From assembly GCA_035939775.1 (NCBI GenBank), contig DASZFO010000268.1:1-57276 (forward strand): a stretch of DNA of 57,276 nt. The letters are read 5' to 3'. Each line of letters opens with the position of its first letter. Position 1 is the stretch's first letter. Below are positions 1 through 57,276 of this stretch, piece by piece. The stretch is from Pirellulales bacterium (lineage in GTDB: Bacteria; Planctomycetota; Planctomycetia; Pirellulales; DATAWG01). The translations under genes and the position numbers were made by a program. The notes under the pieces were generated by a model. It was given only the letters and a program-made list of their open reading frames with translations. It did no database searches and was not told the DNA's origin.

Positions 1-910
1 CCTTCGCAAAAATGTCGAAGTCCTTGAATTCATGCCCCTGGACCTTGAAGGAAAACACCCGCTGGCCGGCGCCGGTAATACCTTCGTAGGTCTCCGCAAA
101 GTAGAGCTTCGCGAGATACTTGCCATTGGGAACCTTAGAAGAGAAAGCCGTCATCCCCCAATGCTCGCTTGTGAATAAGCCCGGCTCCTTTGTTCCCGTC
201 GCTCCCGTGGCCGACCCAGCGCCGGCGGCGGCACCCGCAGTGGCAGAAGGCATCTTGCTCTTCCAGATCGTGTTGCCAGTCAGCTTATCGAGCGCCACGA
301 TTAATGCGTCTGGGCCGCCCGGCGTGCAGATGACGTGATCGCCATCGACGAGCGGCGATTCCCGGTAGCTCCACATCGGAACCGCTCCACCAAAATCCTC
401 GGTCAAACTGCGCTGCCAGACGATTTCCCCGTCCTTGGCCTTCAGGCAAGCCAAGCGTCCTCCCAAGCCGAGGACATAGAGCCGGTCGCCGTCGACTGTT
501 GGCGTGCAACCGGGGCCTTCCTTCGCCTGCGGCCAGCGCTGCTGGAACGCGGCTCCCAGAGACTGCGCCCACAGTTCCTTCCCCTCCTTTTCGGAAATCG
601 CCCAGACGACTTCTTGATCGCCGCGGTTGCTCATGCCGAAAACATGTCCGCCGGCAATCGAGGGTGCGCTGTCGCCTCCACCTAGCCCCTTGATTCGCCA
701 AGCAAGCGGCGGCCCTTCGGCCGGCCATTCTTGGAGCAGGTCTTTCTCCTTCGACATCGCATTCCGGTCAGGACCTTGCCATTGCGGCCAGTCGGCGGCG
801 ACAACCGCATTCCAGCGAGGGCTGGCGGCCAGCGCGGTCGCTGTTAAGACCAACACATGCAAAGATTCGCCAATACGACGGCAACGTGGACGCAACTTGA
901 GGATCTTCAT
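1..910 (-). CDS. PQQ beta-propeller/malectin-domain exported protein (3' end beyond window)
   Basis: Only the first 303 codons are visible; the gene runs off the left edge. The start ATG is preceded by GGAG seven bases upstream. Residues 1-40 form a long signal peptide ending near [10 protein letters not shown], and [11 protein letters not shown] is the usual opening of planctomycetal PQQ-like (outer-membrane-assembly-type) propellers. Propeller strands follow, with motifs such as [17 protein letters not shown] and [12 protein letters not shown]. Around residue 235 the propeller is interrupted by a G/A-rich linker, then by a malectin-like stretch ([20 protein letters not shown]) that could bind carbohydrate. 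A periplasmic, sugar-linked role is inference; the remainder of the protein is needed. It is divergent from the AraC-type regulator. Confidence 0.85.
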
Positions 911-1251
911 GATTGAACTCCAACGGCGTGAGGAGGATAGATGGCAAAGTCTCGAAACTGTGCTTCCAGTTCAGCGTGCGACTGGTTGCGGGAGGAGGGC
1001 CGGGTAAAGGTCACCCTTCACCGAAACCGCAGACGTGTAGAATGGAGAAAAGTCCATCGCACCAGGCCGTCATCTGAAAGAAAATCGTTCTCGACCCAGA
1101 TTTTACGGGTTCGCGCGGCCAGACGATATGACAATTCTCGAAGATCCTTGAACAATCCTCCAAATCGGTCGATGCGCCGTGGATAAGGACTCAAACGGCT
1201 CTATGATGGCGAAAGAAGGATGATCAACCAATCGCAGAAAAGGCTGACCCG
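911..1251. other. Intergenic region between divergent genes
   Basis: This 341-base gap separates the PQQ/malectin gene (leftward) from the AraC-family gene (rightward), so promoters for both should lie here. I see no convincing gene and no clear -35/-10 pair. A short inverted match around GGTCACCCTTCACC near 1010 is too weak to call. Confidence 0.5.
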
Positions 1252-2148
1252 ATGCGGCTTCAACAAGACGAACTTGCAGCGCGGATTTCGCAGGCGGTGT
1301 CAAACGACGGCGTGTTCGAGGTACAGCCCGGCCTCCATTTGAGCAGGTTTTCACAACCTACAGGACCCGTGTATGCGTCTCTCCCTCCATCGTTCTGTGT
1401 CATTGCTCAAGGCGCCAAGGATGTCCTGCTCGGCGCTAACTCGTTCCGTTACGACCCGGCTCACTATCTGATTACGACGGTGGAGTTACCACTGGCCGGG
1501 ACGGTTGTCGAAGCTTCACGGCAATTCCCGTACCTGAGTTTGCGACTCGTGCTCGACTCCACGGTGGTGACGTCGATGATGGTCGAGTCGGGCGATATTA
1601 GTCAGAGCGGCGGCGATGGCGGTGTGACTGCGGTTGGCGTCAGTCCATTGGATGCGGATCTTTTGGATGCCTCGTTGCGCCTCGCACGGCTCGCTGCAGT
1701 TCCGAACGACTACCGCGTGGTGGCTCCGCTTGTGACCCGCGAGATCGTCTATCGGCTGCTAATTGGTCCTCAGTGCAACCGACTTCGCCATCTTGCAAAG
1801 TTCGGCGGCCAGGCTCACCGAATCGCGCGCGCGATTCAGACCATTCGAGAGAGTTTTAACCAGCCACTGCGAATTGAGGACTTGGCGCGGATCCTCCATA
1901 TGAGCGGGTCTGGGTTCCATGCGCATTTCAAGGCCGTGACCGCAATGAGTCCGCTGCAGTTTCAGAAACAATTGCGTCTCCAAGAGGCACGACGGCTGAT
2001 GATCAGTGAGCAACTCGACGCGGGGCAGGCAGGCTTCCGAGTTGGCTATGATGACGCCTCGCAATTCAATCGTGAGTACAAACGCCAATTTGGCGAGCCG
2101 CCAATGCGCGACATCGGACGCCTTCGCGAGCAAGTAGTGTTGCAATGA
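1252..2148 (+). CDS. AraC-family transcriptional regulator
   Basis: 298 residues. Residues ~20-170 match the AraC_N type cupin-like ligand domain (LHLSRFSQPTGPVYASLPPS, then CVIAQGAKDVLLG), and residues ~195-290 form the paired helix-turn-helix of AraC/XylS proteins, with LRIEDLARILHMSGSGFHAHFK as the first HTH and VGYDDASQFNREYKRQFGEPP as the second. This is the usual length for the subfamily. Regulators of this type often control a neighbouring dehydrogenase or reductase, but here the only adjacent gene is the divergent PQQ/malectin gene, so the target is unknown. Upstream AAAGG may act as a weak ribosome site. Family assignment is secure; the ligand is not known. Confidence 0.93.
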   Translation: MRLQQDELAARISQAVSNDGVFEVQPGLHLSRFSQPTGPVYASLPPSFCVIAQGAKDVLLGANSFRYDPAHYLITTVELPLAGTVVEASRQFPYLSLRLVLDSTVVTSMMVESGDISQSGGDGGVTAVGVSPLDADLLDASLRLARLAAVPNDYRVVAPLVTREIVYRLLIGPQCNRLRHLAKFGGQAHRIARAIQTIRESFNQPLRIEDLARILHMSGSGFHAHFKAVTAMSPLQFQKQLRLQEARRLMISEQLDAGQAGFRVGYDDASQFNREYKRQFGEPPMRDIGRLREQVVLQ

Positions 2149-2264
2149 AACCGGTTACATCGTGTAAGGACTTAGTGCTGGCACAGAATTCGCCACGGAA
2201 TCGTTGCGGCCGGCACTCAAGGGCGTAAAATGGGGAAGTTCGCCAGAATTCCTACACGCCCGGT

Positions 2265-2345
2265 CGACAACACCCGCCTTGGGTCGGAAAAGGGGGAAAG
2301 TCCCCGGCGGTTCTCGGATATGCTCCAAGTTGGCAAGAAACGGCA
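2265..2345. repeat. Degenerate copy of the GGGGACAGTCCCC repeat family
   Basis: The gap between the AraC-type gene and rimI contains GGGGGAAAGTCCCC followed by GGCGGTTCTCGGATATG, with GGGTCGGAAAA on the other side. The order resembles the better-preserved copies at 20067, 30072 and 33791, but the left arm is decayed. Low-confidence member of the family. Confidence 0.4.
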
Positions 2346-2378
2346 AGATCGCGCTTTTAATCGCGCCGCCGGCGCGGT

Positions 2379-2897
2379 CTATCCCGCCAGCCGCGCGATC
2401 CGATTGAACGGGATCACGTCCGGCACCTCGTCTTGGCATCGGTATTGCATGACATAGGCGTCTTCGGGAGTGTCGTCGTAAAACTCGCGAAGCACCGAGA
2501 CGGCCTTGAAGCCGCTGTTGCGGAAAAAAAGCTGGGCCGACAGATTTGTCTCGCGGACCTCGAGCAGAATTCGGCTGCGGCGCTGCTGGGAGAGCTTGCC
2601 GACCAGCTTGCCGATCATCTGCGTGCCGACTCCCTGCCGGCGGACGTGGCCTGCCACCGCGAAATTCAGAATATGCAGCCGGTTCTTGTGCAGCTCGTAG
2701 ATCATGAAACCCACGACCTGATCGTCCAGCTCGGCTACCATGCCGATGCAGTTGCGCTGCCGCAAACAACGGACAAAATCCTCTTCGGACCAGGGGAATT
2801 CGAAGCTCTCGGTTTCAATCGCCAGGGCCTCGATCATGTCGCGCCGGATCATCCAGCGGATATGGATGCGGACTTCCGATTTGGATTGGGAACTCAC
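2379..2897 (-). CDS. rimI: RimI-like GNAT N-acetyltransferase
   Basis: 172 residues if translation begins at a GTG that follows AAGGAGG by five bases; this strong ribosome site decides the start, and the longer upstream reading frame is arbitrary. The GNAT acetyl-CoA loop is visible as VAGHVRRQGVGTQMIGKL, preceded by LHILNFAV and followed by LEVRETNLSAQLFFRNSGF, the signature of ribosomal-protein-S18-alanine N-acetyltransferases. RimI acetylates the N-terminal alanine of S18 in the cytoplasm. Other small GNATs share these features, so the exact substrate is inferred. It is the last gene of the long minus-strand run, 155 bases after the stop of the 2533-residue protein. Confidence 0.85.
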   Translation of the reverse strand: MSSQSKSEVRIHIRWMIRRDMIEALAIETESFEFPWSEEDFVRCLRQRNCIGMVAELDDQVVGFMIYELHKNRLHILNFAVAGHVRRQGVGTQMIGKLVGKLSQQRRSRILLEVRETNLSAQLFFRNSGFKAVSVLREFYDDTPEDAYVMQYRCQDEVPDVIPFNRIARLAG

Positions 2898-3052
2898 AGC
2901 GGCCTCCTTCCTTGTAGGCACGTTGCTTGATGCACTCCAACGGCGTCGAATCCGACGCGGGGGGATACGGTAACAAATGCCGCCCTCCCTGCCAAGACGA
3001 ACTGACGACCGCGGCAAATCGCGGGTTTTTCTGGACCCGGCAACGATTGCGA

Positions 3053-6000
3053 TCAAACTTTGGGCCGCTGGCTCGACGCCGGCGCGGTCACGACCGAGCT
3101 TCGGCCGCGAGTCATCCTCGGCGGACCAGGGGCGAAAACGTCGCGGCGCGTCCGTTTTTCCCAATATGCGAACCCCAGGCTGGCCGCGATGATCGCAATG
3201 CCCACGACGCTCGGCGCGAGCCACAGCCACCAAAGGACGCCGCCCAGCCCGGCGATCCAATAGGGCCAACGCACCAACGCCTCACGAAATCCAGGGCGAC
3301 CGACAAGCCAAAACGCGGCTGCAACCGCGATAGCGCCGACGAGCGCGATCAGCAGGCGCGTCGCCAGACCGTCCACCGATTCCGCCGAATACGTGACCAC
3401 CAGCAGACCGTCTGAACCGGTGACGGAAAACATGGCCGCTCCGAGATCCTCGTCTTCAACCACCTTCCAAATATCGGTTGCCTCATCGGCCACTCGCTGC
3501 TTTCCAGAGCGATCATCGAAAAGGGGTTGCGTTCCCAGCTTGCGGGCCAATTTGGCCTCTGCCTCGTCGACCGAATGGAGCACAGCATTGGCGGCTGGAT
3601 CGGCCATAGCCGCAGTGTTGCGCGCCCGCTCTCGCTCGACGGCGGCGCGGGCGGCCAAATATCGCCGCGCCCAGGGCGCAAATATCTCCGCGATCGGTTG
3701 CACCGTCTCATCCGACAACACGGAGGCAGCCGAATCGAGCAGGCTTGACGCGGCTTCCAATTGAATGATTTCCCATTCGAGCGGCGAAACGGATTTAACG
3801 CGTCGTTGGCCTTCCTTTGCGACGGCGCCGGGTGACCCGGCTAGGGTCCAAAGCGTTTGATCGACCGAATAGCCGAGCAGCGATGGGGCGCGATACGTCC
3901 GTGTCGCCGACTCGAACTCGCCGGCCGGTCGATCGACGAGGAAGACAATTTCAATCCGCTGCGGCAGCTTGCCGCCGCCGGCCGAAACGCTCCATCGATT
4001 CCCTGCGATCCGTTTCAATACGGCCGGTGCGTCATTCGCTCGCACCTGGAGCAGATGATCCTCGGGCGGCATCTCGAGCAGGCAACCGGTCGCTCCTGCC
4101 GATTCCAGGTCGAACGCGGCAGTGCCAAAGCCGGTTTGGTCGCTCAACGACGTCACGCGGATGTCCGCCAATCGGACTCGTGGTCGTTCGATCGCTTTTT
4201 CGATCGATTTCAGCGTCGCCTCGAAGCTATCGCCGATCACCTGACAGGTGCGATAAACTTCCATTCGGGGCGAATTCGGGATGAAGCTTCCCGGCAAGGG
4301 TTCGACGTTCAACCCGCGCTGTTCCCAAGCGAGCTGCTGCTCGTTGGAATTCGTGGGCAGCAGAACAAATCTTCGCAATGGTCCGAGGCCGACCGGCCGA
4401 ATGTCGGGCACCCGAAGACGCTGCCCCGCGGCTACGGCGACCGGCCCGCTCAAGCGAATGTGCTGGGTGCCGATGAGCGGCTCGGCCGGCCTCAGAACGA
4501 GCTGCTTGCGGCTCTCGCCCGGCACGTCCACCATTTCGCTCGCCATCGTGGGGCTGATTTCCGTCGCGGCACTCCACTGTGCTGGAAGATCGAAGCGCAG
4601 AGCGTCCAGCACTCCGCCGGAAATCTTGAGATCGAGATCGACCGCCGCTGTCCAGGTATCCCCCCCGCGGCGCATCGTTGTCCGCTCGACTCCGGCGATG
4701 TGTGGTGCATTTGGCGTGATCTGCATCGCGACCGGCGCCGCGGTCGGCTTTCCCGCAAGACAAGTCACAACCCGCTGGACTGCGAGCGCGCTGGCATCGA
4801 GCAAGCCATCACTGAGCGCGCGCTCGATGGCTTGCTGCGAATCCTTCTCGCTTTGCTCGCTGAGTCCCGAACGATTGCTCAGCGTCGCCAGCACCTCGGA
4901 GTTTCGGAACGTTAGAATCGTCCTGGCATCAAGATTGCATCCGTCGGCGCGGAGGTCGGGGAGCTGCACGATCTTTCCGATTGGATACGGCATCCAGCCG
5001 CGAACCAGCAGCCGATAGCGCTCGGCCGGGGGCCCCGGCAAAAACAACGTGACGCCGCCGAGCACGCCGCGCGACCAGCGGAGCGGGCGATCCGCGGCTC
5101 CGTCGCGAAGCAGGGCACTTTCCACGTTGAACTGCCGCGGAGCGGAAAGGTGGAGTTGATAGATCGAGCCCCCTTGGACTGTCAAATCGGTCATCCAAGT
5201 GGCGCGGATCCGGTCATGTTCGAGCGAAGCCGTTAGCTCGTCGCTCGATGTCAACTGCGGCTGGCGCGGGTGAATCGCGAGGTTGCAGCTCGTCTCGCCC
5301 TCGGGAAGCTGAAACGCCAATTGAGGTTTGCTCTCCGCCGCGCCCCACGCCGACAGAAAGTCACTGACTGGAATCGACTTGATCGCGCCGATTTGCTTTT
5401 CGTTCGTTTCGAGCGGCGATTCAATCGAAACCGCCAATCGCCGACTGAGAATTCGAGCGCCGACGACGTCGAGCTTGGGCAAACGCAGATTGCCGATGCC
5501 TGATGTGTCGGTCAACAGAAATGACACTTTGAATGCGACTTGATCCACGATCGGCGTCGCCAACCCCAAGTAGATCGTCGTGTGCAAGTCTCCGGGTTCC
5601 GATCGCACTTGTGCGATGGGAGACCCGCCCTCCAACGGCAAACGGCGGAGCCGCGGATCAGCGAGCAATTGCACCTGCAGCAACTTTCCTTCGGCGACGC
5701 GAAAACTAAACCGCGTCTCGAGCACGACGGACCCGGGCCGAATTCTCAGCCACAGAAGTTCATCCACGTCGGCCACCGGCGGCTTCGACTCCGACCGCGC
5801 GGCTTCTCCACAGCGAATACTCAGGCGATCGGCCGGCCCCAGTGATCCAGTAATCCGGCCGCTGCGAATGTCGCGCGTGAGATGCCCTTTAGCCGACGGT
5901 ATCTCGACCCGCACGTCGTTCGGATAATCGAGTTCCAATCGAGAAATCGGCAAGGAAGGAATGGACAGGTCGATATCCGTCACCGAATTGACCGTGCGCG

Positions 6001-9000
6001 GCGAAGGTCGAAACGTCAACGCCAGATGATGTCGCCCCGGCAGCGGAACCTCGATCGCCAGGCTTCTTTCCGAATTCTTCCATTCAAACTGTATTGCGCC
6101 GTCATCCAGCCGCACGCCATCGGGCGCGAGGTTCGTGCCCTCGCCGCCGAACGGGATTTGCACGTTCGCCCGAGGACGAAATGTCTCCAAATCGAAATCG
6201 GCAGTCCAGTCCCCTGTCGGCGCCACGGTTTGCTGCGATTCACGCGCTAGTCGGCCGCGATAGGCCGCAGATGCGATTAGCCAATCTTGTTCGGGCGCGG
6301 CGGCTCGGCCCGCGCGACGAACTAGCTCGTCATAGAACGGCTCGGGGACGAGGTAGTCATTTCCTTTTGGATGCTGTTGGTCGTCGGTGGGGATCAACAC
6401 GTCATAAATGGCCGCGTTGGGCGCCGCATCAACCGGCGGGATGGGCTCTGCCGACTTCACGAAGCCTGGCCCGGCGATCGACACCAGCAGCACGATCGCT
6501 GCCACTTGCGAAGCCGACGCGCCGACCCGTTGCGCGGGTCTACCGTCCGCCGATTTCAATTGCCAGCGACCGCCGATGGCGAGCAACTCGATCAGCCAGC
6601 CACACACGATCCCCATCCAGACTCCGGCGCCGATCGGCGTGAAGCTGTCGGGAACCGTCAACGCGACGACCGTGGCGACCACGAATACGGCGCCCTTGAC
6701 TTTGAGGCTTAGCCCCTGTTTCCGCGACACAATCAGGGCCGAGAGCAAAAAGAATGCGCAGCCCAGAGCCACGATCGCGTCGTGCCGCACTAACCAAATT
6801 CGCTCCGGCCCCGAACCAGCCGATTCCAAGCGATACACGGTCCAGCCAACATGATCGATGGCTTGAGGGTCGATCGCGGCATCTGCCCAGGGAAGCATCA
6901 ATTCGGGAAGGCCCCAGACTTCCGCCGGCACGAATCTCGATGAATTCCCCGCTGCCGCCGATCGCAATTGCTCGCGAAGAGGCCCGGGAGCAGCGCGACG
7001 GCAGACGCTTGGGATCGCAGTCGAGCCAACACCGCCCCAACGCGAGGCGACGCTCCTGGTCGTCAACAGAACGGCGTCGGTAGCGACCAGCAACGTCAAA
7101 TCGGCGTCGTCCAGGATCGATGCGCCGCGATCGCCACTGGCGTCGGCGGAGGGGAGTAAAGTTTGCGGAAGGATTCCGATGTCGGCCAAAGACGGCTGGT
7201 CGATCAGAAACGGGACCGCTTGGTCCTTCTCACGACCAACAATCTCCGTTCGAACCTGTGCCAACACCTCGCCCCAGGTCATGCCGCGCGTCTCGGCGGA
7301 CGACTGCGGCCGTCTTTGGAGCGCCGAGAGGCGTTCGATGATCTGCTGGGCATGAACCCAAGCTGGACCGCGCTCGGACACGGAACTCGTCAGATTTGTC
7401 CAGTCGTCAGTACTAAGCGGATCGAAAACCGCTTGTCCGGCTGGCCGTCCCAGCGGCCCGAATAGCCGCTGGCTCCAGGAAGGCGCTGGGGCGCTGGTCG
7501 CGTCGTCGTTGGAATCGCCGCGAATCAACTGAAAGTTCGGCGGCAGCCAAAGGTTTACACGGCGCGACAGTACTGGCAAATCGATCGCCTCAGGAAATTC
7601 CGCGGTTTGCGGTGAGACAATCGACAACGGTGGGCTCTCGGCCGCCCATTTCATGACGACCATTGTAAATCGCCGCCCGACCGGCAAGCGGAGTTGAATT
7701 CTTCCTGCTATGGCGTCTGATGCCGTGGTCGATGCAAGCGCTCCATCGATCCAGGCCGCGTGGAACATCGTCCCGCGCGGCATCTGAAAAGAAACGTCTG
7801 AGCGCCCGCTGTTCTCGATCCACCAGCTTGCCATGTGCTCGCTATGGCCGGCTGTCGAGTAATGCGAATCCAGCCGCGCCATCCAGACCCACGCACCGGG
7901 AAGCGATTTTCCCGGGCCGATCGTCAGACTGGGGAGCGGATCCGTCGCAGCGAGAACTGCTTCCTCTTGCGGTTCGTATTGAAACGCGGCCAAGGTCTGC
8001 GTCCAGCGATCCGCGGGCGCTGCCGGAGTTACAGCCGGTTTCAGGCGCCGGTTGTCGATCTCGGGGACATGCTCGGCGACCGAACGAATTTCGACCGTCG
8101 CATGTTGGGCCGTCGCCTGCACGAATCCGGCCAGGGAAATCGGCGTCGGAGACTCGAGCGGAATCGTCCGCGTCGCTTGAATCTTGAACGGCTGGGAGCG
8201 CGGTTGACGCCAGGTCAGTTCCCAAACTTCACCGGCTGGAAACCCCATGCCGGCTTGCGAATCGGCCGACAATCGTCGCGCCGAAATCAGTTCCGCGTTT
8301 TCTGGATCTGGATCCTGCCTGTCGCCAAGCATCGTCCAGCGAAGTGCCTCGGATCGAGCCAGTGAGAAATGCACGAGCAGGCGATCGATTGCGGCGGACT
8401 GCGGGGCGCAAGTCAGCGTATAGGATTCGGTGAGCGAATCGTCGGCAACCTTCAGGAGAATATGAATTTCCCCGGAGTGCTTCGGTGTTTCCTTTCCAAC
8501 CTTGACGGCCAACGCGGCCGCCCCCCGGTCCGCGACAAAGACGGTTCCACCAATGCTCGGGCCGAGGAGCGCGGCGTCGGCAGGTTCAAGCCGATCGGGG
8601 TCCAGGCGACCCAGGTTTTCCGCTCCGGCAAGCTGCAGCCGATAGGGCGCGGCGGCGCGAATTGCCACGAGCCGCCGTCCGACTTTGACATCCTGAAAAT
8701 TAAGCAACTGCAAGTCGTCGGCCTTGAGCGTCTCGCCGAGCGGCGATCGCCGCCAGCGTCCCGTCACGGTCAGTCGCAACGAACGATCGGCGCGAACTCC
8801 CCTCGTCAGGCTCACGGTCAGTCGCGCGGCGCCGCCAGCCGGCGGATCGACGCTCCAATTTGCCACGTTCCCCGACGGCGCCGATTCGACCGAGTCGATG
8901 ATCCACGACGGCGGGACGGTCGCAGCCATTGAAAAGCATTCGCCGTTCCGAGCGGTCACGTCGACGTTCGAGCGACCCGTGATGGTCGTACCGCGCACTT

Positions 9001-10654
9001 CGATCACCGTGCCGCTTTGGATTTCAATCCGATCGGGGCGCCGGGAGAGCGTGATGTTCACGTCGGCGTCGGGCCGAAAGTATTGCAAGGTGATCGCTTC
9101 CCCTTGCTCAGGACGCGGCAACGGCTCCTGCTTTGTCTGCCGGCAGCCCGAGGTGCGAAGATCGTTCAATTCGAGCGGTGACGCCGTTAGAAGCGTTGCG
9201 GTCCCCTCCTGCCACAACATTTCAGACGTCGCCGGCTGGATCGAGGGAAGCCTCCCACCGCTGGGCAGCGGCGCCACGGCCCCCAGCCGCACGGTCCGGC
9301 CGGCGCCGCGCAGCGGCTCCGGCAATTGCAGCACGACGCGCCGGTGGCGCGCGCGCAGCGGATTGAGCAAGCCCAGATCATCAAGGACGAATTGGACCCG
9401 CTCGAAGGCCAACTGCAGCAGACCGTGGTCCGTTTCGGGGGTGGTCTCTTCGGACCAGGGAATCTCCGCATCGCCGTAGCGTGCCGTGACCAATGTGAGG
9501 GACGAGTCGAGATCAAGGGGAATCTGCCGGATCGGCTCGCCGAGCACATCCAGTTTCAAATCGGCCGATAGCTGCAACCCGCGCGGCGAAAAGTCGTAAA
9601 TCAGGTTTTGGCGAACGAGCGTGAGCGGACGCCGCTCGTGGACCAGATCGCGTTTGGCAACGCGGAGCATGGACAGATTCTGCCCGCCGAATTCGATCAG
9701 CCAGCGGCCAGTCGCCGGATGGCTCGCGGCGGCGGCTTGATTTGGCCGTTCCGCGCCGACCGGCCGATCATCGATCGGAAGCGGCGTGATAATCGCCTGT
9801 TCCGTAGTCGGAACGTAGTCCTTCGGCAAGGTGAGCCGAAGCTTATTGCTGGGGCACTGTGGCAGCCGCAGCGCAAAGGCCAGCGCACCTCCAGCTTCAG
9901 CTTGGCCGCGTAACGTCCAATTGAACTGCAGCCGGCCCGATTGTCCGACGCGCATCGCCAGCTTGCCGTCAGCGCCGATCCCCCAGGAAGGCGACTTATC
10001 GTCATTAAAAGAGTCGCCGGTCGCGGAGCGTCGGGCGGTGGCTGGTGCCGCTGCCGAGGCGCCGGAAATATCATTCGCCGGCTTGGTCGCCGTTTGAAGA
10101 CTCAAGGATTCCGCGGAACCATCGGCAATCCATCGGGGCGAATCGATGGCTAGGCTGCAAGGATCGAGGGACAGCAGCCCTGCTTCCTTCCGGAAGCTCC
10201 GGATTTCGAGCGTCGCGCGTCCGCCGACCAATTCATTTTCAGTCAATTCAGCCTCGTAAACCGCGCGGACGACCTGCGCTTCGGATGGCGATCGATCTTT
10301 CGTCGTGGCTCGCTTGGCGCGGTCCAACATCTTCTCGAATTCAACGGCATCGAGCGGCAGGTAGCGGAGATTTCCGCGCGGCCAATCATCGATCCGTGCT
10401 TCGGGAACGAACACACGCCGGAAACGCAGCGGTGGTTGTGGCGCGGGCTTGTTTTCATCGGGCGATCGAATCGTCGATTGGGCCGCCGTTTCGCCGAATG
10501 CCGACGCGGCCTTCTCGGCCCCCGACGCGGGCTGGTCGACGGCGAGGGCCGCGCTCGGCGATTTGTCGTCGGCATGCGAAACCCCAGTACGGCACCAGGC
10601 GACCGCGCCGACGCAAACAATACCGGCTACGGAGATAACAGGACGAAGTCTCAT
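3053..10654 (-). CDS. Giant (2533 aa) two-unit envelope protein of unknown function
   Basis: The largest gene here. An N-terminal signal sequence (VISVAGIVCVGAVAWC) leads to a ~1250-residue beta-rich, low-Cys ectodomain. At roughly residues 1293-1351 there are consecutive hydrophobic segments (VALGCAFFLLSALIV, GAVFVVATVVALTV, WMGIVCGWLIELLAIG). Then residues ~1381-1400 look like a second signal peptide (VAAIVLLVSIAGPGFVKSAE), followed by a second ~1030-residue ectodomain and a hydrophobic C-terminus (LLIALVGAIAVAAAFWLVG, AGLGGVLWWLWLAPSVVGIA). The layout signal/ectodomain/TM cluster thus occurs twice, as if two genes had fused. The upstream neighbour has the same layout once. Its ATG overlaps that gene's TGA by four bases, implying translational coupling. 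I recognise no catalytic motif and give no function. Confidence 0.85.
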   Translation of the reverse strand: MRLRPVISVAGIVCVGAVAWCRTGVSHADDKSPSAALAVDQPASGAEKAASAFGETAAQSTIRSPDENKPAPQPPLRFRRVFVPEARIDDWPRGNLRYLPLDAVEFEKMLDRAKRATTKDRSPSEAQVVRAVYEAELTENELVGGRATLEIRSFRKEAGLLSLDPCSLAIDSPRWIADGSAESLSLQTATKPANDISGASAAAPATARRSATGDSFNDDKSPSWGIGADGKLAMRVGQSGRLQFNWTLRGQAEAGGALAFALRLPQCPSNKLRLTLPKDYVPTTEQAIITPLPIDDRPVGAERPNQAAAASHPATGRWLIEFGGQNLSMLRVAKRDLVHERRPLTLVRQNLIYDFSPRGLQLSADLKLDVLGEPIRQIPLDLDSSLTLVTARYGDAEIPWSEETTPETDHGLLQLAFERVQFVLDDLGLLNPLRARHRRVVLQLPEPLRGAGRTVRLGAVAPLPSGGRLPSIQPATSEMLWQEGTATLLTASPLELNDLRTSGCRQTKQEPLPRPEQGEAITLQYFRPDADVNITLSRRPDRIEIQSGTVIEVRGTTITGRSNVDVTARNGECFSMAATVPPSWIIDSVESAPSGNVANWSVDPPAGGAARLTVSLTRGVRADRSLRLTVTGRWRRSPLGETLKADDLQLLNFQDVKVGRRLVAIRAAAPYRLQLAGAENLGRLDPDRLEPADAALLGPSIGGTVFVADRGAAALAVKVGKETPKHSGEIHILLKVADDSLTESYTLTCAPQSAAIDRLLVHFSLARSEALRWTMLGDRQDPDPENAELISARRLSADSQAGMGFPAGEVWELTWRQPRSQPFKIQATRTIPLESPTPISLAGFVQATAQHATVEIRSVAEHVPEIDNRRLKPAVTPAAPADRWTQTLAAFQYEPQEEAVLAATDPLPSLTIGPGKSLPGAWVWMARLDSHYSTAGHSEHMASWWIENSGRSDVSFQMPRGTMFHAAWIDGALASTTASDAIAGRIQLRLPVGRRFTMVVMKWAAESPPLSIVSPQTAEFPEAIDLPVLSRRVNLWLPPNFQLIRGDSNDDATSAPAPSWSQRLFGPLGRPAGQAVFDPLSTDDWTNLTSSVSERGPAWVHAQQIIERLSALQRRPQSSAETRGMTWGEVLAQVRTEIVGREKDQAVPFLIDQPSLADIGILPQTLLPSADASGDRGASILDDADLTLLVATDAVLLTTRSVASRWGGVGSTAIPSVCRRAAPGPLREQLRSAAAGNSSRFVPAEVWGLPELMLPWADAAIDPQAIDHVGWTVYRLESAGSGPERIWLVRHDAIVALGCAFFLLSALIVSRKQGLSLKVKGAVFVVATVVALTVPDSFTPIGAGVWMGIVCGWLIELLAIGGRWQLKSADGRPAQRVGASASQVAAIVLLVSIAGPGFVKSAEPIPPVDAAPNAAIYDVLIPTDDQQHPKGNDYLVPEPFYDELVRRAGRAAAPEQDWLIASAAYRGRLARESQQTVAPTGDWTADFDLETFRPRANVQIPFGGEGTNLAPDGVRLDDGAIQFEWKNSERSLAIEVPLPGRHHLALTFRPSPRTVNSVTDIDLSIPSLPISRLELDYPNDVRVEIPSAKGHLTRDIRSGRITGSLGPADRLSIRCGEAARSESKPPVADVDELLWLRIRPGSVVLETRFSFRVAEGKLLQVQLLADPRLRRLPLEGGSPIAQVRSEPGDLHTTIYLGLATPIVDQVAFKVSFLLTDTSGIGNLRLPKLDVVGARILSRRLAVSIESPLETNEKQIGAIKSIPVSDFLSAWGAAESKPQLAFQLPEGETSCNLAIHPRQPQLTSSDELTASLEHDRIRATWMTDLTVQGGSIYQLHLSAPRQFNVESALLRDGAADRPLRWSRGVLGGVTLFLPGPPAERYRLLVRGWMPYPIGKIVQLPDLRADGCNLDARTILTFRNSEVLATLSNRSGLSEQSEKDSQQAIERALSDGLLDASALAVQRVVTCLAGKPTAAPVAMQITPNAPHIAGVERTTMRRGGDTWTAAVDLDLKISGGVLDALRFDLPAQWSAATEISPTMASEMVDVPGESRKQLVLRPAEPLIGTQHIRLSGPVAVAAGQRLRVPDIRPVGLGPLRRFVLLPTNSNEQQLAWEQRGLNVEPLPGSFIPNSPRMEVYRTCQVIGDSFEATLKSIEKAIERPRVRLADIRVTSLSDQTGFGTAAFDLESAGATGCLLEMPPEDHLLQVRANDAPAVLKRIAGNRWSVSAGGGKLPQRIEIVFLVDRPAGEFESATRTYRAPSLLGYSVDQTLWTLAGSPGAVAKEGQRRVKSVSPLEWEIIQLEAASSLLDSAASVLSDETVQPIAEIFAPWARRYLAARAAVERERARNTAAMADPAANAVLHSVDEAEAKLARKLGTQPLFDDRSGKQRVADEATDIWKVVEDEDLGAAMFSVTGSDGLLVVTYSAESVDGLATRLLIALVGAIAVAAAFWLVGRPGFREALVRWPYWIAGLGGVLWWLWLAPSVVGIAIIAASLGFAYWEKRTRRDVFAPGPPRMTRGRSSVVTAPASSQRPKV

Positions 10655-13600
10655 TCTTCCCCGATTTCGCTCTGGTGGTCGCGATACGCGGCCTCGTCGT
10701 CAGCGGAGACTTCGACGGCAATCGATGCCGTGGTCGTCGCGGCATCGCGTTCGTCCGACGCCCGATAGGCAAGCCGCTTGGAACTCCGCTCGAGCGTTGG
10801 CGAAGCGGGCGCCCGTGCCGTGCTCTCCGTTATGTCGCCGGGCCGCCCGACCAACCGTCGGAGCATAAGAGCCAGCACTGCCAGGCATAGCCCGACGCTC
10901 GCCGCCTGAGCCAACAGCACCATCGGATCAGGCCAGATGAGGACCGCGATCAGCAACATGACCGCCGCCGCCAAGATCACGCGAGGCGAGCGCAGCGGAG
11001 GAACGTACATCAACGCTAAGCCGGTGAGCAACATCCCCAACGAGGCGGTAAGCAGCAATAGCCAGCGCCGCACGATGACAACCTCGAATCGCGTCTCCGA
11101 TCCGATGCTGCTGAACAAGTAACGATTCGTGCGCTTGGGGAGTTCGTCGCTAAACTTGGCGGAACCCGCGGAGTTCGCCGCGCCGGTGGAATTGTCCGCC
11201 GCCATCAATCCAACCCATTGTTCTAATTGCCGCTGCTCCTTGACGGGAAAACGCTCAAACCCCAAACCATCGTCGCGCCAGGCCCAATTGAACTCGGCAG
11301 CGAGGTCGCGCGAGGCGCTGAGCAGGTTTTCATCCACCGGCACCACCAACTGCCAATACGTCCTCCGGACTTTGACCTGATGGTCGAATCGCGGCGTATC
11401 GAACGAGAGCCAGCCGTTGGGGGCGCTGCGCGCTTCAAATTGATAGCGAAGTTGTAAAAGATGTTCGCGCCGGACCGCGTCCGTCGGCAGACCGACAACG
11501 ATCGCGCCCTCCGCATCCATTGTCGGAGCGATTTCCTTTCCGTCCAATGCGGCCTCCACGCCGCTGGCCGCGATCCCCGCGGGAAGCAAGACTCGCAACT
11601 GGTCTTCGTCGCTGGTGAAGTTGTACACTGCTCGATCCTGGCGCACATTCTCGGTGAGCCAGCTTTGAATCCACGCGCGATCGATGTAGGTCGCGCCCAT
11701 GGTCCGCCCTTCATCGAGGCTGAGTGCCAAACGCAGCTCGGGTGCGGCCTCGGGTGCCGCCAAATGCAATGCCGGTTGCGGCCCGGGCGTATTCTTCGCT
11801 TCCGTAACACTCCACGGGCCCTCGCGCTGCTCGAGGCGAATTCCAGCGTCCGCGACCAAGCTGGCCGTGTTCGCCGTGACTTGAGCGTCGGTCGGCGTCA
11901 CCATCGGGATGGCAAGCGAAGTGCTCGATGTTGCCACAAGATTCTGCTGAGGAAGCGTGAAATGAATCTCGAGACGGATCGGACCCGTCGTGAGTTGCTT
12001 AAGCGGCAGTTGGACGCTGCGCCTCTCGACGGCCGGTTGCTCTCCCAACTCATGCGCCTCGACCGTTTCGCCGCCAATGCTGAACCTGAGTTTTCGCTCA
12101 TCGAACAGGCTGCGCGGAACCTCGACCGAAAGCCGGTCCAATGGCTCGTAGCGGACTTGATAATTCAGAATCTGGGTCACTTCGATCTGATGAACCCGCA
12201 ACGCCACTTCGCTATCCATCTCGACCGTCACAGACTGCGGATGCACCGTGAAGTCCGCGGCGAATTTAGCTCGAGCTTGCTCGGCGCGGTAACTGAGCGG
12301 CGCGGTTTGGAATTCAGCCGAGGAAGCAACGCCCGTCGAGCGGCTCAGACCAACGAGATTCTCGGTCTGCGGCGTCAATTCGACGTTGTCGGCCGAAATG
12401 ACGGTGACTTCCGCCGGACCGAGCACGTCCGCGTGCGGCTCCGGAAGAGTCCATTCGATCGCTTTCATTCCCGAGGCATTGCGGCGGTGAGCTTTAAGCG
12501 TCAGTTCCAAATCGCCCGTAGAAGGCTGGGCGAGCGGGATTGAAATCGCGCCCGCTTGCCCCGACGATACCGAGTTGGCGTCGATCAGGTTTTCGGGCTC
12601 GATGGAGTCGATTTCCCAACCGGGCAAATCCATCTCGAGCTTGAACAACCGCGCGCCGCGAATCGCGTATTTGAACCGCGCTTCCAAATCGGTCCGCTCC
12701 GGCCCGACACGATACGTGTACTGTGGCTCGACGCTCACCCGCGTTTTGCGGGGAACGACTCGCGTCGTCAACGAACTTGGCTGACCGAAATACTCGAACC
12801 CCGCCACGACATTCTTGCGCCGCAAGCCGTCGGGCAGTTCATCCACTTGCCGCACGCGCGTCCGTTCGCCCCAGACGAGCTGCCAATCGCCGGAAACCGC
12901 CACCGCCAGATTGCCCCACTGCCGGTGCGCGATGGCTTCGGGAATTTCGAACCCGGCCAATTCCAATATCTCGAACCCCTTGGTCACGTCGTAAGCTCGC
13001 TCCGTTAGCAATCGGATATCGATCGGCCCTACCGTCTTATGGTCGAGCTTGACCTCGACCAGCGACGCGTTTTGCCCGACCGGTGTGAGCGTGTAGCCGG
13101 CCTGCTGCCCGCCGGTCAGTTGCGCCGCTGGCGGGAGTCGAACCCGAAAATGGTCGAACTCCGCTCCAAAGCTCCGCACCGTAAGCGTCGCCTCGCTGCT
13201 GACGCTGCGGCCGTCAATCTTGACGAACATTTGCCCGTTGGCTTCGAGGGCTGAAGAAAGGCGAGAGGCTGGCTGATCGGGCGCCCGCCAGGCGAGCCAG
13301 AAGTCGCCGCTCACGCCGAGGACCGAAAGCTGGCTCCCAGTTCCGTCGGCTGCGATTTCCGGCAGGGAATCACCTGGCGCGATGGAAGCCGCCACGTTGG
13401 CGGTTGGCACGCGCAGCGTGAACTTCGAGGCGGCCGCTCGCGGTAACGCTAACTCCAGGCGGGTCTCGCTTGCGGTCGAAACCAGCGGCACGAGAAACTT
13501 CAGAGTCAACGCATGCTCGCCGCGCGGACTGCCGCGCAGCCAGCAGACGTAACCGTCGCCGTTCTGCTCGTACTGTAAGAACTCGTCTCCCGATCCCTTA

Positions 13601-14121
13601 TAGCCGGCCGGCTCGCGCAATGCGCACTTGTTCATCCGCAGTGGGATTCGCACCCATTCGGAATCGAGCAGCAAGATTTTTAGCGCTACGGTCAACTCGG
13701 CTCGATCGCCAACCGTCGCGCCGCTGATGCTCATCTGTTCCAAGTTGTAGCGCGGTTTGATCTCAGGGCGATCGAGCTGCTCCTTGAGGCGGTAATACTT
13801 GATGAAGTCGTCGTAGGAAAACCCGGGGACCGGAATCAGCCGGTTGTCTTTGTCGCGAATGTAGAAAACTTCCGGTTTGACCTCGCCTACCGAGGCTGGA
13901 GCAGCCGGTTCGGCCGGCGGCGGCTGGCTCGCGGCCGGCTTCGCCAGGGGAACCGGCGGCGGTTCGTCGGCCCGAGCTGCGCAACTGGCCGCCAACAGAC
14001 CAAAGAGCAGAAATACCCAGTTTTTTTTCAAGCAAGATCGCAAAACTGCCGTCCTCTGCTTGGCGCCGATCCGAAAACGGCCGGGGACTGCCTCCCGATT
14101 GTTGGGCCCCGTCGAAACCAC
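10651..14121 (-). CDS. Large (~1130-1156 aa) envelope protein, paralogue of the downstream giant
   Basis: A signal peptide (KKNWVFLLFGLLAASCAARA) is followed by a ~1000-residue beta-rich ectodomain, three C-terminal membrane segments (WLLLLTASLGMLLTGLALMY, VILAAAVMLLIAVLIW, VGLCLAVLALML) and a ~60-residue cytoplasmic-type tail. Near the N-terminus the order VFYIRDKDNRLIPVPGFSYDDF resembles VFVPEARIDDW...YLPLDAVEFEKML and VLIPTDDQQ...YLVPEPFYDEL in the two halves of the next protein, suggesting a shared repeat unit. The ATG used here lies in sequence resembling the GGGGACTG repeat family; a TTG at 14043, with GAGG upstream, would give a normal 25-residue signal peptide and may be the native start. 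The stop overlaps the next start (ATGA). Function unknown. Confidence 0.85.
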   Translation of the reverse strand: MVSTGPNNREAVPGRFRIGAKQRTAVLRSCLKKNWVFLLFGLLAASCAARADEPPPVPLAKPAASQPPPAEPAAPASVGEVKPEVFYIRDKDNRLIPVPGFSYDDFIKYYRLKEQLDRPEIKPRYNLEQMSISGATVGDRAELTVALKILLLDSEWVRIPLRMNKCALREPAGYKGSGDEFLQYEQNGDGYVCWLRGSPRGEHALTLKFLVPLVSTASETRLELALPRAAASKFTLRVPTANVAASIAPGDSLPEIAADGTGSQLSVLGVSGDFWLAWRAPDQPASRLSSALEANGQMFVKIDGRSVSSEATLTVRSFGAEFDHFRVRLPPAAQLTGGQQAGYTLTPVGQNASLVEVKLDHKTVGPIDIRLLTERAYDVTKGFEILELAGFEIPEAIAHRQWGNLAVAVSGDWQLVWGERTRVRQVDELPDGLRRKNVVAGFEYFGQPSSLTTRVVPRKTRVSVEPQYTYRVGPERTDLEARFKYAIRGARLFKLEMDLPGWEIDSIEPENLIDANSVSSGQAGAISIPLAQPSTGDLELTLKAHRRNASGMKAIEWTLPEPHADVLGPAEVTVISADNVELTPQTENLVGLSRSTGVASSAEFQTAPLSYRAEQARAKFAADFTVHPQSVTVEMDSEVALRVHQIEVTQILNYQVRYEPLDRLSVEVPRSLFDERKLRFSIGGETVEAHELGEQPAVERRSVQLPLKQLTTGPIRLEIHFTLPQQNLVATSSTSLAIPMVTPTDAQVTANTASLVADAGIRLEQREGPWSVTEAKNTPGPQPALHLAAPEAAPELRLALSLDEGRTMGATYIDRAWIQSWLTENVRQDRAVYNFTSDEDQLRVLLPAGIAASGVEAALDGKEIAPTMDAEGAIVVGLPTDAVRREHLLQLRYQFEARSAPNGWLSFDTPRFDHQVKVRRTYWQLVVPVDENLLSASRDLAAEFNWAWRDDGLGFERFPVKEQRQLEQWVGLMAADNSTGAANSAGSAKFSDELPKRTNRYLFSSIGSETRFEVVIVRRWLLLLTASLGMLLTGLALMYVPPLRSPRVILAAAVMLLIAVLIWPDPMVLLAQAASVGLCLAVLALMLRRLVGRPGDITESTARAPASPTLERSSKRLAYRASDERDAATTTASIAVEVSADDEAAYRDHQSEIGEE

Positions 14122-14253
14122 GGACCACCGCCCATCGGGCGCGCTAATCGAGTCGCCAGAATAGGCGCTGTTCCAACCCTCTAGTCTACCCAGACCGACG
14201 CAGTCACGGAAGCGTTATCCCGCTCCATGAAAGATGCGGACAGCAAAGGACTT

Positions 14254-15117
14254 TCATGCCCACGGCCAGAGTGCGCCGAGCGTCTCACGCTGAATAGCGG
14301 TGAGCCGCTCGATTCCTTGGCGGCCGAGCGCGATGAGTTGGGCCAATTCGTATTCGGAGAACGTGGCTTCTTCGCCGGTACCTTGGATTTCGATGAATTG
14401 GCCCGCGCCGGTTAGGACGAGGTTCATGTCGAACGCCGCGGCGGAATCTTCGCTATAGTCGAGATCGAGGAGCGGTTCGCCGGCGACGAGGCCGATGCTG
14501 ACGGCCGCGACGCTCGAGGTCAGGACGCGGGAGAGGAGCGGCGGCGCGTTCGCGGCGAGTGACGAAACTGCCGCGATGCTCGGCGCGGCACCCTCACCCC
14601 GGACCTCTCCCAGGGGGAGAGGGAGACGTCGCGCGGCTTCGCCGCTGAAAGAGGATTGCTCCGGCGCGTTGGGCCCTGCCGGCGCTTCGAGGGACACTAG
14701 GGCATCGACCAGGGCGATGAACGCGCCGGTGATGCTGGCAGTGCGGGTGCCGCCATCGGCTTCCAGAACGTCGCAGTCGACGAGGATCGAGCGCTCGCCG
14801 AGCGCATCGAGATCGGCGACCGCTCGCAGGCTTCGGCCGATGAGCCGCTGGATTTCGGTCGTGCGGCCATCGAGCCGGCCATCGCGCTCGCGCTTTTTTC
14901 GCGGGCGGGTGCTGCCGGGGAGCATGTTGTATTCGGCGGTGAGCCAGCCGCGCCCCTTGCCGGCCATCCACTCGGGCACTTTCGGATCGATCGAAGCCGT
15001 GCAGAGCACTGTTGTCCCTCCGGCTTGAATTAGCACGCTTCCCGGTGAGGATCGCGTGAAACCGCGCGTGATGCGGATGGGGCGAAGTTCGCCAGGTTGG
15101 CGGTTGTCTTTGCGCAT
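14254..15117 (-). CDS. rph: Ribonuclease PH with an internal repeat-derived insertion
   Basis: RNase PH trims the 3' ends of tRNA precursors by phosphorolysis. The family core is clear: [88 protein letters not shown] and [17 protein letters not shown]. The protein is 287 residues rather than the usual ~240. The excess lies between LVDALVSL (about residue 145) and [16 protein letters not shown] (about 185), and includes [12 protein letters not shown], which is the translation of a dispersed palindromic repeat (see 14591-14640). The insertion falls in a region that is short and variable in the family, so activity may survive. Third-last of the minus-strand run, upstream of the two giant genes. 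Confidence 0.95.
14591..14640. repeat. CTCTCCC/GGGAGAGG palindromic repeat inside rph
   Basis: The core ACCTCTCCCAGGGGGAGAGG forms a hairpin and is preceded by CCCTCACCCCGG. The same two modules occur as a pair at 16234-16323 and in variant form at 34666-34708. Here the repeat is read through in frame as part of the RNase PH coding sequence. Confidence 0.8.
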
Positions 15118-15148
15118 GTTGCTCCGGCTTGATGAGTGGTCGTAGTCC

Positions 15149-15227
15149 TAGGGTGCGTCAAGTCCGCGCTGACGCACCGACGCACCGGTTGTTCATGGTG
15201 CGTCAGCGCTGCGCTGGACGCATCCTA
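15149..15227. repeat. GGTGCGTCA inverted-repeat element, copy 1
   Basis: Left arm TAGGGTGCGTCAAGTCCGCG followed by CTGACGCACC; right arm GGTGCGTCAGCGCTGCGC followed by TGGACGCATCCTA. The arms are nearly complementary, so the element folds as a ~79-base hairpin. It fills the gap between rph and argF. A second copy lies at 20958-21034 between glmU and prs. Confidence 0.85.
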
Positions 15228-15230
15228 CGC

Positions 15231-16157
15231 TTAAACGCCGATCCCGGCTTGCCGTCCCAGGAGCCAGGCCAGGATTCCCTTCTGCACGTGCAAACGGTTG
15301 GCGGCTTGCTGCACGACGATGCTTTGTGGGCCGTCGATCACTTCGTCGGTCACCTCCTCGCCGCGGTGGGCGGGAAGGCAGTGCATGAAATAGGTTTCAG
15401 GCACTTCGGCCATGAGCGCGGCATTCACTTGATAACCCAAGAAATCGCGGCGCCGCTTGGCGCTCTCCGCCTCCTGCCCCATACTGGCCCAGACGTCGGT
15501 GTATACGGCGATCGCCCCGCGGACCGCCTCGGCGGGACTGTCGGTCACGTGAAAATCAAGCCGCGGAATCTGCTTCTTCAACTGCTTGAGATAAGCGGCG
15601 TCGAGGCGATATCCGACCGGTGTGGCCATGACGAACCGCATGCCGACTAGCCCGCAGCCTTCAAGCAAGCTGCGGCTCACGTTGTTGCCGTCGCCGATGA
15701 AGGCGAGTGTGTGCCCGTTGAGCGATCCGATCAATTCTTTCAGCGTGTAGAGGTCGGCGAGCGCCTGGCAGGGATGCGCGAAATCCGTGAGGCCATTAAT
15801 TACCGAGCAGGTGCAATACTGTGCCAGCTCGACTACCGTCTCATGCCGCTTCGCCCGCACGACGATCGTATCGACATATTGGCTGAGCACGCGGCCGAAA
15901 TCGGCGATGCTCTCGCGCGAGCCGAAGCCCGTGTCGTTTCCCAACAGCAAGCTTTGCCCGCCGAGATTGATCATCCCGGCCTCGAAGCTCACGCGGGTGC
16001 GCATCGACGGCTTCTCGAAGAGCAGGGCCATCACCCGGCCCGGCAACAGCGGCTCGCGCAGCCCCTGGGCATACTTCGTCTTGAGGTCCTCCGTAATCGC
16101 GAAGATTCGCTCGATTTCGCCGGAGGAGAGATCGGTGACGGATATCAGATGACGCAT
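15231..16157 (-). CDS. argF: Ornithine carbamoyltransferase
   Basis: 308 residues, normal for the family. It condenses ornithine with carbamoyl phosphate to citrulline in arginine biosynthesis. The carbamoyl-phosphate loop appears as KPSMRTRVSFEAGM (SMRTR in place of the common STRTR), the ornithine/carbamoyl site as HPCQALADLYTLKE, and the ornithine-binding MHCLPAHRGEEVTDEVIDG near the C-terminus contains the conserved HCLP. Third gene of argB-argD-argF, separated from argD by a 213-base gap that holds a palindromic repeat pair. SMRTR is a common bacterial variant and does not argue against function. Confidence 0.97.
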   Translation of the reverse strand: MRHLISVTDLSSGEIERIFAITEDLKTKYAQGLREPLLPGRVMALLFEKPSMRTRVSFEAGMINLGGQSLLLGNDTGFGSRESIADFGRVLSQYVDTIVVRAKRHETVVELAQYCTCSVINGLTDFAHPCQALADLYTLKELIGSLNGHTLAFIGDGNNVSRSLLEGCGLVGMRFVMATPVGYRLDAAYLKQLKKQIPRLDFHVTDSPAEAVRGAIAVYTDVWASMGQEAESAKRRRDFLGYQVNAALMAEVPETYFMHCLPAHRGEEVTDEVIDGPQSIVVQQAANRLHVQKGILAWLLGRQAGIGV

Positions 16158-16233
16158 TTTTGTCGAGGTCTAAGGAGTATCTCGAAAGTGAACTCTCGAA
16201 TCCGAGTTGGTCGTAAAATCAGCGACGATTACT

Positions 16234-16323
16234 CCCTCTCCCTCTGGGAGAGGGCCGGGGTGAGGGGAAGTTTCAGTCGACTCGCGATTCCCCTCACCCT
16301 AACCCTCTCCCAAAGGGAGAGGG
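16234..16323. repeat. Paired CTCTCCC/GAGGG palindromic repeats between argD and argF
   Basis: Two facing copies, 16234-16268 (CCCTCTGGGAGAGGGCCGGG then TGAGGGGA) and 16289-16323 (TCCCCTCACCCTAACCCTCT then CCCAAAGGGAGAGGGA), can pair with each other into a long hairpin. It may stabilise or attenuate the upstream argB-argD message. Same family as the copies in rph and in the protease gene. Confidence 0.85.
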
Positions 16324-16370
16324 AACCAAATCTCACCGCCCGCGGCTTGCTAATTGCCGCTCGCCACTCG

Positions 16371-17579
<1,209 letters not shown>

Positions 17580-17591
17580 GGTTTTCTCCGT

Positions 17592-18488
17592 TCAACTGTC
17601 TCTAACCATTTCGGTCCCCACGCCTTGGGTCGTGAAGATCTCCAGCATCAAAGAGTGCCGGAGGCGGCCGTCGATGATGTGAATCTTGCGGACGCCTTTG
17701 TCCAGCGTTTCGAGCATCGCCTCGACCTTTGGAATCATCCCCGACTCGATCGCCCCGCCGCGGATCAGTTCGCGAGCCTGAGAAGCTGTAAGTGAATCGA
17801 TCAGCGTTTCGGGTTCATCCTTTTTTCGCCGCACTCCGTTCACGTCGCTCAGAAAGACGAGCTTTTCGGCACCGAGCGCCTGGGCGACCGCCGTAGCGGC
17901 CGTGTCGGCATTGACATTCAGCTTCTCGCCGTCGGCGCTAAGGCACATCGACGGAATCACAGGCACCGTTCCAGCGTAACACAAATTGTCGATTGTCGTG
18001 CGGTCTACGCGGGTCACGCGGCCAACGTGCCCCAGATCGATCCGCCGCCCCTCGGGATCCTCAAGCTGAATCCGCTCGCCGAATAGGACGTTCGTCGAGC
18101 GAAAATTGAGCGGCATCGCCCGGCCGTTGAACTCCTCGATGCGCGCGGCGATCGTTTCGTTAGTCTCATAGGCCAGCACCTGCTCGACGATGTCGCGGGT
18201 GGCGTCGTCGGTGTATCGCCGCCCTTGAATGAACCGGGGCTGCAACCCGGCAGCATCCATCGCACGGCTGATCTTTGCCCCGCCGCCATGGACTACGACC
18301 ACGCGCATCCCCACCGTCTCCATGAACACCACGTCGAGGAGGAGATGTTGCAGGGCGGTTTCGTTTTCCATGACGCTGCCGCCGAGCTTGATCACGGTGA
18401 CCTTGTCGCGGAAGCGGCGGATCCAGCCCAGGGCCTCGATCAGCACGTCGGCCTTTTGAATGGCCTTTTTTTGGGTCGTTTCCGGCAA
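17592..18488 (-). CDS. argB: Acetylglutamate kinase
   Basis: It phosphorylates N-acetylglutamate, the second step of arginine synthesis. Motifs of the amino-acid kinase fold are clear: [68 protein letters not shown] and FLSDVNGV. I place the start at a TTG with GGAGAG seven bases upstream, which gives 298 residues, the usual length. The frame is open to an ATG at 18596, but that extension is Arg/Ser-rich and unlike the family. First gene of argBDF; the region upstream is divergent with the DUF1559 gene. Confidence 0.93.
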
Positions 18489-18677
18489 GAATCGGCTCTC
18501 CAGGCGTTGCCGGCTGAACCGGCGAGAAAAATCGGGCGTATTAGCGTATGATTGCCGTGGCCCTGAGCGCAGCGTGCGAAGGACAGTGGAAAACATGTCA
18601 TTCTAAGACCGGCATTTGGTGTGTCAACGCAGAGAGGTCTATTGCAACTGGTTTGCATTTAGGCTAGCCTGGGCTTT

Positions 18678-19658
18678 ATGAGACTTCGCGACCAATCATT
18701 ACTGCCGAGCCGACGCGGCTTTACGCTCGTCGAGTTGCTGGTCGTCATCGCCATCATCGGCATTCTCATCGCGCTTTTGCTCCCAGCGATCCAGGCCGCC
18801 CGCGAGTCGGCTCGCCGGATGCAGTGCAGCAACAATCTGAAGCAGATTGGCCTGTCGATGCACAACCACGAGACGGCGTTACGAGTGTTTCCCTCCGCGT
18901 ACCAAACCCTTCCCGGCGGCGTAATGGGAATGCCCGATGCGAACGGCGACGCCGGCCCCGGATGGACCGGCCTCTTCCAACTTCTTCCTTATATTGAAGG
19001 CGCGAGCACGGAGAAGCAATTCAACCGGAGTCGGCCCTCGTGGGACGCGAGCAATGCCGCCGCGGCCAAGACGGTCATTGCTGCGTACCGCTGCCCTTCG
19101 GTGGGCGATCCGTCGCTCACGTACCTTGTGAAAGACAGCGGCGGAAAGCAATTGGCTGAGTTCTCCCGATCGCACTATGTGCTCTGCGCCGGCCGGCACG
19201 ATATTTGGACTGATCCTCGCCCCGATCTAAGCGGTATCGCCGACGGCGTGTTCTTCCGCAATAGCCGCATTCGGGTCAAGGACATCACCGACGGCACTAG
19301 CCACACGATGTTTGCCGCCGAGCAAACTCCGACGCATAGCGATTCAACGTCGGTCGGAATCGTTCCGGGGGCGGCGACTTGTCCGACGCCGCGATACGTG
19401 GCCGCCGGTTGCGACGTCGCGGCGCCGCAAATCAATTACCATAGTGGGCCGGGGCTCTTCGAAACTCCGCCGACGATCAAGCCGCCGAACGACGTCTTTC
19501 CCGGCTACGTGGACGAGACGCACTCGGATCATCCTGGAGGTTGCAATGTTTTGCTGGGAGACGGCAGCGTGCGGTGGGTCTCCGACTTGATCAATCAATT
19601 GGTCTGGGAAGCGATGGCGACTCGCGCTGGTGGGGAGCCGGTCTATGAAACCGAATGA
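18678..19658 (+). CDS. DUF1559-family protein with pilin-type prepilin leader
   Basis: 326 residues. The N-terminus has the type IV prepilin/pseudopilin cleavage and methylation signal RRGFTLVELLVVIAIIGILI followed by ALLLPAIQAARESARRMQC, and the C-terminus carries the DUF1559 'H-X9-DG' signature (HPGGCNVLLGDGSVRW). The family is strongly expanded in Planctomycetes; a surface or secretion-related structural role is assumed but unproven. Six Cys in the ectodomain could form disulfides. It overlaps the following lipoprotein gene by 14 bases, a pairing often seen with this family. Divergent from argB, sharing a short upstream region. Confidence 0.95.
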   Translation: MRLRDQSLLPSRRGFTLVELLVVIAIIGILIALLLPAIQAARESARRMQCSNNLKQIGLSMHNHETALRVFPSAYQTLPGGVMGMPDANGDAGPGWTGLFQLLPYIEGASTEKQFNRSRPSWDASNAAAAKTVIAAYRCPSVGDPSLTYLVKDSGGKQLAEFSRSHYVLCAGRHDIWTDPRPDLSGIADGVFFRNSRIRVKDITDGTSHTMFAAEQTPTHSDSTSVGIVPGAATCPTPRYVAAGCDVAAPQINYHSGPGLFETPPTIKPPNDVFPGYVDETHSDHPGGCNVLLGDGSVRWVSDLINQLVWEAMATRAGGEPVYETE

Positions 19659-19980
19659 ACGACGAAACCGCGGTCGCGCGCTATTGGTTTTTTCATTGCT
19701 GCTTTTTGCGCCGCTCGTCTCCGGCTGTGGCAAGCCGCCGCAAGTTCCTGCTGACGCCGGCCAGCTCATCGGATCACTTCGCACGGCCATTTCTGCGCAG
19801 AAGAAGGATTGGCTCGACGCCAATGCTAAGCTCGTCGATGAAAAGCACAAGCAAAACAAGCTCACCGACGAGCAGTACGCCGAATTCGAGTCCATCATCG
19901 TGCTAGCCCGCGATGGCAATTGGTCGGCCGCCGAGAAGGAAGTGCTCCGGTTCGCCCAGGCGCAACAGCCCGGAAGTTGA
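19645..19980 (+). CDS. Small putative lipoprotein coupled to the DUF1559 gene
   Basis: 111 residues from an ATG with GGGGAG about nine bases upstream; it begins inside the end of the DUF1559 gene, implying coupling. A basic n-region, the hydrophobic ALLVFSLLLFAPLVSGC and the lipobox LVSGC predict a lipid-modified cysteine at about residue 31. The remaining ~80 residues are mostly helical (RTAISAQKKDWLDANAKLVD, LTDEQYAEFESIIVLARDGN). No known enzyme motif. Likely periplasmic and membrane-anchored. Confidence 0.85.
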   Translation: MKPNERRNRGRALLVFSLLLFAPLVSGCGKPPQVPADAGQLIGSLRTAISAQKKDWLDANAKLVDEKHKQNKLTDEQYAEFESIIVLARDGNWSAAEKEVLRFAQAQQPGS

Positions 19981-20066
19981 GATCAGACGACGCGAATCTT
20001 CGACGGCCTACATCTGCCGCCCGCTCGCCCGTCTGCTATAATCCGAGTTTCGCATCCCCTTAAGAA

Positions 20067-20159
20067 CCCGCGCAAAACCGCCGGGGACTGTCCCCATTTT
20101 GCGCAGTCCGCGGAGCAAAACTGGGGACTGTCCCCTTCTCCCAGGCGGTTTTCCGCGGG
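20067..20159. repeat. GGGGACAGTCCCC repeat element, copy A
   Basis: Two palindromes GGGGACTGTCCCC (20083-20095 and 20123-20135) lie between complementary arms CCCGCGCAAAACCGCC and GGCGGTTTTCCGCGGG. The whole element folds back on itself. It occupies the gap upstream of glmU. Confidence 0.85.
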
Positions 20160-20184
20160 TACTAGACGAAACTCAGCGGATTCC

Positions 20185-20949
20185 ATGTTTCCGACAGTGG
20201 CAGTCGTGCTCGCGGCAGGCAAGGGAACTCGGATGAAATCCGAGTTGCCGAAGGTTTTGGTCCGCGTCGCGGGACGGCCGATGATCGAGTATGTGCTCGA
20301 CGCGCTCGCGGCGGCCGGAGTGCAGAACACGATCGTCGTGATCGGCTACCGCGGCGATCTGGTCCGCGAGGCGCTGGCCCGCCGGCGAGGGATCACGTTC
20401 GTCGAGCAGAAGGAACAACTGGGCACCGGCCATGCCGTGATGGCCTGCCGCGAGGCGCTTGAGCCTCACGATGGCGCGGTGCTCGTGGTGACGGGGGACT
20501 CGCCGCTGATGCAAAGCACATCGATTGCCGCGTTGCTCGAGGAATTCGAGCGCACGCAGCCGGCCTGCTTGCTCGGCACGGCCCGTCGCTCCGATCCGGC
20601 CGGGTTGGGACGAATCGTGCGCGACGCCGCGGGCCAATTCCGCGGCATTGTCGAGGAGCGCGACGCCACGCCCGACGAGCGCCGCATCAATGAAGTGAAC
20701 ATGAGCTGCTATGTTTTCGATTGCCGTGAACTGCTGCATGCTCTTGGCAAAATCGGCCGGCACAACGCCCAGGGGGAATACTACCTTACCGATTGCCCCG
20801 GCGTTTTGCTGACCGAAGGAAAGCTGGTCGAGGCACTGCCGGTGCTGCAACCGTGCGAGGCGTTGAGCATTAACACAGTAGACGAGCTGGCGGTCGTCGA
20901 GCGAGAATTGATGAAGCATTGCGAAGGAAGAATGATGAAACACGAATGA
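20185..20949 (+). CDS. glmU: UDP-GlcNAc pyrophosphorylase, GlmU N-domain only
   Basis: 254 residues corresponding to the uridyltransferase half of GlmU, which makes UDP-N-acetylglucosamine from GlcNAc-1-phosphate and UTP. The nucleotide-binding signature VVLAAGKGTRMKSELPKVL is intact, as are EQLGTGHAVM, VVTGDSPLM, RIVRDAAGQFRGIVEERDA and INEVNMSCYVF. The left-handed beta-helix acetyltransferase domain found in full-length GlmU is absent and there is no such ORF next door, so acetylation of glucosamine-1-phosphate must be done elsewhere. The last residues (CEGRMMKHE) read through a simple purine-rich tract. The order with prs downstream is the common bacterial glmU-prs pair. Confidence 0.9.
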   Translation: MFPTVAVVLAAGKGTRMKSELPKVLVRVAGRPMIEYVLDALAAAGVQNTIVVIGYRGDLVREALARRRGITFVEQKEQLGTGHAVMACREALEPHDGAVLVVTGDSPLMQSTSIAALLEEFERTQPACLLGTARRSDPAGLGRIVRDAAGQFRGIVEERDATPDERRINEVNMSCYVFDCRELLHALGKIGRHNAQGEYYLTDCPGVLLTEGKLVEALPVLQPCEALSINTVDELAVVERELMKHCEGRMMKHE

Positions 20950-20957
20950 CGAAAACG

Positions 20958-21034
20958 TAGGGTGCGTCAAGTCCGCGCAGACGCACCGAAACCACTCCCG
21001 GCGGTGCGTCTTCGCAAAGCCTTGACGCACCCTA
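20958..21034. repeat. GGTGCGTCA inverted-repeat element, copy 2
   Basis: TAGGGTGCGTCAAGTCCGCG followed by CAGACGCACCG on the left, CGGTGCGTCTTCGCAAAGCC then TTGACGCACCCTA on the right. Same family as 15149-15227; sits between glmU and prs. Confidence 0.85.
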
Positions 21035-21057
21035 AGGTTACCGCTTGCGACTAATCC

Positions 21058-22002
21058 ATGAATGACCTCAAGATTTTCTCCGGCCGTGCGAATTCCGAGC
21101 TGGCGCAGCGCATTTGCGAGTATCTCGGATTGTCGCTCGGCAAAATCTCGACGGGGAATTTCCCGGACGGCGAAATCTCCTGCAAGATCGACGAGGACGT
21201 TCGCGGCCGCGACGTGTTCTTGCTCCAGCCCACCTGCCCACCGGTCAACGAGAACCTGATGGAGCTGTTGATCATGATCGACAGCTTCAAGCGGGCCAGC
21301 GCCTTCCGCGTCACCGCCGTCGTGCCGTATTACGGCTATGCCCGGCAGGACCGCAAAGACGCCGGCCGCGTGCCGATCACGGCCAAGCTGGTGGCAAACA
21401 TCATCACCCGGGCCGGGGCCGATCGCGTGCTGGCGATGGACCTGCACGCCGCCCAGATCCAGGGCTTTTTCGACGTTCCCGTGGACCATCTCTATGCCGC
21501 CCCGGTGCTCAGCGATTATTTCCAATCGCTCGGCTTCAAGCGCGACGAGATCGTCGTGGTCAGCGCCGACGAAGGAGGCATCAAGCGGGCCCTCGGCCAT
21601 GCCACTCGGATGGGCGTGCCCCTGGCCGTCGTCGACAAGCGCCGCACGAGCGCCGACGTCACCCGGCAGGAAAACATCATGGGCGCCCCGGTCCGTGGAA
21701 AAGTCATCTTTATGTTCGACGACATGATCAGCACGGCCAGCTCGATCTGCGGGGCGGCCAAGGCGCTCGATCTGGCCGGCGCCCGCGAGATTCACGTCGC
21801 CGCGACGCACGGTCTCTTGGTCGGCCCGGCAATCGAGCGACTCGAGGAAGCGCCGATCTCCTCGGTGGCCATCACCGACACCATTCCCCTGCGACTCAAG
21901 ACCGTGCTCCCCAAGATCAAGGTCCTCAGCGTCGCCGCCCTGCTCGGCCAGGCGATCAAGCGCATCCACCGCAACGAATCGGTGAGCGGGCTGTTCGTGT
22001 GA
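21058..22002 (+). CDS. prs: Ribose-phosphate pyrophosphokinase
   Basis: 314 residues, normal length. It makes PRPP from ribose-5-phosphate and ATP for nucleotide, histidine and tryptophan synthesis. Motifs: KIFSGRANSELAQRICEYLG, DVFLLQPTCPPVNENLMELL, VPYYGYARQDRKDAGRVPIT, the catalytic-site DLHAAQIQGFFDVPVDHLYA, and the PRPP loop FMFDDMISTASSICGAAKAL (DDMISTAS replacing the usual DDMIDTAGT). The C-terminal IHRNESVSGLF is typical. Follows glmU after a repeat-filled gap of 108 bases. Confidence 0.97.
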   Translation: MNDLKIFSGRANSELAQRICEYLGLSLGKISTGNFPDGEISCKIDEDVRGRDVFLLQPTCPPVNENLMELLIMIDSFKRASAFRVTAVVPYYGYARQDRKDAGRVPITAKLVANIITRAGADRVLAMDLHAAQIQGFFDVPVDHLYAAPVLSDYFQSLGFKRDEIVVVSADEGGIKRALGHATRMGVPLAVVDKRRTSADVTRQENIMGAPVRGKVIFMFDDMISTASSICGAAKALDLAGAREIHVAATHGLLVGPAIERLEEAPISSVAITDTIPLRLKTVLPKIKVLSVAALLGQAIKRIHRNESVSGLFV

Positions 22003-22109
22003 GCCGCCGCGTGGCACTGGCCAGCAACGTCGGCCAGTGTCGGCGCCATCACCGCGGCGAGCCGCATGTCGCTTCCTACTATCTTTGCATTCCTACGGTT
22101 CTCGCGAAC

Positions 22110-22670
22110 ATGACGAACGTGATCCAATGTCCGGGTTGCAGCCAACGTTACCAGGTGGGCATCGAAATGGCCGGCAAACGGCTCAAATGCAAGAAATGCG
22201 GAACGATCCTTACGATTCCCGCCGCCGGAACGAAAGAACCCAACGACTCCGAACTTCGCGTCGCCGATCTTCTTGAAGACGATTTGCCGTCGCCCATTTC
22301 ATCGCCTTCGGCATCCGCGCCGACGGCGCCACCTCGGTCTTCCGAAAACCCCTACGAACCACCGGCCTCCGCAACGCCGGCGCGGCGGCGCAGGTATCGA
22401 TTGTACGAAAACGTGCCGTGGTATCGAATGAGTTCCACCAATACGATCTTCGTGTTAGTCGGATGGTTCCTATTCCCGCCGCTGCTCTGGTGGACCTGCA
22501 TCAATCTTGTCACCGGAGACGTGTACTACAATGAAACGCAGGATGGTGAGCTGAAGAAGTGGTCGAAGGCGAATAAAGTGGTCGCCGTGATCCTCCTTTT
22601 GCTCAATATTCTGTTTTACGTTCCGTTATTAATTGGACTCGCGTCGCTCGTGATCAGAGGACATCGTTAG
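22110..22670 (+). CDS. Zinc-ribbon membrane protein (MJ0042-type ribbon, two TM)
   Basis: 186 residues from the ATG that puts the ribbon at the very N-terminus: IQCPGCSQRYQVG then GKRLKCKKCGTILTIP, a four-cysteine CxxC-CxxC zinc ribbon. A Pro/Ser-rich linker (residues ~55-95) leads to two hydrophobic segments, IFVLVGWFLFPPLLWWTCI and VVAVILLLLNILFYVPLLI. Many planctomycetal membrane proteins have this plan; the function is unknown. The frame is open further upstream, but that stretch is the +1 shadow of prs. Confidence 0.8.
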   Translation: MTNVIQCPGCSQRYQVGIEMAGKRLKCKKCGTILTIPAAGTKEPNDSELRVADLLEDDLPSPISSPSASAPTAPPRSSENPYEPPASATPARRRRYRLYENVPWYRMSSTNTIFVLVGWFLFPPLLWWTCINLVTGDVYYNETQDGELKKWSKANKVVAVILLLLNILFYVPLLIGLASLVIRGHR

Positions 22671-22737
22671 GCATCGTTAGTGGATCAGGCAAAGAGCACT
22701 CTGTGGGAACGGTGGAAGGAACCCGTAAGCCCAAGCG

Positions 22738-22977
22738 TTAGAGCATGCTCGGTGATGGATTGAAGTCCACTGCGGCGGGGTCGTCGTCGGTTTGCGGTTG
22801 GTCGGAGTGGCTCCATCCCTGGTAGCCCGCGAGCGGGCTTCCTTGCTCGAATTTGTGAACTCCGTCATGCACGGACAACGTGGCCCAGTTCACGTAGGCA
22901 AGCAATTGCTGCTCCGAGCCGAAGGTGGCCACAAGTTTTCGCGGCACTCCCGATTTCGATCCGTAGAGGTAGTGCAT
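22738..22977 (-). CDS. Small hypothetical protein
   Basis: 79 residues, MHYLYG at the N-terminus and FNPSPSML at the C-terminus. The N-terminal half (GVPRKLVATFGSEQQLLAYV) has mixed, protein-like composition with a plausible alpha/beta pattern, and the C-terminal third is acidic and proline-containing. No signal peptide or known motif. It lies alone, convergent with the zinc-ribbon gene and divergent from the polyketide locus. I think it is real because of its composition, but have no functional clue. Confidence 0.55.
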   Translation of the reverse strand: MHYLYGSKSGVPRKLVATFGSEQQLLAYVNWATLSVHDGVHKFEQGSPLAGYQGWSHSDQPQTDDDPAAVDFNPSPSML

Positions 22978-23163
22978 CTGAATCGGGGAGGTCGAGAAGG
23001 TCGGTCAAACGAGGATACTACGTCGGCTCTCGCTAATCGAGGCGAGCCGCTACTGCAAGTCTCGCCAAAGAACCGCTAAAATGCAATCGACATTCCGCAC
23101 CGCGATCAGAGACGCGTGATCACGAGTCGTGGTGCGACAGCTTGAACCAATCGAAAAATCCCC

Positions 23164-23271
23164 ATGTTGGCCCACCTGCGACTCACGAAACGAGAACGAA
23201 TCCCCGAACTCATGGACGATCCCGCGCTCGATGAACGCCGCCACATCCAGGCGCTCGACGGGCTCTCGTGA
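23164..23271 (+). pseudogene. N-terminal piece of the methyltransferase, ended by an in-frame TGA
   Basis: From ATG 23164 the frame reads RERIPELMDDPALDERRHIQ then ALDGLS and a TGA at 23269-23271; after the stop it resumes in the same frame as LNRLSASAHIVW. Methyltransferases of this kind usually carry an ELMDDP-type N-terminus followed by a helix of the form GLxRxNRxS. The TGA stands where an arginine would be expected, and CGA differs by one base. Hence this looks like a nonsense mutation or a sequencing error rather than a separate gene. Confidence 0.6.
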
Positions 23272-23280
23272 CTGAACCGC

Positions 23281-23886
23281 TTGAGCGCCAGTGCCCACAT
23301 CGTTTGGCCGTCGCTTGAACGGCTGAGCCGTCGGACCAGTGAGCCGATTCGCGTGCTCGACATCGCGACCGGCGGCGGCGATATCCCGATCGCGCTATGG
23401 CGTCGCGCCAAGCGAAGCCGACTGCCAATTGAAATCTCCGCGTGCGATTTCAGTCGCCGGGCGATTGAGGTTGCCAGACGGAGAGCCGAGAAATCGGGCG
23501 CCGAGATCGAGTTCTTCTCGCGCGACGTGCTGGCCGAGCCGCTGCCTGATGGATTCGACGCCATCATTTGTTCGCTGTTCCTGCATCATTTGTCCGACGA
23601 CGACGCGGCCAGTTTGCTCGGCCGCATGGCCGAAGCGAGCCGGCGACTCGTGCTGGTGAACGACCTGCGGCGTTCGACCCCGGGCTTGCTGCTGGCCTAC
23701 GGTGCGACGAAGCTCGTCACACGATCCGACGTCGTTCGCGTCGATGGCCCGCTTTCGGTGCGGGCCGCATTCACGATCGCCGAAGCGAAAGCAATCGCTT
23801 GCCGCGCCGGGCTCGACGATTGCGATATTCGCCCACGCTGGCCGTTCCGATTTCTGTTATCCTGGTGGCGTCATGATCGCTCCTGA
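23281..23886 (+). CDS. Class I SAM-dependent methyltransferase (polyketide locus)
   Basis: Open from a TTG; 201 residues remain downstream of the in-frame TGA described at 23164-23271. The SAM-binding motif I is intact (VLDIATGGGDIPIAL), followed by ISACDFSRRAIEVARRRAE, DVLAEPLPDGFDAIICSLFL and HHLSDDDAASLLGRM, typical of UbiE-like small-molecule methyltransferases. Its 3' end overlaps the flavoprotein gene by 14 bases, and the type III polyketide synthase follows, so the substrate is probably the polyketide product. Whether a functional enzyme is made depends on readthrough or initiation at TTG 23281; the missing ~35 N-terminal residues are probably part of the fold. Confidence 0.75.
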   Translation: MSASAHIVWPSLERLSRRTSEPIRVLDIATGGGDIPIALWRRAKRSRLPIEISACDFSRRAIEVARRRAEKSGAEIEFFSRDVLAEPLPDGFDAIICSLFLHHLSDDDAASLLGRMAEASRRLVLVNDLRRSTPGLLLAYGATKLVTRSDVVRVDGPLSVRAAFTIAEAKAIACRAGLDDCDIRPRWPFRFLLSWWRHDRS

Positions 23887-25195
23887 GACACTGCCGAGAG
23901 ACCACGCTTGCGTAAATGGCCGGGGAGATACCTTCTCTCTCCGGGCGTCGTCCCCAGGAATGCCGTTGGAAAAACGTGGGGACGTCCCGTTCGCCGTCGG
24001 CCGATTAGACGATGCGTCTCGCCGAACCTGGGACGTGATCGTAATTGGAGCGGGACCGGCCGGCGCCGTGGCGGCACGGCAACTCGCGCGGCTCGGGAAA
24101 TCGGTGCTGCTCGTCGATAAGGCGTCGTTTCCGCGCTATAAAGTGTGCGGTTGTTGTTTGAATGCGACTGCCGCGGAAGTGTTCGAGCGGATTGGCCTGG
24201 GACATCTTCTTCGAGGATTGGGCGCGCGGCCGATCGATCAATTCGCACTGGCATCCGGCGGCCGAGTCGTTTCGTTGCCGCTTGTCGACGGCGGCTTCTC
24301 CGTCTCGCGCGAAGCACTTGATGCCGCACTAGTTCGAGAAGCGATTGTCTGCGGCGTCGAGTTCATCGACGGAGTTCAGGCCCGATTGAGCGGCGAAACG
24401 GCCAACGGACGCACCGTGCAACTGTCCCGCGATGGACGGGCGGTGCAGATTGCGACAAAGGTCGTAATTGCCGCGGACGGCTTGCGCGGGAGCCTCTTGG
24501 ACGCTTCCCCTGATTTTCACCGAATCGCCACGCCCGATTCGCTCGTCGGGATTGGAACGACGCTGGAAGCGGCGCCTCAGTATTTCCGCGCCGGCACCAT
24601 CTACATGGCTGTTGCCCAGGGTGGTTACGTCGGGCAAGTCCGTCTGGAAGATGGGCGGCTCGACGTGGCGGGGGCAGTCGATCGACGATTGCTAGCAGAT
24701 GCCAACGGTCCCGCGCAAGCGGCGAAGCAAATCGTGGAAGCGGCCGGCTTCCCCTGGCCCAGCGAACTGTCCGCGCTAAAATGGCACGGAACTCCGCCGC
24801 TCACGCGAAGGCTAGCTCGCGTCGCCGGCCGGCGGCTGTTCGTCATCGGAGACGCGGCGGCATACGTTGAACCATTTACGGGAGAAGGCATGGCTTGGGC
24901 GATGCTCTCAGCTTGCGCAGTCGCGCCGATTGTCTCCCAATCGGTCGAGCACGATTCGCCGCGGCGCTTGGCGGACCGGTGGGAAGCCGCGCACCGGCAA
25001 CTGCTAGTGAGGCGAATGCTCGTTTGCCGTGGAATTGGCAAATTGCTTCGCTCGCCGCGATTAGCGCGCGCGGCGATTGTCGCGCTACATCATTTTCCGT
25101 CGCTCGCCGCTCCGCTGGTCCGCTATTTCTCCGCTCCGCCACCGCGATTCGCAGTCCGTGCGCTCGATCGCCTCGACGTGATGACCATCGTTTGA
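23873..25195 (+). CDS. FAD-dependent oxidoreductase (geranylgeranyl-reductase/hydroxylase-like)
   Basis: 440 residues. The Rossmann FAD motif DVIVIGAGPAGAVAARQLA starts about residue 54, followed by VLLVDKASFPRYKVCGCCLN and, near residue 325, FVIGDAAAYVEPFTGEGMAWA, the GD motif of the group that includes geranylgeranyl reductases and aromatic hydroxylases. The ~45 residues ahead of the FAD motif are unusual: the DNA contains CCGGGGAG and GTGGGGACGTCCCG, resembling the dispersed GGGGACAGTCCCC repeat, so a repeat seems to have expanded the N-terminus; ATG 23959 is an alternative start. Between a methyltransferase and a type III PKS, it probably oxidises or reduces the polyketide. Confidence 0.88.
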   Translation: MIAPETLPRDHACVNGRGDTFSLRASSPGMPLEKRGDVPFAVGRLDDASRRTWDVIVIGAGPAGAVAARQLARLGKSVLLVDKASFPRYKVCGCCLNATAAEVFERIGLGHLLRGLGARPIDQFALASGGRVVSLPLVDGGFSVSREALDAALVREAIVCGVEFIDGVQARLSGETANGRTVQLSRDGRAVQIATKVVIAADGLRGSLLDASPDFHRIATPDSLVGIGTTLEAAPQYFRAGTIYMAVAQGGYVGQVRLEDGRLDVAGAVDRRLLADANGPAQAAKQIVEAAGFPWPSELSALKWHGTPPLTRRLARVAGRRLFVIGDAAAYVEPFTGEGMAWAMLSACAVAPIVSQSVEHDSPRRLADRWEAAHRQLLVRRMLVCRGIGKLLRSPRLARAAIVALHHFPSLAAPLVRYFSAPPPRFAVRALDRLDVMTIV

Positions 25196-25207
25196 ATCTT
25201 GCACCGT

Positions 25208-26299
25208 ATGACGCTCGCCATCCTCGGAATTGGCACCGCTGAACCGGCCTACTCGATCGCCCAGACAGAGGCGGCCGATCTGGCGAACACGTTCTGCCTC
25301 GCGACGCCGGAGCAGGCCCACACGCTGCAAGCCCTGTATCGGCGCACTCGAATCGAGCGACGCGGCAGCGTGCTCCTGGAGCAGCCCGATGGAGCGCTGC
25401 CGCGACAGACGTTCATGGCGCCGGCCGTCAGCGAGGAAGATCTGGGACCGACGACGGCCGCACGGATGGAGAGATTCTCCGAGGAAGCGCCGCCACTGGC
25501 GCTGGCCGCCGCCCGCGCGGCGCTTGCCCGCTCGGCTGTCGCAGCCCAAGACATCACGCATTTGATTACGCTCTGCTGCACCGGGTTCGTCGCGCCGGGC
25601 TTCGACGTGCGGCTGATCAAGGGGCTGAAGCTCTCGCCGGAAACTGCCCGAACGCACGTCGGTTTCATGGGCTGCCACGGAGCGCTTAACGCCGTGCGCG
25701 TGGCGTCGGCATTTGCCGGTGCCGATCCCCAGGCGCGGATTCTGATTTGCGCCACCGAATTGTGCAGCTTGCACTATCAATATGGCCACGGCTCCGAAAA
25801 ACTGGTGGCCAACGCGATCTTCGCCGACGGGGCCGCGGCCCTCGTCTGCCGAGCGGCGGATTCATCGCCCGCGTCCGGTTGGCGACTGGCCCGCAGCGGC
25901 TCGCATCTTTTCGCCGGCTCGGAAGACGCGATGTCGTGGCGGATCGGCGATCATGGTTTCGAAATGACCCTTTCACCGCGGGTGCCGGAACTGATCGCAT
26001 CGCAATTGCGCCCCTGGATCGAATCGTGGCTCGCCCGCGATGGCATGACGCTGTCGGACGTGCAATCCTGGGCCGTGCATCCGGGCGGCCCGCGGATCGT
26101 CAGTCAAGTGGCCTCAGGTCTTGGACTGCCCGATGACGCAACCTTCATCTCTCAACAAGTTCTCAAAGACTGCGGCAACATGTCGTCCGCGACGATCCTC
26201 TTCATCCTCGAGCGGCTCATGGCGCAAGACGCGCCACGACCGTGCGTGGCGCTCGCGTTCGGACCGGGACTCGTCGTCGAAGCGGCGCTGTTCGGCTAG
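25208..26299 (+). CDS. Type III polyketide synthase
   Basis: 363 residues. Chalcone-synthase-like homodimeric enzymes extend acyl-CoA starters with malonyl-CoA. The catalytic triad is visible: Cys156 in FMGCHGALNAVR, His291 in WAVHPGGPRIV and Asn324 in KDCGNMSSATILFIL. Other family blocks are ITLCCTGFVAPGFDVRLIKG, ICATELCSLHYQ and ANAIFADGAAALV; the C-terminus ends in the usual ALAFGPGLVVEAALF. The starter is unknown; in bacterial loci with a methyltransferase and flavoprotein, alkylresorcinol or alkylpyrone lipids are common products. The stop TAG shares the palindrome CTAG with the stop of the convergent gene. Confidence 0.93.
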   Translation: MTLAILGIGTAEPAYSIAQTEAADLANTFCLATPEQAHTLQALYRRTRIERRGSVLLEQPDGALPRQTFMAPAVSEEDLGPTTAARMERFSEEAPPLALAAARAALARSAVAAQDITHLITLCCTGFVAPGFDVRLIKGLKLSPETARTHVGFMGCHGALNAVRVASAFAGADPQARILICATELCSLHYQYGHGSEKLVANAIFADGAAALVCRAADSSPASGWRLARSGSHLFAGSEDAMSWRIGDHGFEMTLSPRVPELIASQLRPWIESWLARDGMTLSDVQSWAVHPGGPRIVSQVASGLGLPDDATFISQQVLKDCGNMSSATILFILERLMAQDAPRPCVALAFGPGLVVEAALFG

Positions 26300-27408
26300 C
26301 GCGTCGAACAACTCCGATCGCGCGCATCAACCCGCCAAGTTCCCGTCGCTCGTCCATCGCGAGCGACGATTGCTTCGGCGTGGAGCGCGCAGGTGGGGCA
26401 GATGTGCCAGGGGATGCCGTAAAGTACAGCGCCGATCGGACGGCTGTCGGCCTGCGGCGTTTCGAGCACGAGATGCTCTTCGCTGTGCATGATCACCGTC
26501 GCGTCGGGCAGATCGGACCACACGACGCGCGTGCCGACTGGATCGGCGGCGACGGATTTGTGACCGAGGTCGAGGCAGAGCCGGTTCTTGCCCGGCTTGC
26601 TCACCACGCGGCTGAGCACGACCGCCGCTTCAAGGAATTCGAGATCGGGGAGCGATAGCCTGGAACCGGCGTCGAAGAACACGCACGTGCCGGGGCTGCA
26701 CTGGCGGTCGGGATGGCGGGCGTGGAAGGGGAACGTCGGAGTGCCCCCCGCAACAAATCGCGGCACCGGCAGGCCTTCGGCGACCAGTTGATCGCGCAGC
26801 GCGATCGCCGGCGTCATTGCGGCGTCACAGGCTACTTCACGCTGGGCCGCGTCGCGATCGCGAATCTGACCGTCATAAGCGTGCAACCCGCCGGGGACGA
26901 GATTCGGCATTCGCGAGATCGCGCGATATAACTTGACCGCCTCCGCGCCCTGTCGCAGGCCGCTTCGGCCCATGCCAACATCCAAGTCGAGCAGCACGTC
27001 GAGGCTACAACCTGACTCGTGGCAAGTCGCGGAGAGTTGCCGCGCGATACCGGCGTCGTCGACGATGGTCGAGAATCGGGTGCGCCGAAATCGCTTGGCA
27101 AGTGCGGCGAGCTTGCCGATCTTTGGCCCAACCGGTTGATGTGCGAGCAAGATGTCCGTCGCCCCGGCGCGGGCCGCCATTTCGGCCTCGGCCAGCGTCG
27201 CACATTTGCACTTGGTGATGCCGGCCTCCACTTGCATCCGCACGACCGCCGACATCTTGTGCGTCTTGATGTGCGGGCGCAGTCGATCGGCGCCTCCGGC
27301 GATTGCGATCATCCGGCGAAGATTCTCGGCGACCCGCTCGGGATAGACTACCAGCGCCGGTGAATCCACCTCGGCCGCGTTTTCGAGTTCGTACCACCGG
27401 TCGGACAT
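26296..27408 (-). CDS. D-threonine aldolase/D-serine dehydratase-like PLP enzyme
   Basis: 370 residues, fold-type III (alanine-racemase-like) PLP enzyme. The cofactor lysine is about residue 48 in RPHIKTHKM. Other family blocks are KCKCATLAEAEMAARAGA, DVLLDLDVGMGRSGL, VAGGTPTFPFHA and, in the C-terminal domain, DLGHKSV, MHSEEHLVLE and IPWHICPTC, whose His and Cys probably bind the divalent metal of this subgroup. Such enzymes cleave D-threonine or D-3-hydroxy amino acids, or deaminate D-serine. The start chosen (MSDRWYELENA) follows AAGGTG; a longer ATG at 27429 sits inside the dipeptidase end. Downstream of an M19 dipeptidase and a GntP permease. Confidence 0.88.
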   Translation of the reverse strand: MSDRWYELENAAEVDSPALVVYPERVAENLRRMIAIAGGADRLRPHIKTHKMSAVVRMQVEAGITKCKCATLAEAEMAARAGATDILLAHQPVGPKIGKLAALAKRFRRTRFSTIVDDAGIARQLSATCHESGCSLDVLLDLDVGMGRSGLRQGAEAVKLYRAISRMPNLVPGGLHAYDGQIRDRDAAQREVACDAAMTPAIALRDQLVAEGLPVPRFVAGGTPTFPFHARHPDRQCSPGTCVFFDAGSRLSLPDLEFLEAAVVLSRVVSKPGKNRLCLDLGHKSVAADPVGTRVVWSDLPDATVIMHSEEHLVLETPQADSRPIGAVLYGIPWHICPTCALHAEAIVARDGRATGTWRVDARDRSCSTR

Positions 27409-27419
27409 GTTCAGCACCT

Positions 27420-28487
27420 TTACCGCCACGCGTCTTGCAAGAAGCGAACCCAGTTACCGTGCATGATTAAGGAAACGTCGGCGACGTGATAACCGCGGGC
27501 GGCGAGGAGTTGCGGCAGGCGGGCCAGGTCGGCGATCGTGTCGAAATCGGCCGGCGTTTGCTCGCGGCCGAAGGCGCCGTCGAGATCGGAGCCGATGCCG
27601 ACGTGCCGCGCGTTGCCAGCGAGTTGGCAGATATGGTCGAGGTGGTCGATCAGCCGCTCGAGCTTGAGACCGGCGGATTCCGGCGTGGTCTGACCGCGTA
27701 TCCAGCCGGGAACCAGCATCCAGGCGTCGAGGACCGCGCCGATCACTGCCCCGCGCTCAATCAAGGCGCGAATCTGCTCATCGCTGAATTGCCGCGTGTC
27801 GGGCACCAGCGCTCGAACATTGTTGTGGCTCGCCCAGACCGGTCCCGGGAATACGTCGAGCGCTTCCCAAAATGAATCGTCGCAAAGATGGGTCGCGTCG
27901 AGGATGATGCCGAGGCGCTGCATCTCGGCGAGCAACTCTCGGCCGCGCTGTCCGATGCCGCCCGTGGCGTGAGTTCCTTGCGCATAAACTCCGGGACCAT
28001 AGTGGGCCGGCCCGACCGCGCTCAGGCCCTGAGCATAGGCGCGCTCCAGATGACCGAGCGTGACGAGCGAATCGGCCCCTTCAAGGCTAAGGATGTAGCC
28101 GATCGGCGCGCCGTCCGATGGGGCACTGCTCCAAAGCGCGGCGTGCCGCGCGAGGCTGGCAGAATCGACGATCGGCACCATCTCTCCGGCCTCTTCCATG
28201 GCCCGATACCAGGCGAGCTGTCCCTGTGTTTGTGCCCAGGCCTGGGCCGGGCTGTGCCAACCAGGAAGCGGATTGCCGGGCTTCACGTAGCGGGCAATCA
28301 TCGTCGCCACGCACAGGCCGACCCCGCCCCGGCGCATCTCGGGCAGCGAGACCGTCCCGTGGCCGCGATCGGGCTTGTCGGATCGGCCCCGTTCGCGGTC
28401 GCGAATCTCCGCGACCGGGCGCGTCAGGTCGCGGTTCCATTCCAAGGCGTTCATCGCCAGATCGAGATGGGCGTCGAAGATCAGCAT
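27420..28487 (-). CDS. Membrane-dipeptidase-like peptidase M19
   Basis: 355 residues. Metallohydrolase of the renal dipeptidase family, which hydrolyses dipeptides and tolerates a D-amino acid at the C-terminal position. Zinc ligands are visible: H-x-D in IFDAHLDLAMN, the bridging Glu in SLEGADSLVTLGHLE, His in DATHLCDDSFWEAL, His in VWASHNNVRALV, and the family signature HVGIGSDLDGAFG. No signal peptide, so probably cytoplasmic. Twelve bases before the aldolase-like gene, so probably one transcript. Confidence 0.92.
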   Translation of the reverse strand: MLIFDAHLDLAMNALEWNRDLTRPVAEIRDRERGRSDKPDRGHGTVSLPEMRRGGVGLCVATMIARYVKPGNPLPGWHSPAQAWAQTQGQLAWYRAMEEAGEMVPIVDSASLARHAALWSSAPSDGAPIGYILSLEGADSLVTLGHLERAYAQGLSAVGPAHYGPGVYAQGTHATGGIGQRGRELLAEMQRLGIILDATHLCDDSFWEALDVFPGPVWASHNNVRALVPDTRQFSDEQIRALIERGAVIGAVLDAWMLVPGWIRGQTTPESAGLKLERLIDHLDHICQLAGNARHVGIGSDLDGAFGREQTPADFDTIADLARLPQLLAARGYHVADVSLIMHGNWVRFLQDAWR

Positions 28488-28714
28488 GGGATAAACATCG
28501 CTGGGTTGAACGTCATAAAAAACGGCTTAAGGAGCTGTGAACTGAGAGGTCGGAGGTCCGAGGTCGGAGGTCGGACGAGTCCAGTGCGAATCCACCATGA
28601 CATCTTGACCAGCTCCGTGCGCCAATCGCCAATTACTCCGGTTCGCCCTTCGGTCTGAGCGTCAGGGTCGAAGACAAGCGAACCGGCTAACGACCAACCT
28701 CTCAACTATGATCT

Positions 28715-30061
28715 CTATCTCACCGCGTGGAGCACTGCCGCGAGCAGAAGTACGAAGCCGAGCGCAACCGCCGAGATGATTGTGTCCATAATCGTCCAAG
28801 TTCGCAAAGTCTGCGGCACAGTCAAGCGCACGTATTTCTGCACGAGCCAGAACCCACCATCGTTCACGTGCGAAAGCACTAGCGAGCCGGCCCCCATCGC
28901 CAATATGAGCAGCTCCGGGCTAAGGGCAGTGTTTCCAACGGCCAGTGGCACGACAAGCCCTGCCGAGGTAATGATCGCGACGGTCGCCGAGCCGGTGGCC
29001 ACGCGAACCGCGGCGGCCAGCAGCCATCCCAAGACCAGCGGCGAGACCGGCAGCCGCAGCGCCAACTCTTTGACCGCTTCATTGACGCCGCTGTCTCGAA
29101 GCACCTGGCTGAATCCGCCGCCGGCGCCCACGATCAGCAAGACGCCACCGATTTCCAGAAGAGAAGTATTGCAGAATCCAAGGATTTGTCTCCGGCTGAA
29201 TCCCCGGGCCAAACCGAGGGAATAGAAGGAGACCAACACGGCAATCAGCATCGCGACCGCCGGGTCGCCCAATAACAACAGCCAGCGGCGCACTTTGGTT
29301 CCGTCGGCGAGGACCAGTTCGGCGCACGCCCCGAGCATCATTAGCCCCACTGGCAACAAGACCGACATCAGCGCCGTGCAAAAGTTTGGCGCACCGTTGG
29401 GCGGCGGCGGTCGGTCTGGCGGTTGTTTCAATGTCTCCGCCGCGTCGCTGCCGCAGTTCACGCGAGCGAACGCCAGTCCCGCGATGATCGCGGTCGGCGC
29501 ACCGACCAATAGCCCGTAGAGAATCGTCTTGCCGACGTTTGCATGCAGAATCGCTAACGCGGCCATCGGACCGGGATGCGGCGGGATCAAGCCATGCGAG
29601 ACCGACAGACCCGCTACCAACGGCAAGCCGAACCGCGACAAGCGAACTCCGATTTTTCCAGCAGACGTCTCCGCGATCGGAATCAGCAACACCAGACCGA
29701 CCTGAAAGAAGACTGGCAATCCGATCAAGAACCCTGCCGCGACGAACGCGAGCGCCAGCCATCGCGGTCCGAATGAATTGACCAGCGCGGTGGCAATCCG
29801 TTCGGCGCCGCCAGATTCGGCAAGCATTTGCCCGAGGATGGCGCCGAGGCCAATGACGACGGCGATCTTGCCGAGAATCCCACCCACGCCATCCGCAAAC
29901 GAGCCCGCCACCTTGCTCGGATCCATCGGCGCCGCCAAGCCGGCGGCGAGCGAGACGAGCGCCAGCGCGACGAACGAATTCAGCTTCAGCCAGGCGATCA
30001 GCACCACGAGGGCCGCGACCGCCAGCGCCGTGTCGAGAAGCAGCCAGGTGTTGTGGTTCAC
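28715..30061 (-). CDS. GntP-family permease (gluconate/D-serine type)
   Basis: 448 residues from a GTG (VNHNTWLLLDTALAVAALVV). The ~13 predicted membrane helices include LNSFVALALVSLAAGLA, GVGGILGKIAVVIGLGAILG, WLALAFVAAGFLIGLPVFFQ, LVAGLSVSHGLIPPHPGPMA and the C-terminal VALGFVLLLAAVL. HGLIPPHPGP is the GntP signature. The family takes up gluconate, or D-serine in DsdX. The frame stays open to an ATG at 30127, but the added residues translate a dispersed repeat (30072-30158) and do not resemble the family, so I reject that start. The downstream dipeptidase and D-threonine-aldolase-like genes favour a D-amino-acid substrate. Confidence 0.92.
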   Translation of the reverse strand: MNHNTWLLLDTALAVAALVVLIAWLKLNSFVALALVSLAAGLAAPMDPSKVAGSFADGVGGILGKIAVVIGLGAILGQMLAESGGAERIATALVNSFGPRWLALAFVAAGFLIGLPVFFQVGLVLLIPIAETSAGKIGVRLSRFGLPLVAGLSVSHGLIPPHPGPMAALAILHANVGKTILYGLLVGAPTAIIAGLAFARVNCGSDAAETLKQPPDRPPPPNGAPNFCTALMSVLLPVGLMMLGACAELVLADGTKVRRWLLLLGDPAVAMLIAVLVSFYSLGLARGFSRRQILGFCNTSLLEIGGVLLIVGAGGGFSQVLRDSGVNEAVKELALRLPVSPLVLGWLLAAAVRVATGSATVAIITSAGLVVPLAVGNTALSPELLILAMGAGSLVLSHVNDGGFWLVQKYVRLTVPQTLRTWTIMDTIISAVALGFVLLLAAVLHAVR

Positions 30062-30071
30062 CTTATCGCCT

Positions 30072-30158
30072 ATCCGAAAACGGCCTGGGAAGAGGGGGAC
30101 AGTCCCCTTTGGTTCCGAAGACTCCACAAAAGGGGACAGTCCCCGGCCGTATTCGGAT
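30072..30158. repeat. GGGGACAGTCCCC repeat element, copy B
   Basis: Palindromes at 30095-30107 and 30132-30144 inside arms ATCCGAAAACGGCC and GGCCGTATTCGGAT. It lies between sppA's stop and the GntP permease start and would be translated if the upstream ATG were used. Confidence 0.85.
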
Positions 30159-30164
30159 CGGCTT

Positions 30165-31985
30165 TTATTTGATCTTCACCTGATACGGCATCATGAGCAC
30201 TGCCGGCCGCGAGAGCAGGCGGCGGAGCGTTTCGGCGCGCGCGAGTTGCGCGGCAATTTCGGCCGGGATCGGCAGCCGAGATTCCATTCCCGAGCTGCCG
30301 AAAAGCTGCTCGAAGATGCTCTTCGGCTTCGGCAGTTCGAGGCGGTCGATCGGTTCGTCGGCCTTGAGCCCGGCAAGCGATTTGGCCTCGGCCACCGCGT
30401 CGTCGAGCGTGCCCAGCCGATCGATGAGCTTGTTGTCCGCGGCCATCTTTCCGGTGAAGACGCGGCCGCCGGCCAGATCATCGCGCAGGTGGCTCACGTC
30501 GATCTTCCTCCCCGCCGCGGCTTTTGCCGTGAACTGGCGATACATATCTTGCATCGACTTCATCCACGCTTCGCGCTCGGCGGTCGTGAACGGCGTGTCC
30601 ATCGATTCCCAGCCGCTGTTCTTCCCGCGGCTGATCGCTTCGGTCTTGATCCCGATCTTGTCGAACAGGCCCTGGAGCGCGACCTTGCCGCCCACCACGC
30701 CGATCGAGCCGGTGAGCGTGCCCGGCTCGGCGATGATCTTCTTGGTTCCCATCGCGATGTAGTATCCGCCGCTGGCCGCCGTGTCGCCCATGCTGGCCAC
30801 GATCGGCTTCTTGCAGCGGACGACTTCTCGCCAGACGAGATCGCTGGCCAGCGCCGATCCGCCGGGGCTATCGATCCGCAGCACGATCGCCGCGACCTTC
30901 GCATTCGCATCGGCGTCGCGAATGGCCTTGGCCAGCGTGTCGCCGCCGAGCTTGACCTCCTCGAACATTCCGCCGCCGCTCTCGCCGTCGGTGATGACCC
31001 CCACGGCATAAACCACGGCGATCTTCTTGTTCTTCCCATCCTTCTCTTCCGATTCGCCGCCGGTGATCATCTGCATCATCTTCATGAATCCGCCGATACC
31101 GGAGAAATCGGTGTCGAGTTGCTTCTTGCCGTAATCCTCGACGAGCGTGATCTCTTCGACTTTGAGCTTCTCGCCCAAGTCATTGCGAAACTCGTCGAGA
31201 TAGGCCACGCGGTCGATCAGGCCGGCCTCCTTGGCTGCCGCGGCCGTGAAGATTCCTTCGTCGATCAGGTCCTTCACCTTGCCGCGATCGAGCTTGCGAT
31301 CGGCGGCGATCGTGTCGATCATTTGGTCGTAGTAGTTGTCAATCACCAATTCGAATTGCTTGCGGAACTCGGGGCTCATGCCGCTGCGGGTGAGCGGCTC
31401 GGCGGCTCCCTTGTAGGCCCCGATCTGCATCATTTCCGCCTTGACGCCCAGCTTGTCGAGCAGGTCTTTGTAAAAGGTCAATTCGGCCCGCACGCCGGTG
31501 ACGGCCAGCGTTCCGCTTTCGGGCATGATGATTTCATCGCAGGCCGAGGCGAGCAGATAGGGCTTCGAGTCGGCCATGCGGACGTCGGCGTAGACTTTTT
31601 TGCCCGCCTTGCGGAGTCGATCGATGGCGGCGCGGAATTCGTCAAGCTTGCCGCGGCCGATTTCGGGATCGCGAATTTGCAGCACGACGCCGGCGATCTT
31701 GCTGTCGTTCTTGGCCTGGTCCATCCGCTCGAAGACCTTGTTCAAGCCGACGGAGATTTCGCCAAACAGCCCGTCCTGCTCCGGCCCTTCCGGAAATGCA
31801 CCGCTGATCTCGATGACCGCCAGCTTAGCGGTCGATTTCTCCTTCTTCTTTTCCTTCGCAGGGGACTTTTCCTTGGCAGGGGAGTCGTCATCCGCTCGGA
31901 GAGGACTGGCGGCGGTGGCGGCAAATGCCAAAGCCAAGGCGCAGATCAGGCAAGTTTCGCAGGATGACCGGATAAAACGCCGCAT
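30165..31985 (-). CDS. sppA: Signal peptide peptidase SppA (long form)
   Basis: 606 residues from an ATG with GAGGT upstream. A signal sequence (CETCLICALALAFAATAASP) is followed by a Lys/Glu-rich linker and two tandem ClpP-like domains. The catalytic serine is near residue 405 in DTAASGGYYIAMG, and the general-base lysine near residue 192 in IGAYKGAAEPLTR, matching the Ser/Lys positions in the E. coli long form. Other blocks: VVLRIDSPGGSALASDLVWR and GTLTGSIGVVGGK. The enzyme degrades leftover signal peptides in the membrane. Divergent from lexA. Confidence 0.94.
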   Translation of the reverse strand: MRRFIRSSCETCLICALALAFAATAASPLRADDDSPAKEKSPAKEKKKEKSTAKLAVIEISGAFPEGPEQDGLFGEISVGLNKVFERMDQAKNDSKIAGVVLQIRDPEIGRGKLDEFRAAIDRLRKAGKKVYADVRMADSKPYLLASACDEIIMPESGTLAVTGVRAELTFYKDLLDKLGVKAEMMQIGAYKGAAEPLTRSGMSPEFRKQFELVIDNYYDQMIDTIAADRKLDRGKVKDLIDEGIFTAAAAKEAGLIDRVAYLDEFRNDLGEKLKVEEITLVEDYGKKQLDTDFSGIGGFMKMMQMITGGESEEKDGKNKKIAVVYAVGVITDGESGGGMFEEVKLGGDTLAKAIRDADANAKVAAIVLRIDSPGGSALASDLVWREVVRCKKPIVASMGDTAASGGYYIAMGTKKIIAEPGTLTGSIGVVGGKVALQGLFDKIGIKTEAISRGKNSGWESMDTPFTTAEREAWMKSMQDMYRQFTAKAAAGRKIDVSHLRDDLAGGRVFTGKMAADNKLIDRLGTLDDAVAEAKSLAGLKADEPIDRLELPKPKSIFEQLFGSSGMESRLPIPAEIAAQLARAETLRRLLSRPAVLMMPYQVKIK

Positions 31986-32206
31986 GGCAAAAGACCTCCT
32001 CGACGAACATGGGAAAGACAATTTGGATCGCGCCTCGGACTACGCCCGGAAGCGGGCGGGCCGCGGAACCGCACTTCAATCTTGCGCTTGCGCCCGGCGG
32101 AGAGTCAAGCCAAAGCGCGCGCCGCCGCCGTGGCAGTCCTTCCCGCAAATCGGCATTTCATGCCCCACTTGTGGGTTATCCGGAGAGAAAAACTGTACAA
32201 ACGCTA

Positions 32207-32234
32207 TTGACTGTGAACACCCGTATATTATATT
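32207..32234 (+). promoter_or_regulatory. Candidate lexA promoter
   Basis: TTGACT (32207-32212), 16-base spacer, TATATT (32229-32234), about 65 bases upstream of lexA. It overlaps a direct repeat, ACTGTACAAAC (32192-32202) and ACTGTGAACAC (32210-32220), whose halves are 18 bases apart, so a repressor could bind there. Both are by-eye calls. Confidence 0.4.
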
Positions 32235-32299
32235 TGGCGCAGGCGGGCACAGAGGCCGTCCTACGGAACAAATATCCACTCATCACGCGAGGTGCGGCG

Positions 32300-32908
32300 A
32301 TGCTCGACTTGAAGATTCTTACCAAGCGGCAAAAAGCCGTCTACGAATTCATCCGCGACAAAATTCGCAACCGGGGCTACGGCCCGACCGTCCGCGAGAT
32401 CGGCGAGAACTTCGACATCAGTTCGCCCAATGGCGTCATGTGCCATCTCAAGGCGCTCGAGAAGAAAGGGTTGATCACGCGCGAGCCGAACATGTCGCGG
32501 GCCATTCAGTTGGTTGCCGAACCGATCGAAGAGCGCGGCTTGCCGCTGGCCGGGCGGATCGCCGCGGGCGTGTTGCACGAAGCGATCGAGCAGACGGAGC
32601 GCGTCGATTTCGAGGCGATGTTCAATAAAAAGAACCTGTACGTGCTGAAGGTGAGCGGCGATTCGATGATCGACGCACAAATTGCCGACGGCGACTACGT
32701 CGTCGTCCGCAAGCAATCGAAGGCCTTCCCCGGCCAAATCGTCGTCGCCGAAACGGACGAAGGGGAAGCGACGCTCAAGCGCTGGTATCCCGAGCCGAGC
32801 AAGCACCGCATCCGCCTCGAGCCGGCCAATTCCTCGATGCAGTCGATCTACGTCAAAGATGCGCGAGTCTCCGGCGTCGTCTGCGGCGTCGTGCGAAAGG
32901 TGGATTAA
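32300..32908 (+). CDS. lexA: SOS-response repressor LexA
   Basis: 202 residues. The N-terminal winged helix (PTVREIGENFDISSPNGVMC) binds operators; the C-terminal peptidase S24 domain self-cleaves under RecA control. The Ala89-Gly90 cleavage bond is visible in AGRIAAGVLHEA, the nucleophile Ser122 in KVSGDSMIDAQIADGDYVV, and the general-base Lys160 in EATLKRWYPE. This is intact and of normal length. GAGGTG lies ten bases upstream of the ATG. The operator of this lineage is not known to me, so I give no regulon. Confidence 0.97.
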   Translation: MLDLKILTKRQKAVYEFIRDKIRNRGYGPTVREIGENFDISSPNGVMCHLKALEKKGLITREPNMSRAIQLVAEPIEERGLPLAGRIAAGVLHEAIEQTERVDFEAMFNKKNLYVLKVSGDSMIDAQIADGDYVVVRKQSKAFPGQIVVAETDEGEATLKRWYPEPSKHRIRLEPANSSMQSIYVKDARVSGVVCGVVRKVD

Positions 32909-32918
32909 TCGCGTTGTA

Positions 32919-32980
32919 GAGCCGATCCGAGAACCGCCGGGGACTATTCTCCTCTCCTCAGGCGGATCTCGGATTGGCTC
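32919..32980. repeat. GGGGACAGTCCCC-family hairpin, short form
   Basis: GAGCCGATCCGAGAACCGCC and GGCGGATCTCGGATTGGCTC face each other across a decayed centre (GGGGACTATTCTCC). Ten bases after the lexA stop, so it may act as a terminator-like structure. Confidence 0.7.
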
Positions 32981-33028
32981 TCAACCCGGATTATTCATCG
33001 CGACACCGACTCTATATGCGGTGCGACA

Positions 33029-33092
33029 CACTAGCCCGCTGCGCAAGCAAGGGAAAGCGATAACGCTCCCTCGCTTGCGCTTCGGGCTAGTG
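33029..33092. repeat. CACTAGCCCG stem-loop repeat
   Basis: Arms CACTAGCCCGCTGCGCAAGC (then AAGGGA) and TCCCTCGCTTGCGCTTCGGG (then CTAGTG), 26 bases each with a few mismatches, 12-base loop. Confidence 0.75.
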
Positions 33093-33391
33093 CTTTGTCA
33101 CCTCTTGATTTTCGGGTTCAACACTTTTCGTAGCTGCGGCTTCTCTTCGAGCCTGAGCCTCAGAGCCGAAGGCCAGCCGCAGTCCACGGGCGCAAGATGC
33201 TCCCGCTACGACTACGCTGGCAGACTTTGCCGGCTTGCGAAGCTCTACCGAGGCTGCCGCTAAAAGCGGTGCCGTAAGCGTTGGCGGCGCACCGTCGGTC
33301 ATTCATGCGGCCGCGCGTCAACGTCCGAAATTCTTCAGTAGTGCGACCCCTGCCGAAACGTCCCACGTTTCCTCCGTCCCGCCCGATTGCA

Positions 33392-33643
33392 ATGAATCCC
33401 AGATCCCTCCGACGCGAGGTCCCGAAAGTTCGGGCCACTCTTTATCTGTCTACTGACGTGCTCGAAGAGGCCCGCAATGCGGCCGTGCATCTGGCCGGAT
33501 TTCCGGCTCGAATGACGCTGGCCAAGCTGGCCGATAGCGCCCTGAGAGCGGAACTCCGGCGCTTGAAAGATCAATTCAACAACGGACAGGACTTTCCTCC
33601 GCGCGACGCCGACCTGCAAGGAGGCCGACCGATCGCCGCTTAG
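33392..33643 (+). CDS. Ribbon-helix-helix/ParB-C-like small protein
   Basis: 83 residues. VRATLYLSTDVLEEARNAAV reads as a beta-strand followed by helix A of a ribbon-helix-helix fold, and AGFPARMTLAKLADSALRAE is the second helix. The C-terminus (FPPRDADLQGGRPIA) is a motif I associate with small planctomycetal CopG/ParB-like proteins. It probably binds DNA as a dimer. It is followed eight bases later by a 46-codon ORF, which hints at a two-gene unit such as a toxin-antitoxin or partner pair, without proof. The upstream frame is repeat sequence, so ATG 33392 is preferred. Confidence 0.7.
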   Translation: MNPRSLRREVPKVRATLYLSTDVLEEARNAAVHLAGFPARMTLAKLADSALRAELRRLKDQFNNGQDFPPRDADLQGGRPIAA

Positions 33644-33651
33644 GTATCACG

Positions 33652-33792
33652 ATGCAAGAGACACCCAAACCTCAACCTGCTCGCGTCGATTCGGAGAAGG
33701 AGCGCCTGCGGCAGCAATTGCTGCGGATGATCGTCAAGAGCGAAGCCCAACGCCGTGCCTCACCTCAGGTCAAGAACCGAATCGGCGAGTAG
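33652..33792 (+). CDS. 46-residue hypothetical protein downstream of the RHH gene
   Basis: It starts at ATG 33652 and ends at TAG 33790-33792. Charged, helix-prone sequence (DSEKERLRQQLLRMIVKSEA). The stop lies at the edge of repeat copy C, suggesting that the insertion may have trimmed a longer gene. No family known; kept because it is co-directional and closely spaced after a DNA-binding protein gene. Confidence 0.45.
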   Translation: MQETPKPQPARVDSEKERLRQQLLRMIVKSEAQRRASPQVKNRIGE

Positions 33793-33910
33793 AAACAGTT
33801 TCAAAACCGCCTCGGAGAAGGGGACAGTCCCCATTTTTCTCCGCGACAATCCCGGCGATGCTGCCCGGCGCAAAATGGGGACAGTCCCCGGCGGTTTTCA
33901 AACTGTTTCT
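33791..33910. repeat. GGGGACAGTCCCC repeat element, copy C
   Basis: Long complementary arms AGAAACAGTTTCAAAACCGC and GCGGTTTTCAAACTGTTTCT (20 of 20 bases with one mismatch) enclose two palindromes GGGGACAGTCCCC (33820-33832 and 33877-33889). It overlaps the 5' end of the protease reading frame. Confidence 0.9.
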
Positions 33911-35068
33911 AGCCCTTCGAGGATCGTCTTTGCCGCGGTTCTGTTCGCTCTGACGATCCCCGCGCGCCTCGCCGCGCAATCTGAACTCTTTCCCGAGCCA
34001 ACTCCTCCGGTTCGCGCGCAGCCAGTGTCCGCCCGCTTCGGGTTCGCTCCGCAGACGCCCCATCCGGCCGTGGTGCGCGTGATTTCGCCCGAGCGAAACG
34101 GCGCCTCGCTCGGCTCCGGCACGCTCGTCGATGTGAGCGAGAAGCACGGGCTGGTGATTACAAATTGGCACGTCGTCAAAGACGCGGCAGGAAACGTGAT
34201 CGTCTCGTTTCCCGACGGTTTTCAAACTCCCGGCTACGTGATCAAGATGGATCGCGACTGGGACCTGGCGGCCGTGGCCATCTGGCGGCCGCGCGTGCAA
34301 GCGGTCCAAATCGCGGCAGCAATCCCGCAGCGCGGCGATCCGCTGGCCATCGCCGGCTACGGCAGCGGCAACTATCGAGCCCAGGCAGGGCGCTGCACGC
34401 AATATCTCTCGCCCGGCGCCGGCATGCCTTACGACATCGTCGAAGTCTCCGCCGCCGCGCGGCACGGCGATTCGGGCGGCCCGATCTTCAACGCCCGCGG
34501 CGAATTGGCCGGCGTGCTGTTCGGCGAAGGGGGCGGGATGACCTCGGGAAGCGCCTCGGTCCGCGTCCGCTGGTTCCTGGCCTCGATCGGCGCTGGCAAG
34601 CCGAATACGCTCCCCACTACCGAATTCGCCAAAGCGCCGGACGCGCCTATGGGGTCAACTACAAGTCTCCCCTCGCCCCTTGCGGGAGCGGGGCCGGGGG
34701 TGAGGGGACAAAACCGTCTCAATTCTTCGGATCCGCCGCCATCCCCCAGCGGCGACCTCCTCGTCGCAGTTCCCGCGCCTCAATCGGTATACCCACCGAC
34801 AACCAGCTATCCAACAACAAACGCGCCCGCGCCAACTTGGCCACCGTCGCAACCGGCGTCGAGCCATCCGTCGGCCGATCCCTTCGCACAACCGCCGCGC
34901 CCAGTCCCGGCCGCGATCTCGTCCGCGGAGCCAAACCCTCAACCCGCGACCGAGCAAGTTAGTTGGGAAGACATCGCCGGCCATACCGCTGGCCAGCAAG
35001 TCAAAACCCTGCTGGCAGTCCTCGGCGTTTTGATGCTGCTTTACCAGGCGACTCGCCGATTGGGATAG
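33875..35068 (+). CDS. Trypsin-like serine protease, C-terminally membrane-anchored
   Basis: 397 residues from ATG 33875; the frame is also open from GTG 33755, but both starts lie in or before repeat copy C, so the native start is uncertain. A signal peptide (RIVFAAVLFALTIPARLAAQ) precedes a trypsin/HtrA-type domain with His99 in LVITNWHVVKDAAG, Asp130 in DRDWDLAAVAIW (Asp128 is the alternative) and Ser200 in RHGDSGGPIFNARGE. A Pro/Ser-rich linker follows, and within it PSPLAGAGPGVRGQ is the translation of another repeat (34666-34708). The C-terminus is one TM helix (VKTLLAVLGVLMLLYQA). No PDZ domain. Function: periplasmic proteolysis, substrate unknown. Confidence 0.85.
   Translation: MGTVPGGFQTVSSPSRIVFAAVLFALTIPARLAAQSELFPEPTPPVRAQPVSARFGFAPQTPHPAVVRVISPERNGASLGSGTLVDVSEKHGLVITNWHVVKDAAGNVIVSFPDGFQTPGYVIKMDRDWDLAAVAIWRPRVQAVQIAAAIPQRGDPLAIAGYGSGNYRAQAGRCTQYLSPGAGMPYDIVEVSAAARHGDSGGPIFNARGELAGVLFGEGGGMTSGSASVRVRWFLASIGAGKPNTLPTTEFAKAPDAPMGSTTSLPSPLAGAGPGVRGQNRLNSSDPPPSPSGDLLVAVPAPQSVYPPTTSYPTTNAPAPTWPPSQPASSHPSADPFAQPPRPVPAAISSAEPNPQPATEQVSWEDIAGHTAGQQVKTLLAVLGVLMLLYQATRRLG
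34666..34708. repeat. CTCGCCC/GGGAGCGGGG-type repeat inside the protease linker
   Basis: TCTCCCCTCGCCCCTTGCGG followed by GAGCGGGGCCGGGGGTGAGG. It resembles the rph and argD-argF copies and is read in frame as part of a flexible linker. Confidence 0.7.
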
Positions 35069-35105
35069 ACGGCAGTGGGTGCCGCCACTGAGAGCACGCC
35101 GTCAT

Positions 35106-36521
35106 TCATTTCTGGATGGTTATTTCGTAACGACGGTTGTAATCGGTGTCCGTTGCTTCCTTATCGCGCTCGCGAGTTGGAGTACCGTGGAGGATTGCTG
35201 TTGTCCCTTCAAGCCGATAACTGAACGACTTGCCCGTCACTGGATCGAAGGGCACGGGAACCGTCAGGTCGGCAAGTCGCGCGGGAAGGTTGCCGTCATG
35301 GTCGGCCGCGAATAGTCGCAGCGCTTCGACGCAGCGCAAGAGAGCGATTCGCTGCTGCCGCCATGTTTGCACCATCCGCGTCACGCTGACGGCAGAGTCC
35401 GCAGTTATCCAATCGAAAAGTGGCCGCTCGTTCGTTGTGGAAGACTTGTCGCTGTCACCTTGCGCGGATTCCGTCTGCCAATATGGGAGCGGCGTTAGCT
35501 TAAGCATGTCATCACGGCGTATCTCGTACTCGCGCTTCGCATCCAGGAGAACCACCTGTACGGCTCCAAACTGCTCGACGATCTTTGATTTCACGCCAGC
35601 GTCGATCAGTCGCTTGCGCGCTGCCGCGACATGAGGTTTACTCTCAGCACGCGCGTTCAACCGACTTGTAAACTCTTTCGTTTTCGTTTCCCAGTCGGGG
35701 CCATCCTTGATTAATTTTGTGAAGCCGTCAATTGCCCTCTGGACTCTCGATTCGTTCATCGGCGCCGTTTCCTCGATCAGTGAAAAAACAGGGGCGAATA
35801 ACATCCTCTCCGACTGTGCTCCCTTTTCCAAGTCGATCAACGGGTTCGGCAGGTTGGTGAGCGCCCAATAGAGATTCGGACAGCCCGGCTGCTGAATCAT
35901 TTCCTCCAAGCGATCGAGCGCGCGATGAGCGACATCGTAACCGTACAAAGCGCCGACGAGCGAAGGATGCTCCCCAAGGTGTCGCGAAATCGCGAACATT
36001 GTCTTGGCGGTGACCATTGCATTGTCGAACCTTCGGCCAGCGATCTCGCATCGGAGTCTCACCGCGAGGGCATCCACAAGCGTATAGCCGATTTCTTGAA
36101 CGTCTGGAACCGCAAGGTCGGCGACGCTCTTCATTCGCAGCAGGATCTGCCAGTCGGGTACGTCGAGCCGGGCCGAGTAGTCGGCGTCCGCCAGACGATC
36201 GCCGCCGTAGTAGGCGTTCAGCTTCTCGATCGGGATATCCTTGAGCGGCATGGTCAGTAATTCCCTGCGCTCTTCAACGGACTGCTTGCCGAAGAGGAAA
36301 CCATTTCGTCCCGATAGGGAGCGCAAGTATCCCTGCACGGGATTACCGGGATTCATCTCCGACATTTCCGGGAGCAGTTGGTATTTGAGGGCCGGGATCG
36401 GGGCCGCCATCGGCTCGACCGTCATCTTCACCACGGTCTCGGCCGGCGCGGATGGCTCCGCGGCAGAGCACCGCAGCGCGAGGACAAGGGATAGAGCGAG
36501 AAACGTGATGATTCGAAGCAT
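35106..36521 (-). CDS. Exported protein with PIPALKYxLLP motif (ECF module 1, third gene)
   Basis: 471 residues from an ATG preceded by GGGAG. Signal peptide RIITFLALSLVLALRCSAAE. The motif AAPIPALKYQLLP lies at about residue 41, then PNLYWALTNLPNPLIDLEKG near 245. The C-terminal ~110 residues carry LRCVEALRLFAADHDGNLPA and VPFDPVTGKSFSYRLEG, resembling the pseudopilin-like tail of planctomycetal secreted proteins. The protein at 52760-54229 shares all these blocks, so they are paralogues. It belongs with the two genes upstream (36841-37760), separated by a 319-base palindrome-rich gap. Function unknown; exported, helix-rich middle. Confidence 0.85.
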   Translation of the reverse strand: MLRIITFLALSLVLALRCSAAEPSAPAETVVKMTVEPMAAPIPALKYQLLPEMSEMNPGNPVQGYLRSLSGRNGFLFGKQSVEERRELLTMPLKDIPIEKLNAYYGGDRLADADYSARLDVPDWQILLRMKSVADLAVPDVQEIGYTLVDALAVRLRCEIAGRRFDNAMVTAKTMFAISRHLGEHPSLVGALYGYDVAHRALDRLEEMIQQPGCPNLYWALTNLPNPLIDLEKGAQSERMLFAPVFSLIEETAPMNESRVQRAIDGFTKLIKDGPDWETKTKEFTSRLNARAESKPHVAAARKRLIDAGVKSKIVEQFGAVQVVLLDAKREYEIRRDDMLKLTPLPYWQTESAQGDSDKSSTTNERPLFDWITADSAVSVTRMVQTWRQQRIALLRCVEALRLFAADHDGNLPARLADLTVPVPFDPVTGKSFSYRLEGTTAILHGTPTRERDKEATDTDYNRRYEITIQK

Positions 36522-36562
36522 GAAACTTCTCCCAAACGGGTCTGACGAAATGCACCTCCAAC

Positions 36563-36776
36563 GGAACCCGGCAGGGTTCCAAGCCATTAGCCGGGGGTCG
36601 AGGCCGTTAGGCCGACACCCCCGGTTGCGAGAAAACCAAACGACCTTCGCATCCCAGAGGGATGCCAGCGCGCTGCGACCCCTGCCAGGGTCGGTGATTC
36701 GTGCGCGTCACTGACCCGGCGGTATCGGCCGGACGGCCTCGACCGCCGGCTAATGGCTGGCATCCTTCCAGGATGC
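36563..36776. repeat. Mosaic of five short palindromes
   Basis: GGAACCCGGCAGGGTTCC (36563-36580), CCGGGGGTCG...CGACACCCCCGG (36591-36624), GCATCCCAGAGGGATGC (36649-36665), GACCCCTGCCAGGGTC (36677-36692) and GCATCCTTCCAGGATGC (36760-36776). They fill the otherwise empty gap 36522-36840 within ECF module 1 and resemble a BIME-like repeat cluster. Confidence 0.75.
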
Positions 36777-36840
36777 GGTTCGACGGCGATCCCCACCGAA
36801 TATGTTCCGTCGGCGCTCGACGCCGGACCGGGCAACCACC

Positions 36841-37296
36841 TCAATTCAAAAGTCTTGATTTCGGCAAGGGGAAAACTCGCAACGGCGACTCGTCGGGCAC
36901 TAATGGTTCGTTCGTCGCTGGAACGCGGAACGTGCCGCCGTCAGAAATCATCCGCGCGCGCATGATCCCTAATTCGTATGGTGAATCGGCGACTGCCGCG
37001 GGCGGCGTGTCAACAGCGGCTAACTCGGTTGTCGCTGACGGCGTTGGCGGAGATGGTCTTGGCCAGAGCACTGCCAAATTCAACAGTTGACAAGCTGCCA
37101 ACGCGCCGGCTAGCGCCTGCCACCGCCGGCTGGGCCGCGCCGAAGCGCGCCCCGCGGCGAACAACAGCGCATCGCGGTCGAGTCCGGCCGGGTCCGGCGT
37201 GAATCGGAGAAACTGCTCGACAATCGGATCGTTCCGTTCGTCCGCCCCCTCATCACTCGCCCCTCTCCCCTCGCCCCCGCCTTCGCGATCGCTCAC
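36841..37296 (-). CDS. Small single-TM protein with AGLDRDALLFAAG motif (ECF module 1)
   Basis: 151 residues from a GTG that overlaps the TGA of the sigma gene by four bases (GTGA). An acidic N-terminus is followed by the motif FTPDPAGLDRDALLFAAGRA (residues ~32-51), then WQALAGALAACQLLNLAVLW as a membrane helix and a Pro/Thr-rich C-terminal segment outside. Position directly after an ECF sigma factor suggests an anti-sigma-like membrane regulator, though no ZAS or RsgI-type domain is visible. The paralogue at 54276-54758 has AGLNRDAMLFAAG. Confidence 0.75.
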   Translation of the reverse strand: MSDREGGGEGRGASDEGADERNDPIVEQFLRFTPDPAGLDRDALLFAAGRASARPSRRWQALAGALAACQLLNLAVLWPRPSPPTPSATTELAAVDTPPAAVADSPYELGIMRARMISDGGTFRVPATNEPLVPDESPLRVFPLPKSRLLN

Positions 37297-37760
37297 GTCG
37301 ATTTCAACTCCTTCCGCAGGGCCTCGATCCCCGCGGTAAAGCGGCGGAAGGCCGTGCTCGGCGAGCAACCGGCGATTTCCGCGATCTGTTCGAAATTCAG
37401 GCCGCCCCACAGTCGAGCTACAATCACCTCGCGCTGGTCAACCGGCAACCGCTGAAGGGCCGCTACCGCTTCATCCGCCGTCAGACCGTCCGCCTCGACC
37501 TCCACAAACCACCGGACCGGCAGGGCCGCGATCGCCTCGCGGCGCTGCCGTCGCCGCGCGATCCGGCTGGCATCAATGGCTCCGTTTCGCACGACTCGAT
37601 ACAGCCACGGCACAACCTGATCAGGCGACTTCCGGAGCGCGACCAACTTGAGAAACGCATCCTGAACCACGTCCTCCGAATTGCCGCACCACTGCCGCGC
37701 ATACAGAACGAGCGGCGGACCGTGGTCGTCCAGCAGGCGCGCAAAGTCGTGCGGTGTCAT
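37293..37760 (-). CDS. ECF-type RNA polymerase sigma factor (module 1)
   Basis: 155 residues. Region 2: YARQWCGNSEDVVQDAFLKLV and VVPWLYRVVRNGAID, with a basic RRRQRRE stretch. Region 4: LPVDQREVIVARLWGGLNFE followed by IAEIAGCSPSTAFRRFTAGI, the DNA-binding helix-turn-helix. Closely paralogous to the sigma factor at 54725-55228. Followed by an overlapping single-TM protein gene, so the two are probably one signalling unit; target promoters unknown. Confidence 0.9.
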   Translation of the reverse strand: MTPHDFARLLDDHGPPLVLYARQWCGNSEDVVQDAFLKLVALRKSPDQVVPWLYRVVRNGAIDASRIARRRQRREAIAALPVRWFVEVEADGLTADEAVAALQRLPVDQREVIVARLWGGLNFEQIAEIAGCSPSTAFRRFTAGIEALRKELKST

Positions 37761-37926
37761 CTACCCATTATGACGACACGCTAGCCGAGATATTCCGCAA
37801 GAAATGGTGGGGCGTGAATAGGTCTCGCAGTAGACACGCGGATTGGGATGGAGGCCCGCGCGTGCCGCGCCCATTCAGCCCATTCGGTTTGCTGAGGGGT
37901 GGAGAGGGCAGGATTCGCGCGACGCC

Positions 37927-39108
37927 TCAGTCTGTCGTCGCGTCGTCGCGAGCGGCCGGGGAAGATTTCGCCTTCGGCGCTTTGCTGAAGCGGGGGTCAA
38001 AGGAGTCGTCGATGTTGCGGACGAACTCGAAATCCTTCTTGTAATCGACGGCTAAGAAATGTGTCGGCTTGCCGGTTTCCTCGGCCACGCCCCCTTCGTT
38101 CTTGAAGTCGAGCACGGCCGCAGTGATCTTGGCCGCCAACTCCGGCTTGAGGTTGTAAACGTAGCCGATCGTCAGTCGCGGAATCACCTGCGACTCGTAA
38201 ATCAAGTGGTAGTCAGACGGCCTAACGGCGCCGTCCTTGAGCATCTTTTGCACCGTGTCGTCCGACAGCGCGGCAACCTCGAAATCGCCGCCAGCAAGTC
38301 CTTCGACCGATCGCTTTTGACCGAGCGAGAATATGACGAAGTAGTCTACGTCCGGGCGCATTGCGGCCTCTTGCGAGAGCACGGCCACCGCCGCTCGGTA
38401 GCCGGTGATGGAATCGGGGGCCGTACAGGTCAGTGTGTGCCCGCGAATATCGGCGAGAGTTTGAATCTTGCTCTTCGGGCTGACAGCGAGGTCCAAATGG
38501 TTGCCATGGGCGCCGGCGGCGTCGCCGAGAACGGCCACCGGAACGAACCCGGCGTTATTCACGATATACGGCGTGTCGGCGGCGTGCGGAGCGACGAGCT
38601 GAATCTTGCCGGCCTTGATCGCCGCAATCTCGTCGGCGCCGTTAAGATACTCTTGGGCGACAATCTTCTTGCCCGTCGCCTTTTCGAGAACCGCTTGCAA
38701 GGCGTTCCAGTCGACCGCCTGTCTCTTGGCCTTGGCATCCTGGTAATGGGCCAAAGTGAGCGTGTCGGGATCGAGCAATTGCTGGGGATCAGTCGGCGGA
38801 TCGGCCACCAGGCGGCCATCCTTGTCGGAATACTCTGGGGCTAAATGTTTTCGCGCGGGCTGGATCAGGCCGTGCTTTGTCACCAGAATATCTTGCGCTT
38901 CCTTCAAAGCGGCTTGGTCCTGTCGGGCGCGGTATTCATTGTAGGCGACGATCACCATTGCGCCCGCGAGGCAGAGGTAGAGAACAGTTCGAAGTATGAT
39001 TCGGTTGCCGCTGCCCGAACCGGAACTGCCGGAACCAGAACTGCTGGAAGCGCCATCGCCGCTGCCGGCGGATGACGATTCAGAACTCGCCCGAGATGCA
39101 TCGCTCAT
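37927..39108 (-). CDS. Membrane-anchored PhnD/SsuA-type substrate-binding protein
   Basis: 393 residues. A Ser/Gly-rich N-terminal segment (residues 1-35) precedes one TM helix (RIILRTVLYLCLAGAMVIVA), then a periplasmic binding-protein domain of the PhnD/transferrin-like type: WNALQAVLEKATGKKIVA, EIAAIKAGKIQLVAPHAADT, DLAVSPKSKIQTLADIRGHT, VEGLAGGDFEVAALSDDTVQ and VIPRLTIGYVYNLKPELAAK. No ABC permease or ATPase lies nearby, so it is an orphan and may act as a sensor or with a remote transporter. Ligand unknown. Confidence 0.85.
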   Translation of the reverse strand: MSDASRASSESSSAGSGDGASSSSGSGSSGSGSGNRIILRTVLYLCLAGAMVIVAYNEYRARQDQAALKEAQDILVTKHGLIQPARKHLAPEYSDKDGRLVADPPTDPQQLLDPDTLTLAHYQDAKAKRQAVDWNALQAVLEKATGKKIVAQEYLNGADEIAAIKAGKIQLVAPHAADTPYIVNNAGFVPVAVLGDAAGAHGNHLDLAVSPKSKIQTLADIRGHTLTCTAPDSITGYRAAVAVLSQEAAMRPDVDYFVIFSLGQKRSVEGLAGGDFEVAALSDDTVQKMLKDGAVRPSDYHLIYESQVIPRLTIGYVYNLKPELAAKITAAVLDFKNEGGVAEETGKPTHFLAVDYKKDFEFVRNIDDSFDPRFSKAPKAKSSPAARDDATTD

Positions 39109-39354
39109 AGTCCGATCCCTTGCTGCATGGATTCCCGTGAACCAGCGTCGGCATCCACAGATTAGGCGTTCGCCAGGGGATGCGCAAAAACGCCATGGTG
39201 AAGATTTTTGCAAGCTATGGATCGTAGTAGTGCCGCGTTTGGATTTTGTGAGCGATTTACGAGAATTGATCGAGGAAATCGGTTTCCGAACCTATGATAT
39301 GCTCGGTTTTTGGCTTATTGTTGAATTCCGATAGAGTCATTTCAAGTGCATCGC

Positions 39355-42300
39355 ATGTCACGACCGGCCCGGCGTCAAAATCGAACCGACTTTTCGATGC
39401 GCTGCGGCGTGGCGGCGAGCGCGATCGTCGTCGCGGCGCTGGCGGCTTGGGCCGACGAGCCAACTGCACGGAAGACGTTGACGGATGCCGATCGATCGCA
39501 ATTGGCGGAGGCCGCCCGATTGAATGACGAGGTGATGGGCCTCATTCGCCAGGGCAAAGCTCGCGAGGCGCTCGAGCCGGCCCGCCGGGCGCTGGAAGTC
39601 CGCAGCAAGATCGAAGGGGAGCAACATGCCGGTTTTGCCCTCGGCCTGAGCACGCTCGCGCAGGTGCGGTATGAGTTGGGCGAATACGCGACCGCGAAAC
39701 CACTTTTCGAGCAAGCCCTGGAAATCCGCCGCAAGACGGTCGGCGAAAGGCACGCGGTCTATCTCGGCAACTTGAATGACCTGGCTGCGACGGACGAAGC
39801 CTTGGGGGATTTTGCCGCAGCGGAAAAGCTGTATCAGCGGGCTCTCGATCTGCGGCGAGACGTGCTCGGCCGAAAGCATCCCGACTACGCCACGAGCCTC
39901 AACAATCTTGGACTGCTGTATGTCGAGACGGGCAGCTACGACAAAGCCGCTCCGCTGCTGCGCGAAGCGCTCGAGCTGACCAAAATAGCTCTCGGCGAAA
40001 AACACCCCGACTACGCCGGCAGCTTGAACAGCCTGGGCGGCGTTTACTTGGAGACCGGCGACTACGCCCGAGCGGAGCCGCTCTTCCGCCAAGCCGTCGA
40101 ATTGTACAAGCAAGTTCTCGGCGAAAAACACCCGCAGTATGCCGAGAGCCTCGGCAATCTCGCCGGACTCTATCGGGCCACGGGTGATTGCGCCGCGGCC
40201 GAGCCGCTCTACCGGCAATCCGCGGAGATCCTGAAACAAACGCTTGGCGAGAATCATCCGCTGTGCGCGACTGCTCTACACAATCTGGCAGGGCTCTATC
40301 AACAGAAAGGCGAGTTCGCCAAGGCCGCGCCGATTTATCAACAAGCGCTAGATATTACGGCGCGCACCGTGGGCGAAAATCACCCCGATTACGCCAACAC
40401 GCTGGACGCCCTGGCGGGCGTGACCATGTCGCTCGGCGAGCGAACCAAAGCCGAGGCGATGTTTCGGCGTGCGCTGGAAATCCGCCGCAAAGCGCTCGGC
40501 GACTCGCACGCCGACTACGCTCTGAGCTTGAACAATCTGGCCGACGTCTATCGCGAATCGGGCCAATTCGCCGCCGCCGAGCCGCTCTTGAAACAAGCCA
40601 TCGAGATTTATCGCCGGGCCGTCGGCCCGAAGCACCCACTCTATGTCCTCAGCTTGAGCAATCTCGCGGCGCTCTATCGACAGCAAGGCCAGTTTGCCAA
40701 GGCGGCGCCGTTGGCTCGCGAGGCCTTGCAGACTTCACGGCAACTGCTCGACCTGACTGCGGCCGTGCAATCCGAACGGCAGCAGTTGAAGATGATCGAG
40801 CAGGTTCGTTATCGGCTCGACAATTATCTCGCGATCGCGACGGCGGTGCAAAGTCCGCCCGACGAGTCGTATGCCGAAGTGTTGGCTTGGAAGGGGTCCG
40901 TCTCGGCGCGGCAGCAGCGAATCCGTGCCATGCAGAACGATCTGGATCACAACCGCTCGCCGGAAGTCGCGAAACTGTATTCCGAATTGGACGACGCCAG
41001 CCGGGCGTTCGCAAATCTCTCGATGGCCGTTCCGTCGCCGGAAGACCGCGACGAATATCTGCGAAAGCTGGCCGAATCGAGTTCCCGCGTCGAGCGTTTG
41101 GAGCAATCGCTGGCGGCGGCCAGCCGAGAATTTCGTGGGCAATTGGTCGAGCGCCGTCAATCGGCCGACGATGTGCGCCGGGCGCTCCCGTCCGGCGCTG
41201 CGCTGGTGGACCTGTTGGAATATTGGTCGCTCGCGCCGCCGGGTGATCGCCGCCGTGAATCGTGGCAGCGCTGTCTGGTTGCCTTCGTGGTCCGTCCGGG
41301 ATTGCCGGTTGCGCGGATCGAACTGGGATCGATGGCGCCCATTACGTCGGCGATTGAATCCTGGCGAAAAAGCGTTGGCGCCCCGGCGCGCGATCGGTTG
41401 CCCGATCCGGCCACCGAGCTGCGGCGCCTGGTGTGGGCAAAGTTGGAGCCGGCGATCGGCGACGCCAAGCTTGTGTTGCTTTCGCCCGACGGCGCAACGG
41501 CCCGATTCCCTTGGCCGGCCTTGCCGGGGCGGCAACCCGGAAGCTATCTGCTGGAAGAGACGGCGATCGTGATCCTTCCGATTCCGCGGCTATTGCCCGA
41601 GTTGGTCTCGAATTCGGACCTATCTGATTCCGCAAAGCGGAATGCGCTTGAGCCGCCGTCACTGTTGCTTGTCGGCGACGTGGATTTCGACGCCGCGCCG
41701 GTTCGAGCGCCGGCCGAGGCAATCGTTCAAATGGCCCCGCGTGGCAGTCGCGGGGCGGAGCTTCCGCGCTGGGCCCCATTGCCGGGGACGCGCACGGAGA
41801 TCGTCGCCATTGCCGATTCATTCTCGGAGCGGTTTCCGCAAGGCGACCTAACCAAGCTCCGCAACGATCAAGCGACAAAGCGCGCGGTTGAAGCACAGTT
41901 GACCAAGCATCGCTACGTCCATTTCGCGACGCACGGCTTCTTCGCCCCGGCTCAGCCTCGTCCCGCCGGACTCGATCCCGCACGGCGCACCGAGTCGGAA
42001 CGCTTCGATCCGTTTGGTAGCGAAGGAGTCTCCGGCTTCCATCCGGGCCTGCTCTCCGGGCTAGTGCTGGCCGGCGCGAATCAGCCGATCTCGGAGGGAA
42101 ACGACGACGGTATCTTGACCGCGCTGGAAGTCTCGCAGCTCGACTTGAGCCATGTCGAGTTGGCCGCGCTGTCGGCCTGCGAAACCGGTTTGGGAACTTC
42201 GGCCGGTGGCGAAGGCTTGCTGGGCCTGGAGCGGGCTTTTCAAGTTTCAGGCGCGAAAGCGGTTGTCGCCACGCTGTGGACGATCAACGACGACGCCAGC

Positions 42301-42504
42301 CGCGCGCTGATGATCGACTTCTACGACAATCTCTGGCACAAGAAGATGTCAAAGGTGGAATCGCTGCGGCAAGCCCAGTTGAAAATGCTGCGCGAAGGAA
42401 TCAGCCGCGGGCTGAAATTCGCCGACGACCGCCCGCCTGACAAGGATCGCCGCTTGCCGCCGTATTACTGGGGCGCGTTCACGCTGAGCGGCGATTGGCG
42501 GTAA
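39355..42504 (+). CDS. TPR-CHAT protein
   Basis: 1049 residues. After a signal-like segment (CGVAASAIVVAALAAWADE), about ten 42-residue TPR units run from residue ~50 to ~470 (recurring LNNLGLLYVETGSYDKAAPL-type blocks). A helical linker leads to a C-terminal CHAT (caspase-like) domain: LVLLSPDGATARFPWPALPG, His860 in VHFATHGFF and Cys942 in ALSACETGLGTSAGGEGLLG, followed by FQVSGAKAVVATLWTINDDA. The His/Cys dyad suggests a protease. CHAT proteases act in several defence and cell-death systems; here there is no CRISPR partner, but an ECF sigma gene follows after 78 bases. Substrate unknown. Confidence 0.92.
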   Translation: MSRPARRQNRTDFSMRCGVAASAIVVAALAAWADEPTARKTLTDADRSQLAEAARLNDEVMGLIRQGKAREALEPARRALEVRSKIEGEQHAGFALGLSTLAQVRYELGEYATAKPLFEQALEIRRKTVGERHAVYLGNLNDLAATDEALGDFAAAEKLYQRALDLRRDVLGRKHPDYATSLNNLGLLYVETGSYDKAAPLLREALELTKIALGEKHPDYAGSLNSLGGVYLETGDYARAEPLFRQAVELYKQVLGEKHPQYAESLGNLAGLYRATGDCAAAEPLYRQSAEILKQTLGENHPLCATALHNLAGLYQQKGEFAKAAPIYQQALDITARTVGENHPDYANTLDALAGVTMSLGERTKAEAMFRRALEIRRKALGDSHADYALSLNNLADVYRESGQFAAAEPLLKQAIEIYRRAVGPKHPLYVLSLSNLAALYRQQGQFAKAAPLAREALQTSRQLLDLTAAVQSERQQLKMIEQVRYRLDNYLAIATAVQSPPDESYAEVLAWKGSVSARQQRIRAMQNDLDHNRSPEVAKLYSELDDASRAFANLSMAVPSPEDRDEYLRKLAESSSRVERLEQSLAAASREFRGQLVERRQSADDVRRALPSGAALVDLLEYWSLAPPGDRRRESWQRCLVAFVVRPGLPVARIELGSMAPITSAIESWRKSVGAPARDRLPDPATELRRLVWAKLEPAIGDAKLVLLSPDGATARFPWPALPGRQPGSYLLEETAIVILPIPRLLPELVSNSDLSDSAKRNALEPPSLLLVGDVDFDAAPVRAPAEAIVQMAPRGSRGAELPRWAPLPGTRTEIVAIADSFSERFPQGDLTKLRNDQATKRAVEAQLTKHRYVHFATHGFFAPAQPRPAGLDPARRTESERFDPFGSEGVSGFHPGLLSGLVLAGANQPISEGNDDGILTALEVSQLDLSHVELAALSACETGLGTSAGGEGLLGLERAFQVSGAKAVVATLWTINDDASRALMIDFYDNLWHKKMSKVESLRQAQLKMLREGISRGLKFADDRPPDKDRRLPPYYWGAFTLSGDWR

Positions 42505-42582
42505 GCGAAATCCTTTGCATTTCCGCGGATTCAGGGTAGGCTACGTGGAAAATCTCGTATTTCCTCACGATAGGACTCCGGC

Positions 42583-43155
42583 GTGCTCGAACCGCTGACG
42601 GACGAACAACTCCTCTCCGCCTACCGGGCCGGCGACGACGAGGCCGCCACCGCCCTGTTCGAGCGCTATTACCAAAGGCTCTTGAGCTTGATCCGGCGGC
42701 AGGCGGGCTGGCGGCTCAAGCAGGCCGAGGGTTCGATGGACGTGGCCCAAAGCGTGCTGCGGAGCTTCTTCGGCCAGCTTCGCAAGCAACAGGTTGCGGT
42801 CGGTGACGACGCGAGCCTCTGGCCGCTGTTGGTGACGATTACGCTCAACAAGGTCCGCAACCGCGGCAAGTTCTGGCAGCGTGCCCGCCGCGATCCGAGT
42901 CGCGCGCAGCCGCTCGATTCCGAGCGCGATCCGCTGGAATCCGGGCCTTCGCCGGACGACGTGGTTGCCCTGGGCGACCTCGTCGAGCAACTCCTGGAGC
43001 CTTTTTCCGATCGCCGCCGGCGGATCATCGAGTTGATCCTGGCCGGGCAGCCGGTGCGCGAAATCGCCGCCGAGGTCGGAGCCACCGAGCGAACGGTCTT
43101 CAACACCCGCCTGGCCGCCGCCCGGATTCTCGAGCAGGTCTTGGGGGAGGAATGA
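42583..43155 (+). CDS. ECF-type RNA polymerase sigma factor
   Basis: 190 residues. Region 2: EATALFERYYQRLLSLIRRQ is absent as such but DEAATALFERYYQRLLSLIR leads the fold, then MDVAQSVLRSFF; region 4: LLEPFSDRRRRIIELILAGQ with REIAAEVGATERTVFNTRLA as the HTH. It resembles the planctomycetal ECF sigma factors with a GSMDVAQSV motif, which are often associated with protein kinases, though none is nearby. Directly downstream of the TPR-CHAT gene, so possibly cotranscribed. Confidence 0.88.
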   Translation: MLEPLTDEQLLSAYRAGDDEAATALFERYYQRLLSLIRRQAGWRLKQAEGSMDVAQSVLRSFFGQLRKQQVAVGDDASLWPLLVTITLNKVRNRGKFWQRARRDPSRAQPLDSERDPLESGPSPDDVVALGDLVEQLLEPFSDRRRRIIELILAGQPVREIAAEVGATERTVFNTRLAAARILEQVLGEE

Positions 43156-43170
43156 GTAAGAGGCCCGTAC

Positions 43171-43300
43171 AAAACGTGGCACTGCTTGACGGCTGCCGCC
43201 ACTCGGTGCGGAATTCGCGCCAAGACATGGCAGCCGTCAAGCAGTGGCACGCGGGGACGATCTTCTCAGACAAGGGTTATGTTCGGGCTTCTCAGGAAAA
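43171..43300 (+). repeat. ~130 bp hairpin repeat, copy 1 (forward)
   Basis: Stem arms GTGGCACTGCTTGACGGCTG and CAGCCGTCAAGCAGTGGCAC (43176-43250), then a shared tail through ACGATCTTC and GGTTATGTTCGGGCTTCTCA. The reverse complement of 45518-45649 matches it over nearly the full length. It immediately precedes the alpha-galactosidase start. Confidence 0.9.
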
Positions 43301-43305
43301 ATCAT

Positions 43306-45324
43306 ATGTTGAACGTGACCAAATCCTCATTGAACTCATTTCATCTCGGCCGGCTAATCACTTTGTTGGCTCCGCTGCTGGTACTGCTGGCGACCGCGAC
43401 TGCGGCAGCCGATATCGTCCGCCTGGAAGACCTGGGATTCAATCATCTTCATCAAGATTGGGGTAAACCCGGCAAGGGCAAGAGCGTCGATGGGCATCCG
43501 CTCACCATCGCCGGCAAGGTTTTTGAGCACGGATTGGGAAGCCATGCGTCGTCAAGCTGGTGGATCGACTTGGCGGGCAAGGCCGATCGGTTCACAGCAT
43601 CCGTCGGAGTCGATGACGAAGTGAAGGATCGGCCAGAAGCGAGCAACTTCCCGATCGAATTCAGAGTCATCGCCGATGGTAAGGCCCTCTATCATGCCGG
43701 CAAGATGAAGCTCGGCGATCGGGCTAAAGAGATCGACCTCGATCTGCACGGCATCCACACACTCGTGCTGTTGATCGAGCCGATGGGACCGAGCATCAAT
43801 TTCGGTCACGGCGACTGGACCAACGCGATCATCACTTACACGGGCCGTCGGCCGACGACGATCGAAGCGCCGCGAGAAACCGCCGAAATCCTGACTCCCA
43901 AGCCTTCGGCCGCGCCGCGGATCAACGGCGCCACCGTGCTGGGCGTGCGCCCCGGTCATCCGGTTCTATACACCATCGCCGCCACCGGCGAGCGGCCGAT
44001 GACCTTCGCCGCCGAGGGCTTGCCGGCCGGACTTTCCGTGAACTCGAAGACGGGGCGGATCACCGGCGCCGCGCGCGAGCGCGGCGAATCCGTCGTAACC
44101 CTGAACGCGACCAACTCGCACGGCAGCGCCGAACGCAAGCTGCGGATCAAGGTCGGCGACGCCGTCGCATTGACGCCGCCGATGGGCTGGAACAGTTGGA
44201 ACTGCTTTGCCACAAGCGTGAGCGACAAGAAAGTCCGCGCCGCGGCCGACGCGATGGTCAGCTCGGGACTGGTGGATCACGGCTGGACCTACATCAACAT
44301 CGACGATTGCTGGGAGGTCTCGAACAACCGTCCCCCCGAAGCCCGCCGCAACGCCGACGGCCGCATCAAGACCAACGATAAATTCCCTGGCATGAAACCT
44401 CTGGCCGACTACATCCATGCCAAGGGGTTGCGGGCCGGCATCTATTCTTCGCCCGGCCCGACGACCTGCGGCAACTTCACCGCCAGCTACAATCATGAAG
44501 AGCAGGATGCCGAACAATACGCCCGCTGGGGATTCGACTATTTGAAATACGATTGGTGCTCCTACGATCAAATCGCGGGGAGGGAGACGAAGGTCCGCCC
44601 GTACCCGCAAAACGTGCTCGAGCGCCCGTATGCGATGATGCGCGACGCGCTGGCGAAGCAAGACCGCGACATCGTAGTCAGCCTTTGCCAATACGGGATG
44701 GGCGACGTTTGGCGATGGGGTGCATCGGTCGGCGGCAATTGTTGGCGAGTGACCGGAGATATTTCCGACAACTGGGCGAGCATGGCGGGGATCGGCTTCG
44801 GTCAAACGCGCACCGCGGCGTTCGCCGGGCCCGGGCATTGGAACGACCCCGATATGCTCGTGGTCGGCTCTGTCGGCTGGGGCAATAATCTGCACCCGAC
44901 CCATCTCACGCCGAACGAACAATACACGCACATCTCGCTCTGGTGCCTCCAAGCCGCTCCGCTCTTGATCGGCTGCGACATGACGCAGCTCGACGAATTC
45001 ACTCTCGGCCTCTTGACCAACGACGAAGTGCTCGCCATCGATCAAGACCCGCTCGGCAAACAAGCGGTTCGCATCCTCACCAACGACGACGGCCTCGAAA
45101 TCTGGGCCAAGTCGCTGGAAGACGGCGCCAAGGCCGTCGGGCTATTCAACCGCGGCGAAATGCCCAGCCGCGTCACCGCCCGTTGGTCCGACCTCGGCCT
45201 CTCAGGCAACCAGCCCGTCCGCGATCTCTGGCGCCAGAAGAATCTAGGAGAATTCGACGGTCAATTCAGCGCCGATGTCGCCCGTCACGGCGTCGTGTTG
45301 GTTCGCGTCGGGGCGGCGAAGTGA
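43306..45324 (+). CDS. GH27 alpha-galactosidase with NPCBM domain
   Basis: 672 residues. Signal peptide (LITLLAPLLVLLATATAAA) followed by an NPCBM domain (VFEHGLGSHASSSWWIDLAG, residues ~55-180), a putative Ig-like domain (GHPVLYTIAATGERPMTFAA, ~200-285) and the GH27 catalytic barrel from TPPMGWNSWNCF (~290). The nucleophile Asp416 lies in YLKYDWCSYDQ and the acid/base Asp516 in GHWNDPDMLVVG. The C-terminal domain is the usual beta-sandwich. It would release alpha-linked galactose from galactans or galactomannans in the periplasm or outside. Flanked by inverted copies of a ~130 bp repeat. MFGLLRKNHM at 43279 is an alternative start. Confidence 0.93.
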   Translation: MLNVTKSSLNSFHLGRLITLLAPLLVLLATATAAADIVRLEDLGFNHLHQDWGKPGKGKSVDGHPLTIAGKVFEHGLGSHASSSWWIDLAGKADRFTASVGVDDEVKDRPEASNFPIEFRVIADGKALYHAGKMKLGDRAKEIDLDLHGIHTLVLLIEPMGPSINFGHGDWTNAIITYTGRRPTTIEAPRETAEILTPKPSAAPRINGATVLGVRPGHPVLYTIAATGERPMTFAAEGLPAGLSVNSKTGRITGAARERGESVVTLNATNSHGSAERKLRIKVGDAVALTPPMGWNSWNCFATSVSDKKVRAAADAMVSSGLVDHGWTYINIDDCWEVSNNRPPEARRNADGRIKTNDKFPGMKPLADYIHAKGLRAGIYSSPGPTTCGNFTASYNHEEQDAEQYARWGFDYLKYDWCSYDQIAGRETKVRPYPQNVLERPYAMMRDALAKQDRDIVVSLCQYGMGDVWRWGASVGGNCWRVTGDISDNWASMAGIGFGQTRTAAFAGPGHWNDPDMLVVGSVGWGNNLHPTHLTPNEQYTHISLWCLQAAPLLIGCDMTQLDEFTLGLLTNDEVLAIDQDPLGKQAVRILTNDDGLEIWAKSLEDGAKAVGLFNRGEMPSRVTARWSDLGLSGNQPVRDLWRQKNLGEFDGQFSADVARHGVVLVRVGAAK

Positions 45325-45699
45325 TCGGCTTGCTCTGCGGAGAAAATACTCGGATTAATCCAAGGAATACTTGCTCGATCACAAACAAATCTGTTGCCAT
45401 CGCGGAATCTCGTGTTCTAATGGCGGCAGTTTCTCGAACAGGTCGTCCGAGGCGATATGTGCCGGTTCTGCTATTTCGGCCGCGCGTCTAATCCGGAGGC
45501 CATTTCCCCACCCCAGTTTTTTCTCCCTAAAAGCCCTAACATAACCGTTGACTGGAAAGATCGTCGCCGGGTGCCACTGCTTGACGGCTGCCATGTCTTG
45601 GGGGAATTCCGCACCGGATGGTGGCAGCCGTCAAGCAGTGCCACGTTTTGCGAGTGCTCCTGAGTTTCACCCCGCATCGGTATCCGAGGAGGAACGCTA
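45325..45699. other. Gap holding repeat copy 2, no gene seen
   Basis: After the galactosidase stop there is AT-richer sequence to about 45420, then repeat copy 2. AGGAGGAACGCT just before 45700 is a strong ribosome site for the PEP-CTERM gene. Confidence 0.6.
45518..45649 (-). repeat. ~130 bp hairpin repeat, copy 2 (inverted)
   Basis: Inverse orientation of copy 1; arms GTGCCACTGCTTGACGGCTG and CAGCCGTCAAGCAGTGCCAC. With copy 1 it brackets the GH27 gene in head-to-head inverted orientation (about 2.2 kb apart). Confidence 0.9.
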
Positions 45700-46671
45700 A
45701 TGATCCATGACTTGTCTCGATTCGCTTTTCGCTGGTGCGCAACCGTCGTCACGTGCGGATTGGCGTTTCTGGCGCTGGTCCTGAGTGCAGCTCGGCACGC
45801 GTCGGCGGGGCAGTTGCTCTACGTTACTTCAACGTCGGGCCAGCAGATACTCACCGCCGACACCGGAACGAACGTCGTGACTCCGGTCTTCAACACCGTT
45901 GGTCAACCGGATAGCCTGCTCTTCGATAACAACCAAAACATCATTTATAGCAACCTCCAAACGGGGCAAGTCCGGCGGATCAACAAGACGACCCACAGCG
46001 ATACCCTCATCGCGGGCGGCTTTAGTGACCCCGCTGACATCGCCCTGGAACCGGGGGGTGGGAGCCTTTTGCTGAGCGACTTCGCGGGCGGTCAGATTTT
46101 TAGGATCAACCTGACCACGAACGCCGTAACCACACTCGGCGTTTACGGCGGCAACCCGCAGGGCCTCGCCTACGACAACCTCGGTCGCCTGTTCGCCAAC
46201 CTCGGCACGCGCAGCGGCGGGGCAACGTCGTTCCTAGCCCAGCTCAACCCGGTGACAGGCGCCATCCTTCGCCAATCCATCGGTCTGGTCAGCTTGGATG
46301 GGCTGACCTTCGATAGCTTCTCGGGCAAACTGTTCGACCCGTCGCTCTCGGGCGCCGGGATTTACCAAATCGACCCGGCCACACTGGCCGTCACACTACT
46401 TCCCGGCTCGAGCGGGGTCGCTTTCGATGGGATCACCAACGACGCGGCCGGCAATCTCTACATCGCGAATTCAGGTAATCGAATCTACCAATACAACCTG
46501 CCGACTCTAACCCTCACTCCAGAAACTGTGGTCGGCGGCCTCGACGACCTGGCGCCGGCCGCCGGACTCGGCTCCACTCCCGAGCCCGCCGGCCTGACCC
46601 TGCTCTGCATCGGTGCAGCGGGATTGGGTGGCTATACTTGGCGCCGCTCAAGACGGATCGAAACAGGCTGA
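45700..46671 (+). CDS. PEP-CTERM-anchored beta-propeller protein
   Basis: 323 residues. A strong ribosome site (AGGAGGAA) precedes the ATG. A long signal peptide (VVTCGLAFLALVLSAARHAS) is followed by repeated beta-strand units of a propeller, e.g. SLLLSDFAGGQIFRINLTTN and LYIANSGNRIYQYNLP. The C-terminus shows the PEP-CTERM sorting signal: STPEPAGLTLLCIGAAGLGG and a basic tail YTWRRSRR. Such proteins are exported and processed by exosortase. Its place beside a carbohydrate-active enzyme suggests extracellular polysaccharide work, but no binding motif is visible. Confidence 0.9.
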   Translation: MIHDLSRFAFRWCATVVTCGLAFLALVLSAARHASAGQLLYVTSTSGQQILTADTGTNVVTPVFNTVGQPDSLLFDNNQNIIYSNLQTGQVRRINKTTHSDTLIAGGFSDPADIALEPGGGSLLLSDFAGGQIFRINLTTNAVTTLGVYGGNPQGLAYDNLGRLFANLGTRSGGATSFLAQLNPVTGAILRQSIGLVSLDGLTFDSFSGKLFDPSLSGAGIYQIDPATLAVTLLPGSSGVAFDGITNDAAGNLYIANSGNRIYQYNLPTLTLTPETVVGGLDDLAPAAGLGSTPEPAGLTLLCIGAAGLGGYTWRRSRRIETG

Positions 46672-47060
46672 ATGTCGAGGAGGAATAGGGGGGCGCGACT
46701 CGAATTGCAAATCAACCGCGTCCTCGTATTCTTTCCACTCGCGGCGAGACGCCGAGCCGCGTCACCGCGCGGTGATCCGACCTGGGCCTCTCGGACAACC
46801 AGCCCGTCGGCGATCTCTGGCGGTGGCAGAATCTGGTAGAATTCGACAGCCGATTCAGCACGGATGCCGCTCACCGCGGAGTCGTGCTGCTCCGCATCGG
46901 GCCGGGAGAATTAGCGGCTTGGTTAACGGATACACACAAAGGCGGCTTGAGTCGTTGTTGACCGATTCGACTCGCGTCCCTTTTGTTTCGTCATGCTCCG
47001 TTTTGTATCGACGCCGGGCTGCGCGGCCGGAGACGCCGCAGAACTACCTGCCAAAAACAA
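46672..47060. other. Gap holding the GH27 relic, upstream of the STAND gene
   Basis: Apart from the relic, the sequence 46915-47060 contains TTGACC (46958-46963) 17-18 bases before a T-rich stretch, a weak candidate promoter for the STAND gene. No ribosome site is evident before ATG 47061. Confidence 0.45.
46731..46914 (+). pseudogene. C-terminal relic of a second GH27 alpha-galactosidase
   Basis: Reading from 46731 gives LSTRGETPSRVTAR then TGA (46773-46775), then SDLGLSDNQPVGDLWRWQ and NLVEFDSRFSTDAAHRGVVL, closely matching the end of the intact enzyme (LFNRGEMPSRVTARW, SDLGLSGNQPVRDLWRQ, NLGEFDGQFSADVARHGVVL). The TGA replaces a tryptophan codon. Only about 60 codons remain. Confidence 0.85.
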
Positions 47061-50000
47061 ATGGCCATTAACTGGAACAGTCTACGATCCTGGAATGGTT
47101 CTCAAGCGCATAGCTTTGAGGAGATTTGCTGCCAATTGGCCGCGGATGAATCCGTGCCGGAAGGTTCTCGATTCTTTCGAAAGGGCGCGCCAGACGCTGG
47201 TGTCGAGTGCTTTTGGCGATTGCCCAATGCCGACGAATGGGCTTGGCAGGCGAAGTTTTTTTTGACATCGCCGGGGCAGAGCCAGTGGCACCAAGTCCAC
47301 GCATCCGTCAAGGCGGCCCTTCACAAGCATCCCCACTTAACGAAGTACACCGTTTGCATGCCGGTCGACTTACCAGACGATCGAAGCGGCGGACGGAAGA
47401 GCGCCCACGAGAAATGGGCAGATTCGGTGGCAGGCTGGGAGAAGCTTGCTAGTACAAATGGGATGTCGGTATCGTTCGAGTTTTGGGGGCAAAGCGAAAT
47501 TGGGGGACGTTTGAGCAACGAGAAGCACCGCGGGCGGCATTGGTTTTGGTTCAACGAGGAGCAGTTGAGCAATTCGTGGTTTGCCAGCCGGGTCAACGAA
47601 GCAGTCGAGAATGCGCGCGACCGATACTCACCCGAACTCAATGTGGATCTACCGATTCGCTCTAGCTTTGATGCACTTGGCCGCACGGCCGAATTCTTCT
47701 CGCGGCTCACCGAACTTTATACGAAAGCACGAATCGCGTTCAACAGGCTACGCCCAACGAGCGAGCCAGAGCCACTCAAACAGGCTTATGATCGCATCGT
47801 GACGATGGCACCGCAATTGTTCGCATTGATCGAACCCTGGGTCTTGCTTGAAGCGAGTTATCTCGAATGGACAACGACAAGACCGATTCCGTGGAACGAA
47901 ATCACATTGCGATCGCAAGAGCTATCGGAATTGGTAGATGGCTGTTTATCCGCCGTGCGTGACCTGAAGGGTAGCCGCGGCACGAGCGACAAGCCACAAA
48001 TTCGCAATTCGACTGACGATCTGGATTCGCGATACTATTATTTGCGCGAGTTCGAACACACGCTTTATGAAATCACGGGGTTTTCCAGTAGCAAAGAATG
48101 CCTACTCTCGAATTGTCCTGCCATGTTGCTCGTAGGCGCGGCGGGTCAGGGCAAGACGCACCTCCTATGTGACGTGGCGAAGCGCGAGACGGAGGACTCT
48201 CGACCACGACTCATCTTTCACGGAGAGCATTTTCACGACGACGAACCTTGGTCCCAGATGATTCGCTTGGTTGGCTTGAATTGCTCTCGAGACGAACTGA
48301 TTGGCGCTATCGAGGCGGCCGCGCAGGCAAACAATTGCCGTGTGCTGCTCCTAATCGACGCACTGAACGAAGGCGACGGAAACCGTCTTTGGTGGAAATT
48401 CCTGCCCGGAATTCTGACGACCCTAGCGCGATCGCAGTGGCTCGGCATTTGCGTCAGTATCCGCAATACCTACGAGCCGCATATTATTCCTCCAACGCTT
48501 GATGAGACACGAATTGTTCGAGTCGAGCATTACGGCTTCGGTGAGTTCGCTTACCGAGCTGCCGCAAAGTTCTTTGCCCATTTTGGCCTTGAGCCGTCAG
48601 CGCCTGTCTTGTTTCCTGAGTTCGACAACCCATTGTTCCTCAAGCTATTCTGCCAGAGTATTCACAACGCTGGTTTAACGAGGGTTCCCTCTGGGTTACG
48701 TGGGGTTACGAAAATCTTTCGTTTCTTCGTGGAGTCGATCGACAAGAAGCTCGCGCGCGCTGATAGCCTTAATTACGACGATCGCGATTGCCTCGTCGCA
48801 AAGGCTGTCGATAATCTGTCGGACGAAATGGCCATACGGAAGAGCGATCGCCTGCCGCTCGACAAAGCCAAAGCTATCGTCAACGCACTGCTGCCGCGAG
48901 ATGAACATCAGCGATCTCTGTTTCACTCCCTCGAATCGGAAGGCGTCCTCACCGTTGTTCCGGAATCACGAAGTGACAGTGACGAATGGTCGGAATCGGT
49001 GCGTTTCACCTATCAACGGTTTTCAGACCATCTGATCACCCAGCGATTGCTGAAAAGGTATCTTGACAAACGCGAACCAAAGAAATCGTTTTCGAGGCGC
49101 CGCGCCTTGGGCCAACTCGTCAAAGACGAGCGAACGTGCTGGATGAATTCGGGGATTCTCGAATCGCTTGCGATTCAAATCCCTGAAATAACAAAGAAGG
49201 AATTGCCGAATCTCGCACCTCATCTCGCCGGTTACTTGCCGATGCGCGAGGCGTTTGTCGCGAGCATTGTTTGGCGTGACGCGGAAAGCTTTAGCGTCGC
49301 GTCCGACCGGTACATTAACAAACATGTACTTGCATTTCGCGGCACGTTTGCCAGCTTTTGGGATGCGATGATTTCCCTTGCTACCGCTCCGAATCATCCA
49401 ATGAACGCCGACCGTCTGCACCAGATATTGATCCGAGGTGAGCTAGCCACGAGAGATGCGTGGTGGTCTATTTTCCTGCACGATCAGTACGGCAGTCAGC
49501 GATCTGTTGATCGCCTCGTAGAATGGGCGCTCGACGAGAGCGACAAATCGACGTTTGACGACGAGGTAGTCCGTCTTTCAGCGATCGCGCTTGCTTGGTT
49601 TTTCACGACGGCAAATCGCTTTCTTCGTGACCGAGCCACCAAGGCAATGGTCAGGCTATGCGAGGAACGTATCCAAGTTCTTCGACACGTCCTCAAGACG
49701 TTCAAGAGTGTAGACGATCCGTACGTCAGCGAGCGCCTTCATGCGGTTGCCTACGGCTGTGCGATGCGGACGAACGATGTTGCGGCATTGGCGGGTCTGG
49801 CCCAGGACGTCTATCGTGCTGTGTTCGAATCGGGAATGCCCCCGCCGCACGCTCTGCTGCGGGATTACGCTCGTGGAGTGATTGAAGTAGCAATTCATCG
49901 CGGTGCAATTGCGGAGCTAGATGTCGCGAAAACTATGCCTCCCTATCGCAGCGAATGGCCGTTGATCGATATTCCTGAACCGATCGAACTCGAAACGTGG

Positions 50001-51641
50001 GGACAGTCGCGAGTTGATATGCCCGACAGAGAGTGGGCGAGGGTGCATTTATATCACTCGGTTATGGATGATGATTTCTCGCGCTACGTCATCGGTGGTC
50101 TGGATGAGTGGTCGTCCTGTCGAAGTGACGAACCGAAGACTCCCACGCACAAGGAGTTATACGAGGAATTCGTCGACTCGCTTACAAACCGCCAGCGGCG
50201 CGCCTTCGACGCGTACGCAACTCTACGAAGTAATATCGACCTTTATCGGCGGTTGGGACCGGACGCGGCGGCCGAGCGATTTGGACATCGCTTTACCGAC
50301 GGGGAGTTGAATGCCGCGCTGACAACAAGTCGGCAAGCGGTCCTCCGATCGCTTGGGACGAACTTTCAGAAGCGAGACTTATTCAACGGGTCCGTGGAGG
50401 CCTTTATGGCGGAGCCGCACACGTACTCAGAAGAAAACAGATTCGACGGCCAACTGGCGCGTCGGTGGCTGATTAAGCGGATCATCGACATGGGGTGGAC
50501 GGTTGAGCGGTTTGGCGACTTCGATCGAAATGTCAACCGGTATAGTCGGCATGGACGCGAACCGAATAAGCCGGAACGGATCGGAAAGAAGTATCAATGG
50601 ATTGCATATTATGAATTGCTTGCGAGGCTATCCGATAATTTCAGAATGCGCGATGATGAATGGTCGCCGCGCGGGGCGCAAGGTCAGGAACCTTGCACAC
50701 ATTCATTTCGCCGCGATATTGACCCTTCGAATCTCGTTCGGAGCACGCAATGCGAAGAGTGGCGTGCGCACACTAATTCCTGGTGGTTTCCAGCAAGATT
50801 CGAATCCTGGGATGTGCCGCCGGACGAGGTGCGGTGGCTGAAGAACCACGATGTGCCACGCGTCGAGGATGCGATTGTCGTTACGCATCCTGGCAATGGT
50901 GCTCGGTGGTGTACCCTACATGGCTACTATCGATGGGCGCAACGTACACCCACCGGCGAGGAGCAATTTGAAGCAAAGCGGCGCGAAGTATGGTGCATGC
51001 TCAAGTCGTACTTCATAAGAAGATCGGAGTCCCAAAAGCTCCTCCGGTGGGCTCTCAAACAAAGCTGGATGGGCCGATGGATGCCCGAGTCACACGAGGC
51101 GTACGGAGTTCTGCTTGGTGAATTCTTTTGGTCTCCGGCATTCAGGGAGATGGACTGCAGCTACTATGGACGGAACGGATGGTCGCGCCAGGCGCGGATG
51201 AATGGGCGCGAGCTTCCGGCCGAGATTCTTATCGCGAACGATGGCTACGCGTGGGAGTCTGGAGGATTTGATTGCTCCGTTGACGGGACGATTTTCATTG
51301 AGCTGCCTTGTCGATTCTTAGCCGATGGCATGCAACTCTCCTGGCGCGGGGTCGAGGGAGAATGGGTCAATCAAAAAAATGAGTTGTGCGCGGTTGACCC
51401 ATCGGTCCGATCTAAGGGGCCACGCGTTTTGCTGGTCCGCCACGACGCACTTTCGGATTTTCTGACATCAAATGGCCTTACTTTGTTCTGGACGCTGCTC
51501 GGTGAGAAACGAACAATCGGTGGTTCGATGTCGGGCGCGGACTACAACGGATACCTAGAAATAAACGGAGCGTACGTCCTAAAGGACGGCGCAGTTTCCG
51601 GGCAAAAGCATGTACGGTACGTGCCTCCGAGGGCCCGATAG
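47061..51641 (+). CDS. STAND NTPase with N-terminal PD-(D/E)XK-like nuclease (Avs-like antiphage candidate)
   Basis: 1526 residues. Residues ~1-165 look like an Mrr/REase-type nuclease: Asp45 in GAPDAGVECFW and Gln63-x-Lys65 in EWAWQAKFFL give the D-(E/Q)xK pattern. Residues ~350-700 form the NTPase: Walker A in LLVGAAGQGKTHLL (Gly359 to Thr366), Walker B/STAND signature in VLLLIDALNEGDG (Asp433, Glu437), and a winged-helix-type block, VRFTYQRFSDHLITQRLL. The rest (~700-1526) is mostly helical, with Trp-rich stretches, and presumably senses a ligand. The three-part plan resembles antiviral Avs proteins, which detect phage proteins and activate a nuclease. By hand count of sample lines, G+C is about 50-55% against ~60-67% nearby, so transfer is likely. 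I cannot assign an Avs subtype. Confidence 0.8.
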   Translation: MAINWNSLRSWNGSQAHSFEEICCQLAADESVPEGSRFFRKGAPDAGVECFWRLPNADEWAWQAKFFLTSPGQSQWHQVHASVKAALHKHPHLTKYTVCMPVDLPDDRSGGRKSAHEKWADSVAGWEKLASTNGMSVSFEFWGQSEIGGRLSNEKHRGRHWFWFNEEQLSNSWFASRVNEAVENARDRYSPELNVDLPIRSSFDALGRTAEFFSRLTELYTKARIAFNRLRPTSEPEPLKQAYDRIVTMAPQLFALIEPWVLLEASYLEWTTTRPIPWNEITLRSQELSELVDGCLSAVRDLKGSRGTSDKPQIRNSTDDLDSRYYYLREFEHTLYEITGFSSSKECLLSNCPAMLLVGAAGQGKTHLLCDVAKRETEDSRPRLIFHGEHFHDDEPWSQMIRLVGLNCSRDELIGAIEAAAQANNCRVLLLIDALNEGDGNRLWWKFLPGILTTLARSQWLGICVSIRNTYEPHIIPPTLDETRIVRVEHYGFGEFAYRAAAKFFAHFGLEPSAPVLFPEFDNPLFLKLFCQSIHNAGLTRVPSGLRGVTKIFRFFVESIDKKLARADSLNYDDRDCLVAKAVDNLSDEMAIRKSDRLPLDKAKAIVNALLPRDEHQRSLFHSLESEGVLTVVPESRSDSDEWSESVRFTYQRFSDHLITQRLLKRYLDKREPKKSFSRRRALGQLVKDERTCWMNSGILESLAIQIPEITKKELPNLAPHLAGYLPMREAFVASIVWRDAESFSVASDRYINKHVLAFRGTFASFWDAMISLATAPNHPMNADRLHQILIRGELATRDAWWSIFLHDQYGSQRSVDRLVEWALDESDKSTFDDEVVRLSAIALAWFFTTANRFLRDRATKAMVRLCEERIQVLRHVLKTFKSVDDPYVSERLHAVAYGCAMRTNDVAALAGLAQDVYRAVFESGMPPPHALLRDYARGVIEVAIHRGAIAELDVAKTMPPYRSEWPLIDIPEPIELETWGQSRVDMPDREWARVHLYHSVMDDDFSRYVIGGLDEWSSCRSDEPKTPTHKELYEEFVDSLTNRQRRAFDAYATLRSNIDLYRRLGPDAAAERFGHRFTDGELNAALTTSRQAVLRSLGTNFQKRDLFNGSVEAFMAEPHTYSEENRFDGQLARRWLIKRIIDMGWTVERFGDFDRNVNRYSRHGREPNKPERIGKKYQWIAYYELLARLSDNFRMRDDEWSPRGAQGQEPCTHSFRRDIDPSNLVRSTQCEEWRAHTNSWWFPARFESWDVPPDEVRWLKNHDVPRVEDAIVVTHPGNGARWCTLHGYYRWAQRTPTGEEQFEAKRREVWCMLKSYFIRRSESQKLLRWALKQSWMGRWMPESHEAYGVLLGEFFWSPAFREMDCSYYGRNGWSRQARMNGRELPAEILIANDGYAWESGGFDCSVDGTIFIELPCRFLADGMQLSWRGVEGEWVNQKNELCAVDPSVRSKGPRVLLVRHDALSDFLTSNGLTLFWTLLGEKRTIGGSMSGADYNGYLEINGAYVLKDGAVSGQKHVRYVPPRAR

Positions 51642-52759
51642 GCCCTTCTCTGCGGCAGCGGCTTGCCTGGTCGGTTCGTACGGCGCGGTGGTGGACATGA
51701 AAAAGAGGGAATTCTGCCTTCTTAGAAAAGTAGAAGCTCCGTTTTCTCCCTCACATCCGCTGGCCCAATTCCGCCCCTTGCGATAACTGTACATTTGTGA
51801 TCTAATCGTGCTCAGCCAACCTGGCGGGAGGCGGCCATATTGTAAGTCCCGCGGTCACACGCGGGCAAAGGTAAGACGAGCGTCAAAACGGGATTGCCGG
51901 GCGAGGTTCTTGTTTGCCCGGCGGTTTTTCGAAAGGACACGGCGGGTTCGCCCGTGCAAAGCCTTGGCTCGCGCCAAGCCTCGTTCGGTCGCTTGGGCCT
52001 TGGAATTGATGAGAAATGGGCGCCCGTTTCTCGCCGATTCCGGGGCTCGAGCGGCCGGGTAGCTTGCCAGGTTGTGAGAGTTCGCAAGTCTCGATTAACG
52101 GCCGCCTGGGGGCGTCAGGCGGCCGCTGAGAGGAAAGGAAGAAGAGGATGAGGGATGAAGGATGAAGGATGAGTTGAACCGGCGGCGTAAGCCGCCGGAT
52201 TTTGCCGAGTTCCCAGCCCCCAGTCCCCAGCCCCTTCCTTCCTCTCCCCGAGGCTTTGATACCGGACAACGTCCCAGTGCGTGGCTGAAAGAGCTTCCGT
52301 GGAGGTTCCTTAACAGTTGCGTTCGGTCTCATGACCGTGCCGACTGGCCCTGTGATCGAGGGCGGGACCAAGGCGGGGAGCCGGATCGATTAACCCTTGC
52401 GGTGAGACACGAGCCCCAGTGCTCACCCCTCGCCGCACCCTTAAATCAAGAACGCCGGCTCCTCAAGCCAGCCACAAGTCACAAACAGGATCGGGAATCG
52501 AGCGCTCGATTTTCTTCGGAAATCGAGCGATCGATTTCACGAGACGCGGCCTCGCTGCGCAATCAGCGAGGCCGCGTTGTTTTGCATTCTGGCGCGGACG
52601 ATGGACCATCACACGGCCGTGGCCTGAAGGGCCGCGAGGAGTATTCGCGACGCAGCCCTCACTCTCCGTCGGCCCTTCAGGCCGCAATCCCTTCCGAGAA
52701 GCCGCCCCGACCCGAATTGAAAATGGTCCCGTCCCTCATGTTTTCCTCTCCGCCGCCGT
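51642..52759. other. 1.1 kb hairpin-rich stretch without a convincing gene
   Basis: A run of local palindromes: CCCGCGGTCACACGCGGG (~51856), CCGGGC...GCCCGG (~51898), CGGGTTCGCCCG (~51943), CTTGGCTCGCGCCAAG (~51964), GAGAAATGGGCGCCCGTTTC (~52011), CGGCCGCCT...AGGCGGCCG (~52099), CCGGCGGCGTAAGCCGCCGG (~52178), and a terminator-like hairpin at 52544. The tract GGATGAGGGATGAAGGATGA near 52148 is a simple purine-rich repeat. The short ORFs on both strands are Arg/Pro-rich and look like shadows. It could hold a structured RNA or a repeat cluster; I recognise no known RNA family. Confidence 0.5.
52544..52583 (+). terminator. Rho-independent terminator-like hairpin
   Basis: A 14-bp perfect stem (ACGCGGCCTCGCTG and CAGCGAGGCCGCGT), loop CGCAAT, followed by TGTTTT. 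Oriented for plus-strand transcripts, the nearest gene being the STAND NTPase 900 bases upstream. Confidence 0.6.
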
Positions 52760-54229
52760 TCAATTCTTCCGGACGGTCACTTGGTAACGCTGGCCGTTGC
52801 CGGCCGACGGGGCGCCGGGAATCTGGCTGACGAGCGTTGCCGTGTCGCCCGTGCAATGGTAATCGAACGGCTGGCCCGTTCCGGGGTCGTCGGGAATTGG
52901 AACTTCGGTGACGTCCGCAAGCTTGTTGGGCAATTGGCCATCATGCGCTGCGCAGTGCATTCGCAAGGCCTCGATCACGCGCAAAGCGGTTAATCGGCGC
53001 TCAATCGCAATTTGGCGCGATATGACGTTGTTCAAACTCGGAAGGAACAGGCGCGCCGGCACGTGACCCTCGGTGATCGCCACATCATGGAGCCGCTTGA
53101 TCGATTCGGCGAGTAAGGGGCGGGCCTGCGGGTAGGGTAAGTATGAGGCACGATACCAATCGTCGCGATCGTCCTGATACGTGCCCATCATACATAGGAG
53201 AAGCACTTGAGCCGGTGGCATCATCTCGACTTTGTCGGCCGCCAGGCCTCGAGTGCGGGCGACGTACTTGCGGGCCAGCGAAAGATCGGGCGACTTTGAG
53301 GCAGGATCGCCGGGAGCACAATCCTTGGGGAACCAGTCGGGAAGTTTTTCCGGGCTCCCTTCCGCGGGCTCGAGGGCGACTTCGCGCATCTCTGTTCGAG
53401 TGCGCTGCAAGAGACTGTCCCATTGCTCCGCCGTACGTTCTCGATCCAGATCGCTTAACTCAGGGAATTGTTTCTCAAATGTTTGATACTCGAACCCGAA
53501 GCCTGGCCGTAAGTCAATCAGGGGACGAGGCAGAGCCGTCAGCGCCCAATAAAGGTTCGGAGCATCCGGTCGCTCGATGAATTCGGTGGCGGCGCCGACG
53601 AACTCAGAGGCGATGGCGTAGCCGACGAGGCTGTTGATCAGGGTGGGTCCCTCCGCCACATGTTGGCTGAAAGCAAAGCCCGTTTCCAAGTGGTGGGCAG
53701 CCGCGCTGAAATCCCCTTGTGCCAGCGCGACGCGCGCTTGCAGGATCAGCATGGGAGTGTAATTGCGCATCCACTGCATGTCGGGCAACAAGAGGCCGAT
53801 GGGATTGGGCTCGTCGAGTGTGTAATTCCATTCGGCGGTTCGCCGTCGAGCGCCGACTTCGAGCTGTCGGAGAAGGTAGTGATGGTCCTGGAGAAACTTG
53901 CGAGCCTCCTCCGTCGGGATCTTGTCCAACGGCAGCGCGTTCCATTGTTTGGGCGTTTCGGTGAAGTATTTTCGCGACGCATCGCTCTGCTCGTGAGTTA
54001 GTCGCAGATAAATCGGCACGGCGTTGCCGTCCTTCAACTCCCAACTGCCGGGCAGCAATCGATATTTCAACGCTGGGATCGGCGCGGCCTGTGGCGAGAT
54101 GGTTAATGACTGGTCGATGGCCCAGGGCGAGGCGGATTTGTCCGCCGCCGGCGGTTTGTCCTCGGCACGAAGGACCGATGTCAGCGCGAGGGTGAAGACG
54201 AGTACTGAGTATTGGCGCAAGCGGGCCAT
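52760..54229 (-). CDS. Exported protein with PIPALKYxLLP motif (ECF module 2, third gene)
   Basis: 489 residues from an ATG eight bases after AGGAGG. Signal peptide VLVFTLALTSVLRAE. AAPIPALKYRLLP lies near residue 51 and APNLYWALTALPRPLIDLRP around 245; the C-terminal block (LRVIEALRMHCAAHDGQLPN, IPDDPGTGQPFDYHCTG) matches the paralogue at 35106-36521. It lies 46 bases after the small membrane protein gene, so module 2 is compact and probably intact. Function unknown. Confidence 0.87.
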   Translation of the reverse strand: MARLRQYSVLVFTLALTSVLRAEDKPPAADKSASPWAIDQSLTISPQAAPIPALKYRLLPGSWELKDGNAVPIYLRLTHEQSDASRKYFTETPKQWNALPLDKIPTEEARKFLQDHHYLLRQLEVGARRRTAEWNYTLDEPNPIGLLLPDMQWMRNYTPMLILQARVALAQGDFSAAAHHLETGFAFSQHVAEGPTLINSLVGYAIASEFVGAATEFIERPDAPNLYWALTALPRPLIDLRPGFGFEYQTFEKQFPELSDLDRERTAEQWDSLLQRTRTEMREVALEPAEGSPEKLPDWFPKDCAPGDPASKSPDLSLARKYVARTRGLAADKVEMMPPAQVLLLCMMGTYQDDRDDWYRASYLPYPQARPLLAESIKRLHDVAITEGHVPARLFLPSLNNVISRQIAIERRLTALRVIEALRMHCAAHDGQLPNKLADVTEVPIPDDPGTGQPFDYHCTGDTATLVSQIPGAPSAGNGQRYQVTVRKN

Positions 54230-54275
54230 GGTTTCAGCCTCCTGAAATGAGCGGAAGAGGTTGGCTAGACGCGGA

Positions 54276-54758
54276 TTACTGATTGAACAGGGCTTCATAT
54301 TGGGAAGCCTTGAGGATCGCAGGCTCGGGCGGAGCGGGCCCGGGCGGCGCCGACCCGGTGGATTCTCGTGAAGCAAGCCAACGGCTCGGATCTTGCTCCA
54401 TTCGGCGGCGCAGGTTGAAATAGCCATCCGGCGATGGTCTGAACGAGGTAACTGCGGCAACGGCAAAACTGGTTATTGGAGGGAGGCCGGCTGGCCGCGT
54501 GCGTTCCTGAAGCCTGCTGACAAGGAACTGGCACTCGGCACATTCCTTGAGCCCCCAGATGCCCGAAGCCGCCGTCAAGACCGCCAGCAAACCGCACAGT
54601 GCCGGCCAAAGCAGCCGGCCGCGTCCTTCCTTGCCGACCGCGAGCCCGGCGGCAAAAAGCATCGCGTCGCGATTCAAGCCCGCTGCGTCCGGGCGCCAGC
54701 CTGACAACAGGCGCTCGACACCGCTCAGGTCGTCTTGGTCGGGGGAGTGTGTATCCAT
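54276..54758 (-). CDS. Small single-TM protein with AGLNRDAMLFAAG motif (ECF module 2)
   Basis: 160 residues, overlapping the sigma gene by 34 bases. An acidic N-terminus (DTHSPDQDDLSGVERLLSGW) precedes the conserved RPDAAGLNRDAMLFAAGLAV, then a TM helix (LLWPALCGLLAVLTAASGIW), a CxxC (KECAEC) just after it, and a Pro-rich C-terminal tail. Same plan as the protein at 36841-37296. Candidate membrane regulator of the upstream ECF sigma factor. Confidence 0.77.
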   Translation of the reverse strand: MDTHSPDQDDLSGVERLLSGWRPDAAGLNRDAMLFAAGLAVGKEGRGRLLWPALCGLLAVLTAASGIWGLKECAECQFLVSRLQERTRPAGLPPITSFAVAAVTSFRPSPDGYFNLRRRMEQDPSRWLASRESTGSAPPGPAPPEPAILKASQYEALFNQ

Positions 54759-55228
54759 CGGCCTTCCATGTTTTCTCGTAATGCGGCCAGCCCCGCCTGG
54801 TAACGGCGATGCGCCGTCGGCAGCGAGCAGCCGGTAAGTTCGGCCACGTCCTCAAATGTCAGCCCGCCCCAAATGCGGGCCACCACCACCTCACGCTGCT
54901 CCAGGGGCAGCTCCGTCAGCAGCAGGGTTGCATGCTGGCCGTCAATTCGGTCGTCTGTCGCGGCAAACCAGGCTTCCTTGGCGCTTGACTGGTTCTCGCG
55001 CCGGCGCCGGCGCATCCAGCCGCGCCCCGCCGCCCAGGCCGCATTGCGGACCACCCGATACAACCACGGCAGCACCTTCGCCGGCAAAGGTGACTGTCGC
55101 GCTAGCCTGATGAACGCGTCCTGCACCAGGTCTTCATCGCCGGTCGGCCATTGCCGAGCGTAGAGCCGCAATGCGGGCGCATGCTGGCGATATAAGCGGC
55201 CCAACTCCTCCGGCGCAATTCGCGGCAT
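54725..55228 (-). CDS. ECF-type RNA polymerase sigma factor (module 2)
   Basis: 167 residues. Region 2: LYARQWPTGDEDLVQDAFIR and VLPWLYRVVRNAAW with basic RRRRREN; region 4: LPLEQREVVVARIWGGLTFE and VAELTGCSLPTAHRRYQAGL. Paralogous to the factor at 37293-37760. It heads the minus-strand module of sigma factor, membrane protein and exported protein. Confidence 0.9.
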   Translation of the reverse strand: MPRIAPEELGRLYRQHAPALRLYARQWPTGDEDLVQDAFIRLARQSPLPAKVLPWLYRVVRNAAWAAGRGWMRRRRRENQSSAKEAWFAATDDRIDGQHATLLLTELPLEQREVVVARIWGGLTFEDVAELTGCSLPTAHRRYQAGLAALRENMEGRWIHTPPTKTT

Positions 55229-55262
55229 ATTCGGCCTTTGTCGTTGCTCTCTAATATACTAG

Positions 55263-55562
55263 ATGCCATGCTCGCGCAGATTTCTCGCACTTCCGCGAAA
55301 AGAATATCTGAACTCGCTGTCGTTCACGGCCGGACAATTGCGCTTGGATGGAAAGAATTCGCTGAATCGCGCATTCGACTCGAGCAGCTTCACGGTCGCG
55401 CGGACTTCGCCGACCGACTTCGCCGGTCAGACCGGCAGCGTGCCCGAGCCGTTGATGTGGCTCTTGGCGCTCATTGGCGTGGGCGCTTTAGCCGCTAGAA
55501 CGGTCAGAACACGAACCGCGCCTCGACGAGCACCGAGGCGTCGTACCAGCGGTTGGTCGTGA
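55263..55562 (+). pseudogene. Fragment of a PEP-CTERM protein C-terminus
   Basis: The frame reads LNSLSFTAGQLRLDGKN, then TGSVPEPLMWLLALIGVGAL followed by AARTVRTR: a PEP motif, a hydrophobic helix and Arg residues, i.e. a PEP-CTERM sorting signal. About 60 residues of protein-like sequence remain upstream, without a signal peptide. The end runs into the convergent gene at 55504 and lacks a natural stop near the sorting tail. Looks like the tail of a decayed gene. Confidence 0.45.
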
Positions 55563-56922
55563 TGCCGAACGCCGCGCTGACGCCCCATTCGAAGAGGCCC
55601 AGATCGCCCCCCGTGTCGCGAACGAAGCGGATGCCGGGGCGGACGTTGAAGATGCCCATCGTATCGACCGGCTGGGGCAAACCGGTGGGGAAGGTCGTTT
55701 GCGCGCCGTTGAACACCGTCCAGCCGATGAACTCGAGCGTCGGGATCGCGGCGAACGTGTCGTTCTCATAGAGCAAGTGGCTGACGCCGAAGCCGTATTT
55801 CAGCACTTGCCCATCGTAGACCGGATTTCCGCCGAGTGGAAACCAATAGGTCAGCTCGCCGTGGAAATACGTTTGGGGACTCCATTTCAATTGAAACAAG
55901 AATCCGGGTTCGAGCGAGACGTGCCCGGTGCCCGTTCCGTGGCCGGGATCGCCCGTGGGCAAATCGGTGCGGAAGATTTGCGTGATCTGCCAATCGGCGC
56001 CGTTGAGGAGGACGGTTTTGGTCGTCAGGCTCATATCTCCCAGCCCGGCCGTCGGCGGATTGATTTCGGGCGCGACCAACCGGATCGGAATGTCGGTCGT
56101 GAGCGAAAAGGCTTTGCCCGAGGCCACTTCCCACGAGGCGATAACGTCTTGATAGTCGACCAACCTCTCGGGCAACTTCGGCCCGCGGCCGCCGATCTGA
56201 GCCCAAAAGTATTCGGCCCGATCGGGATTGTGCTCGTCGTAGGCGGCGTTGAATCGAAACCGCAAATTGCTCGACGGCTGCGAGGCATCGATCTCGAACA
56301 GGGCGAACATCACCCGTTCTTGCCCGATCCCTGGATCGCCGGTGCCTTCTTCGATGCCGCCGAGTCCGTAGAAAGTGCCGCCGTGACTGCCATGATGTCC
56401 TCCACCGCCGGGTCCGCAACCGCAGTCGCCGCCCAGGGGTTGAGTGAAGAGCGGTTCGGCGCGGGGCGCGGCGGGGCTGGTGCCCGGAGGCAACTGCTCC
56501 GCACCGGAGGAGAACGGATCGGGGAGCGGCATATTCGCTGGTGGTGGCGGGGCGGTAGCTTGATCGACAAGCTGGCCGCGCAATGGAGGCATCGTTGCAC
56601 CGGCAGGCACGACACGGCTTGGTGCGAGGGGCGGAGCCGTCGGCGGCTCGGCAAACGCAATGGGTTGCACCCCGTTCATCCCGTGCAATTCAGAATAAGG
56701 GCCGTTCGCCGGCGGCGGAGTGCCGTTGACCACGACATTTGGCTGCAAGGCGATCTCCCCCGACTGCGCCGGCAGTGCTACGGGCAGACCGACGATAATC
56801 GGCCTCCGTCGCGGCGGCGGATCGCCGGTCAAATCCTGCGCAGCCGCGATCCGCAATCCGCTGACGATCATCAGCAGTGCTAGCAAGCCGGTCGACAAAA
56901 CCCGTCGCTCGAAACTCCGCAC
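55504..56922 (-). CDS. Outer-membrane beta-barrel-like (transporter/porin-type) protein
   Basis: 472 residues from a GTG with GAGGA upstream; the longer ATG start (57036) adds a non-signal-like segment. Signal peptide VLSTGLLALLMIVSGLRIAA, then a Pro-rich low-complexity region to ~residue 190 (including a His/Gly-rich GGGGHHGSHGG), then ~280 residues of alternating beta-strands ending in ARFVF, an outer-membrane-type terminal Phe. Matches the loose 'transporter' (phenol-degradation MetA-like) barrel group. Substrate unknown. It is divergent from tssK. Confidence 0.78.
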   Translation of the reverse strand: MRSFERRVLSTGLLALLMIVSGLRIAAAQDLTGDPPPRRRPIIVGLPVALPAQSGEIALQPNVVVNGTPPPANGPYSELHGMNGVQPIAFAEPPTAPPLAPSRVVPAGATMPPLRGQLVDQATAPPPPANMPLPDPFSSGAEQLPPGTSPAAPRAEPLFTQPLGGDCGCGPGGGGHHGSHGGTFYGLGGIEEGTGDPGIGQERVMFALFEIDASQPSSNLRFRFNAAYDEHNPDRAEYFWAQIGGRGPKLPERLVDYQDVIASWEVASGKAFSLTTDIPIRLVAPEINPPTAGLGDMSLTTKTVLLNGADWQITQIFRTDLPTGDPGHGTGTGHVSLEPGFLFQLKWSPQTYFHGELTYWFPLGGNPVYDGQVLKYGFGVSHLLYENDTFAAIPTLEFIGWTVFNGAQTTFPTGLPQPVDTMGIFNVRPGIRFVRDTGGDLGLFEWGVSAAFGITTNRWYDASVLVEARFVF

Positions 56923-57042
56923 GAAATATCCTCGATCGCGGTAAAGATAGGCGGACCTCGGCGATGGTATCGGCTTTAGCGGTTGCTTGAATTGATTCGG
57001 TTGGCAAAGATTTTCGGAATCACGACGCCAGTCCACCTAATG

Positions 57043-57071
57043 TTTACAAGTTTCCCCGACAGTGCTACCAT
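57043..57071 (+). promoter_or_regulatory. Candidate tssK promoter
   Basis: TTTACA (57043-57048), 17-base spacer, TACCAT (57066-57071), 62 bases upstream of the tssK start. By-eye match only. Confidence 0.35.
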
Positions 57072-57132
57072 GCCAGGGTTGGATTGGGTTTTCGACTGAT
57101 CGACGCTATCAGTGCGTTTGGTAAGGGTTTAC

Positions 57133-57276
57133 ATGCGTAATTTGCCGGTGCATTGGTACGAGGGCTTGTTCCTTCGTCCTCAACATTTCCAGGCCGCCGA
57201 TCGCTTCTGGAGCGAGTTGATCCAGACCAGCGAGCAGTGGGACCATCCATATAACTACGGTCTCCAGGCGATGGAA
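57133..57276 (+). CDS. tssK: Type VI secretion baseplate protein TssK (5' end)
   Basis: 48 codons are visible, then the window ends. The opening MRNLPVHWYEGLFLRPQHFQ followed by AADRFW carries the family-defining W-x-E-G-x-F-L-R-P-Q-H-F-Q block of TssK, the trimeric connector between the T6SS baseplate and membrane complex. AAGGG sits just upstream. It implies that a type VI secretion cluster begins here and continues rightward. Confidence 0.85.
   Translation, partial: MRNLPVHWYEGLFLRPQHFQAADRFWSELIQTSEQWDHPYNYGLQAME

Follow-up and report, generated by a model that had tools for sequence, protein, structure and literature searches.

An intact full-length Avs2 (AVAST type 2) protein with an Mrr-type nuclease domain encoded by a Pirellulales bacterium

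Avs2 is an established type of immune sensor in bacteria, believed to detect a phage DNA-packaging protein and then to cut DNA. The large terminase subunit is recognised by Avs1-3, and the portal by Avs4 (PMC12724215). In Escherichia coli Avs2, recognition by the sensor leads to oligomerisation of the ATPase and then to activation of the N-terminal effector (PMC12724215). The nuclease effectors of Avs1-4 cleave both phage and host DNA (PMC12931631). A Klebsiella Avs2 is reported to bind, in addition, the phage protein Ksap1, which has no known function (PMC12724215; PMC12931631). Within AVAST, Avs effectors of the protease type that are paired with a nuclease have been described as well (PMC12799240). 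Here we compared these systems with a locus in a 57,276-nucleotide stretch of Pirellulales DNA (the window), for which an Avs-type antiviral sensor had been proposed.

The avs2 gene was an uninterrupted reading frame on the forward strand, running from an ATG at 47061 to a stop at 51641. It encodes 1526 amino acids, laid out as in the original prediction: the N-terminus is nuclease-like, a STAND NTPase follows and the C-terminal region is long. Starting instead from an in-frame TTG at 46983 would lengthen the protein by 26 residues. The ATG was preferred because the alignments of relatives begin at residues 1-5 of the ATG version. The NCBI curated equivalog model for Avs2, NF041813, matched the protein with 1398 bits, well over the family cut-off of 1000 bits, and aligned residues 183-1514 with profile positions 2-1317 of 1317. 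Six PADLOC Avs2 models also matched, all strongly. The best of these, PDLC02164, reached 1661 bits and extended along the full length of the protein, N-terminus included (residues 1-1520), so that the whole architecture is already represented in PADLOC. The sole significant sequence match in the PDB was to the solved Avs2 9o4e (E 6e-212, residues 168-1516). None of the PADLOC and NCBIfam models for other Avs types matched. The protein resembles these Avs2 references in its STAND NTPase with Walker A and B motifs, its complete C-terminal sensor and its single-gene layout, and it also bears an N-terminal effector domain. A scan of genome contigs returned 104 relatives. The 80 that were kept had ~26-44% identity and spanned many phyla of bacteria and archaea, and most of them matched over nearly the whole length. 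Judged by its sequence, the window protein is an ordinary, intact, full-length Avs2 from a poorly studied lineage.

Residues 1-165 (47061-47555, forward strand) are predicted to form an Mrr-type PD-(D/E)XK nuclease effector with its catalytic residues E20, D45, E49, Q63 and K65 intact. Seven positions, F19, E20, Q25, D45, G47, E49 and Q63, were invariant among proteins sharing this first domain, and K65 was kept in 98% of the 50 proteins with the same N-terminus. Asp45 and Gln63-x-Lys65 had been picked out beforehand, and the equally invariant E20 and E49 can be added to them. The resulting arrangement, E...D-x-G-x-E...Q-x-K, is the pattern of Mrr-type PD-(D/E)XK nucleases. An AlphaFold2 model of residues 1-330 had a pLDDT of 88.6, with values above 90 over most of residues 1-165. 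In the model, the domain had the alpha-beta-beta-beta-alpha-beta core expected of PD-(D/E)XK enzymes, so that both the core and the E...D...QxK active site of the Mrr type were found. The top structural match was portal-bound Avs4 (8dgf; VIA Z 13.7 over 167 residues, rmsd 5.0), followed in VIA by LlaBIII (Z 9.6), MspJI (Z 9.2) and FokI (Z 8.8). Together with the model core, the Avs4 match bears out the nuclease fold on which the original prediction had been staked. Foldseek gave modest E-values, the best (0.003) again to Avs4, and a sequence-profile search aligned the N-terminus weakly with Avs4 residues 5-94 (E 0.006). A single-sequence search of the PDB with residues 1-180 returned no match, so the assignment needed profile and fold searches. 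Pfam placed the N-terminus in no named family; its Mrr_cat model missed the window protein and matched one of 41 aligned relatives (E 0.0038). The likeness to Avs4 lies in this nuclease. In contrast, the STAND and sensor regions belong to Avs2, the only Avs type whose models matched, and not to Avs4, which recognises the portal.

The nuclease is followed by a linker (residues ~166-347; 47556-48101, forward strand). In sequence alignments, it begins with a conserved RYxPELNVxLxI-like stretch, which gives way to a variable helical region. The STAND NTPase occupies residues ~348-689 (48102-49127, forward strand). Its Walker A motif, GAAGQGKT (359-366), and its Walker B-like motif, LLLIDALNE (429-437), correspond to those recognised in the original prediction, and the key residues K365 and D433 were kept in all 73 relatives compared. 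Pfam matches to NACHT and AAA families in this region were weak and all below threshold.

The first domain differs among Avs2 proteins. An Escherichia relative shared the linker from residue 168 onward and not the nuclease; the N-terminal ~160 residues of this relative and of 9o4e had no sequence similarity to the window protein. The Escherichia N-terminus was also unmatched in Pfam. In three other relatives (L064, L068 and L070), the N-terminus matched trypsin-like peptidases, weakly in L064 and L070. Most relatives found carried an Avs4-like Mrr nuclease on an Avs2 STAND-sensor body, as the window protein does. The different N-terminus of the E. coli-type proteins indicates that the effector is a swappable module. 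The window protein is thus another display of effector swapping in Avs proteins, among an Mrr nuclease, a trypsin-like domain and an Escherichia-type N-terminus. Since the modularity of AVAST is already known, the window protein contributes a distant test case and not a new principle.

The sensor comprised residues 690-1526 (49128-51638, forward strand), with a helical-repeat part leading into a beta-rich end. In an alignment of 51 sequences, it was ~27-52% identical to 50 Avs2 relatives and had 38 invariant columns, among them those of a KKYQWIAY stretch at residue 1176. Some stretches varied, such as residues 1051-1100 with 13% mean identity. Curated Avs2 models covered the sensor up to residues 1514-1520, and 9o4e aligned with it as far as residue 1516. 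By these alignments, the ~800 residues at the C-terminus form the usual Avs2 sensor, which is conserved over its entire length in relatives from many phyla. The earlier remark that it held no known motif reflects the lack of a database at hand and not novelty.

The model of the sensor had a pLDDT of 90 and a pTM of 0.90. Its best fold match in the PDB was terminase-bound Avs3 in its C-terminal part (8dgc, with the terminase of phage PhiV-1; Foldseek E 5e-6). For this pair, VIA gave a Z of 14.3 and an rmsd of 6.2 over 447 residues. Such a Z is by itself weak for a helical-repeat protein, but the second-ranked entry stood well apart at Z 8.2. The match spanned model residues 144-826 and thus continued through the non-helical end. 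Because 9o4e was not among the Foldseek results, the fold likeness of the sensor rests on Avs3, the closest solved sensor fold in the Foldseek library, and the likeness to 9o4e is one of sequence. Avs3 differs in being only ~14% identical to the window sensor and in being longer, at ~2000 residues in 8dgc. The resemblance to terminase-bound Avs3 makes the large terminase subunit the favoured, though unproven, ligand.

We consider it very probable, at about 0.88, that the locus is a single-gene AVAST type 2 defence in which terminase sensing drives ATP-dependent oligomerisation, an Mrr-type nuclease is activated and the cell dies. By analogy with the studied relatives, the ligand of the sensor (residues ~690-1526) would be a conserved protein that the phage produces in the infected cell, and the large terminase subunit is the most probable one. 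The STAND domain would then bind ATP and drive oligomerisation, by which the Mrr-type nucleases at the N-termini would be brought together and switched on. The active nuclease may cut both phage and host DNA, so that the infected cell would die before phage release. The effector step is not directly transferable from the Escherichia Avs2 relative, given its different N-terminus.

Alternatively, the protein might be an Avs2 homologue with the same nuclease output whose sensor has come to recognise a different phage protein, for instance the portal, a Ksap1-like protein or one specific to planctomycete phages. A Klebsiella Avs2-family protein is reported to bind both terminase and Ksap1 (PMC12724215; PMC12931631), which suggests that terminase is perhaps not the sole ligand, and the ~27-52% identity to relatives and the variable stretches of the sensor would leave room for such a shift. 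However, large parts of the sensor show strong conservation between phyla, as the 38 invariant positions attest, and the best structural match was terminase-bound Avs3. We therefore regard this alternative as unlikely, if worth keeping in mind, and give slightly less credence still to the plain reading that this divergent Avs2 has a sensor for some phage protein that is not terminase. If that were true, Avs2 sensors with broader or shifted ligands would exist in further lineages.

It is also conceivable that this is a former Avs2 gene, no longer active in defence or put to another use by the host. A relative from the same order has an avs2 split by a stop, and a pseudogene relic (46740-46921, forward strand) lies in the upstream flank. 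The relic derives from the alpha-galactosidase gene at 43186-45324: it is a degenerate duplicate of the 3' end, with 79% DNA identity over 182 bp and an in-frame stop, and forms flanking debris outside the system. In the avs2 gene itself, however, the reading frame is intact and all checked catalytic residues are kept, which makes such a loss improbable. Almost no weight is left for the new sensor class raised in the original prediction, which was otherwise right in proposing an Avs-type sensor, here narrowed to Avs2: sub-threshold Pfam scores are all that favours a nuclease-STAND protein with an unrelated sensor, and it is ruled out by the Avs2 models that reach the end of the sensor and by 9o4e, which aligns across it.

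Returning to avs2 as a probable terminase-sensing defence gene, we examined its distribution and surroundings. Among 297 genomes of the same order, three, the source genome included, had a protein above the family cut-off, and three more had near-full-length matches below it. The source genome held no second copy of the Avs2 family or of its nuclease domain. The G+C content of avs2 was 54.6% (60% at third positions), compared with 60-67% (69-84%) in six neighbouring genes. The patchy occurrence and the low G+C support horizontal acquisition of avs2. In relatives lacking avs2, the flanking genes were present solely as diverged homologues (~30-50% identity). Rfam and tRNA scans of the window found nothing, and hence no tRNA-type integration site was seen. 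A PADLOC scan of ten neighbouring proteins gave weak or generic-domain matches and no clear defence gene or island. The solitary position of the gene, its low G+C (at first sampled by hand) and the nearby repeat and pseudogene debris were thus all as originally described.

Several other features of the window were noted. The alpha-galactosidase gene, of which another homologue occurs on contig C192, is flanked by two inverted, 88% identical copies of a partly palindromic element of ~130 bp (43170-43301, reverse strand; 45520-45650, forward strand). Other contigs of the same genome carry five more (86-95%), which gives the element a REP/MITE-like appearance. A TPR-CHAT protein of 1052 residues (39346-42504) precedes an ECF-type sigma factor gene (42583-43155), and this adjoining of a CHAT peptidase and a sigma factor is perhaps of interest. 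Two reverse-strand genes, 35106-36587 and 52760-54466, are paralogues with 35% identity, the latter unmatched in Pfam. Just upstream of each, on the same strand, is an ECF sigma factor-like reading frame; the paralogous gene has four copies in the genome. Finally, a 437-residue reading frame (33755-35068) matched the C-terminal part of PADLOC RT-Protease_XI weakly (E 5e-9), and the match is probably just to the protease domain.
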